A stretch of 64,000 nucleotides of DNA, from assembly GCA_905182305.1 (NCBI GenBank), contig CAJJBB010000007.1:1-64000 (forward strand), written 5' to 3'. This document shows, piece by piece, positions 1 to 64,000 of this stretch. The stretch comes from Flavobacteria bacterium MS024-2A. Lineage in GTDB: Bacteria > Bacteroidota > Bacteroidia > Flavobacteriales > Flavobacteriaceae. Position numbers and translations under genes: made by a program. Positions within the stretch are counted from its first letter, which is position 1; every line of letters starts with the position of its first letter. The notes beneath the pieces were generated by a model. That model had not been told where the DNA came from. It made no database searches and saw only the letters and a program-made list of their open reading frames with translations.

Positions 1-83
1 CCTTTAATAGGGTTAATCTTTTCTTTAGATCCATGCCTAAGATTAATTAGGCCTATAAAATTCAACCTATCACACTAACAAAA

Positions 84-173
84 GCAAGTCTTCACTTACT
101 TCATTAGTAGCTTGTTTCATTCTTGGTAAAGTGTATTGTAGAACTTACTGAAGATGATATGCCTGTGGTTTAG
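84..173. repeat. Composite repeat, copy A: 50-bp core (84-133) plus a degenerate second block (140-173)
   Basis: gcaagtcttcacttacttcattagtagcttgtttcattcttggtaaagtg at 84-133 is identical to 5367-5416; the following 'gaacttactgaag..atatgcctgtggttta' block is also shared. Confidence 0.9.
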
Positions 174-187
174 TAATTAGCCAAAAA

Positions 188-466
188 TTAAAGCGATGCC
201 AATAATAAACAAGATTCTACAATTATAATAGCAACAATAAATACAATAATATTATTTTTAACTTTTTCAGAATATTTGGTAAAATACTCTTCATTAAGAA
301 TACCATGAATTGATGAAGCTAGAGCCATAAAGGAAAAACCAAATAAAACTAAATTATAATTGTAATCTATTTTTAATATAAAACTCCCTAACAATCCAAT
401 TAAAGTGAAGGCCACCCCAACTCCAAATCCTACCCAACCAAGGTGTTTTTTACACCATTCTTTCAT
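188..466 (-). CDS. Small hypothetical membrane protein
   Basis: 92-aa ORF with three hydrophobic segments; no family recognised. Confidence 0.5.
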   Translation of the reverse strand: MKEWCKKHLGWVGFGVGVAFTLIGLLGSFILKIDYNYNLVLFGFSFMALASSIHGILNEEYFTKYSEKVKNNIIVFIVAIIIVESCLLLASL

Positions 467-510
467 TTTAAACTAATCTATGGTTTATAATACTTAAAGA
501 TAACAAATCC

Positions 511-555
511 CAGAACTTACTGAAGAGATATGACTGTGGTTTAAAAGAAAACACC
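511..555. repeat. Composite repeat, copy B (second block only)
   Basis: CTGTGGTTTAAAAGAAAACACC at 534-555 is identical to 5452-5473; the preceding 'agaacttactgaaga' matches copy A. Confidence 0.85.
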
Positions 556-648
556 ACTAAAGTTAATTGAAATAACTTCCTTTTGACTCCATTCAGGGTC
601 TATCTTTTAGGTGTTTTGTCAAGATAAGTAAGGTCTCAACCACACCAT

Positions 649-1059
649 CTAGCAATCAGAACAAACACCCTTTAATATGGCCTGCACTTTATTTGTTTTA
701 AATCCCTTTGGAACATTAAGTTGAAGTGGTGCTAATTTCCCCATACAATAAACCATTTTGCATTGTTCACACACAAAATGTGCGTGCTCGTTACCTTGTG
801 ATGGAGGTTGTCCAAATGCATACTTAGTTAGGCCCGAATGGTCGTTAATACTATGGATTATACCCGCTTGCTCAAAACTCGCTAGGCTTCGGTATAAGGT
901 GGATTTATCAACTTCATTTACCAATGCTGCCTGAAGGTCATTGTAAGACTGTGCATGTTCAATACTCATAAAATGTTGGAGCAAAGTAATCCGAACTTTA
1001 GTTTTTTTTAATCCCTTTTGTTCTAAAAGTTGTTTGTAGCTTTCCTCTTTCATAATCAA
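649..1059 (-). CDS. Fur-family metalloregulator (Zur/Fur-like)
   Basis: Winged-helix region (KTKVRITLLQHF...DKSTLYRSLASFEQAGIIH), HAHFVCEQCKMVYC and C-terminal CSDC metal-site cysteines. Confidence 0.9.
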   Translation of the reverse strand: MIMKEESYKQLLEQKGLKKTKVRITLLQHFMSIEHAQSYNDLQAALVNEVDKSTLYRSLASFEQAGIIHSINDHSGLTKYAFGQPPSQGNEHAHFVCEQCKMVYCMGKLAPLQLNVPKGFKTNKVQAILKGVCSDC

Positions 1060-1199
1060 CTATTTATTTGAAAATTAACCCTTTCGGTTTTTGTATTCGA
1101 AAATAACATAAATTCAGATTATTCTCCTTAAAATTTAGCGTGTCATTTACTTAGAGCAATACATCTTTTTGTCTCTTTCCACAAAAATAGAAATAAAAT

Positions 1200-1220
1200 A
1201 AATGCAACTCTGTGGCATTT
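1200..1220. promoter_or_regulatory. Candidate Fur/Zur-type operator palindrome
   Basis: AAATGCAAC-TCT-GTGGCATTT: 9-bp arms with one mismatch, in the divergent intergenic region, 14 bp before a TAnnTTTG-like element (TACTTTTG, 1234-1241). Confidence 0.55.
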
Positions 1221-1302
1221 AAAAAAAATAAATTACTTTTGCTCTCAGAAATATAAAATATTTTACCTCATAAGCATATTCCATGATTAAGTTTTATAGT
1301 TA

Positions 1303-1713
1303 ATGAAAATTATAAATTTCACCTCAAGGTCAGATATTATTGGTGCTACTGCAAGTGCTATGTGCTTTATTCATTGCTTGGTCACCCCATTTTTATTCGT
1401 TGCATATTCCAATACTGCAATTATTGAGGATACGCATCCATGGTGGTGGGGTATTTTAGATATAGTTTTCCTTGTAATTTCCTTTTTTGCTGTGTATTGG
1501 TCTACCTACAATACATCAAAACAGTTCGTAAAATACACTTTCTGGACACTTTGGATGCTCTTAGCATTGATTATTATTAATGAGAAATGGGAAATAGCAC
1601 ATATAGCAGAAGTATTTATTTACCTAACAACCTTAGGCCTTGTTTTTTTACACTTTTATAATCGTCGTTATTGTCAATGTGAAGACGACAAATGTTGCGT
1701 AGATGCCAAATAA
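1303..1713 (+). CDS. MerC-domain membrane protein
   Basis: MCFIHCLVTPFLF motif, four hydrophobic segments, Cys-rich C-terminus (CQCEDDKCC). Confidence 0.8.
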   Translation: MKIINFTSRSDIIGATASAMCFIHCLVTPFLFVAYSNTAIIEDTHPWWWGILDIVFLVISFFAVYWSTYNTSKQFVKYTFWTLWMLLALIIINEKWEIAHIAEVFIYLTTLGLVFLHFYNRRYCQCEDDKCCVDAK

Positions 1714-2071
1714 AACAATTTTATCGTCTTTGGAAAAAAGGAATTATTCTTACATGCTCTTTCTAATTGTATTGATTGCTCTTAAGGTTTCAGCTATACA
1801 ACTTTATTTACATGATTGTTCCGATGACAGGAATGTTAATGATTGCGAACTATGCGAAAATGCCATCCATAATCAAAACTTAAAATTTTCTACTCCACCA
1901 CAGTTTCACGGTTTTGAAATTGACATTATTCCTTTTTTTTCCCAACTAGAAAGTCATTATGATAGTATTTGTATATCAATACCAATCAATGACACCTATT
2001 TCGGTAGACCTCCTCCTCCTCAAAATAAAGAATCATTAAATAAATACTATCCTTTAGTCACAAGACTATAA
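1703..2071 (+). CDS. Hypothetical exported/anchored protein with CELC motif
   Basis: 122-aa ORF overlapping the end of the MerC ORF; N-terminal hydrophobic segment; C/H-containing ectodomain. Confidence 0.6.
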   Translation: MPNKTILSSLEKRNYSYMLFLIVLIALKVSAIQLYLHDCSDDRNVNDCELCENAIHNQNLKFSTPPQFHGFEIDIIPFFSQLESHYDSICISIPINDTYFGRPPPPQNKESLNKYYPLVTRL

Positions 2072-2153
2072 AGGTTAGTTCAAGTTTAATTGTACCCTAC
2101 AATTTAAAAAACAAACAACATCATTTAGAAAATTAATTTTTGCTTGCTAAAGC

Positions 2154-4568
2154 ATGAAACATCAATTTATATTATCCCTTTTTTTATTTATTTGGTCAAA
2201 TTCAGTAATGACGCAAGAAAAATACTGTCCCTATTCAGTTAGTGGAAAGGTTTTGGATATTGTGACCAAAGAGCCGATAGCCAATGTCACTATTAAAATT
2301 CAGGATACGGAGAAATACACCCTTACAGATAAAGTCGGAAACTTTTTGATTGATGACTTGTGCTCAAATAATAATACGTTAATCATATCGTGCTTAGGCT
2401 ATTCCGGATCCACAAGCCATCATCACCATGAAAATGGTTCACTTCCCCATTTATATTTGACCCAAAAGGTAACGGGGTTAGACGAGGTGACTGTTCAAGC
2501 TCAAAAAATAAAGGAAAAAGGAACGGAAACAATTTCTCAAGTTACATTAGGAAAGAATGAAATTACAGGAGATGCGACACAGTCTTTAGCGGCTGCTTTA
2601 TCAGGGCTGCAAGGGGTGACATTTACCTCCGCTGGCACTAATATTCAATTACCCGTTATCCATGGTCTTTCTGGAAATCGAATCTTGGTCTTGAATAATG
2701 GCTTAAAACATGGGTTTCAAAATTGGGGAACAGACCATGCCCCCGAAATAGATATTACCTCAGCAAATAGTATTACTGTTATTAAAGGAGCTTCTAGTGT
2801 ACGTTTTGGCCCTGAAGCGCTTGGTGGTGTAATTATTGTAGAATCCAATTCGCTGCGTCTCAATACTCCACTATATATTAATCTTGGAACTGGTTTTCAA
2901 ACTAATGGTGGTGGAATTAACACGAATTTGGAGATCGTTAAGGGTTCTAATAAGTGGGGTTATTTTCTAAATGGAAATTTCAACAAAATTGGTGATCGAA
3001 AAGCCCCTGATTATAGCCTTACCAATACGGGCAAGGAGGAAAAATCATTCAGTTTTGGTGTACTTCGGCATCTTAAAAATTGGGATTTTAAAATTTACTA
3101 TAGTTTCGTCGACCAAAACTTAGCGCTTCTTAGGTCATCTATAGCCCACAGTGGTGATGCGTTTGTAAGAGCTCTAAATTCTGATGCTCCAATTATTATT
3201 GATTCCTTTTCTTATGATATTGATGCGCCAAATCAAACTATACAGCATCACTTGGCAAAGGCGGAAATAAATTGGTATTCTAATAAAGGAAAACTTAGTC
3301 TCCGCGGAGGAATGCAGCTCAATAAAAGAGATGAATTTGACGTAAGAAGAAATTCCAAAAAACCGATTATCGATCTTGATCTAATTACTTATGATTATCA
3401 ACTGGAGTGGAGACATCCCAATTGGAGTAGATTAGATGGCCTCTTTGGAATTCAATATTTTAGTCAAGACAATGACAATAATCCGGGCACTGATACTACC
3501 CCTTTTATTCCAAATTACAATATAAGCAGATATAGTGCTTTTGGCACTGAAAGGTTAAAGTTTGGAAAAAATACCGTAGAGGCAGGAGTTCGAATCGATT
3601 TTGAATTCGATGATGTGAGGGGAAGGAAGGCTAATCAAAATATTTTTAGAGATGATTATAGTTTTGCAAACCTTACTGCATCATTTGGGTATTCGAGACA
3701 ACTCTCTGAAAATACCTCGTTCAGGACAAATTTGGGTACTGCTTGGCGTACCCCGAATATGGCAGAACTCTTCAGTTTTGGGCAACATGGTTTTAAAACC
3801 ACATTTGGTCTACTCCGTTTCACCGATAACAATGGTGTGCTTAGTACCGATGATATATTACCATTGGATAAAAGTGTCGTAGAACCTGAAAAAGGATATA
3901 AGTTTATCAATGAATTTAAAACCTACAGAAACGGCAACTTTCATAACTTGACCGTATACTCTCATTATATCGAGAACTATATTTTTGATCGACCAATAGG
4001 TGTATTTGGAACCATAAGAGGTCCTACACCAGCATTTATTTTTGATCAGGCGAATGCGCTATTCCTAGGTGCTGATTACAGTTGGCAAAAAGAGTTGGAC
4101 AAAAACATCTCAGGGATTCTTGGTTTCAGCTATTTATGGTCAAAGAACATAATTGAAAATGTGCCTTTGATAAACCAACCCCCCATTTCCACAAGTCTTG
4201 AAATACAATGGGACCAAGGAAAAGTATGGGGATTCAAAACCTCTAAATGGATTATCAGATATAGTTATACTTTTCGCCAATTACAGGCCCCACGAACGGT
4301 TTTACCCCAAAGCTTGATAGACGGCAGTAAAATAATTACAATAGACTCCGAAATTTTTGACTTTATGAATGCTCCCCGAGACTATTTTCTACTAAACCTT
4401 TCATGGAATTTTAAGTGGAAAAACTTAAGTGGAAGTATTGCGGCGCAAAACCTTTTAAATAGCCGTTACCGTGATTACCTCAATGAAATGAGATACTTCG
4501 CTGATGACCTGGGAAGAAATTTGCTTTTTACGCTTAATTATTCTTTTAAAGGAAAAAATAATAAATAA
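2154..4568 (+). CDS. TonB-dependent outer membrane receptor with carboxypeptidase-like N-terminal domain
   Basis: Signal peptide, YSVSGKVLDIVTKEPIANVTIKIQDTEKYTLTDKVGNF domain, plug (LPVIHGLSGNRILVLNNGLKHGFQNWGTDHAPEID), barrel repeats, terminal aromatic-rich strand. Confidence 0.93.
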   Translation: MKHQFILSLFLFIWSNSVMTQEKYCPYSVSGKVLDIVTKEPIANVTIKIQDTEKYTLTDKVGNFLIDDLCSNNNTLIISCLGYSGSTSHHHHENGSLPHLYLTQKVTGLDEVTVQAQKIKEKGTETISQVTLGKNEITGDATQSLAAALSGLQGVTFTSAGTNIQLPVIHGLSGNRILVLNNGLKHGFQNWGTDHAPEIDITSANSITVIKGASSVRFGPEALGGVIIVESNSLRLNTPLYINLGTGFQTNGGGINTNLEIVKGSNKWGYFLNGNFNKIGDRKAPDYSLTNTGKEEKSFSFGVLRHLKNWDFKIYYSFVDQNLALLRSSIAHSGDAFVRALNSDAPIIIDSFSYDIDAPNQTIQHHLAKAEINWYSNKGKLSLRGGMQLNKRDEFDVRRNSKKPIIDLDLITYDYQLEWRHPNWSRLDGLFGIQYFSQDNDNNPGTDTTPFIPNYNISRYSAFGTERLKFGKNTVEAGVRIDFEFDDVRGRKANQNIFRDDYSFANLTASFGYSRQLSENTSFRTNLGTAWRTPNMAELFSFGQHGFKTTFGLLRFTDNNGVLSTDDILPLDKSVVEPEKGYKFINEFKTYRNGNFHNLTVYSHYIENYIFDRPIGVFGTIRGPTPAFIFDQANALFLGADYSWQKELDKNISGILGFSYLWSKNIIENVPLINQPPISTSLEIQWDQGKVWGFKTSKWIIRYSYTFRQLQAPRTVLPQSLIDGSKIITIDSEIFDFMNAPRDYFLLNLSWNFKWKNLSGSIAAQNLLNSRYRDYLNEMRYFADDLGRNLLFTLNYSFKGKNNK

Positions 4569-4667
4569 AAATAATACTCTTAAAACTATACTGATGATAA
4601 GACCCCCTTGAAAAACAATAAAATACAATAACACACTTAAAATAATTATAAAATAAAAATAAACACA

Positions 4668-5282
4668 ATGAAAATACACAGATTTAGAAATTTTAGATTG
4701 ATGGCCCTTCTTTTTGGAACCATCTTAGTAACCAGTTGTAGTAAAGACGATGATGTGCCAGAAGAAGAAAATGAGCTGGAGGTCATCACAGACGTAACGC
4801 TTGTTTTTACCAATACTGCAGATGCCAATGATGTGGTTGAAGCTACAGCACAAGACCCTGATGGAATTGGAATACAAGAGTTGGTAATATTAAACGAGAT
4901 TGATTTGGATGCCGGTAAAACATACACCCTTACCTTTGAAATATTCAATAATTTAGAAACTCCCGGCGAGGATATAGGTGACGAAATATTGGAAGAGGCT
5001 AATGAGCATCAATTTTTCTTCGGCTTCTCCGATGATGCCTTTACCAACCCAGCGGGGAATGGCAATATAGATACAGCTTCAGACCCCATTTCTTATAATG
5101 ACAAGGATGAAAACGGCAATCCGGTTGGTCTCTCCACCACATGGACTACCGCTGTAACGGCTTTATCAGGAGGCACTTTTACAGTTAGGCTAAAACACCA
5201 GCCTGATGTAAAAACCTCGACATCAGGAGCCAACGACGGCGAAACCGATTTTAATTTACTGTTTTCCCTGAATATTCAGTAA
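4668..5282 (+). CDS. Hypothetical acidic lipoprotein of the metal module
   Basis: Lipobox-like LFGTILVTSCSKDDDVPEEE; directly downstream of the TonB receptor. Confidence 0.7.
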   Translation: MKIHRFRNFRLMALLFGTILVTSCSKDDDVPEEENELEVITDVTLVFTNTADANDVVEATAQDPDGIGIQELVILNEIDLDAGKTYTLTFEIFNNLETPGEDIGDEILEEANEHQFFFGFSDDAFTNPAGNGNIDTASDPISYNDKDENGNPVGLSTTWTTAVTALSGGTFTVRLKHQPDVKTSTSGANDGETDFNLLFSLNIQ

Positions 5283-5298
5283 TTTGATTTCTAAACTA

Positions 5299-5342
5299 AA
5301 CCTTCCACCTCGCTTAGGATCAGGGAGGAAGGTTTTTTTTTA
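5299..5342 (+). terminator. Rho-independent terminator
   Basis: AACCTTCC...GGAAGGTT followed by a T tract. Confidence 0.85.
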
Positions 5343-5366
5343 ATATAGTTTGCTGAACAAACAATG

Positions 5367-5473
5367 GCAAGTCTTCACTTACTTCATTAGTAGCTTGTTT
5401 CATTCTTGGTAAAGTGAATTGTAATCCCCAGACTTACAGAAGACAATATGCCTGTGGTTTAAAAGAAAACACC
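5367..5473. repeat. Composite repeat, copy C (50-bp core 5367-5416 plus second block 5430-5473)
   Basis: Core identical to 84-133; the 22-mer 5452-5473 is identical to 534-555. Confidence 0.9.
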
Positions 5474-5956
5474 CCTGACTAGGAGAGTTTGGATTACACC
5501 CCTCTATGCCAGTTAAGCCCTAAGGAAAACCCCCTACTTTATAAATCTATAATACTCTTTCTGTCATCACATTAGAGAGGATAATTGGGGTGCAATGCTT
5601 GTAGTGTCTTAAATACAGAGGTTTGGGGTTATATACTAGATACAAGAACTAGTGTCTAATCTGAAAACGATTCTAAAAAACCCACCCCATGTTTAGAAAT
5701 CATAGAATGTTTGGAAACTTTTAGCTTTTAATGTGTCCCAGTGTCCCAATCCTTAGGGATGGGACAGCGGAGATGATTATTCCCTTCAAGTATCCACACA
5801 TTTCCTAAACAAACATCCCCTAAAACAACAGCACAGCTATCTTGTCTTAGGTCAGTGATGATGTGGGATTACATTAGGTTATATTTTTTTGGGGGTTTCA
5901 TTGATTAACTGCCTTGTACCGTACATAAATCGTACAAAAAAAAGGGTATTAAATAA

Positions 5957-6154
5957 AAAACCTTTGAAAATCAATTGATTAACAAGGGATCTTGTACCCG
6001 AGATGATTCAGTTCTCGAACTTTTTTACAAAGACCTTTGTAAACTCTACGATTTAAAAGATACCCTTGAACACGAAGGAATTGACAAATATCCTTATAGT
6101 TCCTCAAATTCACTTGGGCTAAGCGATAATTCATTACTACAAACAAGGAGTTGA
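5957..6154 (+). pseudogene. Unlisted open frame, probable gene fragment (phage-like C-terminal remnant)
   Basis: Open from TAA at 5954 to TGA at 6152-6154: KTFENQLINKGSCTRDDSVLELFYKDLCKLYDLKDTLEHEGIDKYPYSSSNSLGLSDNSLLQTRS*; no ATG. Style resembles small terminase-type phage proteins, not proven. Confidence 0.4.
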
Positions 6155-6404
6155 ACTATTATAGTATGACAAATACAACTTACTTAGTTTGTGTGTTTAT
6201 TGATCCAAATTGTATAATAATTACGTTGAATCAACTCAATAAATTATTTCTGAAACGATTATAATATACTTCCTAGTACTTATTTCCTTATCACTCGAAT
6301 TTGATTCATCATATATAATTTATAACGAATATAATTCATGTTTTAATATTTAAACTGAATGTATGTATAGTTTTGCTCTGTAAACATGAATTAAATAATC
6401 GCAG

Positions 6405-7421
6405 ATGGTAAAGGTAGTATATGTAGGGTTTGGTATTGTGTCACAAGGTTTGGCTGAAATCATTTTAAATAATAATTCTGTATTGCCTTTAGTTGAGACC
6501 GTAGAGATACAAACAGTAGGAATACTGGACACAATGAAAGGTAGTAGGATTGATGCTAGTGGTATAAATATGCATGATGTGCTTTTAAATGCTAAAGAAG
6601 GCGATTATAGCTTGCTAACAGATACTATACTTGATATTCCTAAAGCAATACAAGAAATTGATGCAGACATCCTCATTGAGGCTAGTTTCACGGATATTAA
6701 AACAGGACAGCCTGCAATATCTCACATGGAATCTGCACTAAAATCTAATAAACACGTTGTCACTACTAATAAAGGACCATTTGCTGTAGCGTATAAACAG
6801 ATTTTCAATTTAGCCGCATTATTGAAAAAAAATGTAGCAATTGAAGGAACTGTAATGAGTGGTACGCCAATAATAAATGTATTAAATAATGGTCTTTTAG
6901 GTTCAGATATCACTGCTGTAAGCGGTATTATGAATGGAACATCTAATTATATTTTGTCTAAAATGGAATTAGGGATGTCTTATAGTGATGCGCTTTCACA
7001 AGCACAACAGCTTGGATATGCAGAAGCCGACCCAACAAGTGATGTAGAAGGTCTAGACACATTAGCCAAAGTAATGATTTTGGCAAATGTTGTTTTTGAT
7101 GAGCAATTAATTCAAGAAGATATTGAGGTTAAGGGAATATCAGACATTACACTTTCAGATGTAAAAGAAGCATCATCAAAGAATGAAAGATGGAAATTAA
7201 TTGGAAGCGTTTGGAAGGATAATAATGGCAAAGTACATGGTTCAGTAAGTCCCAAGCTTATCTCAATTAACGATTCATTATATGGCATTTCAGATGCTAC
7301 TAATGCTTTAAAAATAACATCTAACATTTTGGGAGATACCACAATTGTAGGAGCAGGAGCAGGGAAAACAGAAACAGGTTTTGCATTGTATAATGACATT
7401 ATATCCATAGTTAACCGTTAA
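6405..7421 (+). CDS. Homoserine dehydrogenase-like NAD(P)-dependent oxidoreductase (no ACT domain)
   Basis: N-terminal VGFGIVSQGLAEIIL Rossmann motif, VVTTNKGPFA, GIMNGTSNYILSKM and GYAEADPTSDVEGLDTLAK catalytic signatures. Confidence 0.9.
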   Translation: MVKVVYVGFGIVSQGLAEIILNNNSVLPLVETVEIQTVGILDTMKGSRIDASGINMHDVLLNAKEGDYSLLTDTILDIPKAIQEIDADILIEASFTDIKTGQPAISHMESALKSNKHVVTTNKGPFAVAYKQIFNLAALLKKNVAIEGTVMSGTPIINVLNNGLLGSDITAVSGIMNGTSNYILSKMELGMSYSDALSQAQQLGYAEADPTSDVEGLDTLAKVMILANVVFDEQLIQEDIEVKGISDITLSDVKEASSKNERWKLIGSVWKDNNGKVHGSVSPKLISINDSLYGISDATNALKITSNILGDTTIVGAGAGKTETGFALYNDIISIVNR

Positions 7422-7431
7422 AATTTTAAAT

Positions 7432-8835
7432 ATGGTTTCAGAAAACACACATACAAGTACAATAGCTGTTTATAATAGTTTTACAGGAGATACGATTGGA
7501 TATGTACCTCAGTCCACTGAGAAAGATGTATTGGATGCACTTGATCTTGCGAAAATAGGAGAAGCAATTGGCAGAAAAATGCCAGCGTCTAAAAGAATAG
7601 CAATTCTTAAGAAAGCTGTTACACTAATGGAGCTAGAATGTGATGTATTATCTAATCTTATCGCAACAGAAGGTATTAAGACCATAGTTCAGGCAAGAAA
7701 AGAAGTAACTAGAGCTATAAATACCATGCAGCTATCTGCTGAAGAAGCAGGAAGAATAATTGGAGCAACAATTCCATTTAATACTGTTCCAGGTTCAGAA
7801 GATAGATTTGGTTATGAAACCAAATTCCCTATCGGTATTGTTGTTGCCATTACCCCTTTCAATGATCCTTTAAATTTAGTCTGCCACAAGCTTGGGCCAG
7901 CAATTGCAGCAGGAAACCCGGTCATATTAAAACCAAGTGATTATACACCTTTAGTGGCTATTAAGTTTGGAGAAATCCTTTTTGAGGCTGGACTACCAAA
8001 AGAGATGCTTAGTATTATTACAGGAGCACCAGAAGCGTTTGGAGATTCTTTAATTAGTGATGAAAGAGTACGACTTATAAGTTTTACGGGTGGTTTAGAA
8101 GCTGCAAAAGTTATACAGAGAAAAGCAGGTTTAAAGAAAATAGTTATGGAACTTGGTTCTAATTCACCTGTAATCGTTTTGTCGGATGCAGATTTAGAAG
8201 AAGCAGTTCAATCTTGTGTATCCGGCGCATTTTATGCAAGTGGTCAAAATTGTGTTGGTGTAAAACGAATTTTTGTTGAAGCCGATATTTACGATTCATT
8301 TTTAACACATTTTTCTCAATTAACGTCTACTTTGAAAACTGGTTCACCATTATCTGAAGATATAGATATTGGCCCTATTATAAGTAAAGAGTCGATTACT
8401 CAAATTGATAAATTTATTAACGAAAGTATAGATGATGGAGCTAAGATAATTAGTGGCGGAGCAACAATTGGAAATTGTTATACTCCCACCATTTTGGAAG
8501 CTGACTGCGATAATGATACTGCCAATTGCAAAGAAGTTTTTGGCCCTGTCGTAACCGTATCAAAAGTAAAAAACTTAGAGCAAGCTATAGCATGTAGCAA
8601 CAAATCTCCTTTTGGTTTGCATACCGCAATTTTCACTAATAATATTAATAATGCACACAAGGCAATTAATGAATTAGAATGTGCTGGTGTCATGGTTAAT
8701 GACTCCACAGATTATAGAATAGATGCTATGCCGTTTGGAGGTGTTAAAAGTAGTGGAATGGGAAGAGAAGGTGTAAAATCAGCTATTGAAGCGATGTCTG
8801 AAACCAAAATTGCTTGTTTTAAATTAAAAATTTAA
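7432..8835 (+). CDS. NAD(P)-dependent aldehyde dehydrogenase
   Basis: TPFNDPLNLVCHKLGPAIAAGNPVILKPS, FTGG, MELGSNSP, ASGQNCVGVKR catalytic Cys, KEVFGPVV, PFGGVKSSGMGREG. Confidence 0.93.
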   Translation: MVSENTHTSTIAVYNSFTGDTIGYVPQSTEKDVLDALDLAKIGEAIGRKMPASKRIAILKKAVTLMELECDVLSNLIATEGIKTIVQARKEVTRAINTMQLSAEEAGRIIGATIPFNTVPGSEDRFGYETKFPIGIVVAITPFNDPLNLVCHKLGPAIAAGNPVILKPSDYTPLVAIKFGEILFEAGLPKEMLSIITGAPEAFGDSLISDERVRLISFTGGLEAAKVIQRKAGLKKIVMELGSNSPVIVLSDADLEEAVQSCVSGAFYASGQNCVGVKRIFVEADIYDSFLTHFSQLTSTLKTGSPLSEDIDIGPIISKESITQIDKFINESIDDGAKIISGGATIGNCYTPTILEADCDNDTANCKEVFGPVVTVSKVKNLEQAIACSNKSPFGLHTAIFTNNINNAHKAINELECAGVMVNDSTDYRIDAMPFGGVKSSGMGREGVKSAIEAMSETKIACFKLKI

Positions 8836-8849
8836 AACACTATTTATTT

Positions 8850-9347
8850 TCATTCATGATCCAAATAGATAGGGAATAATGGGTTTTGTGAAAAATCGTA
8901 AATCAAGGACGTTTCTAAACTTTTCACATAATCTTTTGTAACATGATCCATTACAAAATCCCTTAAATGATCTTTGTCTCTAACGGCAATATAAAGCATG
9001 AAGTCTACTTGACCAGCTAAGTGATAAATATTGACAACCTCTGGTAATAATGACATTGAATTTTTAAAGTCTTCAACTTCGTCTTTTGTATTTTTGGTTA
9101 GTTTTATAGCAACCATTGCTTCTATATTAGTTCCAAGTTTTGAAGAATCAACAAAAGCATGAAACCCGAAGAATATTTTTTTTCGCTGTAGTTTTCGCAT
9201 TCTTTCAGAACAGGTAGACTCTGCAATACCAACTTCTGCAGCTATTTGTTTGTTAGATAATCTAGCATTCTTTTGTAAGAGTCTAATTATTTGCTCGTCA
9301 GTCTTGTCTAATTCGTTTTCGAGGCTATTTTTCCGAATACTTCGCAT
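8850..9347 (-). CDS. Lrp/AsnC-family transcriptional regulator
   Basis: LDKTDEQIIRLLQKNARLSNKQIAAEVGIAESTCSERMRKLQ HTH followed by a RAM-like domain. Confidence 0.93.
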   Translation of the reverse strand: MRSIRKNSLENELDKTDEQIIRLLQKNARLSNKQIAAEVGIAESTCSERMRKLQRKKIFFGFHAFVDSSKLGTNIEAMVAIKLTKNTKDEVEDFKNSMSLLPEVVNIYHLAGQVDFMLYIAVRDKDHLRDFVMDHVTKDYVKSLETSLIYDFSQNPLFPIYLDHE

Positions 9348-9485
9348 GATTAAATCTATTATTACTTTTTAAATTCTTTAAAAGGCTATAATACATCATT
9401 ATATTTAATTTGAACATAATCATTCAGAGTAGTTTTGAATTTACATTCGATCCTTGATTTTTTAATGATGAAAAAAGATGTGATT

Positions 9486-9505
9486 TGTTGCCAATATGTT
9501 GCCAA
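9486..9505. repeat. Two 9-bp direct repeats TGTTGCCAA, 11-bp period
   Basis: TGTTGCCAA at 9486-9494 and 9497-9505. Confidence 0.8.
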
Positions 9506-9514
9506 GTAAGCAAT

Positions 9515-9555
9515 AAAAAAACCGCAACGCCTTATTTATAAAGACATTACGGTTT
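9515..9555 (-). terminator. Terminator of tRNA-Met
   Basis: On the minus strand AAACCGUAAUGUC...GGCGUUGCGGUUU forms a 13-bp stem including 3 G-U pairs, followed by a U tract. Confidence 0.8.
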
Positions 9556-9559
9556 CTGT

Positions 9560-9636
9560 TGGTGGTCCCACCTGGGCTCGAACCAGGGACCAACTGATTA
9601 TGAGTCAGCTACTCTAACCAACTGAGCTATAGGACC
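9560..9636 (-). tRNA. tRNA-Met (CAT anticodon), CCA encoded
   Basis: GGTCCTATAGCTCAGTTGGTTAGAGTAGCTGACTCATAATCAGTTGGTCCCTGGTTCGAGCCCAGGTGGGACCACCA; CAT in loop CTCATAA. Confidence 0.93.
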
Positions 9637-9805
9637 TACGTTAATATTGACAGTACTCACCAAAGATTATATTAGCAAAAAATTATTGCTTTAAACAGTC
9701 ATTTGCATGCAGATTTAAATAATCTTCAATTTTAGGCACTTTCAACATTAATAATCGTGAGGCAAATATATATAGTTTTACTGAAACCTTTAACAGGGTC
9801 ACACC

Positions 9806-10103
9806 CTATTTTATATTGTTTGCATCTGGAAGCTCTCTGCTCTTAATATCAAAACCTTCACCTGACTCCTTTTTAGTATAAATATCTAAAAAAAACAGGC
9901 TGCTCCCATATATCTTCTGGTTCGCCTGAAGCGTGTTTTAGTTTTGGTAGTAGGTACTGCAATCCTATCTGCAGCATCCTTATTTCCTGATCAGTAGTCA
10001 TCTTTGTAATATCTAATTGAGAAACTACGTCATCCATTACTGTCTGTAATTTATCTTTTACCCATGTTGTAAGTTTATTTGTTACTCCTACTAATCTTCC
10101 CAT
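9806..10103 (-). pseudogene. Phage-like small protein, frame broken at an A8/T8 homopolymer (9888-9895)
   Basis: Intact ORF 9873-10103 (MGRLVGVTNKLTTWVKDKLQ...). Removing one T from the run gives PVFLDIYTKKESGEGFDIKSRELPDANNIK* with stop at 9806-9808. Confidence 0.5.
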
Positions 10104-10319
10104 TGTTTTTTTATTTTAGTCGTATGAGAAATAATTCCCCAATCTGGGGCAACAATGAATGGACTAAATCAATGTTTAAAAAATATTGGTTGATTATATG
10201 TTTAATTATGATTGGATGCATTTTGATTATAATCAATTTAAATAGTTTATCATAAGAGAAATGACTGCCGCTCCTTTTTAAATAAGAAATAATTGGATAG
10301 CACCAAAAAATGAAAAAGC

Positions 10320-11456
10320 ATGAATTTCATGACCCTAAATAATTTTCTTTGTTTTTTTACTTTATCTTTTTTGTGCGCCCCTATTTGTGCCCAATTTGAA
10401 TTTGATGGTCAGCTTTTGGGTCAAACAAGTCTTAGTCTTGATAAACAAAGTTTTAAATTTTTAGGAGCTAGGTATTTACCAAGTTTAAACTTCAAAAAGA
10501 AAACAGATAGTTTGTCCTCTTTTGCTGTTCAGGTTTCAGGAAATTTTAGCGCTACTAGGTTTTTAACCCCTAAAAAAAATAATGAATCAAGCTCAAGTAT
10601 TGATCCTTATAGAATTTGGTTAAGATATCAGGTTAAGAACTGGGAATTTAGAGCGGGTTTACAAAAAATTGATTTTGGGGTAGCTCAGTTACTTCGTCCT
10701 ATTCAATGGTTTAATCAAATTGATCCTAGAGATCCACTTGGATTAACTAATGGGGTTAATGGATTATTAATTAGACATTACTTTAAAAATAATTCTAATT
10801 TATGGGTGTGGGGTCTTTATGGAAATGAAAAACAGAGGGGATTTGATGCATTGCCGACAATAAAAGATGTTCCAGAATTTGGAGGAAGATTTCAAAGTTT
10901 TATCCCAAAAGGTGAAGCTGCTATTTCTTATCACTATAGACAAGCAGGTGGAGACTCGGCATTAGGAATTGACACCTACCAAAGTCCTGAACACAGAATT
11001 GGGTTAGACACAAAATTAGATTTAGGTTTTGGTATTTGGACTGAAGCAGCTTTAATTCATAAAGTTAAAAATATAGGACCACTTACAAATCAGTTTCTTC
11101 TAAATCTTGGAATAGATTATACATTTGGAATTGGAAAAGGTCTAACTGTTTCTAAAGAATATCTTTTTTCCAAATATTCAGATAATCAACTCAATAACTC
11201 TATAAGTAAGGGTGTAAGCGCATTTAGTTTTAATTATCCTTTGAACTTCTTTAGCTCACTAAGTGCTTTGGTTTATCAGCAATGGAATAATGATAAGCAA
11301 ACATTTATGGTAAATTACCAGCATCAATTCAATAACTTATCAGGATACGTTATATTGTATTACAATCCTGATTCTATTGAAGGAATACAACAAAATGATA
11401 TTTTCAGAAGCTTTGCGGGCCCTGGAATTCAATTCTTATTAGTTTACAATCACTAG
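10320..11456 (+). CDS. Outer membrane beta-barrel protein (porin/DUF1302-like)
   Basis: Signal peptide, alternating-strand composition, FRAGLQKIDFGVAQLLRPIQWFNQIDPRDPLGLTNG motif. Confidence 0.75.
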   Translation: MNFMTLNNFLCFFTLSFLCAPICAQFEFDGQLLGQTSLSLDKQSFKFLGARYLPSLNFKKKTDSLSSFAVQVSGNFSATRFLTPKKNNESSSSIDPYRIWLRYQVKNWEFRAGLQKIDFGVAQLLRPIQWFNQIDPRDPLGLTNGVNGLLIRHYFKNNSNLWVWGLYGNEKQRGFDALPTIKDVPEFGGRFQSFIPKGEAAISYHYRQAGGDSALGIDTYQSPEHRIGLDTKLDLGFGIWTEAALIHKVKNIGPLTNQFLLNLGIDYTFGIGKGLTVSKEYLFSKYSDNQLNNSISKGVSAFSFNYPLNFFSSLSALVYQQWNNDKQTFMVNYQHQFNNLSGYVILYYNPDSIEGIQQNDIFRSFAGPGIQFLLVYNH

Positions 11457-11458
11457 AA

Positions 11459-12157
11459 ATGAAAAAAGAACCAATTATACATGTTAAGAACGTTTCAAAA
11501 AGCTATCCAATAGCAGGAAAAGAATTTATGGCATTGAAACAAATAGATTTATCTTTAAATGAGGGAGAATTTGCTGGAATTGTTGGTCCAAGTGGTTCTG
11601 GAAAAACTACTTTATTAAATATTATCGGCTCATTAGACAAGCCAACTCAGGGAGATGCTTTTGTTTTAAACAAGGATATTAAAGCCCTTAGTCACAATGA
11701 AGCTGCGTCGTTAAGAAACTATCATATTGGTTTTATATTTCAAGTCTTTAATCTTCTTCCTGTATATACCGTTTTCGAGAATGTTGAATTTGCTCTTTTG
11801 TTACAAAATAATTCAGCTAAGGAAAGAAGAGAAGCCGTTATGAGAGCATTAAACTGGGTTGGACTTACTGATCACGCTGATAAAAGACCGGACAAACTAT
11901 CTGGGGGTGAAAGCCAGAGGGTAGCTATAGCAAGAGCAATGGTTAAGGCCCCAAAAATTGTTCTTGCTGACGAACCTACAGCAAATCTAGATTCTGAAAA
12001 TGCTCATGAAATATTGAAAACCATGAAAAAGCTTAATCAAGAATTGGGAACCACTTTTCTTTTTTCAACACATGATGAAAAAGTAATGGGTTATTTAGAT
12101 AGAATTATTCATTTGAGGGACGGTAAGATTGAGAAAGATGAAAAAAATAAATTATGA
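11459..12157 (+). CDS. ABC transporter ATP-binding protein (LolD/MacB-type)
   Basis: GPSGSGKTTLLN Walker A, LSGGESQRVAIARAM signature, VLADEPTANLD Walker B. Confidence 0.95.
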   Translation: MKKEPIIHVKNVSKSYPIAGKEFMALKQIDLSLNEGEFAGIVGPSGSGKTTLLNIIGSLDKPTQGDAFVLNKDIKALSHNEAASLRNYHIGFIFQVFNLLPVYTVFENVEFALLLQNNSAKERREAVMRALNWVGLTDHADKRPDKLSGGESQRVAIARAMVKAPKIVLADEPTANLDSENAHEILKTMKKLNQELGTTFLFSTHDEKVMGYLDRIIHLRDGKIEKDEKNKL

Positions 12158-13308
12158 AATTAGAATTAAAACTTGCCTTTAGAAATTTATTTGGTTCTCG
12201 CCTAAGAACCCTTTTAAACGTCTTAGTTTTATCCTTCTCTTTTGTTATTATAATTCTACTTAATTCTATAATGGACGGATGGAATCAACAAGCCCAAAAA
12301 GATAGTATTGAATGGGAATTTGGAAATGGCCATCTTATTAATGAAAAATTTGATCCATTAGACCCATATACAATTTTAGATGGGCACGATAAAATGCCTG
12401 AAGAAAATATTGGATTAACACCTATTCTTGAAAGACAAGCGTCCATTTATCCACAAGGAAGAATGATGAGTGTTGTATTAAAAGGAATTAGTAGTGAGCA
12501 AGAAATATTAAAATTACCGACCAAAATATTAAAAGAAAGTAAAGAAGAGTTCCCTGTTATAATTGGTAAAAGACTCGCCGAGTCTGCTAAGTTAAATAAA
12601 GGAGATCGCGTTCAAGTTAGGTGGCGTGATAGCAAAGGGACTTACGATGCTAATACACTGTCAATTACTGAAGTCTTCGATTCTAACGTACCCAATATCG
12701 ACAACGGAAAAATTTGGATTGATATTAATAAACTTTGGGGAATGACAAACCTAGAAAATGAAGCTTCTTATTTTGTCGTTGATGACAAATTTAAAAATCC
12801 TGAATTATCTTCTTGGAATTTCAAATCACAGTTTGCCCTACTAAAAAACCTCAAAGACTTAATCAACCAAAAAAAAACAGCTCAATCTATCGTTTATGGC
12901 CTTTTATTAGCAATTGCACTCTTGGCTATTTTTGATACTCAAATTCTATCAATTTTTAGAAGACAAAAGGAGATTGGAACTTATATAGCATTAGGAATGA
13001 CTCGTTTACGCGTGGTACGTTTATTTACAATAGAGGGAAGTGTATACAGTGTTTTAGCGCTAATCGTAGGGAGTATTTATGGGGTTCCTTTTTTTATTTA
13101 TATGTCTGAAACCGGTTTTCCAATACCTCCGGCAGACCAGAAAATGGGGATTGCTTTAGCTGAAGTAATCTATCCTGTTTATGGCCTTAAATTAATTTTA
13201 ATGACCGTTTTAACGGTTATTATATCCGCTACAATTGTAAGTTATCTACCCGCGAGAAAAATTGCAAAATTAAATCCAGTTCTCGCACTTAAAGGAAAAA
13301 AACAATGA
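12154..13308 (+). CDS. ABC transporter permease (FtsX/LolC-E family)
   Basis: RLRTLLNVLVLSFSF N-terminal TM, large extracytoplasmic domain, three C-terminal TMs; 4-bp overlap with the ATPase gene. Confidence 0.9.
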   Translation: MKLELKLAFRNLFGSRLRTLLNVLVLSFSFVIIILLNSIMDGWNQQAQKDSIEWEFGNGHLINEKFDPLDPYTILDGHDKMPEENIGLTPILERQASIYPQGRMMSVVLKGISSEQEILKLPTKILKESKEEFPVIIGKRLAESAKLNKGDRVQVRWRDSKGTYDANTLSITEVFDSNVPNIDNGKIWIDINKLWGMTNLENEASYFVVDDKFKNPELSSWNFKSQFALLKNLKDLINQKKTAQSIVYGLLLAIALLAIFDTQILSIFRRQKEIGTYIALGMTRLRVVRLFTIEGSVYSVLALIVGSIYGVPFFIYMSETGFPIPPADQKMGIALAEVIYPVYGLKLILMTVLTVIISATIVSYLPARKIAKLNPVLALKGKKQ

Positions 13309-14579
13309 TAAAATTCATAATAAGAGGGATTTTAAGAGATAAAAGTAAAAGTATAATTCCAATTGCTGTAATATCAGTTGGAGTTATGGTAACAGTCATG
13401 ATGTCTGGGTTCTTGGAAGGTGTTTTTTCTGATGTGATTAATCAAAATGCAAAACTTGATACGGGACATGTGAAGATTATGACTAAACCTTATGCAGAAA
13501 ATAAAGAACAGCTTCCCAATGATCTAGCACTACTAGGAATCAATGAATTAATTGATTCTTTAAATCTTAATTATCCTGATTTAATTTGGACGCCAAGAAT
13601 TAAATTTGGAGGAATTATGGATGTTCCTGATGCCTCCGGTAATACCAAATTACAGGGTCCTGGAATCGGATTGGCGATATCTATTCTAAGTGAGGAATCT
13701 GGAGAACTACAAAGACTTCAATTAAACAAATCACTTAAAAAAGGACGGCTGCCAAAACGCAGTGGGGAAATTATTTTAAGTGATAATTACGCAACCAAAT
13801 TAAATATCTCTCCAGGAGAAAAAATTACATTTTTTGGATCAACAATGGAGGGTAGTATGGTTTTTCAGAGCTACGAAATGACTGGTACAGTTGAGTTTGG
13901 ATCTCCATTAATGGATAAAGGTACATTTATCATTGATATCCGTGATGCTCAAAATATGCTGGATATGGAAAATGGAACTGGAGAGCTTTTAGGATATTTT
14001 AAAGATGATAAATATGATGATCAAAAAGCCTTAGTTATTGCAGAAAATTTTAATGCTAAATTTCAAGAAAGTAAAGACGAATATGCTCCTGTCATGTTTA
14101 CACTTAAAGATCAAAATGGTCTTAGAGAGAGTCTGGATATGGGAGATGCGTTTTCTGGAATTTTTATTTTCATCTTTATACTAGCAATGTCTCTTGTGTT
14201 ATGGAATACTGGGCTTATTGGCGGCCTGAGGAGGTACAATGAATTTGGTATCCGTTTAGCGCTTGGAGAATCTAAAAATAATGTGTTTAAACTATTGTTG
14301 ATTGAGGCTTCTGTTATTGGATTAATTGGCTCAATAATTGGGACAAGCCTGGGTCTGGTTTTTTGTTATTACTTACAGGAAGTAGGAATTGATATCTCAA
14401 AAGATGTTGCTAATTCAACCATAATAATGCCCTCCGTAATGCGAGCGTACGTGACATCAGACCTTTTCTATATTGGCTTTATCCCCGGCTTATTCTCCAT
14501 GCTTTTTGGGACAGCCTTAGCTGGGAGAGGAATCTATAAAAGAGAAACTGCTCGTTTATTCAAAGAATTAGAAGTTTAA
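13305..14579 (+). CDS. ABC transporter permease (FtsX/LolC-E family)
   Basis: Same topology; 4-bp overlap with the preceding permease. Confidence 0.9.
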   Translation: MIKFIIRGILRDKSKSIIPIAVISVGVMVTVMMSGFLEGVFSDVINQNAKLDTGHVKIMTKPYAENKEQLPNDLALLGINELIDSLNLNYPDLIWTPRIKFGGIMDVPDASGNTKLQGPGIGLAISILSEESGELQRLQLNKSLKKGRLPKRSGEIILSDNYATKLNISPGEKITFFGSTMEGSMVFQSYEMTGTVEFGSPLMDKGTFIIDIRDAQNMLDMENGTGELLGYFKDDKYDDQKALVIAENFNAKFQESKDEYAPVMFTLKDQNGLRESLDMGDAFSGIFIFIFILAMSLVLWNTGLIGGLRRYNEFGIRLALGESKNNVFKLLLIEASVIGLIGSIIGTSLGLVFCYYLQEVGIDISKDVANSTIIMPSVMRAYVTSDLFYIGFIPGLFSMLFGTALAGRGIYKRETARLFKELEV

Positions 14580-14588
14580 AATTATATC

Positions 14589-15335
14589 ATGAAAACAATA
14601 ATCGCCCTCTTTTTATCAATTCAGTTACCCTTCTTACTAACAGCACAAGTAAGTGATCTAAAAGCATTAAAAATTATTGAGGAAATTGATAAAAACATGT
14701 TTTCTAAGACACAAATTGTTACTTCCGAAATGATTGTTTATGGAAAAAGGAAAAAAAGAATCATTAGATCAAGAAGTTATTCTATGGGTAAAGAAAATAA
14801 TTTTACAGAATATCTATTTCCTGAGAGAGAGAAAGGAACAAAAATGTTAAAGCTTAATGAACGGCTATGGATTTATTCCCCCACAACAGATAGAACTATT
14901 CAGCTTTCAGGTCATCTTTTAAGACAGTCCGTAATGGGTTCTGACTTATCTTATGAAGATATGATGGAGGAAAAAAGACTCTCTGAGGTATATGTTGCTA
15001 AAATTATTCAAGAAGAAAACTATAATGAGTCTCCTGTTTGGGTTATGGAGCTCGTCTCTAAAGTTGAAGGATTAGCTTACCATAAAAGGGTTCTATGGGT
15101 CGATAAAAATAAATTTGTCCCACTTAAAGAAAATCTCTACGCAAAAAGTGGAACCTTACTTAAAACAACAACGTTCTCTGATATTAGAAAAATAAATAAA
15201 AGATGGTTTCCCATGAAAATGAATTACAAAGATGTGCTTAAAGATGGGAAAGGAACTGATTTTATTATTCTTGACGTTTCTTTTAATTCTAAAATACCGG
15301 AAGGCTATTTTTCTAAAAACATATTAAAAAAATGA
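14589..15335 (+). CDS. Outer-membrane lipoprotein-sorting protein (LolA-like)
   Basis: Signal peptide; KGTKMLKLNERLWIYSPTTDRTIQLSGHLLRQSVMGSDLSYEDMM is typical of the LolA-like family. Confidence 0.85.
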   Translation: MKTIIALFLSIQLPFLLTAQVSDLKALKIIEEIDKNMFSKTQIVTSEMIVYGKRKKRIIRSRSYSMGKENNFTEYLFPEREKGTKMLKLNERLWIYSPTTDRTIQLSGHLLRQSVMGSDLSYEDMMEEKRLSEVYVAKIIQEENYNESPVWVMELVSKVEGLAYHKRVLWVDKNKFVPLKENLYAKSGTLLKTTTFSDIRKINKRWFPMKMNYKDVLKDGKGTDFIILDVSFNSKIPEGYFSKNILKK

Positions 15336-15544
15336 GTTATTATAATTAGAAAGATTTAGTGGAGATCAAAACTTGTATTCTCAGGTTTTATTTACTTAAT
15401 TGCTGAACTTTTATTAATTAAATTTAAAATGTAGTAGCGATGTAGTGTTGAGTTAGCAAATATTTATATTTGTTTTTGGTATTTTTAATTTTTAAAATTT
15501 CTCCTTAATATAAACTAGTTATTATTATGTCAAAAAAATTGTGA

Positions 15545-16318
15545 ATGAAACATTTTAGCCTAATGTTCTTTTTTTTTATGTTCAACTATTTAAATTCTCA
15601 AGATCTTAAATTGTATGAAAAAGAAAGTTTTGTTTATGAAAATGACACGCTTAATTACAGAATTTTAAAACCTTTAAATTACAATCCTAACAAACAATAC
15701 CCTGTTCATTTATTTTTACATGGTTCTGGCGAAAGAGGAAATGATAATTCTTCTCAGCTAACCCATGGTGGAATGCTTTTTTTAAAAAAAGAAAATAGAG
15801 AAAAATATAATTCTTGGGTAATATTTCCCCAATGTTCAGAAAATGATAGATGGCCTAGTTTATCATCCGATAAATGGAACAAAACCATCAATAATAAAAT
15901 TACAAAGCCGAATAAAAGCTTAGGACTAGTCATAAGACTAATGGATAAATTTGTTGAAAAAAAGCAAGTTGACAAAAAGCGGATATATGTGAGTGGTTTG
16001 TCTATGGGCGGTATGGGAACTTTTGAAATATTATTTAGAAGACCAAATATGTTTGCAGCGGCAACCCCTATTTGTGGAAATGGAATTCCTCAGTTAGCTA
16101 AATTGTATGCTGAGAAAGTTCCTCTTTGGATTTTTCATGGTTCTGATGATAATGTAGTTAGTCCAAAATATTCATTGGCAATGGCAAAAGCAATTATAGA
16201 AGCTGGTGGAAGCCCTAAAATGACTTTATACGAAAACACTGGTCATGGAAGCTGGAATAATGCGTTTGCAGAAAAAAATTTTTTAAAATGGATTCACTCT
16301 AAATCAAATAAACAATGA
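15545..16318 (+). CDS. Secreted alpha/beta hydrolase (esterase / prolyl-oligopeptidase-like)
   Basis: Signal peptide; FLHGSGERGNDNSSQL; VSGLSMGGMGTFE nucleophile elbow; NTGHGSWNNAF. Confidence 0.85.
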   Translation: MKHFSLMFFFFMFNYLNSQDLKLYEKESFVYENDTLNYRILKPLNYNPNKQYPVHLFLHGSGERGNDNSSQLTHGGMLFLKKENREKYNSWVIFPQCSENDRWPSLSSDKWNKTINNKITKPNKSLGLVIRLMDKFVEKKQVDKKRIYVSGLSMGGMGTFEILFRRPNMFAAATPICGNGIPQLAKLYAEKVPLWIFHGSDDNVVSPKYSLAMAKAIIEAGGSPKMTLYENTGHGSWNNAFAEKNFLKWIHSKSNKQ

Positions 16319-17025
16319 GTATCAATAAAATAACATTCGCTTTCTTATTTATGTCAATCGTAATTAATGCTCAACAAGTAGCTATTGCTGGAGGTGGATC
16401 CGTAATGGATTGGGCAAATTTAAAAAAGTATCAAAAAAGTAATGAAGAATTAATAAAAACACCGGACCCAAATCGTGTTGTTTTTATGGGTAATTCTATT
16501 ACCGAAGAATGGGGGAGGCTTGATAAAGACTTTTTTCTTAACAATCCTTTTGTTAATAGAGGGATTGGTGGTCAAACTACACCTCAAATGCTTATTAGGT
16601 TTAAGCCTGATGTTATTAATTTAAACCCAAAAAGCATCGTAATTATGGCTGGAATAAATGATATTGCTGGAAATACGGGTCCAATAACCATTGAAAACAC
16701 TGCTGAAAATATAATCTCAATGGCAGAAATTGCCGTTGCTAGTAATATCTCTGTTTACATTTGTTCAACAATGCCTGCAATTGACTTTCCGTGGTCTCCT
16801 GGATTAGAGCCTGGACCCAAAGTAGTAAGGCTGAATTCTGTTTTAAAAAGTTATTGTGCCAAAAAAGGCATACCCTATGTTGATTATTATTCCGTAATGG
16901 CGGATTCTAATGGCGGATTAAAAGTTCCTGAGTTTACCTCAGCAGATGATTTGGTTCATCCAAATTTGGCCGGTTATAAAGTGATGGAAAAAATCATCTT
17001 ATCGTCTTTAGATTCATTTGATTAA
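16315..17025 (+). CDS. SGNH/GDSL-type hydrolase
   Basis: VVFMGNSITEEW block I, GIGGQTTPQML, IMAGINDIAG, DLVHPNLAGYKVM. Confidence 0.9.
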   Translation: MSINKITFAFLFMSIVINAQQVAIAGGGSVMDWANLKKYQKSNEELIKTPDPNRVVFMGNSITEEWGRLDKDFFLNNPFVNRGIGGQTTPQMLIRFKPDVINLNPKSIVIMAGINDIAGNTGPITIENTAENIISMAEIAVASNISVYICSTMPAIDFPWSPGLEPGPKVVRLNSVLKSYCAKKGIPYVDYYSVMADSNGGLKVPEFTSADDLVHPNLAGYKVMEKIILSSLDSFD

Positions 17026-17125
17026 TCTTTAGAGGATTACTCAAAACATTTTTAACAAAAAAGCTGAATAGTTAATACAGCGCGTTTTACTTATATACAT
17101 GCGGTGGGAGTTGAATCGTTTTGAC

Positions 17126-17210
17126 TATCTTTGACGTGTAGGGCTTCACACCCTGCTTTTGTAAAAAGGTAGTAAGGCTATGGTTGGCTGGACCTGCCTT
17201 TTTATTTTTA
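17126..17210 (+). ncRNA. Candidate small RNA or structured leader with promoter-like element
   Basis: TATCTTTG (TAnnTTTG form) at 17126-17133; hairpin-forming AGGGCTTCACACCCT; stem AAAAAGGTAG(17163-17172)/CTGCCTTTTT(17194-17203) followed by a T-rich tract. Confidence 0.35.
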
Positions 17211-17258
17211 AACTCTTTTATTTGTAATAGATGCTTATATTTATAAAAAATAATTCTC

Positions 17259-17384
17259 ATGAGCAGTAAATTTTTTGGAAATAGTAAAACGAAAACAGCG
17301 CAAGGCGAAAAAAATAAAAAAGTAGCAACCCCAAGAGCCACAAAAAGAACAACTGCAGTTCGAAAGACCGGAAGGGGGAAATAA
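17259..17384 (+). CDS. Small highly basic 41-aa protein (not in ORF track)
   Basis: ATG...TAA: MSSKFFGNSKTKTAQGEKNKKVATPRATKRTTAVRKTGRGK. Confidence 0.6.
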   Translation: MSSKFFGNSKTKTAQGEKNKKVATPRATKRTTAVRKTGRGK

Positions 17385-17459
17385 AGGTGTTTCTTTCGTA
17401 ACATCCATTATCAAAAGCCATCAAACACTTATTTAGCTATCTTTGCTAAAAATTATCTG

Positions 17460-17855
17460 TTGAAAGAAAAGAAGCCTGATAGTGTAGTCTGGGACGAAAC
17501 GCAAGAAAATTATATTGCTAAACTTCTGCCCTATGCAAGTAGTATAAGCGGTCCAATCATTGAAGTTCCTAATGTTGGTGCTTTTAAAAAGAAAGGTGTT
17601 GACAAAGTTTCTAAACAGTTTCAAGCAGAACTAAACGACTTACAACAAAAGATCAAAACTTTTGTTTCACTTGCTAAAGATACTCAACAGGTCTATTCTG
17701 CACGTTTTAAATTTGAACCAATTGTTGGAGAAACTTATCATCTTTACCAAGGCAAAAAAGAGACTTTTCTTTCCTTAATTCCGCCAAACCAGTGGAAGAA
17801 AGAACATTTGGGAACGTTTCTGTTAAACGGGGATTATAAATGGGAGCGTTTATAA
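17460..17855 (+). CDS. DUF2452-type conserved protein
   Basis: IAKLLPYASSISGPIIEVPNVGAFKKKG...FEPIVGETYHLY...LSLIPPNQW. Confidence 0.75.
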   Translation: MKEKKPDSVVWDETQENYIAKLLPYASSISGPIIEVPNVGAFKKKGVDKVSKQFQAELNDLQQKIKTFVSLAKDTQQVYSARFKFEPIVGETYHLYQGKKETFLSLIPPNQWKKEHLGTFLLNGDYKWERL

Positions 17856-17882
17856 GCGCTTTTTTATATGTATTTTTGTTAA

Positions 17883-18284
17883 ATGGATAAACAAGAGACG
17901 CCAAGGCAAAAAAAAATAAATAAGGTTTTACAGGAAGAGGTAGCTACCCTTTTACAGGGTGCTATTAGACAGCAAAGCGTAAGTAACTTGATGATTTCCG
18001 TTACAAAAGTTCATGTAACTGCAGATTTAACCTCTGCCAAAATATACCTTAGTATTTTTCCTGCTAAAAATGCTGAAACATACTTTAAAAATTTAAAGGA
18101 AAATCGTTTTCAGCTCCGCCATGATTTATCTCAACGAATGAAGAACCAATTAAGAAGAGTCCCTGATCTATCTTTTTTCATTGATGACTCACTAGACTAT
18201 ATAGATCGGATTGAAAAAGAATTAAAAGAAGGGGAAAATCCTTTAAAAAACATAACAACACTAGCGCCAAGACAAAAAAAATAA
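17883..18284 (+). CDS. rbfA: 30S ribosome-binding factor A
   Basis: RQKKINKVLQEEVATLL...VTKVHVTADLTSAKIYLSIFP...RRVPDLSFFIDDSLDYIDRIEKEL. Confidence 0.93.
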   Translation: MDKQETPRQKKINKVLQEEVATLLQGAIRQQSVSNLMISVTKVHVTADLTSAKIYLSIFPAKNAETYFKNLKENRFQLRHDLSQRMKNQLRRVPDLSFFIDDSLDYIDRIEKELKEGENPLKNITTLAPRQKK

Positions 18285-18311
18285 GCTGTCTTTAAATATT
18301 AAGTAAAAAGA

Positions 18312-19523
18312 ATGACCTATTCATTAAAAATCGCTTGGCGTTATTTCTTTTCTAAAAGTCAGCAAACGGTTATTAACCGTATTAATGTCTTCGCTTTTTT
18401 AATGGTTGTAGTTGCTACCGCATCATTATTTATAGTTCTAAGTGCCTTTGCTGGCCTTAAAGACTTTGGGCTTTCTTTCACAAACTCCTTTGATCCCGAC
18501 TATGAAATTACCCCTATTCGGGGTAAATATTTAACTCTCTCTGAAAACACGCTTTCGGAAATTGAATCTCTACCATTAATAATTTCTGTGGCACAAGAGG
18601 TGGAAGAAAAAGTTTTTCTGTCTTTTAATGAAAAAAATCAAGTTGCCTATTTAAAGGCTGTTTCGGAAAACTACACAAATGTAGTGGGGGTGGACTCTTT
18701 AATCGCTCTTGGAAATTGGCTCTCATTTAAGGGTCCTGAAGCAGTGCTTGGTTTTGGCATTGCAGGAAACATGAGTGTAGGTGTCTTTGATTACAGCACG
18801 TTTTTAAACATTACCGTTCCAAAAAAAAAGAAAACTGGTCCTTTAGATCAAAACCCTTTTTTCACTAAACCCTCGGTGGTGGTTGGCTTGTATCAAATTA
18901 GTGAAGACTTAGACAAAAAGTACGTGTTTGCTGACCTGGCTTTTGGTCAGGAATTAATGGGGCTATCCCCAAATAGTTTTTCGTCAATTGTTTTAAAAAC
19001 AGCAGAAAACGTAACCAAAAAAAAACTGGCAAAAGAAATTTCCCCCTATTTTAAAGATCCGATAAATCTAGTTTCAAGATCCGAACAAAACGCCGCCCTT
19101 CATAAAATGCTGAACGTAGAGCACCTTGCCATATATTTTATTTTTACACTAGTAATGATTATTGCTCTTTTTAATGTAATTGGTGCTTTAATTATGATGT
19201 TTTTAGATAAGCGCGGGGAAATAAAAATTCTTTTAGCAATGGGTGCTCAACCAAAAGGAATATATAAACTTTTTTTTAATGTTGGATTATTAATCTGTGG
19301 CTTTGGAGGAGGCGTTGGCATTATGCTGGGGATTATTATTGTTGGTCTACAGGCTTTGTTTCCGTTTATTTATGTTCCCGGAACCTCTTTGGCATATCCT
19401 GTTTTATTTGAATTAAAAAATGTTTTAGTTGTTCTCGGTACGGTGATGGTTTTAGGAACTTTGAGTACTGCATGGGCAACAAGAGGATTGGCTAAAAAAG
19501 CTCGGTCTTATGCCGTTTCATAA
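18312..19523 (+). CDS. ABC transporter permease (LolC/E-like)
   Basis: SLKIAWRYFFSKSQQTVINRINVFAF N-terminus and FtsX topology; follows rbfA. Confidence 0.9.
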   Translation: MTYSLKIAWRYFFSKSQQTVINRINVFAFLMVVVATASLFIVLSAFAGLKDFGLSFTNSFDPDYEITPIRGKYLTLSENTLSEIESLPLIISVAQEVEEKVFLSFNEKNQVAYLKAVSENYTNVVGVDSLIALGNWLSFKGPEAVLGFGIAGNMSVGVFDYSTFLNITVPKKKKTGPLDQNPFFTKPSVVVGLYQISEDLDKKYVFADLAFGQELMGLSPNSFSSIVLKTAENVTKKKLAKEISPYFKDPINLVSRSEQNAALHKMLNVEHLAIYFIFTLVMIIALFNVIGALIMMFLDKRGEIKILLAMGAQPKGIYKLFFNVGLLICGFGGGVGIMLGIIIVGLQALFPFIYVPGTSLAYPVLFELKNVLVVLGTVMVLGTLSTAWATRGLAKKARSYAVS

Positions 19524-20533
19524 GAAGAGAATTGCTCAAGTATCTCGTTAAAAACCTCAAAAACACCAGCAGATTCGTTTGATGTAACCATTCGAGTACG
19601 AAGAGGCTTAAAGTTTGGAATGCCCTTAAAATAATTAGTATAATGTCGGCGAGTTTCAAGCACTCCTTGAGTTTCTCCCTTCCAACCAATGGCCATTTCT
19701 AAGTGACGTCTTGCTACCTCAACCCTATCTTCAATGTTAGGAGCTATTGCGTGTGTTCCTGTGGCTAAAAAGTGTTTTACTTCATCAAAAAACCATGGAT
19801 TTCCAATGCTTGCTCTACCTATCATTGCTCCGTCTAGCCCAAATTCATCTCGCATTAATTTAGCTTTCTCTGGAGAGTTTACATCTCCATTTCCGAAAAT
19901 AGGAATGTGCATGCGTTGGTTGTTTTTCACTTCGGCAATTGGCAGCCAGTTTGCATCACCTTTATACATTTGTGCTCGAGTTCTTCCGTGAATAGACAGT
20001 GCTTTTGCCCCCGCATCTTGGAGTCGTTCTGCAACTTCAACAATTTTGATCGATGAATCGTCCCATCCCAAGCGCGTTTTTACCGTAATGGGAAGGCTTG
20101 TGTGCTTGGCCATTTCCTCGGTAAGTTTAACCATTAAAGGAATGTCTCTTAAAATACCTGCGCCCGCACCTTTACTTACTACCTTTTTAACAGGACAGCC
20201 AAAATTTATATCAATTATATCTGGTTTTGAAGCCTCTACAATCTCCACTGAACGAAGCATTGAATCTAGATTAGCTCCAAAAATTTGGATTCCAACCGGG
20301 CGTTCTTTTTCGTAAATATCTAATTTTTGAACACTTTTGGCAGCATCACGGATTAAGCCTTCTGAAGAAATAAATTCTGTATAAACAACATCTGCTCCAC
20401 GTTCTTTACAAAGCGCACGAAAAGGCGGATCACTTACGTCCTCCATGGGAGCTAAAAGCAATGGAAAGTCAATTAATTCTATGTCTCCAATTTTAACCAA
20501 GTTCTTTTTTTGGTAAAAATAAAGAAAAGACAT
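19508..20533 (-). CDS. dusB: tRNA-dihydrouridine synthase
   Basis: LAPMEDVSDPPFRALC, INFGCPVKKVVSKGAGAGIL, VKTRLGWD, IHGRTRAQMYKG. Confidence 0.93.
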   Translation of the reverse strand: MSFLYFYQKKNLVKIGDIELIDFPLLLAPMEDVSDPPFRALCKERGADVVYTEFISSEGLIRDAAKSVQKLDIYEKERPVGIQIFGANLDSMLRSVEIVEASKPDIIDINFGCPVKKVVSKGAGAGILRDIPLMVKLTEEMAKHTSLPITVKTRLGWDDSSIKIVEVAERLQDAGAKALSIHGRTRAQMYKGDANWLPIAEVKNNQRMHIPIFGNGDVNSPEKAKLMRDEFGLDGAMIGRASIGNPWFFDEVKHFLATGTHAIAPNIEDRVEVARRHLEMAIGWKGETQGVLETRRHYTNYFKGIPNFKPLRTRMVTSNESAGVFEVFNEILEQFSSYETA

Positions 20534-20739
20534 GGTATTTCGTTGATTTAGTTTCTCCAGAAAAGAGGGCTAAATTAGAAAGGCGCTTTAAAAACCCTTT
20601 TTGGGTGATCTAAATCAAAAACTTTTGTGAGGATTAATTCTAATAAAACATGAGTTTAGCAACAATAACTATATTTTATTAAAACAGAAAAGCGACAGGA
20701 CAAAGCTGTATATTTGCGCTTAGCAACGAAATTGCCGAG

Positions 20740-22536
20740 ATGAAGAACATTCGAAACTTTTGTATTATTGCCCACATTGATCATGGTAAAAGCACCTTGG
20801 CAGACCGTCTTTTGGATTCTACTGGAGCTGTTACTGAGCGTGAAAAAAAAAATCAATTATTGGATAATATGGATTTGGAGCGCGAAAGAGGTATAACCAT
20901 TAAGTCCCACGCAATTCAAATGGAATATGAGCATAAGGGAGAGGCCTATGTTCTCAATCTAATTGATACCCCAGGGCATGTTGATTTTTCATACGAAGTC
21001 TCGCGTTCAATTGCAGCATGTGAAGGAGCGCTTCTCGTGGTGGATGCTGCACAAAGCATTCAGGCGCAAACCATTTCAAATCTTTATTTGGCCTTAGAAA
21101 ATGATTTAGAAATCATTCCTGTCCTTAATAAAGTAGACCTTCCCTCGGCAAACATCGAGGAGGTTACTGATGACATTGTAGATCTGCTGGGATGTAATCC
21201 TGATGATATTATCCCCGCTTCAGCAAAAACTGGTCTAGGAATTAAAGAGATTTTATCAGCAGTTATTGATCGTGTTCCTTCTCCTAAAGGAAGTGAAGAC
21301 GCCCCTTTACAGGCATTGATTTTTGATTCTGTTTATAACCCCTTTCGTGGTGTAGAAACATATTTTAGAGTTTTAAACGGAACTATTAAAAAAGGGCAAA
21401 AAATTCAATTTCTTGCTACTGGCAAAACTTATTTTGCGGATGAAATTGGAACGCTCAAATTAAAGCAAGAGCCTAAAAAAAAGATTTGTGCGGGAGATGT
21501 TGGATACCTAATTACCGGAATTAAGGAGGCTAAAGAAATTAAAGTCGGCGACACCATAACTGACCCCGAGAGAGCCACTACAGAAGCTATTTCTGGGTTT
21601 GAAGAGGTGAAGCCAATGGTATTTGCAGGAATTTATCCTGTTGACACGGAGGAATATGAAGAGCTTCGCGCCTCTATGGAAAAACTACAGCTGAACGATG
21701 CATCCTTAGTTTTCTCCCCCGAAAGTTCTGCGGCCCTTGGATTTGGTTTCCGCTGTGGCTTTTTAGGAATGCTTCATTTGGAAATTATTCAAGAGCGCTT
21801 AGAGCGTGAATTTAATATGTCCGTAATTACTACGGTTCCCAATGTTTCATACCACGCATTTACCAGAAAAAACCCGAAAGAAATTTTACTAGTAAACAAT
21901 CCTTCTGACCTTCCAGACCCTTCTTTTTTAGACCGCGTTGAAGAGCCGTATATTAAAGCTACTATTATCACAAAATCAGATTTTGTGGGAAATGTAATGT
22001 CTCTTTGTATTGAAAAAAGAGGACAGATTTCTAATCAAACATATTTAACTACAGAGCGTGTTGAGCTTACTTTTGATATGCCTCTTGCGGAAATTGTTTT
22101 TGACTTTTATGACCGTTTAAAGACAGTTTCCAAAGGCTATGCCTCTTTTGACTACGCGCCAATTGGATTACGCCCTTCTAAGCTTGTTAAGGTTGATATT
22201 CTATTAAACGCTAGCCCTGTTGACGCTCTGTCTGCTTTAATTCACACAGACAATGCCTATAATATTGGCAAAAAAATGTGTGAAAAATTACGCCAACTTA
22301 TTCCTCGACAACAGTTTGATATTCCTATTCAAGCGGCCATTGGGGCCAAAATAATATCAAGGGAGACCATTAAAGCTCTCAGAAAAGATGTTACTGCTAA
22401 ATGTTATGGTGGGGATATTTCTCGAAAAAGGAAGCTTCTTGAAAAACAGAAAAAAGGAAAGAAAAAAATGCGACAAGTTGGAAATGTAGAAATTCCACAA
22501 CAAGCTTTTATGGCGGTTTTAAAGCTAAATGATTAA
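20740..22536 (+). CDS. lepA: Translation elongation factor 4
   Basis: [34 protein letters not shown], LepA-specific C-terminus ([25 protein letters not shown]). Confidence 0.97.
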
Positions 22537-22539
22537 TTT

Positions 22540-22565
22540 AAAGCGCCTGCTTGGTGCTTTTTTTC
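22540..22565 (+). terminator. Rho-independent terminator after lepA
   Basis: AAAGCGCC-tgctt-GGTGCTTT followed by T tract. Confidence 0.75.
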
Positions 22566-22605
22566 TTTCCTTTATTTTTTATACATTTCCCTAGAATAAT
22601 TTCTT

Positions 22606-23067
22606 ATGGAATCTTTGAAATTTGATGTTCGAGAAGCTGCTTTAGAAGACCTTCCAAAATTAAAAGAGTTTGAGCAAAGCCTTATAGCTTTTGAAAGACC
22701 TTTTGCTCCTAATCTCAAAAAAGGTGCCATAACATATTATAACATAAATGATTTGATCGTTAGAAAAGATGCTCTCTTTTTAGTGGCGGAAATAGAAGGT
22801 AAACTTGTAGGTTCAGGTTATGGATTACTAAAAAATGCTGTTCCTTACAAAACGCCCGCTAAATTCACTTATCTCGGCTTTATGTATGTGGTCCCCTCAA
22901 ATCGTGGAAAGGGTATTGTTGGTGACATAATTGAGCGGCTGATAAAATGGTCCCATGAGAAAAACATTTATGAAATACAACTGGATGTTTATGCTGAAAA
23001 TGAATGGGCAATAAAAGCTTACGAAAAAAAGGGCTTTAAGCCCGATTTATTAAAAATGCGTCTTTGA
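22606..23067 (+). CDS. GNAT-family N-acetyltransferase
   Basis: FMYVVPSNRGKGIVGDIIERLIKW...VYAENEWAIKAYEKKGF. Confidence 0.88.
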   Translation: MESLKFDVREAALEDLPKLKEFEQSLIAFERPFAPNLKKGAITYYNINDLIVRKDALFLVAEIEGKLVGSGYGLLKNAVPYKTPAKFTYLGFMYVVPSNRGKGIVGDIIERLIKWSHEKNIYEIQLDVYAENEWAIKAYEKKGFKPDLLKMRL

Positions 23068-23099
23068 ACCCAGACAAAAATTGTTTTAAATTTCCTTAC

Positions 23100-24047
23100 A
23101 TGAAAAAATCACTCTCCGCTCTTATAGCAATTGTTCTCTCAAGCTGTATCAATCAAAGTTCTTATGACCAAGAAGCTATTCGTGATCAGATCACCACAAA
23201 AGAAACTAAAGAAATCTTATATGCCTTGGCGAATGACGACATGAAAGGCAGGGATTCAAATAGTGGGGGATATTTTAAAGCCGCCTCTTATGTGGCTGAA
23301 TATTTTAAAAAATATAATGTTGCTCCTTTTTACGAGGCTTATCGAGACTCATTAGTTACAGACAGTGTCGTTTCTTTCAATGTTGTGGGGCAGATTGGAA
23401 AATATAGCCCCAAAAGGGAAACAATACTAATCGGAGCTCATTTAGACCATATTGGCGTTCAAAACATTGAAGGAGATAATGTGTTTAATGGAGCCAACGA
23501 CAATGCTGCAGGCTCAACGGCTGTAATGCAAATTTCACGGTTTTTAGCTCAGCACTCCTGGGAGAAAAATATTATTGTTGCTCTTTTTGCAGATGAAGAA
23601 AAGGGGCTTAAAGGTGCTCATCATTTAGCAGATCGCCTAAAAGAGGAGAATGTTGATTTAGCTTATATGATAAATTTCGAAATGATTGGTACTGTATTGA
23701 CTAGTGGAGAAAACCAGGTCTATATGACCGGATACAAAATGTCGAGCATGGCAGACGAGATGAATAGAGTTTCTCCAAATTTTGTTCAGTTTCTTCCTGA
23801 GGCAAAAGAGTTAAACCTTTTTAGGCGGTCTGATAATTATGCGTTTTTTAAGGCTTTTAATATTCCCGCTCAAACCCTCTCTTCTTTTGATTTTAAAAAC
23901 TTTGATTTCTACCACAAACCAGGAGATGAGCCAGAAAGACTAGCGATAGAAAACATGAATAAAATCATTGGCTCCTCTGCCTATACCATCGCAAGGCTTT
24001 TAGAAAAAAACACGTCAATAACGCTCTTTCCTAAAGAAGAAGAATAG
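23100..24047 (+). CDS. M28-family zinc aminopeptidase lipoprotein
   Basis: Lipobox AIVLSSC; GAHLDHIG, GANDNAAGSTAVM, FADEEKGLKGA motifs. Confidence 0.9.
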   Translation: MKKSLSALIAIVLSSCINQSSYDQEAIRDQITTKETKEILYALANDDMKGRDSNSGGYFKAASYVAEYFKKYNVAPFYEAYRDSLVTDSVVSFNVVGQIGKYSPKRETILIGAHLDHIGVQNIEGDNVFNGANDNAAGSTAVMQISRFLAQHSWEKNIIVALFADEEKGLKGAHHLADRLKEENVDLAYMINFEMIGTVLTSGENQVYMTGYKMSSMADEMNRVSPNFVQFLPEAKELNLFRRSDNYAFFKAFNIPAQTLSSFDFKNFDFYHKPGDEPERLAIENMNKIIGSSAYTIARLLEKNTSITLFPKEEE

Positions 24048-24094
24048 GATTTGCATCGTTGTTTTTTCCGTGTATCTTTGAGAAAAGCAACTTC

Positions 24095-24304
24095 ATGATC
24101 GTAACTGATTTCAATGGCACTGCACTTCAGGAAGGAGATAGCGTAAAGGTTTATAAAGACCTAAAGGTCAAGGGGGCTGGTATTACATTAAAAAGAGTGC
24201 CCGTTATTAAAAATATCCGCCTTACTAATGATCCTTCTGAAATAGGTTGTAAAATTAAAAAAACAGTAATCATTTTGCGTACTGAATTTGTCCAGAAAAC
24301 GTAA
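24095..24304 (+). CDS. PhnA-domain protein (YjdM-like, short)
   Basis: DFNGTALQEGDSVKVYKDLKVKGAGITLKRVPVIKNIRLTNDPSEIGCKI. Confidence 0.8.
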   Translation: MIVTDFNGTALQEGDSVKVYKDLKVKGAGITLKRVPVIKNIRLTNDPSEIGCKIKKTVIILRTEFVQKT

Positions 24305-24318
24305 CCCTTATTCTGCTT

Positions 24319-25181
24319 ATGGCCTTTAGCTCATTTAAAAAATTATTGTTTGGCTTTGCGTTTTCTCCTTCCTTAAGAGCAAACGTTTTTGAGGTTACCC
24401 GCTTGGCTTCTTTTTTTAATGCTGAACTTATTTTTGTTCATGTTGGAGAAAAAACAACAAGAAAGAAACTCAATTTGAAGCTCTTTTAGAAGAGTGCCCA
24501 TTAAAGCCTCGCGATGTTTCTGTTTTTTGGAAAAAAGGAGAGCCTATAAAAACATTGGCCAACTGCTGTGAAGAATTTGGAGTGGACTTGTTGCTTTTGG
24601 GTGCATTAAAAAGAGAAAATGTGGTTAAATACTATTTGGGCTCAATCGCACGAAAACTAACCCGTGAAGCGCCTTGTTCAGTGCTTTTAATGCTAAAGCC
24701 CTCTATTGAGAGGATTCCTTGTAAGCATATTGTTGTTAATGGATTTGACAGCCCGCAAACTCAAGAGACTGTTGAGGCTGCTTTTTCTGTAGGATGCGCC
24801 TTATCCTCAGAAAAAATAACCCTCGTAGAAGAAATTAGCGAATCTAGAGTTGCTGTTTCTGTTGATGACGACCGTAGTCTTCGAAAGGCAACCTTAAGAA
24901 AAGAAAAGATAGATCGTGAAGAAAAAATAAGGGTAACCGATATTATTAAAAAAATACCCTTGGCTAAAACAAAGAGATTAAAATGGGAAACACAAAGTAT
25001 TTTTGGTAGTAGAGGATATTCTATTGGTCATTATGCTCGTGTTGTGCGGGCTGATTTATTAATAATGAATGCACAAGAAAAGCCTCGTTTTTATCATCGT
25101 TTTTTTCCACAAGATTTAGAACACATTCTAGCTGAGCTACCAACAGATGTTTTAATCATTCAGTCTAAAAAAAATGGGTAA
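24319..25181 (+). pseudogene. Universal stress protein, apparent 1-nt deletion at A-run 24449-24454
   Basis: Frame 1 runs 24319-24489 (MAFSSFKKLLFGFAFSPSLRANVFEVTRLASFFNAELIFVHVGEK...); the -1 frame continues NNKKETQFEALLEECPLKPRDVSV...LGSIARKLTREAPCSVLLM to 25181. Confidence 0.85.
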
Positions 25182-27378
25182 AAAAAGTGCTTCCTTAACA
25201 TTTTTCAAAGAGTTACCCCAAAATATTTTTGCGGGTTTTGTCGTATCTCTTGTTGCTTTGCCCCTAGCTCTGGGTCTTGCTATTGCCTCTGAAGCTCCCC
25301 CATTAGCAGGAATTATTGCTGCGGTAGTCGGTGGAGTTGTTGTAGCTGTATTTGGGGGCTCTCACATAACAATTTCTGGCCCAGGAAATGGTCTTGTTAT
25401 TGTGTTATTGGCCGCCATAACCTCTTTAGGCGGAGGCGACCTTTACCAGGGATATCTTTTTACACTAGCCGCAATAATTCTCTCTGGAGGTTTATTGTTT
25501 CTTTTTGGGGCGCTTCGTTTGGGAGCAATGAGTGAGTTTTTCCCGGCCTCAGCATTACAAGGGATGCTAGCGGCAATCGGTGTGGGTATTTTAGCAAAAC
25601 AATTCCATGTAATGCTTGGACTTACGTCTGTTTCCGGAGATACCATTGAGCAGCTAATGCGGATCCCAGATTCACTGCTTCTCTTTTTGGGTTTCCATCC
25701 TTTCGCTGGAATAATTGGGGTTATTAGCATTCTCTTCTTGTTCTTTTACAGCAAGATTAGAAACCCTTATTTTCACTTAATTCCCGCGCCTATGTGGGTT
25801 GTGGTGGGCTCTATTGGTGTTGGTTATTATTATCAGCTTGTGCTGAAAGAGGTTGTGCCAATTCCGCCAGAATTATTAATTAAAATTCCTGAAAAAATAA
25901 TTTCTGCTCTCCCGCGTCCCAACTTTGAAAAATTATTAGATCTTGATTTTCTTGGTGTGGTCGTTTCAATTACACTGATTGCTGTAATTGAATCTTTATT
26001 AAGCATTAAGGCTGTTGACAAGTTAGATCTCAAAAAAAGGCGGTCAAACGTTAACAAAGACCTACGCGCCTTAGGTCTAGCAAGTATTGTAAGCGGCTTC
26101 TTGGGAGGTCTCAACGTTGTAACGGTAATTGCTAGGAGCTCTGTAAACGCAAATAATGGGGGCACAAACCGCTCTGCTAATTTTTTTCATGCAATGTTTT
26201 TAGTCCTTTTTGTGGTCTTGTTAGGTGATCAAATCCAGCGTATTCCATTAACGGCTTTAGCGGCCATTTTAGTTTTTACTGGCTATAAGCTTGCCTCTCC
26301 TGAAAATTTAGTTCGTATCTATAAGATTGGTCCTGAACAAGCGCTCATTTTTATTATTACTCTGGTTACAACGCTTTTCACAAGTCTCGTTACGGGAATT
26401 GCTGCTGGTGTCCTTTCTACTTTTATCACTCACCTTTTCTTGCGCAAAAGCCTATATCTTTTTTCATTAAATGTTTTTAAACCGAACGTTTTAATGTATC
26501 GTGAAGAGCGTACCGGAAACTATTATGTGAGCGTTAAAAACTTTTGTAGCTTTTTGAACTTTTATCGGCTTAAAATGAAATTAGATCAAATTCCTGAAAG
26601 CGAACATGCTATCGTTGATTTTTCCCTCTGTGATTTTGTAGACCACACTGTAATGGAGGGTTTACATGACTACCAGCGCTCTTTTGATCGAAAAAACGGG
26701 CTTTTTGAAACCATTGGTTTAGACATTCATGCCGCCCAAACCCAGCATCCTTTTGCTGTTCGAAAAAGCCTCCCGATAAATATGCTCATGGGGTTAAAAA
26801 ATTCGTTGACAAACCGACAAAAAAACCTTGCAGATCTTGCAAAACAATTGTCATGGAAATACCTGCCAAAAATAAACAGCAACCCCAAAGGAATTAAAGG
26901 TTTTCTGTTTTTTGAATCTAAGGTGGTGAATTATAGCGTGAACACGCTGGTCCACGAAAAACAAAAATTTAGTGTTTTTGACCTGTCTTATTCTGAAGGT
27001 GCGTTTATTACTAAAGAAGATTTAAAAGGAACCTTTTTGCTGTTTAAAAGCCCTGTTGCTCTTCCTGTATTTGTTCTTGATAAAGAAGACTTTAAAACTG
27101 CTCTTTACCAATGGGCGGGCTTTAATGATATTAATTTTAAAAAACATCCCGACTTTTCAAAACGTTTTCATTTAAGTGGAAATGACCATGTTGAAATAAA
27201 GGCATTGTTTAATTCTGACCTTATCTACTTTTTTGAAAGCCATCCTATTTTCCACATAGAGTCCAACGGTAAGCAATTATTAATTAAAGGGAATGATCGC
27301 CTTTCTGGGCTTCAAGAAATTAAAATCATGATTACCTTTGCCAAAGACCTAGTAAGCCTTCTCAAAAACCAGAAATAA
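25174..27378 (+). CDS. SulP-family anion transporter with STAS-like region and extended C-terminal domain
   Basis: NIFAGFVVSLVALPLALGLAIASEAPPLAGI, GPGNGLVIVLLAA; STAS-like HAIVDFSLCDFVDHTVMEGL; about 200 extra C-terminal residues. Confidence 0.92.
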   Translation: MGKKSASLTFFKELPQNIFAGFVVSLVALPLALGLAIASEAPPLAGIIAAVVGGVVVAVFGGSHITISGPGNGLVIVLLAAITSLGGGDLYQGYLFTLAAIILSGGLLFLFGALRLGAMSEFFPASALQGMLAAIGVGILAKQFHVMLGLTSVSGDTIEQLMRIPDSLLLFLGFHPFAGIIGVISILFLFFYSKIRNPYFHLIPAPMWVVVGSIGVGYYYQLVLKEVVPIPPELLIKIPEKIISALPRPNFEKLLDLDFLGVVVSITLIAVIESLLSIKAVDKLDLKKRRSNVNKDLRALGLASIVSGFLGGLNVVTVIARSSVNANNGGTNRSANFFHAMFLVLFVVLLGDQIQRIPLTALAAILVFTGYKLASPENLVRIYKIGPEQALIFIITLVTTLFTSLVTGIAAGVLSTFITHLFLRKSLYLFSLNVFKPNVLMYREERTGNYYVSVKNFCSFLNFYRLKMKLDQIPESEHAIVDFSLCDFVDHTVMEGLHDYQRSFDRKNGLFETIGLDIHAAQTQHPFAVRKSLPINMLMGLKNSLTNRQKNLADLAKQLSWKYLPKINSNPKGIKGFLFFESKVVNYSVNTLVHEKQKFSVFDLSYSEGAFITKEDLKGTFLLFKSPVALPVFVLDKEDFKTALYQWAGFNDINFKKHPDFSKRFHLSGNDHVEIKALFNSDLIYFFESHPIFHIESNGKQLLIKGNDRLSGLQEIKIMITFAKDLVSLLKNQK

Positions 27379-27406
27379 ATTAATTTTTCATCCTGCCTTT
27401 TGATTT

Positions 27407-28417
27407 TTGTACTTTGTAGAAAAAAGCATGTTTAATAAATCCCTTTTCAGTTTCGTTTTTTTGAGTGTATTGACCGCCAAATGCCAGGAGTTTATTGGCG
27501 AAATTGAACAGTTAGATTCTGACATGGGTCTTTTTGTTTCAAAAGAGTCTAAAATTGAAGTCCTTGCCAGCGGATTTAGTTGGGCCGAAGGGCCTCTTTG
27601 GGTTTCAAAACTTAATGGCGTTCTGTTTACGGACGTGCCTAAAAACAAAGCTTATTTATGGACCGAGCGGCAGGGTCTTTCTGTCTTTTTAGATCCAAGC
27701 GGAATGACCAATTATGCTCCCCATAGCTCGAGCGAGGGTGCAAACGGTCTTGTTTTAGATTCAAGTGGCGCCCTTGTGCTTTGCCAACATGGTGATCGTA
27801 GGGTCGCTCGATTAAAAGGTGATTGGCAGCTTGACCCGCCCTCCTACGAGACTGTTATTGATCATTTTGAAGGAAAGTGGCTAAATAGCCCTAACGATTT
27901 AGTCTTTTCTAAAAACGGAGATTTGTTTTTTACAGACCCTCCATATGGATTGGACCAACAAGACGATGATTCCCTAAAGGAGCTTGATTTTAATGGAATC
28001 TTTAAATGGTCAAAAAAAGAAGGAATTGTCCTTCTAAATAAAACCCTGTCACGCCCTAATGGTATTGCCTTTTCAAGAGATGAAAAAACGATCTACATAG
28101 GGAATTCTGATCGCGAAAATTTAATTATAGCCGCCTTTGACTATGTAGATGGAGCCTTAAAAAACAAAAGGGTGTTTTTTGATTCAAAAAACATTTTAAG
28201 AAAAGGCCTTGGTTCTTTTGATGGATTAAAAGTGCATTCTTCTGGAACAATTTTTGCCACTGGTCCGGGCGGTGTCTTGGTTATTGGCCCCGAAGGAAAA
28301 CATTTAGGTACAATTCGTCCAGGAAAAGCAACGGCAAATTGTGCTTTTGATGCCGCTGAGGATTATCTTTATCTTACCTCAACGGATGTTTTGGCTAGAA
28401 TAAAACTTAATAAATGA
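27407..28417 (+). CDS. SMP-30/gluconolactonase-like beta-propeller hydrolase
   Basis: FSWAEGPLWV, LNSPNDLVFSKNGDLFFTDPPYGL, LSRPNGIAFSRDEKTIYIGNSD. Confidence 0.92.
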   Translation: MYFVEKSMFNKSLFSFVFLSVLTAKCQEFIGEIEQLDSDMGLFVSKESKIEVLASGFSWAEGPLWVSKLNGVLFTDVPKNKAYLWTERQGLSVFLDPSGMTNYAPHSSSEGANGLVLDSSGALVLCQHGDRRVARLKGDWQLDPPSYETVIDHFEGKWLNSPNDLVFSKNGDLFFTDPPYGLDQQDDDSLKELDFNGIFKWSKKEGIVLLNKTLSRPNGIAFSRDEKTIYIGNSDRENLIIAAFDYVDGALKNKRVFFDSKNILRKGLGSFDGLKVHSSGTIFATGPGGVLVIGPEGKHLGTIRPGKATANCAFDAAEDYLYLTSTDVLARIKLNK

Positions 28418-29271
28418 AGCTTTACCCCATAGAGGCAGGAAATTTTAAACTTGATGGTGGCTCAATGTTTGGAGTAGTTCCAAAGACTTTATGGGAGCGA
28501 ACTAACCCTGCTGACCAAAAAAACCGCGTTGAAATGGCAACGCGCTCTCTTCTAATAGAGGAAAGAGAGCGTTTAATTTTAATAGATACGGGAATGGGAA
28601 ACAAACAAGGAGACTCTTTTTTTGTTCATTATGGCCTTTGGGGCGAGCATTCTCTAGACCTTTCTTTGGCAAAAGCTGGCTTCCATAGAGACGATATTAC
28701 CGATGTTTTTTTCACCCACCTACATTTTGATCATTGCGGTGGCGCAATTCAACGCTCTAAGAGTGGGGTGCTATCCCCTGCTTTTAAAAATGCCGCTTTT
28801 TGGGTACATGAATCTCATTGGAAGTGGGCTACAAATCCAAACCTAAGAGAAAAAGCATCCTTTCTTCCGGAAAATATTATGCCTCTTCAAGAAAGTGGAC
28901 AATTAAATTTAATTAAAGGGAAAGGCCCTTTTTTAGAAAATACCGGCTTTCCTTTTTCTGTTTTTTTGGCAGATGGACATACTGAAAAGCAAATGCTTCC
29001 GCTTATAGAATATAATGGGAAAAAAGTGTTTTACGCAGCTGATCTGATTCCAACGGTGGGACACATTCCTATTCCTTATATTATGGGATACGACACTCGC
29101 CCATTGTTGTCGCTAGACGAAAAGACCTTGTTTTTAGAGAAGGCGCTATTGGAAAACGCTTTTCTGTTTTTAGAGCATGATCCACACCATGAATTAATTA
29201 GTCTTCAAAAAACAGATAAAGGCATTAGGTTAAAAGAGCATTTTAACTTTGATTATTATTTTAATTCCTAA
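28414..29271 (+). CDS. MBL-fold metallo-hydrolase
   Basis: FFTHLHFDHCGG, DGHTEKQMLPLI, FYAADLIPTVGH. Confidence 0.93.
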   Translation: MKLYPIEAGNFKLDGGSMFGVVPKTLWERTNPADQKNRVEMATRSLLIEERERLILIDTGMGNKQGDSFFVHYGLWGEHSLDLSLAKAGFHRDDITDVFFTHLHFDHCGGAIQRSKSGVLSPAFKNAAFWVHESHWKWATNPNLREKASFLPENIMPLQESGQLNLIKGKGPFLENTGFPFSVFLADGHTEKQMLPLIEYNGKKVFYAADLIPTVGHIPIPYIMGYDTRPLLSLDEKTLFLEKALLENAFLFLEHDPHHELISLQKTDKGIRLKEHFNFDYYFNS

Positions 29272-29307
29272 ACGAGAAGTATCTTTATCAAACGTAAATT
29301 ATATACA

Positions 29308-31128
29308 ATGAAACCGTTTGTTTTCTTTTTTCTTGGCCTTATTATGTTTCAATCTGCCAAAAGTCAGTATTGGCAACAGGCTGTTGACTATACCATGGAG
29401 GTTGCTTTAGACCATAAAAGCGCAACATATAGTGGGGTTCAAAAAATTGTGTACACCAATAATTCTCCCGAAACCCTTAACAAGGTTTTCTACCACCTCT
29501 ATTTTAATGCCTTTAAACCGGGAAGTGAAATGGCGGTTCGCCAAAGAAGTTCTGCTGACAAAAACACACGTTTCAAAATTAGTTTAGACTCGTTAGCCCC
29601 AAATCAAGCAGGTTACTTAAGAGTGAGTGGGTTAACTCAAAACGGTGTTTTGCTTAATCCCATTGACTCAGAAACAATTCTAGAGGTTCCGCTCAACTCT
29701 CCCATAGCCCCAGGAAAAAGCGCGCTTTTTGAGTTGGCCTTTGAGGGTCATGTGCCAGATGTTATTAGAAGGGCTGGTAAAAATTCTAGTGAAGGTGTTG
29801 CATTTTCCATGGCTCAGTGGTACCCTAAAATGGCTGAATATGATAGTGAGGGATGGAATGCTGATCCTTATACTGGTAGAGAGTTTCATGGTGTTTGGGG
29901 AGATTTTGATGTAAAAATCACATTAGATAAAGATTTTATGGTTGCAGCGAGCGGATATCTTCAAAACGCCGAGACTATTGGAAAGGGGTACTCTGATCGT
30001 AAAAGGGCGAAAACTAAAAAAGGGAAAATAACCTGGCATTACATTGCTCCCATGGTTCATGATTTTACTTGGGCGGCTGATGTTGATTATATTCACGACA
30101 CCTACCCTGGTCCAAACGATGTGGATCTTCACTTTTTTTATAAAAATGATCCTGAAATTATTGAAAACTGGAAGAAGCTTCAACCGCATACAGCGGAACT
30201 AATGGAATATTATAATTCAAAAATTGGTCAATATCCCTATAAACAATACTCTGTTGTTCAGGGCGGCGACGGAGGTATGGAATATGCAATGCTTACCTTA
30301 ATTACTGGTGGAAGAAAATATGGTTCTCTTTTTGGTGTTACTGCCCATGAATTAGCACACTCATGGTTTCAGCATGTTTTGGCTACTAACGAGACAAAAC
30401 ACGAGTGGATGGACGAGGGGTTTACTAGCTTTATTTCCAGTTTAGCTGAAAATGAAATACTTAATCAGAATAAAGATTTTCCTTTGGAGGGATCTTATAG
30501 GGGCTACTATGCCTTAGCAGCATCGGGCGGAGAAATGCCACAAAGCACAAACGCAAACCGATATTACCACAACTATGCTTATGAAAGAACCGCCTACAGC
30601 AAGGGGGCTGTTTTTTTAGGACAACTTAGTTACATCGTGGGAAAAGAAAAAGTATTTGAGATTCTACAAACCTATTATAATGAGTGGAAGTTTAAACACC
30701 CCCTTCCAAATGATTTAAGAAGAATCGCAGAGCGTATTTCTGGAATTCAACTTCAATGGTTTTTAACCGATTGGACACAAACAACAAACACGATAAATTA
30801 TTCTATTGATGCTGTTGAAGAGGCGCCGGACGGAACAACAATTCGTTTGAAAAGAAAAGAAGTAATGCCAATGCCACTTGAAATTTTAATACAGTATAAA
30901 AATGGAGAAGTAGAGCTGCACTATATTCCTATTTCTTTAATGCGAGGAGAGAAGGAAAACCCATATAGTCTTGAGTGGAAAATTCAACCCGATTGGCCTT
31001 GGGCAAATTTGAACTATTCTTTTACTATTGATAAAGAAAAAAATCAAATTGAAGCTATTGTGATTGATCCAAGCAATTTAATGGCAGACATTGATAAAAC
31101 AGATAATTTTTATGTCGCTCCAAAATAA
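29308..31128 (+). CDS. M1-family metallopeptidase, secreted
   Basis: Signal peptide; GGMEYAML; TAHELAHSWFQHVLATNETKHEWMDEGFTSF (HExxH-18x-E). Confidence 0.95.
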   Translation: MKPFVFFFLGLIMFQSAKSQYWQQAVDYTMEVALDHKSATYSGVQKIVYTNNSPETLNKVFYHLYFNAFKPGSEMAVRQRSSADKNTRFKISLDSLAPNQAGYLRVSGLTQNGVLLNPIDSETILEVPLNSPIAPGKSALFELAFEGHVPDVIRRAGKNSSEGVAFSMAQWYPKMAEYDSEGWNADPYTGREFHGVWGDFDVKITLDKDFMVAASGYLQNAETIGKGYSDRKRAKTKKGKITWHYIAPMVHDFTWAADVDYIHDTYPGPNDVDLHFFYKNDPEIIENWKKLQPHTAELMEYYNSKIGQYPYKQYSVVQGGDGGMEYAMLTLITGGRKYGSLFGVTAHELAHSWFQHVLATNETKHEWMDEGFTSFISSLAENEILNQNKDFPLEGSYRGYYALAASGGEMPQSTNANRYYHNYAYERTAYSKGAVFLGQLSYIVGKEKVFEILQTYYNEWKFKHPLPNDLRRIAERISGIQLQWFLTDWTQTTNTINYSIDAVEEAPDGTTIRLKRKEVMPMPLEILIQYKNGEVELHYIPISLMRGEKENPYSLEWKIQPDWPWANLNYSFTIDKEKNQIEAIVIDPSNLMADIDKTDNFYVAPK

Positions 31129-31462
31129 TAAATTTACTTTAAAACGACTTAAAAGTAAAAACACTTTAGATGCTCTTTTTAGTAATAAAAAAGGGCATAA
31201 CACAAAAAGTTTAGTGTTGAAAGTTTTGAAAAAAGAAAAGACACTTTTTTTATTTGCGGGTGTTTCTGTTCCAAAAAAAAACTTTAAAAAAGCTATAGAC
31301 CGAAATAAAATAAAAAGACAATTAAGACAGGGATTGAAAAATATTGAACATAAATTACCTTTTGGAGGTAGCTGTATGTTGATTTATAAAGGCAAAAAAT
31401 TACCCTTAACATCAGAAATAATTGATGAAACTGAGTCTTTGTTTTTTAAATTAAAAAACTAA
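31112..31462 (+). CDS. rnpA: Ribonuclease P protein component
   Basis: FTLKRLKSKNTLDALFSNKK...FLFAGVSVPKKNFKKAIDRNKIKRQLRQGLK; overlaps the end of the M1 peptidase gene. Confidence 0.93.
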   Translation: MSLQNNKFTLKRLKSKNTLDALFSNKKGHNTKSLVLKVLKKEKTLFLFAGVSVPKKNFKKAIDRNKIKRQLRQGLKNIEHKLPFGGSCMLIYKGKKLPLTSEIIDETESLFFKLKN

Positions 31463-31914
31463 AAAGAATTTGGCAGTAACATTCCTATGTGCGGAATACC
31501 ATCTTCTAAATAAGTTTCTCCAGAGGCTCGAAAACCATGAAGGCCATAAAATTTTTCTAAATGTGCCTGGGCAGAAATTTTAATAGCCCCACTATTAAAG
31601 CTTTTGTGGCTTTGTTTTATTGAAAACTCCACTAATTGGTGACCAAATTTTTTTCCTCTTTCGGTAAAAGATGTTGCAATTCTTCCAATAGAGCAATACT
31701 CGGGATAAATAACGCCTTTATCAAAAATTCTTGCATATGCAACAATTTCTTCATTTAAATACCCTATGATATGTAATGCCTTTTTATCCTTTCCATCAAT
31801 ATCTTGATAAACACAATTTTGTTCTACAACGAAAACTTCTGAACGTAATGCTAATATGCTGTGGAGTTCATCAATGTTAAGACTATTAAACGGTTTGCAT
31901 TTAAAAACAACCAT
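31459..31914 (-). CDS. GNAT-family acyltransferase (ElaA-like)
   Basis: LHSILALRSEVFVVEQNCVYQDIDGKDKKALHIIGY; SIGRIATSFTERGKKFGHQLVEF. Confidence 0.88.
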   Translation of the reverse strand: MVVFKCKPFNSLNIDELHSILALRSEVFVVEQNCVYQDIDGKDKKALHIIGYLNEEIVAYARIFDKGVIYPEYCSIGRIATSFTERGKKFGHQLVEFSIKQSHKSFNSGAIKISAQAHLEKFYGLHGFRASGETYLEDGIPHIGMLLPNSF

Positions 31915-31916
31915 AA

Positions 31917-32345
31917 TTAACAGGGAATTTTATCTATCCGTGTTTGATGACGCCCTCCTTCAAAAGCGGTGTTTAAAAAAGTTAAAACCATTTCCTTTGC
32001 TTGTTCAATTGAAATAAACCTGGCCGGTAGACTTAATATATTAGCATCATTGTGTTGTCTGGCTAATGCAGCAATTTCCTTATTCCAACATAAAGCAGAC
32101 CTTATTTTCGAATATTTATTTGCCGTCATGTTTGCTCCGTTTCCACTTCCACAAATAATAATTCCGATGGTTGCTTTTCCTTCAGAAATATCTTTTGCTA
32201 CTGGATGAATAAAATCAGGGTAGTCTACACTTTCTGGTGAATTGGTCCCATAGTTTTTAATTTGATAACCTTTTGATTCTAAAAGAGAAATAATTTCTTT
32301 TTTATACTCTGGCCCCGCATGATCATTCCCAATACTTATTTTCAT
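31917..32345 (-). CDS. rpiB: Ribose-5-phosphate isomerase B
   Basis: IGNDHAGPEYKKEII, IIICGSGNGANMTANKYSKIRSALCWN, HNDANILSLPARFI. Confidence 0.95.
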   Translation of the reverse strand: MKISIGNDHAGPEYKKEIISLLESKGYQIKNYGTNSPESVDYPDFIHPVAKDISEGKATIGIIICGSGNGANMTANKYSKIRSALCWNKEIAALARQHNDANILSLPARFISIEQAKEMVLTFLNTAFEGGRHQTRIDKIPC

Positions 32346-32834
32346 TTTTTAATTAAAATTATAAATTTCTTACAAGTTTGTTTATATACTGTTCACTAGT
32401 TTATTCATTATTTGTTTACAATTATTAAAAAAATAATTCTTTTTGTATTAGTTTAAGTTTGTATATAAAAATAAAGATAGCCCTTCTTTTAATTTTTTAA
32501 ATAGTTGTCTATTCTATAAACACAAAAAAAAGATGCTTATTAACTTTTTATATTTGAATAATTCTATTTTTTTATTAAGAATAATTTTTATTAACAGGGG
32601 TTTGTAACTTTGTATTTAACTGATTTTTAAATTTTTAATATGTTAATAATATATTATAAGCTGTTAATTTTAATATTTAAAAATTATATTAAATATTTTT
32701 ATATTCCTTATTAACACCCTATATACATCATCATTAATATAAATTTTAAAATAAAAAAAATGATTATTATGTTAATAGTGTTAATAACCCCCCTGCAAAC
32801 GTTTATTGTACCTTTGGGTTAATCAAAATAATTT
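32346..32834. other. Candidate chromosomal replication origin (oriC)
   Basis: 489-bp extremely AT-rich intergenic region with four exact TTATTAACA 9-mers: 32588-32596(+), 32641-32649(-), 32708-32716(+), 32779-32787(-), plus near matches at 32537-32545 and 32770-32778. Confidence 0.55.
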
Positions 32835-34991
32835 ATGTTTAAAGAGAAAAATGAACTTCACAAATTAGAGACAAAAATATTATCTCTTTTTAAAAGTAAA
32901 TCAAAAGCCGTTCTTAATTATAAACAAGTTGCTGCTGCTCTTGATGTTAAAGACACAAAAGGAAGAAATTATATTATTAAAGTTTTAAATAAGCTTTTAA
33001 ATAATAAACAATTACAATCTTTTCAAAGGGGTCAATTTCTATATAATACTTCTGTAATTAATAAAGTAACGACTCTTTTAACTATTATTCCTTCTGGAAA
33101 AGGAGTTGTTACTGTAGAGGGTTATAATAAAGAACTTGTTGTTCCAAAAAAAGAGTTGAATAAAGGTCTTAATGGTGACACCGTTGAGGTTAGTATTCAT
33201 AAAAAAAACAACGAATTTGAAGCGCATATTGAAACAATCATTACGCGTAGTAAAAAAGAATTTGTTGGAGTTCTTGATAAACAAAACGATTTTGGTTTTG
33301 TTTTATGTAGAAATGCTAGAATGTATACAGATCTTTTTATAGAACGATCAGAATTAAAAGATTTTAAAGATGGAGAAAAGGTGGTTGCTGTATTTAAAAG
33401 TTGGGATGATAATAGAGATTCTCCCTCGGGTACTATAGTAAAAAGTCTAGGAATACCAGGAGATAAGGAAACAGAAATTCATGCAATTCTTCATGATTAT
33501 GGTCTTCCTTATGAATTTCCAAAAGAGATAGAGGAAGCCGCTTCTAAAATACCAACTTCATTAGATATAAAAGAAATAAAAGCAAGAAGAGATTTTAGAG
33601 AAACACTAACCTTCACGATTGACCCTATATCTGCTAAAGATTTTGATGACGCTCTTTCTTTTAAAATACTTGCTAATGGAGATTACGAAGTTGGTGTTCA
33701 TATTGCAGATGTTTCTTATTATGTTCAACCCGGTACACTTCTCGATCAAGAGGCATACGACCGCGCAACATCGGTATATTTAGTTGATCGCGTGGTCCCT
33801 ATGTTACCCGAAGTTCTCTCAAATGGTCTCTGTTCTCTGCGCCCAAACGAAGAAAAATTTACTTTTTCTTCTGTTTTTATTATTAATAATAAAGGGGAGG
33901 TAAAAGATGAGTGGTATGGCAGAACGGTTATCAATTCTGATTTTCGTTTTTCTTATGAAGAGGTTCAAAATATTTTAGAAACACAAAAGGAAGAAGTAGA
34001 CGCTCTTGTTTCGTTAACAAAAGTTTCTTATAAAATTCCTAGTCCTGTTTTTGATGCAATTAATATTTTAGATAAACAAGCTAAAATTTTACGCTCAAAG
34101 CGAATGAAAAACGGTGCTATTTCTTTTGATCGTGTAGAAGTTAATTTTATTCTCGATGATGATGATAAGCCAGAGTCTGTTTTTTTTAAAACATCAAAAG
34201 ACGCACACAAATTAATAGAAGAATTTATGCTTTTAGCAAATAGAAAGGTTGCTTCTTTTATTAGCAAAAAACAACCGGCACCTCCATTTGTTTATCGTAC
34301 TCATGATGATCCAGACGAACAAAAACTTCTTAATTTAAAACAAACAATTGCTCCGTTCGGATATTCCTTTAATCCAGGGAAGAAAAATATTAGCAGCGAA
34401 ATAAACGGGTTACTATCAGCTTGTAATGGAAAAAGAGAACAAAACTTAATTGATACTCTGACCCTTCGCTGCATGTCAAAAGCAGAATATACAACTAACA
34501 ATATAGGTCATTATGGTCTTGCTTTTTCGCACTACACTCACTTTACTTCTCCCATAAGAAGATATCCTGATGTAATGGTACACAGACTATTACAAACATA
34601 TTTAGATAACAAACCACATCCAACACAACAAACAATCGAAGAAGCCTGTAAACACTCGTCACAACGAGAACATCTAGCCACTAAGGCAGAGCGCGATTCT
34701 ATAAAATACATGCAAATGATCTTCATGAAAGAAAAGGTTGGTCAACATTTTGAGGGCGTTATCTCAGGGGTAACAGAGCGTGGTTTATATGTTGAAATTA
34801 TAGAAAATAAATGTGAGGGAATGATTCGTGTTATTGACATTAAAGGTGATTTTTTTAATTACGACGATAAGCAACACGCACTAATTGGTGAACGAACTAA
34901 AAAAGCTTATCAACTAGGGGACACCATTAATATAAAAGTCAAAAAAGTAAATATTTTAAGACGCTTTCTTGATTTTGTCCCTATTTCATAA
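32835..34991 (+). CDS. rnr: Ribonuclease R
   Basis: RNB domain (TIDPISAKDFDDALSF, YDRATSVYLVDRVVPMLPEVLSNGLCSL), C-terminal S1 domain. Confidence 0.96.
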   Translation: MFKEKNELHKLETKILSLFKSKSKAVLNYKQVAAALDVKDTKGRNYIIKVLNKLLNNKQLQSFQRGQFLYNTSVINKVTTLLTIIPSGKGVVTVEGYNKELVVPKKELNKGLNGDTVEVSIHKKNNEFEAHIETIITRSKKEFVGVLDKQNDFGFVLCRNARMYTDLFIERSELKDFKDGEKVVAVFKSWDDNRDSPSGTIVKSLGIPGDKETEIHAILHDYGLPYEFPKEIEEAASKIPTSLDIKEIKARRDFRETLTFTIDPISAKDFDDALSFKILANGDYEVGVHIADVSYYVQPGTLLDQEAYDRATSVYLVDRVVPMLPEVLSNGLCSLRPNEEKFTFSSVFIINNKGEVKDEWYGRTVINSDFRFSYEEVQNILETQKEEVDALVSLTKVSYKIPSPVFDAINILDKQAKILRSKRMKNGAISFDRVEVNFILDDDDKPESVFFKTSKDAHKLIEEFMLLANRKVASFISKKQPAPPFVYRTHDDPDEQKLLNLKQTIAPFGYSFNPGKKNISSEINGLLSACNGKREQNLIDTLTLRCMSKAEYTTNNIGHYGLAFSHYTHFTSPIRRYPDVMVHRLLQTYLDNKPHPTQQTIEEACKHSSQREHLATKAERDSIKYMQMIFMKEKVGQHFEGVISGVTERGLYVEIIENKCEGMIRVIDIKGDFFNYDDKQHALIGERTKKAYQLGDTINIKVKKVNILRRFLDFVPIS

Positions 34992-35002
34992 ATTAAAATC
35001 TA

Positions 35003-35689
35003 ATGACACATAAATTACTTCTTTTCTTCTTTTCATCATCCTTTTTTTTCTATAGCTTTTCACAGGACCTTGAGCAACGAAATTTAGCCATGGGTCCCTT
35101 TTTTAGTTTAAGTGTTTATTCGGGTCTTGATGTAAAGCTAATTAAATCTGACGTTAATAAAGCAGTGGTTTTTGGTGACCATAAAGACGATGTTATTCTT
35201 ACCTTAAAAAGAAATACCTTAAAAATCAAATTGTCAACTAAAAGTATTTTAGACCCAGGCTATACCTATGTAGAACTATACCACAGCAAACCCTTAGATA
35301 AAATAACCGCTCACCAAGGATCTTCTGTTGCTTCCGAGGAACCTATTAAACAAACAAGTCTAAAGCTTGTCGCAAAAACAGGGGCAGAAATAAAAGTAAC
35401 CACATTTACAGAACGCTTAGAAGTGAATACTAATACAGGCGGACGGGTGGGTCTAAAGGGTAGCGTCGTTAACTTGAATTTAATCGTATCAACAGGCGGT
35501 ACGTGTGATGCAGAAAAACTTGTTTCGAAACAAAGTGAGATTAGAATGACAGCCGCAGGTTACGCTCACATAACGGCTACAGAATTAATAGACGCTAAAG
35601 TTTTTGGAGGTGGTGTGTTGCGGGTCTATGGTGGGCCAGTCAAACAAATTACACAAACAAAACTTGGGGGAAAGATTATTATAAGATAA
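35003..35689 (+). CDS. Secreted GIN-domain (DUF2807-type) protein
   Basis: Signal peptide; MGPFFSLSVYSGLDVKLIKSD...repeating short beta-helix. Confidence 0.8.
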   Translation: MTHKLLLFFFSSSFFFYSFSQDLEQRNLAMGPFFSLSVYSGLDVKLIKSDVNKAVVFGDHKDDVILTLKRNTLKIKLSTKSILDPGYTYVELYHSKPLDKITAHQGSSVASEEPIKQTSLKLVAKTGAEIKVTTFTERLEVNTNTGGRVGLKGSVVNLNLIVSTGGTCDAEKLVSKQSEIRMTAAGYAHITATELIDAKVFGGGVLRVYGGPVKQITQTKLGGKIIIR

Positions 35690-35694
35690 TAAAG

Positions 35695-35765
35695 AGGCAT
35701 CGAGCGGATTCGAACCGCTGTAGAAGCTTTTGCAGAGCTTTGCCTAGCCACTCGGCCACGATGCC
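35695..35765 (-). tRNA. tRNA-Cys (GCA anticodon)
   Basis: GGCATCGTGGCCGAGTGGCTAGGCAAAGCTCTGCAAAAGCTTCTACAGCGGTTCGAATCCGCTCGATGCC; loop CTGCAAA. Confidence 0.93.
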
Positions 35766-35795
35766 TTTCGGCAAAAGTAATACTATTTAATCAAT

Positions 35796-36161
35796 TTATA
35801 GTGAAGAACGAATGAGTTCTCTTTTAACCGCCACTTCATCCACATTTCCTCCTATTGGCGGATTTTTTTTTGCCACTTTTACCTTTGCTTTTTGTACTGT
35901 CGTGTGCTCTTTTAATATTCTGTTAAGAATACGATCAACCACATTTTCTAATAGTTTTGCACGCTGCATCATTTCAGTTTTTATAATCTCATATAGCGCG
36001 ACGTAGTCCACCGTGTCTTTAATAGAGTCTGTTTTAGAGGATTTTTTTAAATCTGTTTCAACAACAACATTAACAATGTAATCACTACCAATTTTTTCCT
36101 CCTCTTCCATACAACCATGAAAGGCATATAAACGAATATTCTTCAAGTAAATTTTTCCCAT
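35796..36161 (-). CDS. folB: Dihydroneopterin aldolase
   Basis: IYLKNIRLYAFHGCMEEEEKIGSDYIVNVVVETD; VDYVALYEIIKTEM; NPPIGGNVDEVAV. Confidence 0.93.
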   Translation of the reverse strand: MGKIYLKNIRLYAFHGCMEEEEKIGSDYIVNVVVETDLKKSSKTDSIKDTVDYVALYEIIKTEMMQRAKLLENVVDRILNRILKEHTTVQKAKVKVAKKNPPIGGNVDEVAVKRELIRSSL

Positions 36162-36245
36162 AATATTTCAACAAATATAAAGACTGTTTTCTTGATACCT
36201 TACAAAGCATCCATTCATTATCTTTGCAGTAAACAAAAAAAAGGA

Positions 36246-37916
36246 ATGGAGCGTCCCCTACACTTTATTGAACACATTATTGAAGAAGACTTAACCACAG
36301 GTTTTTCTAGAGAAAACCTTCGTTTTCGTTTCCCCCCAGAACCCAACGGTCATTTACACATTGGTCATGTAAAAGCAATTTGCCTAAATTTTAATTTAGG
36401 AAAGCGCTACAATGCGCCCGTTAATCTTCGCTTTGACGATACTAATCCAGCAAAAGAAGAACAACAATATGTAGACGCGATAAAAGAAAACATCCAATGG
36501 CTAGGCTATAATTGGGACAAAGAATGTTATGCCTCAGATTATTTTGACCAGCTCTATCTTTGGGCACAGTATTTAATTTCTAAGGGACTAGCTTATGTTG
36601 ATTCTCAAGATTCTGCCGCTATAGCATCACAAAAAGGAACGCCCACTACTCCAGGAAGAAATAGCCCTTTTAGGGACCGATCTATTGAAGAAAACAGCAT
36701 CCTTTTTTCAGAAATGAAAAACGGAAAGCATTCCGAGGGTTCACATGTTCTTAGAGCAAAAATTGACATGGCCTCTTCCAACCTTCTTTTACGGGACCCT
36801 GTTCTTTATAGAATTCTTTACAAAACACACCACAGAACAGCAGACACTTGGTCCATCTATCCTCTTTACGATTGGACACATGGAGAGTCAGACTATATAG
36901 AACATATTTCACATTCTCTTTGTACTTTGGAATTTAAACCCCACCGAGACCTCTACGAGTGGTTTTTAGACGCCTTAAGCCCGCTCAACAACCTTCGCCC
37001 TAAACAACGTGAGTTTGCCAGAATGAACCTCTCCTACACGGTCACAAGTAAGCGCAAGCTAATGGAACTTGTCAGCGCCAATCATGTAAGTGGCTGGGAT
37101 GACCCTAGACTTCCCACAATATCTGGCCTTAGAAGAAGGGGTTATACCCCCGCTTCTCTTCTTAATTTTGTTGATTCTGCAGGCGTCGCCAAGCGGGACA
37201 ATGTTATTGACATGAGTTTATTAGAGCATTCAATTCGAGAAGACCTCAATGTTAATTCACCCCGTGTTATGGCCGTTCTTAACCCAATTAAGCTTACAAT
37301 TTCTAACTACCCAGATGGACAAGAGGAGTTTTTAGAAGGAGAAATTAATCCTGAACAATTAGATCTTGGAACAAGAAAAATACCATTTTCGAAAAACATC
37401 TTTATTGAAAGGGACGACTTTAGAGAGAGTGCAAACAAAAAGTTTTTTCGCCTTACCCTAGAAAAAGAGGTTCGCTTAAAAAACGCATATATAATTAAAG
37501 GCGAATCCGTTATCAAAGATAAAGATGGAAATATTACAGAAATTTTTTGTACTTATGATCCAGACAGTAAAAGCGGAAGTGGTTCAGAGGCAAGTATGCG
37601 AAAAGTTAAGGGAACATTACATTGGGTATCTCAGCAACACGCTTTGCGTGCAGAAGTGCGATTATATGATCGCTTATTTCAAGTCTCTTCACCTGATCAA
37701 GACAAGCTAGTCGATTTCAAATCACACCTAAACCTCGGCTCTCTGTCTACAATAACGGCTTTTGTTGAGCCCAGCTTAAAGGGCGCTAAGGACTACGAAA
37801 ACTATCAGTTTCAACGTTTAGGATATTTTGTTGTTGACCCAGATAGCACCCTCGAATTGCTTGTTTTTAATAAAACGGTTGGTTTACGCGATACTTGGTC
37901 TAAACAGAACCAATAA
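36246..37916 (+). CDS. glnS: Glutaminyl-tRNA synthetase
   Basis: FRFPPEPNGHLHIGHVKAICLNF; DDTNP; YTVTSKRKL KMSKS-like motif. Confidence 0.95.
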   Translation: MERPLHFIEHIIEEDLTTGFSRENLRFRFPPEPNGHLHIGHVKAICLNFNLGKRYNAPVNLRFDDTNPAKEEQQYVDAIKENIQWLGYNWDKECYASDYFDQLYLWAQYLISKGLAYVDSQDSAAIASQKGTPTTPGRNSPFRDRSIEENSILFSEMKNGKHSEGSHVLRAKIDMASSNLLLRDPVLYRILYKTHHRTADTWSIYPLYDWTHGESDYIEHISHSLCTLEFKPHRDLYEWFLDALSPLNNLRPKQREFARMNLSYTVTSKRKLMELVSANHVSGWDDPRLPTISGLRRRGYTPASLLNFVDSAGVAKRDNVIDMSLLEHSIREDLNVNSPRVMAVLNPIKLTISNYPDGQEEFLEGEINPEQLDLGTRKIPFSKNIFIERDDFRESANKKFFRLTLEKEVRLKNAYIIKGESVIKDKDGNITEIFCTYDPDSKSGSGSEASMRKVKGTLHWVSQQHALRAEVRLYDRLFQVSSPDQDKLVDFKSHLNLGSLSTITAFVEPSLKGAKDYENYQFQRLGYFVVDPDSTLELLVFNKTVGLRDTWSKQNQ

Positions 37917-37918
37917 CC

Positions 37919-38854
37919 CTATTCTTCTTTTTTATCTTTTTGTTTTCTATTGTTCTCCTTCATAGCTTCACCAATTTGATTGCTTGCACTAAACGAAGCA
38001 ACCATATTGTTTAACATTTCACTTCCTGCTTGAGGAGAATTCGGCAATAAGATTAAGTTGCTATTGGTTTCCCCCCCTATAGATTGTAGCGTATCATAAT
38101 GTTGAGTTACAACAATTAATGCCGATGCTTCTTGCGAGTTTATACCAACGTTATTTAACACATCAACTGACTCTTCTAGCCCTCGTGCTATTTCTCTTCG
38201 CTGGTCGGCGATTCCTTGTCCTTGAAGTCTTTTGCTTTGTGCCTCTGCCTTTGCTTTTTCTACAATCAGGATTCTTTCTGCATCACCCTCATATTGAGCC
38301 GCTACTTTTTTTCGTTCAGCAGCATTAATTTTATTCATTGCTGCTTTTACTTCAGCATCAGGATCAATATCTGTAACAAGCGCTTTAATTATGTCGTAAC
38401 CATAGTTTATCATTGCATCATTTAACTCTCCTTTTACAGCATCAGCAATCTCGTTTTTTTTCTCAAAAACATCGTCTAATTTCATTTTGGGAACAACCGC
38501 CCTTACCACGTCAAATACGTATGACGTTATCTGGTCTTGAGGATAGTCGAGCTTATAAAAAGCTTCATACACTTTTTCTTGGATTATTTTGTATTGGACA
38601 GAAACCTTAAGCTTTACAAAGACATCATCTTTTGTTTTTGTTTCCACAATAACATCGAGTTGTAAAATACGAAGGCTAATTCTACCTGCAATCCTGTCTA
38701 CTAAAGGTATCTTGAAGTGTAGTCCGGATTGACGAATCGATAAGAATTTCCCAAAGCGCTCTACTATTGCTGAGGACTGTTGTTTTACTACAAAGAAACC
38801 AGTAAATATAATCAGCGCCCCAAGGCCAAAGAGTAAGTATGTAATTATGCTCAT
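37919..38854 (-). CDS. SPFH/Band-7 domain membrane protein
   Basis: GFFVVKQQSSAIVERFGKFLSIRQSGLHFKIPLVDRI; EAQSKRLQGQGIADQRREIARGL. Confidence 0.93.
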   Translation of the reverse strand: MSIITYLLFGLGALIIFTGFFVVKQQSSAIVERFGKFLSIRQSGLHFKIPLVDRIAGRISLRILQLDVIVETKTKDDVFVKLKVSVQYKIIQEKVYEAFYKLDYPQDQITSYVFDVVRAVVPKMKLDDVFEKKNEIADAVKGELNDAMINYGYDIIKALVTDIDPDAEVKAAMNKINAAERKKVAAQYEGDAERILIVEKAKAEAQSKRLQGQGIADQRREIARGLEESVDVLNNVGINSQEASALIVVTQHYDTLQSIGGETNSNLILLPNSPQAGSEMLNNMVASFSASNQIGEAMKENNRKQKDKKEE

Positions 38855-40341
38855 AATATTTGTTTAAAGTTTAAATGTTCAATTAATTTGTTTATTCTTT
38901 TTAAAGATACTTCTTTCCCCAAAACAGAACAAACTTTAAAAATGTCAGGGCCCGTAAGTTTTCCCACGAGTGCTAATCTAAACGACTGCATTAATATCCC
39001 CATAGAGACTTCATTTTTTTTGCTCCATGATATTATTTGTTCCTGAAATAAATCAACATCATCTTCTTCTATTAATGTTTTCTTTATTTGTTCTAGTACA
39101 GCTTTGGGGTTTTTGTCGTTAATTTTCTCAATCACTTTTTCATCGTAAGGATATGTGCTTTCTATAAAAGTCAATTCGTCTTTTATATCATCAAGAATAT
39201 TTAGCCTCTCCTTAACCAATCTAATTAGCGAGAGGTGTTTGTTTTCTTCAAACGGAGATAATAGTTCTTTTACCCTGCTTACCGAATAAATTTCTTCGAC
39301 ACTCATTTTTTGTAATTGCTGCTGATTTATCCACTTTGCTTTTTCATAGTCAAATCGAGCCCCTCCTTTTTGAACCCCTTTTGTGTTAAATGCTTTTTCT
39401 AATTCCTTTAATGAATACACCTCTTTTTCTATTCCTTCATTCCAACCCAGTAATGCTAGATAATTTACCATTCCACTTGCCAAAAACCCCATTTCTCTAA
39501 ACCCAGGGGTTTCTTTTCCCCATTTTAGTGGAAATACTGGATAACCATCTTTATCACCATCTCTTTTAGACAACTTACCCTTACCTACAGTCTTAAGTAT
39601 TAATGGGAGGTGCATGAATTCAGGTGTTTCCCATCCAAAAGCAGTATAAATTAATTTATGGATTGGCAGTGAAGGCAACCACTCTTCCCCACGAATTACA
39701 CAGGTAATTTCCATTAGATGATCATCAACAACATTGGCAAAGTGATATGTCGGCATTCCATCGCTTTTCATTAAAATTTTGTCATCCAAAGTGTCGGTTT
39801 TAACCCTGACAACCCCTCTTATTAGATCTTTTACAATGACCGTTTGATTCGATTCTACCTTAAGCCTTATTACAAACTCTTTTTTTAACGCTTCTGTTGT
39901 TTCTTTTTCTGTTAATGTAAGACTGTTTTTGAATTGTAACCTGTTCTGATGACCATACTTAAAAGTTTCGCCTTTTTTTTCTGCTTCTTTTCTTTCCTCG
40001 TTAAGACGTTCAGCTTTATCAAAAGCGTAATATGCGGCGCCTTTTTTTATAAGGGTCTGTATGTGATCTGCATAAATATTTTTTCGTTCACTTTGACGGT
40101 ATGGTCCAAATTCACCGCCGTTTTTTGGCCCTTCATCTGGGTTCATTCCACACCATTCCAACGCCTCCTGTATATAGTCTTCACTTCCCTCCACAGATCT
40201 ATTTTGATCAGTGTCTTCTATTCGGAGCACAAACACCCCGGCCTTTTTTTTGGCAAACAAGTAATTAAATAAAGCGGTTCTCAATCCACCAATATGTAAA
40301 GGGCCTGTTGGGCTAGGCGCAAAACGCACACGTGTTTTCAT
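38851..40341 (-). CDS. gltX: Glutamyl-tRNA synthetase
   Basis: MKTRVRFAPSPTGPLHIGGLRTALFNYLFA; KLSKRDGD. Start set at MKTRVRF rather than the longer ORF-track start. Confidence 0.95.
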   Translation of the reverse strand: MKTRVRFAPSPTGPLHIGGLRTALFNYLFAKKKAGVFVLRIEDTDQNRSVEGSEDYIQEALEWCGMNPDEGPKNGGEFGPYRQSERKNIYADHIQTLIKKGAAYYAFDKAERLNEERKEAEKKGETFKYGHQNRLQFKNSLTLTEKETTEALKKEFVIRLKVESNQTVIVKDLIRGVVRVKTDTLDDKILMKSDGMPTYHFANVVDDHLMEITCVIRGEEWLPSLPIHKLIYTAFGWETPEFMHLPLILKTVGKGKLSKRDGDKDGYPVFPLKWGKETPGFREMGFLASGMVNYLALLGWNEGIEKEVYSLKELEKAFNTKGVQKGGARFDYEKAKWINQQQLQKMSVEEIYSVSRVKELLSPFEENKHLSLIRLVKERLNILDDIKDELTFIESTYPYDEKVIEKINDKNPKAVLEQIKKTLIEEDDVDLFQEQIISWSKKNEVSMGILMQSFRLALVGKLTGPDIFKVCSVLGKEVSLKRINKLIEHLNFKQIL

Positions 40342-40465
40342 TTTTTTTTTCAAATATAATCTCTTCTTATCGATATACATTAGTCTCCCATCCAAAACAT
40401 GTATATTTGCAAAAAACAGTAACATCATAGTTTTTAATAACATACCAGATTACCTCAATACTAAA

Positions 40466-40849
40466 TTGATCCAAGATTCACTTCAGGCATTTGTTTCGGA
40501 CTATGGCTATTCTATAGATAGACTTTCATATAACTTTATTTCTAAAGAAGCCATGCTCGCACTTAACATTAAACACCTTAACCACTCTACACACACAGAT
40601 ATAATAAGTTTTGATTATTCCTCAAAGCTCACCCTTAGGGCAGAGTTTTTTGTTTCTCCCTGGGCTGTTTCACGATCAGCTGACGACCTCTCTCAAAGCA
40701 TTGTAAATGAGATGCTTAGGGTCATTTCTCATGGTGTTTTACATTGCGTAGGTTTTAACGATAAAAGCGATTCTGATAAAAGTTTAATGCGCCTTGAAGA
40801 AAACAAGTTTATTAACATGTTCCACGTGAAACCTACACTCCATGTTTGA
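40466..40849 (+). CDS. ybeY: rRNA maturation RNase YbeY
   Basis: LNIKHLNHSTHTDIISFDYS; VISHGVLHCVGFNDKSDSDKSLM (HGxLHxxGxxH/N-type metal motif). Confidence 0.85.
   Translation: MIQDSLQAFVSDYGYSIDRLSYNFISKEAMLALNIKHLNHSTHTDIISFDYSSKLTLRAEFFVSPWAVSRSADDLSQSIVNEMLRVISHGVLHCVGFNDKSDSDKSLMRLEENKFINMFHVKPTLHV
40818..40833. promoter_or_regulatory. parS-like site 1: TGTTCCACGTGAAACC
   Basis: One or two mismatches from canonical TGTTTCACGTGAAACA; lies inside the 3' end of ybeY. Confidence 0.7.
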
Positions 40850-42713
40850 TTCTAAATACGATGTTATTGTCGTTGGCGCTGGCCATGCTGGCTGTGAAGC
40901 TGCTGCTGCTGCCGCAAACCTAGGTTCCTCAACTCTTCTTATAACGATGAACCTTCAAACCATCGCCCAGATGTCATGTAATCCAGCTATGGGTGGAATT
41001 GCAAAAGGCCAAATTGTAAGAGAAATAGACGCTCTAGGCGGTTATAGCGGAATTGTTTCAGACAGAAGCGCGATTCAATATAAAATGCTCAACCAATCCA
41101 AGGGCCCTGCCATGTGGAGCCCAAGGGTTCAGTCCGACAGAAGCATGTTCAGTCTTGAGTGGCGCTCTATGCTTGAGAAAACACCAAATTTAGATTTTTA
41201 TCAAGAAACGGTTGTTGATCTAATTGTCGAGAACCAAAAGATCCAGGGCGTTATCACCTCTCTTGGCATTAAAATTTATGCCAAATCTGTGGTTTTAACA
41301 AACGGAACATTTCTTAATGGCCTTATTCATATTGGTGAAAAAAACTTTGGGGGTGGACGTGCAGGTGAATCCGCGTCTGTTGGTTTAACAGCTGTTCTGG
41401 AAAGTATCGGTTTTGTTTCCGGACGAATGAAAACTGGAACCCCACCAAGGGTTGATGGCCGGTCTTTGGACTATTCAAAAATGTCGGAACAACCGGGAGA
41501 TTTAAATCCCTCAAAATTCTCTTTTACGGATTTAACCAAACCATTGTCTAATCAAATTAGTTGTCATATTACTCACACGAATTTGGATGTTCATGATATT
41601 CTCCGCTCCGGTTTTGGTCGTTCCCCGATGTTTAACGGAGCCATTAAAAGTACGGGGCCACGCTATTGCCCTTCAATTGAAGACAAGATTGATCGCTTTA
41701 GTGATAAATCTCAACATCAAATTTTTGTTGAACCTGAAGGATGGAACACCGTAGAGGTCTATGTTAATGGTTTTTCAACTTCTCTTCCAGAAGACATACA
41801 ATACAAAGCTCTTAAGTCCGTTTCTGGCTTTGAAAACGTTAAGTTTTTCAGACCCGGATATGCTATCGAATATGACTACTTTCAACCTACCCAGCTTTTC
41901 CACAGCCTAGAAACAAAAGCCGTACAAAACCTTTTTTTTGCAGGCCAAATTAATGGTACAACCGGATATGAAGAAGCTGGTGCACAGGGAATTATTGCAG
42001 GGATTAATGCTCACCAAAACAACAAAGACCTTCCTCCTTTTGTCTTGGGCAGAGAAGAGGCATACATAGGAGTTCTTATAGACGATCTAATCCTCAAGGG
42101 AACTGAGGAACCATATCGTATGTTCACCTCTAGAGCCGAATACAGAACTCTTTTGCGTCAAGACAACGCAGACGAACGCTTAACTCCTAGAGCACACTCT
42201 ATTGGACTAGTTAATGATGAGCGCTTAAAAAAACTAGAAACAAAAAACCAACAACGCAAAAACCTTGTGTCTTTTTTAAAAAAAACCAGTTATAACCTTA
42301 AGATTGCAAATGTTGTTTTAGAGTCTAAAAGATCAGACACCGTTAAACAAACGGATAAGTTTGCCAAATTACTGTCAAGACCAGCGATTACCAGAAAGGA
42401 ACTTGACTACTTTCCTGAAATAAAGAGATATATAGCTCAGGAAGATATTACAGACGCTGTTTTTGAACAAGCTGAAGTTGAGATTAAATATGCCGGTTAC
42501 ATTGAGAAAGAGCGACGCAATGCGGATAAATTAAAACGTCTAGAAAACATTAAGATTCCTAAAGACTTTGATTTTGAAATTTTAGCCTCCCTTTCTTTCG
42601 AGGCTAAAGAAAAGCTTAACAAGTTGCGGCCAAGCACACTGGCTCAAGCTTCGCGCATCAGTGGGATTAATCCTAGTGACATAAGCGTTCTCTTGGTTTC
42701 AATGGGAAGATAA
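40842..42713 (+). CDS. mnmG: tRNA uridine-5-carboxymethylaminomethyl modification enzyme MnmG/GidA
   Basis: YDVIVVGAGHAGCEAAAAAANLG; CNPAMGGIAKGQIVREIDALGG; GTFLNGLIHIGEKNFGGGRAGE. Confidence 0.97.
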   Translation: MFDSKYDVIVVGAGHAGCEAAAAAANLGSSTLLITMNLQTIAQMSCNPAMGGIAKGQIVREIDALGGYSGIVSDRSAIQYKMLNQSKGPAMWSPRVQSDRSMFSLEWRSMLEKTPNLDFYQETVVDLIVENQKIQGVITSLGIKIYAKSVVLTNGTFLNGLIHIGEKNFGGGRAGESASVGLTAVLESIGFVSGRMKTGTPPRVDGRSLDYSKMSEQPGDLNPSKFSFTDLTKPLSNQISCHITHTNLDVHDILRSGFGRSPMFNGAIKSTGPRYCPSIEDKIDRFSDKSQHQIFVEPEGWNTVEVYVNGFSTSLPEDIQYKALKSVSGFENVKFFRPGYAIEYDYFQPTQLFHSLETKAVQNLFFAGQINGTTGYEEAGAQGIIAGINAHQNNKDLPPFVLGREEAYIGVLIDDLILKGTEEPYRMFTSRAEYRTLLRQDNADERLTPRAHSIGLVNDERLKKLETKNQQRKNLVSFLKKTSYNLKIANVVLESKRSDTVKQTDKFAKLLSRPAITRKELDYFPEIKRYIAQEDITDAVFEQAEVEIKYAGYIEKERRNADKLKRLENIKIPKDFDFEILASLSFEAKEKLNKLRPSTLAQASRISGINPSDISVLLVSMGR

Positions 42714-43577
42714 ATGTTTCACGTGGAACACATGATAAAGAAAGAATTCTCCTTTAAGGCAAAAGACCATCTGGTTTCCAAAGAAATCTTTGAGATCAAA
42801 TGGAACGAAAAAGGCAATTATGCAGAGACAAGTCTTCCAAAAGGCATAGTTCTCTCACGCTATTATGAAACAGAGGATTATAATTCACACAAGACAGAAA
42901 CAAAGACGATTTTAGATTTACTATATAAAACAGTTCAAAAAAGCATGCTGTTTTATAAGGAAGGATTCGTTAGGCCTCAAATAAAAGGCAATGTTCTTGA
43001 TATGGGTGGAGGCGTTGGTGTTTTCGCAGCTTATTTAGCACACAGAAAATTTGAGACTACCGTGGTTGAGCCGAGCAAAAAAGGACATGAAGCATGCACT
43101 AAAAAAGGGCTTAACACCTATCTTTCTGTTGCGGATCTACCTAAAACAAAGCGATATTCTGCCATAACTATGTGGCATGTTTTAGAGCACTTAACCTCCC
43201 CAGAGAAAATACTTCAAGAATTACACACCCTGATGGAGGCAGATGCGCTGCTGATTGTTGCCGTTCCAAATTTTAATAGCCACGATGCCAGATATTATGC
43301 CTCAGAATGGGCGGCGTTAGACGTTCCAAGGCATCTATGGCATTTTACACACAAGGGCTTGATGGACTTGGTAGAGCCACTGGGCTTTGTGTTTAAGGCA
43401 CAAAAGCCTTTATGGGTTGACGTTTTTTACATTTCTTATCTTTCAGAAAAAAACAGGAACAAAAAACTTTCTTTTTTAAGGGGTTTACTAGTTGGAATTA
43501 TATGCACTTTTAGGGCCTTGTTTGATGGCGAACACTCTTCAAACATTTATGTTTTTGAGAAAAAAACTATTCACTAG
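42714..43577 (+). CDS. Class I SAM-dependent methyltransferase
   Basis: NVLDMGGGVGVFAAYLA; ITMWHVLEHLTSPEKIL; VPNFNSHDARYYASEWAALDVPRHLWHFT. Confidence 0.9.
   Translation: MFHVEHMIKKEFSFKAKDHLVSKEIFEIKWNEKGNYAETSLPKGIVLSRYYETEDYNSHKTETKTILDLLYKTVQKSMLFYKEGFVRPQIKGNVLDMGGGVGVFAAYLAHRKFETTVVEPSKKGHEACTKKGLNTYLSVADLPKTKRYSAITMWHVLEHLTSPEKILQELHTLMEADALLIVAVPNFNSHDARYYASEWAALDVPRHLWHFTHKGLMDLVEPLGFVFKAQKPLWVDVFYISYLSEKNRNKKLSFLRGLLVGIICTFRALFDGEHSSNIYVFEKKTIH
42715..42730. promoter_or_regulatory. parS-like site 2: TGTTTCACGTGGAACA
   Basis: One mismatch from TGTTTCACGTGAAACA; overlaps the methyltransferase start codon. Confidence 0.75.
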
Positions 43578-44682
43578 CCTTTTTCAATAGTCTTGTTAAT
43601 TGAAGGCTTAACTCGGTAAAAACCATTTTTGCATTTGCATTTCGTGTGATGTGATAATTGCTTTTTTCAAACAAAGTGATTAGTTCATTTATGTTTTCAC
43701 TGTTTACAAATGGCCCAAGTTTATTTATGTCAAAACTATTCTCAGATTTAAAGTGCACTAAATCACCCAATGAATAATTCAATAAAAAGGCATCCCTTAT
43801 AAATCTGATACCATATTGTAAAAATGTCTTTTGCTCTTCTCTCCCCAGAACACTTATTTCGCCTGCCCAAGACATCAATTCAACAATAGCGGTGTTATCT
43901 CCACGAACCCTGAGAGAAGTTCTAAGCACTTTTATCAGCAAGGCCTCAACGGCTTTGTTTTGTGAGTTTCCGACTAGGAGACTAAGCTTCCTATAGTCGC
44001 CCTCCGCCTGTTTTACAAGACCTTCTCTGTTAGGAATGTCCTCCTCTAAAGTGTCTAATAGTTCATTTTCATCTATGGGCGGAAGAGGCACTAATTGGCA
44101 CCTTGAAAGAAGGGTAGCTAATAACTGATCACTCGATTCAGCAACAAGAATAAAAAAAGTTTTTTTGGGAGGCTCTTCGAGTAGTTTGAGAAACGCATTT
44201 GAGGCCTCTTTATTCATTTTTTCGACACCCCACAAAACACAAATTTTATTTCCTCCGGAATACGATTTAAGATAGATCTTTTTGTGCAAGGCATTTATCT
44301 CGTTTACACCGATTAAGCCTTGTTTATTCCCGACATCAATAGACTCAAACCAATTGGCATAATTTCCATATGGATTGTCATTTAGAAACGCCGCCCATTC
44401 CAGGCCGTAATCACAAGCCAAAACAATTTTTTCAGCACCTTTTTTCACAACTGGATACAAAAAGTGTAAGTCAGGATGTTGAATCTTTTCTCCAAGCGTT
44501 TTATTAATTTCCTGAGAGGAATCTATTTTTAACATTTGAAGTGCAAAACTTAAAGCTAATGGAAGAACACCATACCCAGAGGCGCCTGTAAAAAGCTGAG
44601 CATGAGGAACTTGACTAGAAGCTAGAAGGTGTTCTAGTTGCTTTTTTATTTTTTTTTGTCCAGTTACATGTGACCAAATCAT
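43567..44682 (-). CDS. holB: DNA polymerase III subunit delta'
   Basis: IWSHVTGQKKIKKQLEHLLASSQVPHAQLFTGASGYG; EASNAFLKLLEEPPKKTFFILVAESSDQLLATLLSRCQ. Confidence 0.9.
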   Translation of the reverse strand: MIWSHVTGQKKIKKQLEHLLASSQVPHAQLFTGASGYGVLPLALSFALQMLKIDSSQEINKTLGEKIQHPDLHFLYPVVKKGAEKIVLACDYGLEWAAFLNDNPYGNYANWFESIDVGNKQGLIGVNEINALHKKIYLKSYSGGNKICVLWGVEKMNKEASNAFLKLLEEPPKKTFFILVAESSDQLLATLLSRCQLVPLPPIDENELLDTLEEDIPNREGLVKQAEGDYRKLSLLVGNSQNKAVEALLIKVLRTSLRVRGDNTAIVELMSWAGEISVLGREEQKTFLQYGIRFIRDAFLLNYSLGDLVHFKSENSFDINKLGPFVNSENINELITLFEKSNYHITRNANAKMVFTELSLQLTRLLKKASE

Positions 44683-44793
44683 TTTTCAAAGATACACTTA
44701 CTGATGTTTTTTATGAAGCCTGTTGCCACATCTTTATAAAAAATGACTTGACAGCGATTAGCAATATTGTATTTTTAAGAAAAATTTTTATAA

Positions 44794-45981
44794 ATGCGCA
44801 CCCTACAATACCAAAACTTTAAAAATCAGCGAGTAATAATTCGCGTTGATTTTAATGTACCCTTAAACGATTCACAAGAAGTTACTGACCTTACTCGAAT
44901 TGAGGCAGCAAACCCAACAATCCAGCACATTATATCTCAAGGAGGAAGCTGCATTCTATTGTCGCATTTAGGGCGCCCCAAGGGGAACGACCCAAAACTC
45001 TCATTATCACATATCCTAAAAAGTGTTTCATCGGTTTTGGGGCTACCTGTTGATTTCTGTAGCACAACAATAGGAGAAGAAGCGGAGGCCGCAACCAAAG
45101 CACTTCAGCCAGGAGGCGTTTTGCTTATGGAAAACTTAAGATACCACGAAGAGGAAATGTCAGGAGACATAACGTTCTCAAAAAACCTATCAAAACTCGG
45201 CACTTTCTATGTAAACGATGCCTTCGGAACCGCTCACCGTGCGCATGCATCAACAAGTATTATCGCACAATTTTTTAAAGAAAAAAAGTGTTTTGGAAGC
45301 CTTTTAGAAAAGGAAGTATTGGCTATTGAAAAGGTTATGGACAAGGGAGAATCTCCAATTTTAGCAATTTTAGGGGGCGCTAAGGTTTCCTCTAAAATAA
45401 CAATTATTGAGAGCCTATTAGACAAAATAGACCATTTAATTATTGGCGGAGGAATGGTTTACACTTTTACTAAAGCATTAGGAGGAAAGGTTGGAAATTC
45501 AATTTGTGAGCCTGATTATTGTGAATATGCTTTGGAGCTATTAGAAAAAGCAAAAACAAAGGGAGTAAAGATTCATCTGCCAGTTGATGTATTAGCAGGA
45601 GATGATTTTAGCAACAATGCTTCTCAAAAAACATTTGATGTAATGGAAATACCCGAAGGGTGGGAAGCAATGGATGCAGGCCCCAAAAGCCAGACCATTT
45701 TTAATGATATAATCCTTGGCTGTAAAACCATACTATGGAATGGACCAATGGGCGTTTTTGAGTTTCCGAATTTTGCTAAAGGAACTATCGCTGCAGGAAA
45801 TTCTATTGCAGCAGCAACAAAAGCAGGGGCCTTTTCGCTTGTAGGTGGCGGAGACTCTGTCGCAGCAGTTAAGCAGTTTGGTTTTGAAAATAAAATGAGC
45901 TATATCAGCACAGGAGGCGGAGCTATGCTTGAAAGTCTAGAGGGCAAAACACTTCCAGGGATTGCGGCTCTTAATAAATAA
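44794..45981 (+). CDS. pgk: Phosphoglycerate kinase
   Basis: VIIRVDFNVPLN; ILLSHLGRPKG; AILGGAKVSSKI; GGGDSVAAV. Confidence 0.97.
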   Translation: MRTLQYQNFKNQRVIIRVDFNVPLNDSQEVTDLTRIEAANPTIQHIISQGGSCILLSHLGRPKGNDPKLSLSHILKSVSSVLGLPVDFCSTTIGEEAEAATKALQPGGVLLMENLRYHEEEMSGDITFSKNLSKLGTFYVNDAFGTAHRAHASTSIIAQFFKEKKCFGSLLEKEVLAIEKVMDKGESPILAILGGAKVSSKITIIESLLDKIDHLIIGGGMVYTFTKALGGKVGNSICEPDYCEYALELLEKAKTKGVKIHLPVDVLAGDDFSNNASQKTFDVMEIPEGWEAMDAGPKSQTIFNDIILGCKTILWNGPMGVFEFPNFAKGTIAAGNSIAAATKAGAFSLVGGGDSVAAVKQFGFENKMSYISTGGGAMLESLEGKTLPGIAALNK

Positions 45982-45984
45982 TTT

Positions 45985-46956
45985 ATGAAAAAAACAGCGG
46001 CAATTCTTTTGTTGGCAGTAATAATATGTTGCACAAATAATTCTAATAAAAACAGAGCTTTTGTACCCTCTTCAAGTGGGAATTTAAATAATGTTACGGT
46101 TATTATGCCTCAAAAAGAGTGGCAAGGTAATTTAGGAGACCAGGTAAGAGAAGCCCTTGAAGAAATTTATGAAGGTCTTCCTTTGGACGAGCCCCAGTTC
46201 TCAATAGTATACATGAACCCAAAGGCATTTACTGGATTTGCTCGCCAAAACAGAAATATTATTTGGTTTAGAAAAGATTCTCTAGAAGGATTTAGGATGA
46301 GTCAAAATCAATTTGCACGGCCACAAATCGTCGCTAAAGTTATTGGATTGGACAGTGAAAGCCAAGCATTTTATTTCAAAGAAAACAGTCTCTTAATTAA
46401 GCAAAGTATTAGCGAAAACGAACGTTTAGAAAAGCTAAGAAGAATTAAAAAGGCACCTACAAAAGAAAAAAGCTTGACAGAACGTTTTGGAATTTCGCTT
46501 ACTTATCCATCAGCTTATAAAACAGTAAAAGACACCACAAATTTTGTTTGGATCCAAAAAGAAGTTAGAAAAGGACATCTTAATATTATTGCATACACCC
46601 TTCCAGAAAACGCACTTGAAGGAAGCTTTAGTAGCAGGATTTTAGACATCAGAGACTCAATAGGAAAAGCACATGTTCCGGGGAGACTCAAAGGAACCCA
46701 TTTAATTACCGAACGCGCCTTCAAACCGTATTTTTACAAGGCAAAAATTGATGGAAAAATGAGTTACTTAACAAAAGGGACCTGGGAGGTTGCCAATGAT
46801 TATATGGCTGGACCCTTTGTCAATTATATGGTAAGAGATAGTATTGAAAAAAGATGGATGGTTATAGAAGGATTTACATTTGCACCTTCGGCAAGTAAAA
46901 GAGACTATATGTTTGAATTAAACACAATTATCAATACACTTGAGAAAATAGACTAG
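45985..46956 (+). CDS. DUF4837-type lipoprotein
   Basis: LLLAVIICC lipobox; [31 protein letters not shown]; pgk-adjacent position. Confidence 0.75.
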
Positions 46957-47147
46957 TCTTTTTTGTCCTCTTCTTTAGCGGATTGTTCACCTTCTTTAGT
47001 TGCATTTTTAAATTCCTTAATTCCACTACCCAATCCTTTCATTAGTTCAGGAATTTTACGTCCTCCAAACAACAATAAAACGACTGCGATTATTAAAATT
47101 ACTTGTGGTCCTCCTATCATACCTAAAAATGTAAAGTTAAAAAGCAT
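46953..47147 (-). CDS. tatA: Sec-independent translocase TatA
   Basis: [38 protein letters not shown]. Confidence 0.93.
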
Positions 47148-47255
47148 TTGTATATTATTTTAAAACAAATGTACAGAATTATTTAGTTTCAACTACACAC
47201 AAAATGTATTGGGGTTCTTTTCTCCCGCAAAGGAATCCTTATCTTTGAACAGAAT

Positions 47256-48128
47256 ATGGCAAACCAAGAAAAAAAAGAATCCGGTTTTTTAAAGAAATTA
47301 CTCAGCCGTTATCGGATGGTAATTATCAACGAAGAAACGTTTGAAGAACAGGCACAGGTTCGGGTTTCAAGACTTAACTTCATGATTCTTGTGATTTTGA
47401 TCATTGGCTCCATTTCCACAGCTACGTTTATTACAATTGCCTATACACCACTAAAGGGAATTATCCCTGGATATGACTCTTCAGAATTACGGAAAAAAGC
47501 CATTCAAAACTTATTTACAACAGACTCTTTGATCACTCTTTACAACCAAAACAGCAATTATTTAAATGCGGTAAGATCTGTTCTTAATGGAGACGTTACA
47601 TTTCAAGACCCAGAACTTTCTATAGAAAATGGATTAAATGACCAAGAGTCAAATGCCACCTTTATTCCTCCAATTTTAGAAGATTCTCTGTTGCGTGCTT
47701 TTGTTGCAAAAGAAGACAAATATAATCCCAATGAAACTACAGAAAACGGTATAACCACACTATTGCTCGCTCCAGCAAAAGGACCTATTTCACAACCCTT
47801 TAACTCAGAAGAACTCCATTTCGCAGTTGATATTGTTTTAGAAGAGAACACCCCTATAAAGGCTATAGCAGACGGAACAGTTATTTTTGCCGAGTGGACC
47901 TCTCAAACAGGTTATGTAATAATATTAGAACATATTTCGGGCATGTTGTCCGTTTACAAACACAATGCGAATCTGAACAAAAAACAAGGAGATTCCGTTT
48001 CTGGAGGAGAAGTAATTGCAAGCGCAGGAAATACAGGGGAGTTTACAACAGGATTTCATTTACATTTCGAATTATGGATCGATGGCTATCCAATGAATCC
48101 CACCAATTTTTTTAATTTTTCAAACTGA
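47256..48128 (+). CDS. M23-family metallopeptidase
   Basis: GPISQPFNSEELHFAVDIVLEENTPIKAIADGTVIFA; TTGFHLHFELW. Confidence 0.93.
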   Translation: MANQEKKESGFLKKLLSRYRMVIINEETFEEQAQVRVSRLNFMILVILIIGSISTATFITIAYTPLKGIIPGYDSSELRKKAIQNLFTTDSLITLYNQNSNYLNAVRSVLNGDVTFQDPELSIENGLNDQESNATFIPPILEDSLLRAFVAKEDKYNPNETTENGITTLLLAPAKGPISQPFNSEELHFAVDIVLEENTPIKAIADGTVIFAEWTSQTGYVIILEHISGMLSVYKHNANLNKKQGDSVSGGEVIASAGNTGEFTTGFHLHFELWIDGYPMNPTNFFNFSN

Positions 48129-49630
48129 TGCTGAAATTAATTGGAGCAAAAATCTTTGCAGCCTACGCTCACCAAAAAAACAAAAAATGGATAAACAATC
48201 CTCTTGAAGCACAACAAAAAGTGTTTAAATCACTTCTTCAGGAAGGCATGAAAACCCGTTTTGGAAAAGAACATCATTTTGAGAAAATTCTAACCTCTAA
48301 TGAGTTTTCTTCAGCAGTACCAGTTCGCGACTATGAGGATTTAAAACCCTACATAGATTCTGTTTTGGAAGGGGAAGCCAATGTTCTTTGGCCTGGAAGG
48401 CCATTGTATTATGCAAAGTCGAGCGGAACAACCTCAGGCGCGAAATATATTCCTATTTCTAAAGAATCGATGCCACAACATATTCGAGCGGCTCGTGAAG
48501 CACTTTTAAATTATATTTATAAAACAGGAAAAACATCAGCAATAATAGGGAAGCTTATTTTTTTACAAGGGAGTCCAGTTTTAGAAGACAAAAAAGGAGT
48601 TGCTCTCGGACGTCTTTCAGGAATTGTAGCTCACTATGTACCAAGTTATCTATTAAAAAACCGTCTCCCCAGTTGGGACACAAATTGTATTGAAGATTGG
48701 GAAACTAAAGTCGATGCAATTGTTTCCGAAACGGAAAAGGAAGATATGACGATCATTGGAGGAATCCCTTCATGGGTACAAATGTATTTTGAACGACTTA
48801 CCCTAAAAACAGGGAAAGCAGTAGGAGATTTATTTCCCAATTTCTCTCTTTTTGTATACGGAGGCGTTAACTTTGAGCCCTACAGACCAATTTTCAAGAA
48901 ACTTATTGGCAGAACCCTTGATAGTGTTGAATTTTATCCAGCTTCTGAGGGTTTTTTTGCTTATCAAGATGATCAAAGTGATCGTGGCTTATTACTTTTA
49001 TTAAATCACGGGATTTATTATGAATTCATAAAAGCAGACACTTTTTTTGATAAAAAACCAGAAACGGTTTCTTTAATAAGTGTAAAAACAGGCGTAAATT
49101 ATGTTATGATTATTTCAACTACCGCAGGATTATGGCGATATAACATTGGCGACACGATTCAATTTACAAGCCTTAAGCCTTATCGTGTTATTGTGAGCGG
49201 TAGAATTAAACATTTTATTTCCGCCTTTGGAGAACACGTTATTGTTAGTGAAGTAGAGCAAGCGCTCCAGCAAGTAGTTTCTGGTTCTAAAGAAGAAATC
49301 TTGATTCGGGAGTTTACCGTTGCCCCACAAATTTCTCCCACAGAAGGACTGCCTTTCCACGAATGGTTTATTGAATTCGACGCTCCGCCCAAAGACCTTG
49401 ATCAATTTGCTTTTGAAGTTGACAAAGCAATGATTAATAAAAACATATACTATAAAGATTTAATTGCAGGGAAAATTTTAAGAGCTCTTGTTATTAGACC
49501 GGTTGCAAAAGGGGGGTTTAAAAGCTATATGAAAAGCATAGGAAAGTTAGGAGGCCAAAACAAAGTACCGCGAGTTTCAGACAACCGAAAGATTGCAGAT
49601 CAACTCGATTTAAACACTATGAAATCATGA
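48128..49630 (+). CDS. GH3 (auxin-responsive promoter) family adenylating protein
   Basis: YYAKSSGTTSGAKYIPIS; FYPASEGFFAYQ; YVMIISTTAGLWRYNIGDTIQFTSLKPYRVIVSGRIKHFISAFGEHV. Confidence 0.92.
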   Translation: MLKLIGAKIFAAYAHQKNKKWINNPLEAQQKVFKSLLQEGMKTRFGKEHHFEKILTSNEFSSAVPVRDYEDLKPYIDSVLEGEANVLWPGRPLYYAKSSGTTSGAKYIPISKESMPQHIRAAREALLNYIYKTGKTSAIIGKLIFLQGSPVLEDKKGVALGRLSGIVAHYVPSYLLKNRLPSWDTNCIEDWETKVDAIVSETEKEDMTIIGGIPSWVQMYFERLTLKTGKAVGDLFPNFSLFVYGGVNFEPYRPIFKKLIGRTLDSVEFYPASEGFFAYQDDQSDRGLLLLLNHGIYYEFIKADTFFDKKPETVSLISVKTGVNYVMIISTTAGLWRYNIGDTIQFTSLKPYRVIVSGRIKHFISAFGEHVIVSEVEQALQQVVSGSKEEILIREFTVAPQISPTEGLPFHEWFIEFDAPPKDLDQFAFEVDKAMINKNIYYKDLIAGKILRALVIRPVAKGGFKSYMKSIGKLGGQNKVPRVSDNRKIADQLDLNTMKS

Positions 49631-50682
49631 AATCAGGGCGAGTTACCCTAGTTTGTAATGTTAAAAACACTTTCGTAATGAAGGATGTAGAACTCTTAGA
49701 AAGTATGGGTTATTACGTTTATTTAATTCATTCCCCCCCCTATAGCGATCCAGTTCGTTTTTTGTTTAACCGAGTAAGGGAGCTGTTCATGGGATTTTAT
49801 TATGCTCTTTTTTCGGATGCTTTTTTTAGCTGGTTTAATGATTATCATACGAGCATTCCTTTGTTTTGGTCAAAACTTTTTGGAAAACCAACGACAATTA
49901 TTGTTGGTGGCTTTGATGCGGTTTCAAGCGAATCCTTAGGTTACGGAATATTTTTAAAAAAGAATTTACGTCAATCCTTGGCAAGATTAAACTATAAAAG
50001 ATGTGATCAGATTTGGGTTGTACACAGTACCCTAAGAGACGGATGTCCAAACGCAAAAGAGGATTCAGCAATACGCTCTGGAATAAGAATGTTTATGCCT
50101 GAGCTTATAACACCAATTTATGAGGTTCCAACAGGATATGACAATACTTTTTGGAGATTAGAAAGTGATAAAAAACCAAAAAGCGTGATTACTGTAGCCA
50201 ATATTTCAGACTCCCGTACCCTTGAAAGAAAAGGCATTCCCTTGTTTATTGATTTGGCCCGATCACTGCCGGATTTTCATTTCACAATAGCCGGGATTCA
50301 ATTGACAAAGGAACTAAAAATTAAACTTCCAATAAACGTTCAATTATTGGGGACTCAAACGAGAGATGAATTAAAAACACTTTATGGCAAACACCAATTT
50401 TATTTTCAAGGCTCTAAGGTAGAGGGTCTCCCAAATGTTTTGTGTGAGGCTATGCTCTGCGAATGCATTCCTTTAGGAAAGGCTGTTTTTGGCATTCCAG
50501 ACGCCATAGGAACAACAGGACTTGTTTTCCAAGCAAAAGACGCAATCCCAAAAGCAATAAAATTTTTAACGAGTAAAAAGAAGTATGACGGTGCTAATGC
50601 CAGAAAGCAAATCAAAGAACAATATCCATTAGAACGCCGCGAAAAAGCGTTTCTTAGTGTACTCAAAACAAGCTCAAAATGA
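49627..50682 (+). CDS. Glycosyltransferase (GT4-like)
   Basis: VGGFDAVSS; LLGTQTRDELKTLYGKHQFYFQGSKVEGLPNVLCEAMLCECIPLGKAVFGIPDAIG. Confidence 0.85.
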   Translation: MKSGRVTLVCNVKNTFVMKDVELLESMGYYVYLIHSPPYSDPVRFLFNRVRELFMGFYYALFSDAFFSWFNDYHTSIPLFWSKLFGKPTTIIVGGFDAVSSESLGYGIFLKKNLRQSLARLNYKRCDQIWVVHSTLRDGCPNAKEDSAIRSGIRMFMPELITPIYEVPTGYDNTFWRLESDKKPKSVITVANISDSRTLERKGIPLFIDLARSLPDFHFTIAGIQLTKELKIKLPINVQLLGTQTRDELKTLYGKHQFYFQGSKVEGLPNVLCEAMLCECIPLGKAVFGIPDAIGTTGLVFQAKDAIPKAIKFLTSKKKYDGANARKQIKEQYPLERREKAFLSVLKTSSK

Positions 50683-51641
50683 CAGTCATTAAGTCTGCAA
50701 TTTTAGCCTATCCAGAGTCTAATAATCTGGGTGATTATATCCAAAGTATTGCGGCCAAACAATGGATTCCATCTGACCACATTTTAGGCCTAGATCGCGA
50801 TCGACTTAACACTTATATTGGCCCTTCAGTAAAACTTGTTATGAACGGCTGGTTTATGGAAGCTCCCTTGAACTGGCCTCCTTCAAATAAAATCATTCCT
50901 CTTTTCCTTTCTTTTCATCTTAATCCATCAGCGCAAAAGGAGATGTTAACCCCTCAGGGAATCAAATATTTAAAAGCGCACCAACCCATAGGCTGTAGAG
51001 ACATACATACTCAAAAGACCCTTGAAGAAAGGGGTATAAAAACATATTTTTCAGCGTGTTTAACCCTCGGACTCAAAAGAAACTTGTTTATAACCCCTCA
51101 AACAATACGAAAAGGCATTCTTGTGATAAGCCCCATGGAGCGTTTATTACCTGAGCCTAAAACACTTAGTTTGACCCAAACAAACAACTTTTTTAATGTT
51201 TTGACACAGGCACTGAAATTCCCCTTTAAGTATTTTCAATATAAAATAGCGATGAGAAAGCTCTATGGTTTTCTGGCAGATTCTAATGAAAAGGTTTCGT
51301 GGCACTCACAACTAATTGATCGAAAAAAGAAATCAGAAAACATTAGAATTATTGCTGCAGAAAATCAACTAAAGCTAATCGCAAGCGCACAACTAGTCAT
51401 TACATCTCGAATCCATTCAGCGCTTCCTGCAGTTGCCTTTAATACCCCTGTCCTTTTTTTGTCAGACGGCTTAGACCATCCAAACCAAAAAAGTCGTTTA
51501 CAAGGGTTGGAAGCTTTTTTTCCAATCATCAATTCTTCTGAATTAGCCTCTTGGAAAAACAAAAGACCAAAACCAAGTGAAGCGCACCATCCATTTGTAA
51601 AGATGATTAGAGAAGAAATGGCAGCCTTTTTTATAGATTAA
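50679..51641 (+). CDS. Polysaccharide pyruvyl transferase-family protein
   Basis: NNLGDYIQSIAAKQWIP; HQPIGCRDIHTQKTLEERGIKTYFSACLTLGL; QLVITSRIHSALPAVAFNTPVLFLSDG. Confidence 0.85.
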   Translation: MTVIKSAILAYPESNNLGDYIQSIAAKQWIPSDHILGLDRDRLNTYIGPSVKLVMNGWFMEAPLNWPPSNKIIPLFLSFHLNPSAQKEMLTPQGIKYLKAHQPIGCRDIHTQKTLEERGIKTYFSACLTLGLKRNLFITPQTIRKGILVISPMERLLPEPKTLSLTQTNNFFNVLTQALKFPFKYFQYKIAMRKLYGFLADSNEKVSWHSQLIDRKKKSENIRIIAAENQLKLIASAQLVITSRIHSALPAVAFNTPVLFLSDGLDHPNQKSRLQGLEAFFPIINSSELASWKNKRPKPSEAHHPFVKMIREEMAAFFID

Positions 51642-51699
51642 AAAGAGCGGAACAACTCAGATTCAGCGATACTGATTATCTTTGTAAAAACAAAAGTAA

Positions 51700-52971
51700 A
51701 TGAATGTATTGGTCATTGGAGCAGGGGGTCGTGAACACACTCTTTGTTGGAAATTAAAACAAAGCCCTAGGTGCGGGCGGCTTTTTGCTGCTCCTGGAAA
51801 CGCAGGCACAGCAAAATGCGCCACTAACCTTCCAGTTGGGGTTAATGACTTTGAAGGAATTAAAAAAGCAGTTATAGCAAACGAGATTAAACTTGTAATT
51901 GTAGGACCAGAGGAACCCTTAGTTAATGGCATTCATGATTTCTTTATAAACGATACCGCCCTGGCAAAAGTTGGGGTAATTGGTCCACAAAAAAAAGCAG
52001 CAACTCTTGAGGGCAGCAAGGCATTTGCAAAAGCATTTATGTCAAGGCATAATATTCCCACAGCAGCTTACGATGAATTTACTGCAGAAAATTTAAAGGA
52101 AGGAGAAGCCTTTTTAACGCAAAGCAATCCCCCATATGTTCTTAAGGCAGATGGCCTTGCCGCAGGGAAAGGAGTTTTAATTATTCATGATCTAGAAGAA
52201 GCTAAAAAAGAATTGCGCGAAATGCTTTTAGAACAAAAATTTGGAAAAGCCTCAAGCAAAGTAGTAATTGAGGAGTTCCTGCCAGGCATAGAACTTTCTT
52301 GTTTTGTTTTAACGGACGGCTCTTCCTATCTCACTCTTCCCATGGCTAAAGATTATAAGCGAATCGGTGAGGGAGACACAGGGCTAAATACTGGTGGAAT
52401 GGGTGCTGTTTCTCCAGTGCCTTTTGTTACAGAAGTCTTTAAAGAAAAAATAGAGCGTCAAATCATAAAACCGACCATTGAAGGTCTTCAAAAAGACGGA
52501 ATGCCCTTCAAAGGGTTTGTGTTTATTGGGCTAATTAAAGTTGGAGAAGAGCCCAAAGTAATAGAATATAATGTTCGCTTAGGTGATCCAGAAACAGAGG
52601 TTGTCCTTCCACGAATTAAAAACGACTTGTTGACTCTTTTTCAGGCGGTTCATGAAGAAAAACTAGACGAAATTTCTTTAGAGGTAGACCCTTCTTTTGC
52701 GGCAACGATAGTTGCTACATCAGGCGGATATCCAGAAGCTTATGAAAAAGAAAAAATAATTTATGGGCTAGAAGGCCAGCAGGATAAAATGATTTTTCAT
52801 GCGGGAACTACTCAGCAAGAAGAAGAAATAAAAACCTCAGGAGGCAGAGTACTCGCCGTTACCTCTTTTGGTATAAAACACCAAGAAGCCTTAAAAGATT
52901 GTTACGAAACTTTGAGTAAGATAAACTTTGAAGGAATCAATTATCGAAAAGACATCGGGTTTGATTTATAA
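51700..52971 (+). CDS. purD: Phosphoribosylamine--glycine ligase
   Basis: MNVLVIGAGGREHTLCWKL; GPEEPLVNGIHDFF; NPPYVLKADGLAAGKGVLI; EYNVRLGDPETEVVLPR. Confidence 0.97.
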   Translation: MNVLVIGAGGREHTLCWKLKQSPRCGRLFAAPGNAGTAKCATNLPVGVNDFEGIKKAVIANEIKLVIVGPEEPLVNGIHDFFINDTALAKVGVIGPQKKAATLEGSKAFAKAFMSRHNIPTAAYDEFTAENLKEGEAFLTQSNPPYVLKADGLAAGKGVLIIHDLEEAKKELREMLLEQKFGKASSKVVIEEFLPGIELSCFVLTDGSSYLTLPMAKDYKRIGEGDTGLNTGGMGAVSPVPFVTEVFKEKIERQIIKPTIEGLQKDGMPFKGFVFIGLIKVGEEPKVIEYNVRLGDPETEVVLPRIKNDLLTLFQAVHEEKLDEISLEVDPSFAATIVATSGGYPEAYEKEKIIYGLEGQQDKMIFHAGTTQQEEEIKTSGGRVLAVTSFGIKHQEALKDCYETLSKINFEGINYRKDIGFDL

Positions 52972-53193
52972 AAAAGAATGTGCAGAAGGATCTTTATCTT
53001 CTTCTCCACTCTTGTCAAACAAATTAAGTTGAACGATCCAATAGATCAAGGCTGAAAAACCAACAATCAAAAAAAGCCAGTTAACACTATTTGCGAGGGT
53101 CCAGTTACTTTCTTCAAGCTGACGTAAAAAAGCGTAAGGAAGAAAAAGAATTTCTTCAAATAACCAAGCGATACCTTCAAAAAAAGCTTTCAT
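52966..53193 (-). CDS. Small membrane protein (DUF6341-type)
   Basis: MKAFFEGIAWLFEEILFLPYAFLRQLEESNWTLANSVNWLF beside purD. Confidence 0.7.
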   Translation of the reverse strand: MKAFFEGIAWLFEEILFLPYAFLRQLEESNWTLANSVNWLFLIVGFSALIYWIVQLNLFDKSGEEDKDPSAHSFL

Positions 53194-53237
53194 AAATGAG
53201 TATATTTAAAAATTGATCTAATAAAAACGAACTAAAT

Positions 53238-54188
53238 ATGTTTACAAAGATATTTAAAAGGGTAAGTATACAGTCCTTAATCAGTTCTTATTTTTTTTGT
53301 GTCTTGGCAAGTTTTTTTAACACTTATTGCATAAAGGCAGGAAATATCGATTTGCAAGATTTAGTTATAACAATTGTTCTATGTTTTTTTTTACTTATAG
53401 CCATTGTCATAGTCTCTTTTTCTCAAGCAAGGAGATTAAATACTTCATTTGGCGCCATTCACCTTCTCTCTTTCCCACTATGCATCCTTTTGTTTAATCA
53501 GGAAGGTGGACTTAGTTATAATAAAGCAATTTTCTTTTTAATTGTTCTAATTATGGTAAATGTTTTATCAAAAAACATCAATAATACCACATCTACAAAA
53601 ACTTTTTTTATGTTAGGGTTTTTGGGTACTATTATCAGTTATATAAACATCTATTATGCGCTATTTTTTCTTCCGCCCATTTTAATTTTTAGCGAGACCT
53701 CTTATAGAAACACCAAAAATCTGATTGCTTTTTGTGTGGCTATAATTTTTAGCTTACAATCATTATTGTTATTATCCTTTATAGCCACAGGGACTTTTTT
53801 TTACGAGCCGGCGGTCTTAAAAACTAAAATATCCTTGAGCGGGGTCTATTCATCAAACGATTTAGTTTGGACTGTTACCGTGTTTATAGCCTTTTTAACG
53901 GCAACGATTTTTAGACCTTCAGAATATAAAATAAAGGCTCAAAAAAACAACACACACAGAGTATTTCAGTTTATGCTTATATGGCTATTAATCAGCATTT
54001 TTTTTAGATATTTTAATTTATATGATGGCACAGGAAAATGGCTTGAAAGCCTTGTTCCAACTGCGTTTTTTATAGGAATAGCGATTGATGTGATAAAGAG
54101 TAGTCAGATAAAAAACCTCATCATAACCGTTGTGATTTTTGCAGCAACTAGTTTAAAACTGTTTAACTATGGTTTAATTTCTTTTTGA
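53238..54188 (+). CDS. Polytopic membrane protein (DUF6427-type)
   Basis: Multiple TM segments; position after the DUF6341-type gene. Confidence 0.65.
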   Translation: MFTKIFKRVSIQSLISSYFFCVLASFFNTYCIKAGNIDLQDLVITIVLCFFLLIAIVIVSFSQARRLNTSFGAIHLLSFPLCILLFNQEGGLSYNKAIFFLIVLIMVNVLSKNINNTTSTKTFFMLGFLGTIISYINIYYALFFLPPILIFSETSYRNTKNLIAFCVAIIFSLQSLLLLSFIATGTFFYEPAVLKTKISLSGVYSSNDLVWTVTVFIAFLTATIFRPSEYKIKAQKNNTHRVFQFMLIWLLISIFFRYFNLYDGTGKWLESLVPTAFFIGIAIDVIKSSQIKNLIITVVIFAATSLKLFNYGLISF

Positions 54189-54207
54189 GAAAAAGAATCA
54201 TATTAAA

Positions 54208-55251
54208 TTAGACATCATCATAATTAAGGCTAATATGTTCTGTTTGCGCAATAGCTTGACAGCTTAAAACGAGCCCTTCTTCAACTTCTTCATCAGTTAA
54301 AACTTGATTATTTTCCATACCAGCCTTCCCTTGAGTTACCTTTGCTATACAAGTGCTACATACTCCTCCTTGACAAGAATAGGGAACGTCTAACTTTGCT
54401 TGAAGGGCGATATCTAAAAGTGTTTTTCCTGGAATTAATTCCAGAGAGTGTGTAACGTCATCACAGGTTAAAGACAATAATCCTTTTTTTGCAGCCTCTG
54501 TCACTTTAGCTTTATTTGTGTTTGAGGAAAACAATTCAAAAAACAGACTTTCTTTAGAAACGCCTTTTTCTAACAATTCCTCTGAAGACATATTGATCAT
54601 TGCTTCAGGTCCGCAGAGATAAAAAGAAGCCTTCGAAGGTGTTTCTATTTGGTGAATTAAATAGTTAATCAATGAAGCGTCTATCCTTCCAAAGTGACTG
54701 TTATCCTGATTACTCTGACTAAAGACCCAATGAATTTTTAATCGTTTTGAATGGTTTTTTTCAAGCGAAAGAAGTTCATCGTAAAACATTGTTTCTTCAG
54801 GACTTTTATTTCCGTATAATAAGACAAATGAGGTGTCTTGATCGCTAAGAAGAACAGATTTTAGGAGCGATATAATAGGAGTAATTCCACTACCTGCTGC
54901 AATTCCCACAACCGTTTTAGCTTGTCTAGACCCTTTTAGTGTAAAACGCCCTTCAGGAACCCCAACTCTAAACTCATCTCCAACCGAAAGTATTTGATTA
55001 ACATAGGCAGAAAACACTCCGCCAGGAACCTCTTTGATTCCGACCTGAAGATTACCCGATTGTGGAGAACAGCAAATTGAATAAGAACGCCTTACAACCA
55101 CTTTATCTATAGTCGCCTCAAGGCTTATGTATTGACCCGCTTCGAAGACGAAAGATGCGGCCAGGTTCTCAGGAACCTCAAGAGAAACAACAACAGATTT
55201 ATCAGTTAAGCGGTCAATTGCAGAAACCGTGAGAGAGTGAAATGTAGACAT
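54208..55251 (-). CDS. Ferredoxin-NADP reductase-like oxidoreductase with C-terminal 2Fe-2S domain (PaaE-like)
   Basis: RRSYSICCSPQ, GIAAGSGITPIISLL, C-terminal CQGGVCSTCIAKVTQG...VLSCQA. Confidence 0.92.
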   Translation of the reverse strand: MSTFHSLTVSAIDRLTDKSVVVSLEVPENLAASFVFEAGQYISLEATIDKVVVRRSYSICCSPQSGNLQVGIKEVPGGVFSAYVNQILSVGDEFRVGVPEGRFTLKGSRQAKTVVGIAAGSGITPIISLLKSVLLSDQDTSFVLLYGNKSPEETMFYDELLSLEKNHSKRLKIHWVFSQSNQDNSHFGRIDASLINYLIHQIETPSKASFYLCGPEAMINMSSEELLEKGVSKESLFFELFSSNTNKAKVTEAAKKGLLSLTCDDVTHSLELIPGKTLLDIALQAKLDVPYSCQGGVCSTCIAKVTQGKAGMENNQVLTDEEVEEGLVLSCQAIAQTEHISLNYDDV

Positions 55252-55314
55252 AGTTTTTTTACAAATTTAAAAATCATTATCATTGCCCACAAAGAAATTC
55301 AAAAACAAATTTAA

Positions 55315-56727
55315 ATGGCGTACACTTTTAGAGAATCTCTTGGTCTTTCAAAAAAGAAATTTTTTAGAGCACCTCAGTGGGAACTAAAATTAGCAGTGCG
55401 TATTTTAATTGGTTTTTTAGCGCTATATTTTTTAGTTGCTTTTTTGTTTTTAGGGATTGGTCTCTTTTTTATCCTGAGGAAAGAATTTCCAGAACAAGAC
55501 CCGGTAAGTATTATTAACCAGTGGATAATTTTTTATTTTGGCGCAGATATATTAGCACGTTATTTTTTACAAAACCCACCCGTAACCGACGTAAAAACAC
55601 TTCTTATTCAACCCATCCCCAAGAAAAGAATCATTAGAGGGGTTTTGCTTCGTTCTCTTTCTTCAATTTTTAACTGGTTTTCGGTTCTTTTATTACTTCC
55701 CTTTTGTATTGTTGTGAGCATTGAAAATGGAGCGACATTTTCTATTTGGAGTTGGTTTTTCGCGATGTTATTAATAACAGGAACGAATAATTTTCTGGTG
55801 TTTTTAATTAATAAAAACAAGAATGTAGCCATAGGAGTCCTTCTTTTTTTAGCAGGTGGCTATGTCCTTGAAAATTATATGAATGTTCCTGTAATTTCTT
55901 CAATTGGAATAGGTTTTGAGGCGCTATATATCGAACCCTTATGGACCACAGTAATTTTAGTATTCTTTTTAGTTGTATTGCAATTGACAGCAACATTTTT
56001 AAAAAAAGAATTGTATTTAGATAAAGGCTTAAGCAAGAAAAAAGAAAAAATTATAGGATCGAATCTATATTTTTTAGATCGCTGGGGACCACTGGGGATT
56101 CTTTTAAAAAACGACATCCGCTTAATTATTCGAAACATTCGCGCTAGACAAGTTGTTTTGACAACAGGCTTATTTTTGTTTTATGGCTTATTTTTTTTCA
56201 CACAAGAGCTTTATTTAGAGCGCCCAGCGATCTTGGTTTTTGCCGGAATTTTTATAACAGGGGGCTTTACTATTACTTTTGGACAGTTCATTCCTGCATG
56301 GGATAGTGAATATTATAGCATGTTAATGAGTCAAAACCTTAATTATAAAAGATACCTGAAATCAAAGCTTTATTTACTAATGTTTTCAGTTGTCATTAGT
56401 ATGGTTCTTTGCCATGCCCTACTTTATTTTGGCAAAAAAGTTATGGTACTTATAATAGGGTGCGGTATTTTTAATTTTGGACTAGGCGCCTTAATAAGTC
56501 TTTTTTCTGGGGCTTATAATGCGACCCCCCTGAAGCTAAATGTTAAAGCGAAAGCTTTTGAAAATACCAAAGGATTTAATTTAACGCAATTTATTTTTTC
56601 AATTCCCAAGTTAGTGCTTCCAGTTCTTGTTTTTTATATCCCATATTTCTTTTTAGGATTTAATGCTGGAATTGTGGGACTCATTACCTCAGGCCTGGGA
56701 GGGTTTTTTTTAGAAATCAAATTTTAG
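55315..56727 (+). CDS. ABC-type membrane component (DUF5687-type)
   Basis: Large polytopic protein immediately upstream of an ABC ATPase. Confidence 0.75.
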   Translation: MAYTFRESLGLSKKKFFRAPQWELKLAVRILIGFLALYFLVAFLFLGIGLFFILRKEFPEQDPVSIINQWIIFYFGADILARYFLQNPPVTDVKTLLIQPIPKKRIIRGVLLRSLSSIFNWFSVLLLLPFCIVVSIENGATFSIWSWFFAMLLITGTNNFLVFLINKNKNVAIGVLLFLAGGYVLENYMNVPVISSIGIGFEALYIEPLWTTVILVFFLVVLQLTATFLKKELYLDKGLSKKKEKIIGSNLYFLDRWGPLGILLKNDIRLIIRNIRARQVVLTTGLFLFYGLFFFTQELYLERPAILVFAGIFITGGFTITFGQFIPAWDSEYYSMLMSQNLNYKRYLKSKLYLLMFSVVISMVLCHALLYFGKKVMVLIIGCGIFNFGLGALISLFSGAYNATPLKLNVKAKAFENTKGFNLTQFIFSIPKLVLPVLVFYIPYFFLGFNAGIVGLITSGLGGFFLEIKF

Positions 56728-56794
56728 GTTGGATTGAAAAAATCTATCAAATAAAGAAATACGAAACTTTAGCTGCATTTAACAAACAAAAGTC

Positions 56795-57490
56795 ATGATT
56801 AAAGCCTACTCACTATCAAAAGAGTACCGAGGAGAAAAAGTATTAAATCTCTCAGAATTAGAAATACCTAAAGGAGAGCTTTTTGGATTAATTGGAAATA
56901 ATGGTGCTGGAAAAACCACTTTTTTTAGTCTTTTATTAGACCTAATTGAAGCAACAAGTGGAACCATTGAGATCAACAACATCATGGTTCACCAGAGCGA
57001 GGCATGGAAACCCTTCATTTCGGCATTTATTGACGAAAGCTATTTAATCGGTTATTTAACTGTTGAGGAATATTTTTATTTTTTGGGAAGCTTGAGAAAA
57101 AAAACTCAAGTAGAGGTTGACTCTTGGGTTAAGGCATATGAACCTTTTTTTAAGGGAGAAATTTTAAATCAAAAAAAATACCTCCGCGATTTTTCTAAAG
57201 GAAATCAAAAAAAGGTAGGTATAGTAGGAGCTTTAATTGGTCAGCCCGAGGTAATTGTTTTAGACGAACCGTTCGCTAATTTAGATCCCACCACTCAAAT
57301 AAGACTAAAAAGTCTAATTAAAGAAGAAGCAATGAATAATGGGACGACTTTTTTGATTTCTAGCCATGACTTAACTCATGTTACTGAGGTTTGTGACAGA
57401 ATTGTTTTATTAGAGAAAGGAACTGTTTTAAAAGACATTAAAAAGACGTCTTCTACCTTAAAAGAATTAGAACAATATTTTTCTAATTAA
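56795..57490 (+). CDS. ABC transporter ATP-binding protein
   Basis: LIGNNGAGKTTFFSLL, FSKGNQKKVGIVGAL, VIVLDEPFANLDP. Confidence 0.93.
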   Translation: MIKAYSLSKEYRGEKVLNLSELEIPKGELFGLIGNNGAGKTTFFSLLLDLIEATSGTIEINNIMVHQSEAWKPFISAFIDESYLIGYLTVEEYFYFLGSLRKKTQVEVDSWVKAYEPFFKGEILNQKKYLRDFSKGNQKKVGIVGALIGQPEVIVLDEPFANLDPTTQIRLKSLIKEEAMNNGTTFLISSHDLTHVTEVCDRIVLLEKGTVLKDIKKTSSTLKELEQYFSN

Positions 57491-57551
57491 TCTTCATAGT
57501 ATTATATACTAAAACCTTTATTTTCAAGTTATTATCTTACAAGTAGAAGAG

Positions 57552-60026
57552 ATGACAACATTGCGCCCTTTTTTTTGGCTACCACTTACTTTTGTATTGA
57601 TTTTATTTTCTTGTAGCACATCTAAAAAAAGTCTGCTGAATCAAGAATACCATTCCCTTGTCACAAAGTACAACGTCTTGTTTAACGGGAAAGAAGCTTT
57701 TTCAATTGGGGAAGAGATTTTATCAGAGGCTTTTGAAGATAATTTTTACGCTTTGCTTCCCATAGAGCCAATAAATTTAAAGGGAGAAAATATTGATGAG
57801 TCAACCATTATTCCAGGTTTTGATCGCGCAGAAGAAAAAGCAGTAAAAGCGATTCAAAAACATTCCATTAAAATCAATGACCTCCAATACAACCGTAAGA
57901 TCGATGAGGCATATTTATTATTAGGTAAAGCACGATATTTTGATCGGAGGTTTTTCCCAGCCTTAGAGGCATTTAATTTTCTTTTGGAAAGCGGCGCTAA
58001 TCAAAACGTATACCTACAGGGTAAAATATGGCGTGAAAAAACAAACATCAGGCTTAAAAACCACCAATTAGCCATTAACAATCTTCGCCCTTTAGCGATG
58101 AGGCTTATCCCACAAAACAAACACTTCCCTTTAGCTAACGCAACCCTAGCAAGTGCTTTCATTAATTTAAAAGAAATAGATTCTGCGAGTTTTTATATGA
58201 AAAGAGCTGCGCTGAAAGCGCCCAAAAGAAAATTAAAAGCACGTTATCTATTTATAACAGGTCAGCTTTTTGAAAGCCTAGGCAAAAAAGATTCTGCCTT
58301 ATGGGCGTACCAGGAAATAGTTGATTTAAAAAGAAAGTCCCCCCACAAATTTTCAATACAGGCAAAAATAAAAAAAACTCTTTTAGACAGTACAGCTATT
58401 TTCGAAGATCGTCTTCAGTCAATATCTAACTTAATTAAAAATTTTGAAAACCTTCCCTATGAACATGTATTGAATCGTTCTATAGGGACTTTATATTTGG
58501 AAGAAGATCAAGACAGCATTGCCTTAATCTATTTTGAGAAGTCACTTCAATCACCATCAATTGATTCCTTCACACAAATTGAAAATTATCAAGATTTAGC
58601 CGAATATAGTTTTGAAAAAGGCAATTACCTTGAATCAGGATTGTATTTAGAAAAATTACTCCCTCTTTTTGAAGAGACTTCGGCTACTTTTAAAAAACTA
58701 AAAAGGAAACTTGACAATCTTTCTGAAGTCATTATTTATGAAAGAACACTTCAGCAAACAGATAGTCTGATATCTTTAATGTCTCTTTCAAAGATGGAAC
58801 AGCTTCAGTTTTTTAAAAGGTACATTAATGAGCAGCAGGCCATAGAAGAGAAAAATTTAGAAAAGCAATCTAAAAAAAGGCAATTTCAGTTTCAGAATAA
58901 TGTAAATAACGCCTTCTATTTTTATAATCCTAGGCTTGTTTTAAAGGGACAACAAACCTATAAAGCCAATTGGGGAGATCGCCCTAATGTTGATAATTGG
59001 CGTCAGGCTGCAGTGATTCAAAACGCATTAAACAACACTAAAAACCCAACGAATAGGGTGCTAAAAAAAGCAGTTTTCATACAACAAACACCAGAAAGTT
59101 ATGTAGAGGCCCTGCCTCAAAAGCCTCAAACCAAAGACAGCATTATTAACATAAATCAAAAAGCGTACCTCCAGCTAGGAATGATTTATAAAGAAAAATT
59201 CGGAGACTTTCCCTTAGCCACATCAAGACTAGAAACCCTACTTTCAATTGATCCTCCAAAAGCAATAGCCGTTCAAGCCCTTTATCATTTATACAAAATG
59301 AATGAAAATGAATTTTCTAAGAAAGCAGTAGCTTATAAAGAGAGATTAATAGAAAAGCACCCTGAAAGCACTTTTGCAATGCTTCTTTCAGACCCAGAAA
59401 ACTATGACATATCAGGGGTTATTACTCCAGAAAAAATATACCAGAATGTTTTAACCCTATTTGAACAACAAAACTTTAAAAAAGTCTTGTTTGAAATCAA
59501 TGCCCTTGATGTGGTAATTAGCGGTACTAGAATGGCCCCAAAAATAGCACTTCTTAAAGCACACGCCTTAGGAAGGCTTAAGGGAGTTGATACTTGGAAA
59601 GAGTTATTATTAGAGGTGGCAACAAATTACAGCGCTGCCCCAGAGGGCTTGTATGCAAAAGAATTGTTAGCACAAATAATAAGTCAGGACGATTTAAAAG
59701 AATCAGGGCCAGTCTATAAAAATTATAAATGGATTTTTCCTTTTTTAAGTGAGGATAAAAAGAGGGCAATTACTTTTTTCAAAAAGTTAAAAGAAATCAT
59801 AGCTTATAATAAAGAAAGGTGGAGCGTAAGTCAAGATGTTTATAGTGAAGAGTATGATTTTATTGTGGTTCATGGAATTCGGGATTTACAAGAAATCAAA
59901 GCATTGAAAGGGTTAGATAGCATCAACACTCTTCTGGGACTAAACACAAAAGATAATTTTGTAACTTTAGCGTCCGAATATCGGACATACATTAAAAATA
60001 AAAACTGGAAAAATACATTAAAATGA
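57552..60026 (+). CDS. sprE: TPR lipoprotein of the SprE/PorW type (gliding / type IX secretion)
   Basis: LILFSCSTSKKSLLNQEYHSLVTKYNVLFNGKEAF N-terminus, TPR-like helical repeats. Confidence 0.8.
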   Translation: MTTLRPFFWLPLTFVLILFSCSTSKKSLLNQEYHSLVTKYNVLFNGKEAFSIGEEILSEAFEDNFYALLPIEPINLKGENIDESTIIPGFDRAEEKAVKAIQKHSIKINDLQYNRKIDEAYLLLGKARYFDRRFFPALEAFNFLLESGANQNVYLQGKIWREKTNIRLKNHQLAINNLRPLAMRLIPQNKHFPLANATLASAFINLKEIDSASFYMKRAALKAPKRKLKARYLFITGQLFESLGKKDSALWAYQEIVDLKRKSPHKFSIQAKIKKTLLDSTAIFEDRLQSISNLIKNFENLPYEHVLNRSIGTLYLEEDQDSIALIYFEKSLQSPSIDSFTQIENYQDLAEYSFEKGNYLESGLYLEKLLPLFEETSATFKKLKRKLDNLSEVIIYERTLQQTDSLISLMSLSKMEQLQFFKRYINEQQAIEEKNLEKQSKKRQFQFQNNVNNAFYFYNPRLVLKGQQTYKANWGDRPNVDNWRQAAVIQNALNNTKNPTNRVLKKAVFIQQTPESYVEALPQKPQTKDSIININQKAYLQLGMIYKEKFGDFPLATSRLETLLSIDPPKAIAVQALYHLYKMNENEFSKKAVAYKERLIEKHPESTFAMLLSDPENYDISGVITPEKIYQNVLTLFEQQNFKKVLFEINALDVVISGTRMAPKIALLKAHALGRLKGVDTWKELLLEVATNYSAAPEGLYAKELLAQIISQDDLKESGPVYKNYKWIFPFLSEDKKRAITFFKKLKEIIAYNKERWSVSQDVYSEEYDFIVVHGIRDLQEIKALKGLDSINTLLGLNTKDNFVTLASEYRTYIKNKNWKNTLK

Positions 60027-60406
60027 AAGGATTAGACACAAATGGGCAGTATAGTAAAATAGATAAAAGCACTATTTTAAAAGGTTCAATTAATGCTCAA
60101 ACCGACATTCGAATTGACGGAAAACTAGAAGGAGATGTTGAGACTACCGGAAAAGTTATAATTGGAAAAGAGGCATCAGTTAATGGTAAAGTTATTTGTA
60201 CAAATGCAGATATTGAAGGCTTCTTTAAAGGAAATTTAACCGTCTCAGGAACCCTTACTCTTAAAACAGGAAGTAACTTGGAGGGCGAAGTCCATGTCCA
60301 AAAACTAGTTGTAGACTCGGGCGCAACATTTAATGCAAATTGCTCTATGCACTCTGAAAAAGATGGCATAAAAAAATTATCAGATTCTCGTGAAAAAACA
60401 GCCTAA
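60023..60406 (+). CDS. Bactofilin (polymer-forming cytoskeletal protein)
   Basis: KSTILKGSINAQTDIRIDGKLEGDVETTGKVIIGKEASVNGKVICTNADIEGFFKGNLTVSGTLTL. Confidence 0.95.
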   Translation: MKGLDTNGQYSKIDKSTILKGSINAQTDIRIDGKLEGDVETTGKVIIGKEASVNGKVICTNADIEGFFKGNLTVSGTLTLKTGSNLEGEVHVQKLVVDSGATFNANCSMHSEKDGIKKLSDSREKTA

Positions 60407-60590
60407 TCGTTGGCTTACTTTTTCTAGCTTAGCCTTTCAAATTGGAGCTATTATGTATGGAGCTATTTGGCTAGGAAAATATTTAGACACTTTTTATGGG
60501 AATCAACAAAGCCTCTTTACTTTGGCATTAAGTGTTTTTGGGTTGGTTGCTATTATTTACTTAATCATCAAACAAACTAAACATCTTTAA
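60390..60590 (+). CDS. AtpZ/AtpI-family protein
   Basis: WLTFSSLAFQIGAIMYGAIWLGKYLD...; upstream of atpB. Confidence 0.85.
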   Translation: MKKQPNRWLTFSSLAFQIGAIMYGAIWLGKYLDTFYGNQQSLFTLALSVFGLVAIIYLIIKQTKHL

Positions 60591-60599
60591 GGCATTATT

Positions 60600-60959
60600 A
60601 TGTTAAGAAAGACCCTCTACATCATTCCCTTATTTGTTTTAATGATTTTGGCGTTTTTTATTCATTTTAACTTATTGCCGATTCGCACTGATTTTTTAAT
60701 TCAAAGTTATGCGATTAACACGCTTTTGGCTGTGATCGCATTAATTCTTTTGAGCTGGGGGATTTATTCTAAAAAAGAAAATCTATCAAGCCTTTATTTA
60801 CTTACCGTCGCATTAAAATTATCAGTATATTTTCTTTTTTTTGCTCCTCATTTTAAAATTGATGGAATAATAACACGACCTGAATTTTTTATATTTTTTG
60901 TTCCTTACGCAATTGGTCTTCTAGTCGAAATTATTGTTTTAGCAAGACGCTTTCGCTGA
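60600..60959 (+). CDS. Four-TM hypothetical protein in the ATP synthase operon
   Basis: 119-aa hydrophobic ORF between atpZ-like and atpB. Confidence 0.7.
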   Translation: MLRKTLYIIPLFVLMILAFFIHFNLLPIRTDFLIQSYAINTLLAVIALILLSWGIYSKKENLSSLYLLTVALKLSVYFLFFAPHFKIDGIITRPEFFIFFVPYAIGLLVEIIVLARRFR

Positions 60960-61090
60960 TTTTAAAGTAAAAAACGACATCTTTTTTATTATTCTAAAAA
61001 AGAACCTTAAAAAAACTTTTAATTATTTCTTTATTTATCGGAAAGCCTTACATTTGCAGCGCTTAAAAACACCATTTACAATCAAGTTTT

Positions 61091-62191
61091 ATGCCACTAG
61101 TGCTAAACAAATTTTATTCGATTTTCACTTTATTTATAGTGATATTTTTTACGGTCAACACGGTGCAAGCTAAAGACGCTGAAGCTTCAGGGGATTTGAA
61201 AACAGAAATTAAAGAATACATCACACATCACCTTGAGGATGCCTATGACTTCAGTTTGTTTTCATATACCAACAAATCTGGAAAACATATTTACATTGGA
61301 ATTCCCCTTCCTGTAATTTTATGGGATGAAGAATTACATGTTTTTTCATCATCAAAACTTCACCATGGTTTAGAAGTAGTTGCCTCTGGCAACAAATACT
61401 ATAAATTAGACCATGGCAAAATATACAGGACAGATGCGTCTGGAATCATTTTCTATGACGAGAGTCATCATGCTAAAAACATAGCCCCTTTAGACCTATC
61501 GATCACCAAGGGAGTTGCAAGTATGATTCTGATAGCCACATTAATGTTTTTCTTGTTTAGAAGCCTAGCAAGATCTTATGAGAAAAATGGAGGTGTTCCA
61601 AACGGTATTGGACGTTTTTTTGAGCCAATAGTTTTATATATTAGAGATGAGATTGCTCGCCCGAACATTGGAGATAAAAAGCACGGAAAGTACATGAGTT
61701 TTTTATTAACGGTTTTCTTTTTCATCTGGTTTTTAAACATGCTGGGCCTAACCCCCTTGGGTGTCAACGTTACCGGTAACATAGCTGTTACATTTGGTTT
61801 AGCATTGCTAACATTTTTAATCACAAACCTTACTGGTACAAAAGATTATTGGCTACACATATTTGATCCCTTAGGATCTTCAATGAAATGGTTTGCCAAA
61901 ATACCATTATATGTTATTTTGATTCCGATTGAGGTTTTAGGAATCTTCATAAAGCCTTTCTCCTTATTAATTCGATTGTATGCAAATATGCAAGCGGGTC
62001 ATATTGTTTTGATGAGTTTAATCGGACTAATGTTTATATTTAAAAGCTGGCTGGGAAGTCCATTGTCTTTTGGTTTGGCTTTTGCAATATCAATAATAGA
62101 ATTATTAGTGGCTTTATTGCAAGCCTATATATTCACGATGCTATCTGCACTTTACTTTGGTTTTGCCGCAGAGGAACACGAGCATCATTAA
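61091..62191 (+). CDS. atpB: F0F1 ATP synthase subunit a
   Basis: LNMLGLTPLGVNVTGNIAVTFGLALLTFL; LLIRLYANMQAGHIVLMSLIGL. Confidence 0.96.
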   Translation: MPLVLNKFYSIFTLFIVIFFTVNTVQAKDAEASGDLKTEIKEYITHHLEDAYDFSLFSYTNKSGKHIYIGIPLPVILWDEELHVFSSSKLHHGLEVVASGNKYYKLDHGKIYRTDASGIIFYDESHHAKNIAPLDLSITKGVASMILIATLMFFLFRSLARSYEKNGGVPNGIGRFFEPIVLYIRDEIARPNIGDKKHGKYMSFLLTVFFFIWFLNMLGLTPLGVNVTGNIAVTFGLALLTFLITNLTGTKDYWLHIFDPLGSSMKWFAKIPLYVILIPIEVLGIFIKPFSLLIRLYANMQAGHIVLMSLIGLMFIFKSWLGSPLSFGLAFAISIIELLVALLQAYIFTMLSALYFGFAAEEHEHH

Positions 62192-62244
62192 CGTAAACAC
62201 AATAATGTGTCAAAAAAAAGTATGTTTAATTTAAATTTATAATT

Positions 62245-62436
62245 ATGGAAATTCCAGTAATGGTTGGAGCCGGATTAGTAGTAATCGGCGTAGGTATGGG
62301 TATCGGTAGAATCGGTGGTTCTGCAATGGAGGCGATTGGTCGTCAACCAGATGCTTATGGTAAAATTCAAACAGCAATGTTAATTGCTGCTGCCCTTGTG
62401 GAGGGAATTGGTTTTGCTGCACTTTTTGCAGTATAA
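62245..62436 (+). CDS. atpE: F0F1 ATP synthase subunit c
   Basis: GIGRIGGSAMEAIGRQPDAYGKIQTAMLIAAALVEGIGFAALF. Confidence 0.97.
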   Translation: MEIPVMVGAGLVVIGVGMGIGRIGGSAMEAIGRQPDAYGKIQTAMLIAAALVEGIGFAALFAV

Positions 62437-62481
62437 TAAAACACGCCTTTCAGGGCGCTTTCAAACTTAAGGTTTTAAACT

Positions 62482-62982
62482 ATGGAAAAATTAATAGGTG
62501 AATTTTCTTTAGGGTTGTTTTTTTGGCAATCCCTAATTTTCATAGGCTTGTTATTCATGCTTCGTAAATTTGCGTGGAAGCCCATTTTAGATGCGGTTAA
62601 TGATCGTGAAACTTCAATTAAAGATGCGCTTGCTTCTGCAGAAGCTGCTCGAGATGAGATGAAGAATTTACAATCTGACAATCAGCGGATTTTAAAAGAA
62701 GCAAGAGCAGAAAAAGAGGTATTACTTAAAGAAGCTCGTGCCACTCGTTCTGAATTGATTAATGGTGCAAAAGAAGAAGCTCAAGAGGAAGCTCAAAAAA
62801 TCTTATCACAAGCACAAGATGCTATTCAAAGTGAAAAGCGCGCAGCAGTTAAAGAGCTTAGAGAACAAGTGGGCTCTATAGCAATGGAGATTGCAGAAAA
62901 AGTATTACAAAAGGAATTGGAAAATAAAGACCGACAACTTGAGTTGGTAGATCAATTATTGCAAGACACTAAACTTAAGTAA
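62482..62982 (+). CDS. atpF: F0F1 ATP synthase subunit b
   Basis: GLFFWQSLIFIGLLFMLRKFAWKPILDAVNDRE and long coiled coil. Confidence 0.95.
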   Translation: MEKLIGEFSLGLFFWQSLIFIGLLFMLRKFAWKPILDAVNDRETSIKDALASAEAARDEMKNLQSDNQRILKEARAEKEVLLKEARATRSELINGAKEEAQEEAQKILSQAQDAIQSEKRAAVKELREQVGSIAMEIAEKVLQKELENKDRQLELVDQLLQDTKLK

Positions 62983-63528
62983 ATGAGAGGAACACGTGCT
63001 GCCCTTCGTTATGCTAAAGCCATGCTTTCATATGCTCAAGAGTCAAAAGCTGCTGAAGCTGTCGCTAACGACATGTATTCCTTAATTTCTTTACTGCAGG
63101 ATAACAACGAAGTTCAAACAATGCTTGAAAATCCAATTCTTCCTGTAGCTGAAAAAGAGGCTGTGTTGAAAGAATTATTTTCTCAGGCAAGCCCAGAAAC
63201 ATTTAAACTATTTTCTTTGTTAGCAGCAAAAAACCGTTTAGCGATACTTGCGGTTACTGGAGAACAATATGTTCGCCTTTATGCTCAAACCCAAGGAGAA
63301 GTGACAGCTATTGTCACCACGGCAATTGGGCTTACTCCCTCACTAAAACAAGCGGTTTTAGAGAAAGCAAAAGGACTTACTAAAGAGAACGTTCAACTTG
63401 AAAATAAAATCGATCCAGGAATTATAGGTGGATTTATTTTAAAGATTGGTGATTTACAATATGATGCGAGTGTTTCTCATCAATTAAAATCAATAAAAAC
63501 AACATTAATAAATACGAATTCGATCTAA
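62983..63528 (+). CDS. atpH: F0F1 ATP synthase subunit delta
   Basis: RAALRYAKAMLSYAQES...NPILPVAEKEAVLKELF...KIDPGIIGGFILKIGDLQYDASVSHQLKSIK. Confidence 0.95.
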   Translation: MRGTRAALRYAKAMLSYAQESKAAEAVANDMYSLISLLQDNNEVQTMLENPILPVAEKEAVLKELFSQASPETFKLFSLLAAKNRLAILAVTGEQYVRLYAQTQGEVTAIVTTAIGLTPSLKQAVLEKAKGLTKENVQLENKIDPGIIGGFILKIGDLQYDASVSHQLKSIKTTLINTNSI

Positions 63529-63539
63529 AATAAACGATC

Positions 63540-64000
63540 ATGGCAGATGTAAACCCCGCTGAAGTTTCAGCAATACTAAAAAAACAATTATCCGGCTTTA
63601 GCTCAGCATCCGCTTTGGATGAGGTAGGAACGGTATTAGAGGTGGGAGATGGTATTGCCCGCGTGTTTGGTCTTTCCAATGCACAATATGGCGAATTAGT
63701 TTCTTTCGATAAAGGCCTTGAAGGAATGGTGCTTAACCTAGAAGAAGACCACGTAGGGGTTGTACTATTAGGCCCATCAAAAGGTGTTAAAGAAGGCGAT
63801 ACCGTAAAAAGAACTCAACGAATTGCCTCTATAAAAGTAGGAGAAGGCGTTGTGGGTCGCGTTGTTAATACATTAGGGAACCCTATTGATGGAAAAGGAG
63901 ATTTACAAGGAGAACTTTATGAAATGCCTTTGGAGCGAAAAGCACCTGGGGTAATTTTTCGACAGCCAGTAAATGAACCCCTTCAAACAGGTATTAAATC
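63540..64000 (+). CDS. atpA: F0F1 ATP synthase subunit alpha, truncated by window end
   Basis: MADVNPAEVSAILKKQLSGFSSASALDEVGTVLEVGDGIARVFGLSNAQYGELVSF...GNPIDGKGDL; open to the last base. Confidence 0.95.
   Translation, partial: MADVNPAEVSAILKKQLSGFSSASALDEVGTVLEVGDGIARVFGLSNAQYGELVSFDKGLEGMVLNLEEDHVGVVLLGPSKGVKEGDTVKRTQRIASIKVGEGVVGRVVNTLGNPIDGKGDLQGELYEMPLERKAPGVIFRQPVNEPLQTGIK

Follow-up and report, generated by a model that had tools for sequence, protein, structure and literature searches.

A cluster of DnaA-box-like 9-mers between divergent rpiB and rnr marks the very probable chromosomal replication origin of Flavobacteria bacterium MS024-2A

The window analysed here, a 64-kb stretch (64,000 nucleotides) of the MS024-2A draft genome, contains the divergent genes rpiB and rnr (RNase R) on either side of a 489 bp gap that is 84% AT, an AT-richness as extreme as the initial annotation had claimed. 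Pfam matches confirm both genes as well as the two further neighbours named there, rnpA and mnmG, and the parS-like sites reported near mnmG are likewise present. The features of the locus are as follows.

31917 to 32345, reverse strand: rpiB (PF02502, E 2e-56)
32346 to 32834, no strand: very probable oriC region, the AT-rich gap between divergent rpiB and rnr, kept in Flavobacteriaceae and with a skew switch in the relatives G032, G132 and G062
32413 to 32421, reverse strand: DnaA-box-like TTGTAAACA, with TTGTMAACA at the same position in four close species
32588 to 32596, forward strand: putative DnaA box TTATTAACA; the same columns in relatives hold TTGTTAACA, TTATAAACA or TTATCAACG
32641 to 32649, reverse strand: putative DnaA box TTATTAACA, which is CTATTAACA in two relatives
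32708 to 32716, forward strand: putative core DnaA box TTATTAACA; cores of the family point to rnr
32717 to 32736, forward strand: trinucleotide-periodic element CCCTATATACATCATCATTA (in the family, NNCTATNATAANCATCATT), candidate strand-opening element, from the family consensus with 18 of 23 matches at the gap
32733 to 32761, no strand: probable DNA unwinding element, a 29-bp run of A and T only; the family consensus has an AT tract here too
32770 to 32778, reverse strand: putative inverted box CTATTAACA, a one-off variant that abuts the last TTATTAACA
32779 to 32787, reverse strand: putative inverted box TTATTAACA, 66 bp from the core AACA
32809 to 32816, forward strand: TACCTTTG, probable rnr promoter, invariant in four species and fitting TAnnTTTG
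32835 to 34991, forward strand: rnr (PF00773, E 1e-110)
40818 to 40833, no strand: parS just upstream of mnmG, matching the consensus palindrome with one mismatch
42715 to 42730, no strand: parS just downstream of mnmG, matching the consensus palindrome exactly

This arrangement is widespread in the family. A search of 151 family genomes for RpiB found it in 146. Across the roughly 50 loci that were read, rpiB and rnr diverge with few exceptions, around an AT-rich gap of about 490-1800 bp, and gap lengths in Flavobacteriaceae altogether span about 410-1800 bp; named records with the same layout include Planktosalinus lacus and several Flavobacteriaceae MAGs. Exceptions exist: in some relatives rnr is not the neighbour (G023) or the core motif described below is missing, and the layout was not seen in the Cytophagales and other Bacteroidota records retrieved via rnr. 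In some other families of the order (L291, L308, L309 and L311) a box-NN-CTAT motif lies upstream of rpiB, and rnr was not found adjoining. The numbering or contig of one relative, G025, starts within the rpiB-rnr gap. Several complete genomes are numbered from dnaA and their position 1 is therefore not the origin; dnaA lies far from rpiB-rnr in complete relatives, in line with the observation that oriC is commonly distant from dnaA in Bacteroidetes (PMC4755523).

Because gene strand confounds raw skew, GC skew was calculated at third codon positions (GC3) and corrected for coding strand, in 20-kb stretches of complete relatives. In three of these the skew flips at the rpiB-rnr gap and not at dnaA or mnmG. 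The values left and right of rpiB are -0.113 and +0.052 in G032 (means; P 0.0003), -0.096 and +0.077 in G132 and -0.172 and +0.140 in G062 (P 0.0 rounded to four decimals for both; all one-sided Mann-Whitney tests), and a split at dnaA gives the wrong sign in all three alike. On a fine scale, the minimum falls between about 0 and +6 kb of rpiB in G032 and at -16 kb in G062. A further complete relative, G124, has too weak a skew to be informative (P 0.27; best split 224 kb off). The skew minimum, raised as a check in the initial annotation, thus coincides with the gap in three complete relatives, to a precision of about 20 kb. The MS024-2A draft chromosome cannot decide: its own contig (C7) is flat in GC3 skew, with no flip at the gap and only a weak minimum, which lies ~28 kb to the right.

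These positions also bear on a quite unlikely alternative, that the origin is at mnmG and its parS sites, 8-10 kb to the right, and that the rpiB-rnr gap is merely near. Ori-Finder has been used to name mnmG as the origin of the Flavobacteriaceae strain Algorimicrobium KMM 8389 (PMC12843772), and oriC, whether predicted or known, is placed between gidA (mnmG) and mioC in Yersinia and E. coli (PMC10225481). Moreover, consensus parS was found in 17 of 21 genomes, every time beside mnmG; in the window the exact copy falls within the first part of the following ORF (MFHVEH...), and mnmG is thus flanked by parS on both sides. However, mnmG lies 6-57 kb from rpiB across genomes, and we rejected it as the origin on its distance in G032 (41 kb) and G062 (57 kb), where the skew minimum is on the rpiB side and mnmG is well off it, at odds with the origin named for KMM 8389. 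The boxes and the core sit at rpiB-rnr rather than at mnmG, and within the window no gap separates ybeY from mnmG, the two genes overlapping by 8 bp.

Within the rpiB-rnr gap, exact copies of TTATTAACA start at 32588 (+), 32641 (-), 32708 (+) and 32779 (-), the four positions and alternating orientations originally described. One-off variants are present as well, although the count of two given for them was too low; four were found, at 32422, 32537 and 32572 (+) and at 32770 (-). The exact E. coli DnaA box, TTATCCACA, is absent from the gap, which in this sense holds no canonical box. Elsewhere in the window TTATTAACA occurs as two single copies (40809 and 59143), and across the whole draft genome (1.86 Mb, 11 contigs; 74 copies in total) no second close group of four was found. 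The contig of the window was sampled for gaps of 120 bp or more; of the 52 such gaps, rpiB-rnr has eight box-like words and the next-best has two. With gaps sampled in relatives, it also ranks first in G124 and G132 and joint first in G032, so that the 9-mers are indeed commoner here than in other AT-rich gaps. Near rpiB, the stretch 32400-32421 (TTTATTCATTATTTGTTTACAA) is almost invariant in four species and comprises a box and a possible rpiB promoter.

For an unbiased, de novo view of the motif, all 9-mers were counted in 44 orthologous gaps against a second-order Markov expectation. The top-enriched words are variants of one motif, of the TTATYAACA / GTTATTAAC type: TTATTAACA was seen 52 times (5.6 expected), GTTATTAAC 35 times (2.0), CTATTAACA 26 times (1.3) and GTTATCAAC 18 times (0.6). 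The E. coli-type word TTATTCACA was seen 11 times against 1.1 expected in the orthologous gaps, and the E. coli box itself 6 times against 0.4. An EM motif search on both strands merged boxes that overlap on opposite strands into a palindromic composite, and substitution counts were used instead. Under single substitutions T4, A7, C8 and A9 are nearly fixed, position 3 is A or G, position 6 is A or C, and position 5 takes any base with a pyrimidine best. Such tolerance resembles that of a DnaA box and suggests, at the level of sequence, that DnaA is the binder. A four-species alignment shows the positions of the boxes retained while the boxes vary at tolerant positions, and the conservation in relatives listed as a check in the initial annotation is borne out by both comparisons. 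Genome-wide, TTATYAACA is rarer than a reversed control word in G124 (106 vs 157), G132 and G032, which perhaps reflects avoidance of stray DnaA boxes.

It is a shade less probable even than an origin at mnmG that a transcription factor controlling the divergent rpiB and rnr uses the 9-mers as its operators. Two promoters must fit in the gap, the invariant TACCTTTG near rnr fits what we take to be the Bacteroidota -7 promoter element, TAnnTTTG, and GTTATTAAC, which ranks among the top words, is nearly palindromic; against this stand the DnaA-box-like tolerance with its required C8 and A9, the skew switch at the gap in relatives, and the many boxes in both orientations over about 400 bp. Chance occurrence of an AT-rich word, with ~2 copies of TTATTAACA expected in the window, is refuted by conservation of the boxes in relatives and by dinucleotide shuffles of the gap, which hold 0.092 copies on average and reach four in 0 of 5000 cases.

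The boxes are arranged around a core, box-NN-CTATNATAANCATCATT-AT tract, that is nearly single-copy per genome. Its consensus over 34 aligned gaps is (T/C)TATTAACA-NN-CTATMATAANCATCATT followed by a T/A tract, pointing to rnr. The AACA and CTAT bases are fixed in this alignment because its columns were selected by AACA-NN-CTAT; the conservation of the flanks is independent of that choice. On the box strand, A recurs at +2, +5, +8, +11 and +14 in the family core, and the ATATACATCATCAT stretch of the triplet element is invariant in four species. Searching 24 genomes with up to two mismatches gave 23 matches, 18 of them in the rpiB-rnr gap, as are all ten with at most one mismatch; at two mismatches G144, G101 and G023 have no match. 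In 22 of 33 gaps the core is accompanied by an inverted box at a distance of 66-68 bp. The AT tract first proposed as unwinding element (about 32640-32700) does exist, with 42 bp free of G and C at 32664-32705, but the unwinding role probably belongs to 32733-32761, the better candidate because it is placed between the core box and the inverted boxes.

Taken together, we computed directly a DnaA-box cluster above chance (by shuffles and by 9-mer counts in orthologous gaps), its conservation and layout, a strand-composition switch at the orthologous gap of three complete relatives, and parS sites close by; an AT-rich tract adjoins the boxes. The best explanation, to which we assign a probability of about 0.9, is that the gap is the chromosomal oriC, with boxes of the lineage type TTATYAACA bound by DnaA. 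Very probably, then, this is the oriC of MS024-2A and a bacterial oriC of the ordinary kind, with a family-specific spelling of the DnaA box (TTATTAACA) and the same layout across Flavobacteriaceae. The candidate origin of the initial annotation is thus supported by box cluster, conservation and the relatives' skew, and only the place of the unwinding element is revised. We infer that the MS024-2A chromosome behaves like those of its relatives at the gap and that replication would initiate there. DnaA, which the genome encodes complete on contig C8, would bind the set of TTATYAACA boxes; a filament starting at the core box (32708) and at the inverted pair (32770-32787) would grow towards the AT tract in between, and the duplex would open at 32733-32761. 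Helicase loading would follow, with forks departing in both directions.

Domain IV of 20 family DnaA proteins reads IGSQIG-K/S/Q-RDHATV (K in 17 of 20), vs FGGRDHTTV in E. coli, where the K/S/Q position corresponds to G431 and the family A to T435. The A is shared with the other Bacteroidia DnaA compared, in which no K was seen at the G431 position. We rejected T435A as sole cause of the box change, because other Bacteroidia also carry the A; a link between K at the G431 position and box position 6 is speculation. Tentatively, and with the odds somewhat against it, the DnaA of Flavobacteriaceae may have changed its specificity (at box position 6 it would accept or prefer A, alongside K at G431 and A at T435) and open the origin via the family triplet element NNCTATNATAANCATCATT as a non-canonical DnaA-trio.

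The gap may already figure as a prediction in DoriC; a literature search of partial coverage returned no paper on a TTATTAACA-type box or on an rpiB-rnr origin location in Flavobacteriaceae. Tools that rely on the E. coli box can misplace oriC in this family; one paper names mnmG for a single strain (PMC12843772). The present data offer a definition of oriC by its motifs for a large family whose origin lies far from dnaA. Such a definition would help in estimating growth rates from read depth, in locating the origin of draft genomes and in designing plasmids that replicate. Moreover, the system is a natural test of co-evolution between DnaA specificity and the unwinding element.

DnaA boxes differ by lineage, TTATCCACA being that of E. 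coli and TTTTCCACA that of cyanobacteria. The flavobacterial region resembles such lineage-specific bacterial origins in its 9-mer cluster, AT tract, skew switch and nearby parS; unlike them, its box is TTATYAACA with A preferred at position 6, and it lies distant from dnaA, between rpiB and rnr. The identical 9-mer TTATTAACA was earlier proposed as a putative DnaA box in Mycoplasma hominis and relatives (PMC2751442), an unrelated lineage with few boxes and an origin beside dnaA, and the identity is presumably convergent. The DnaA-box / DnaA-trio basal unwinding system (BUS) of B. subtilis follows a 3'-NAN-5' trio rule (PMC8287927). With a threshold of three or more 3'-NAN-5' triplets no further than 16 bp from a box, the MS024-2A core has three with a spacer of 10, and 23 of 33 gaps pass, a result that shuffles equal (mean P 0.53). 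Lastly, the flavobacterial core shares with BUS a box, a short spacer, a trinucleotide-periodic stretch, an AT tract and a single orientation, but differs from it in that the first base of each triplet is the best conserved.
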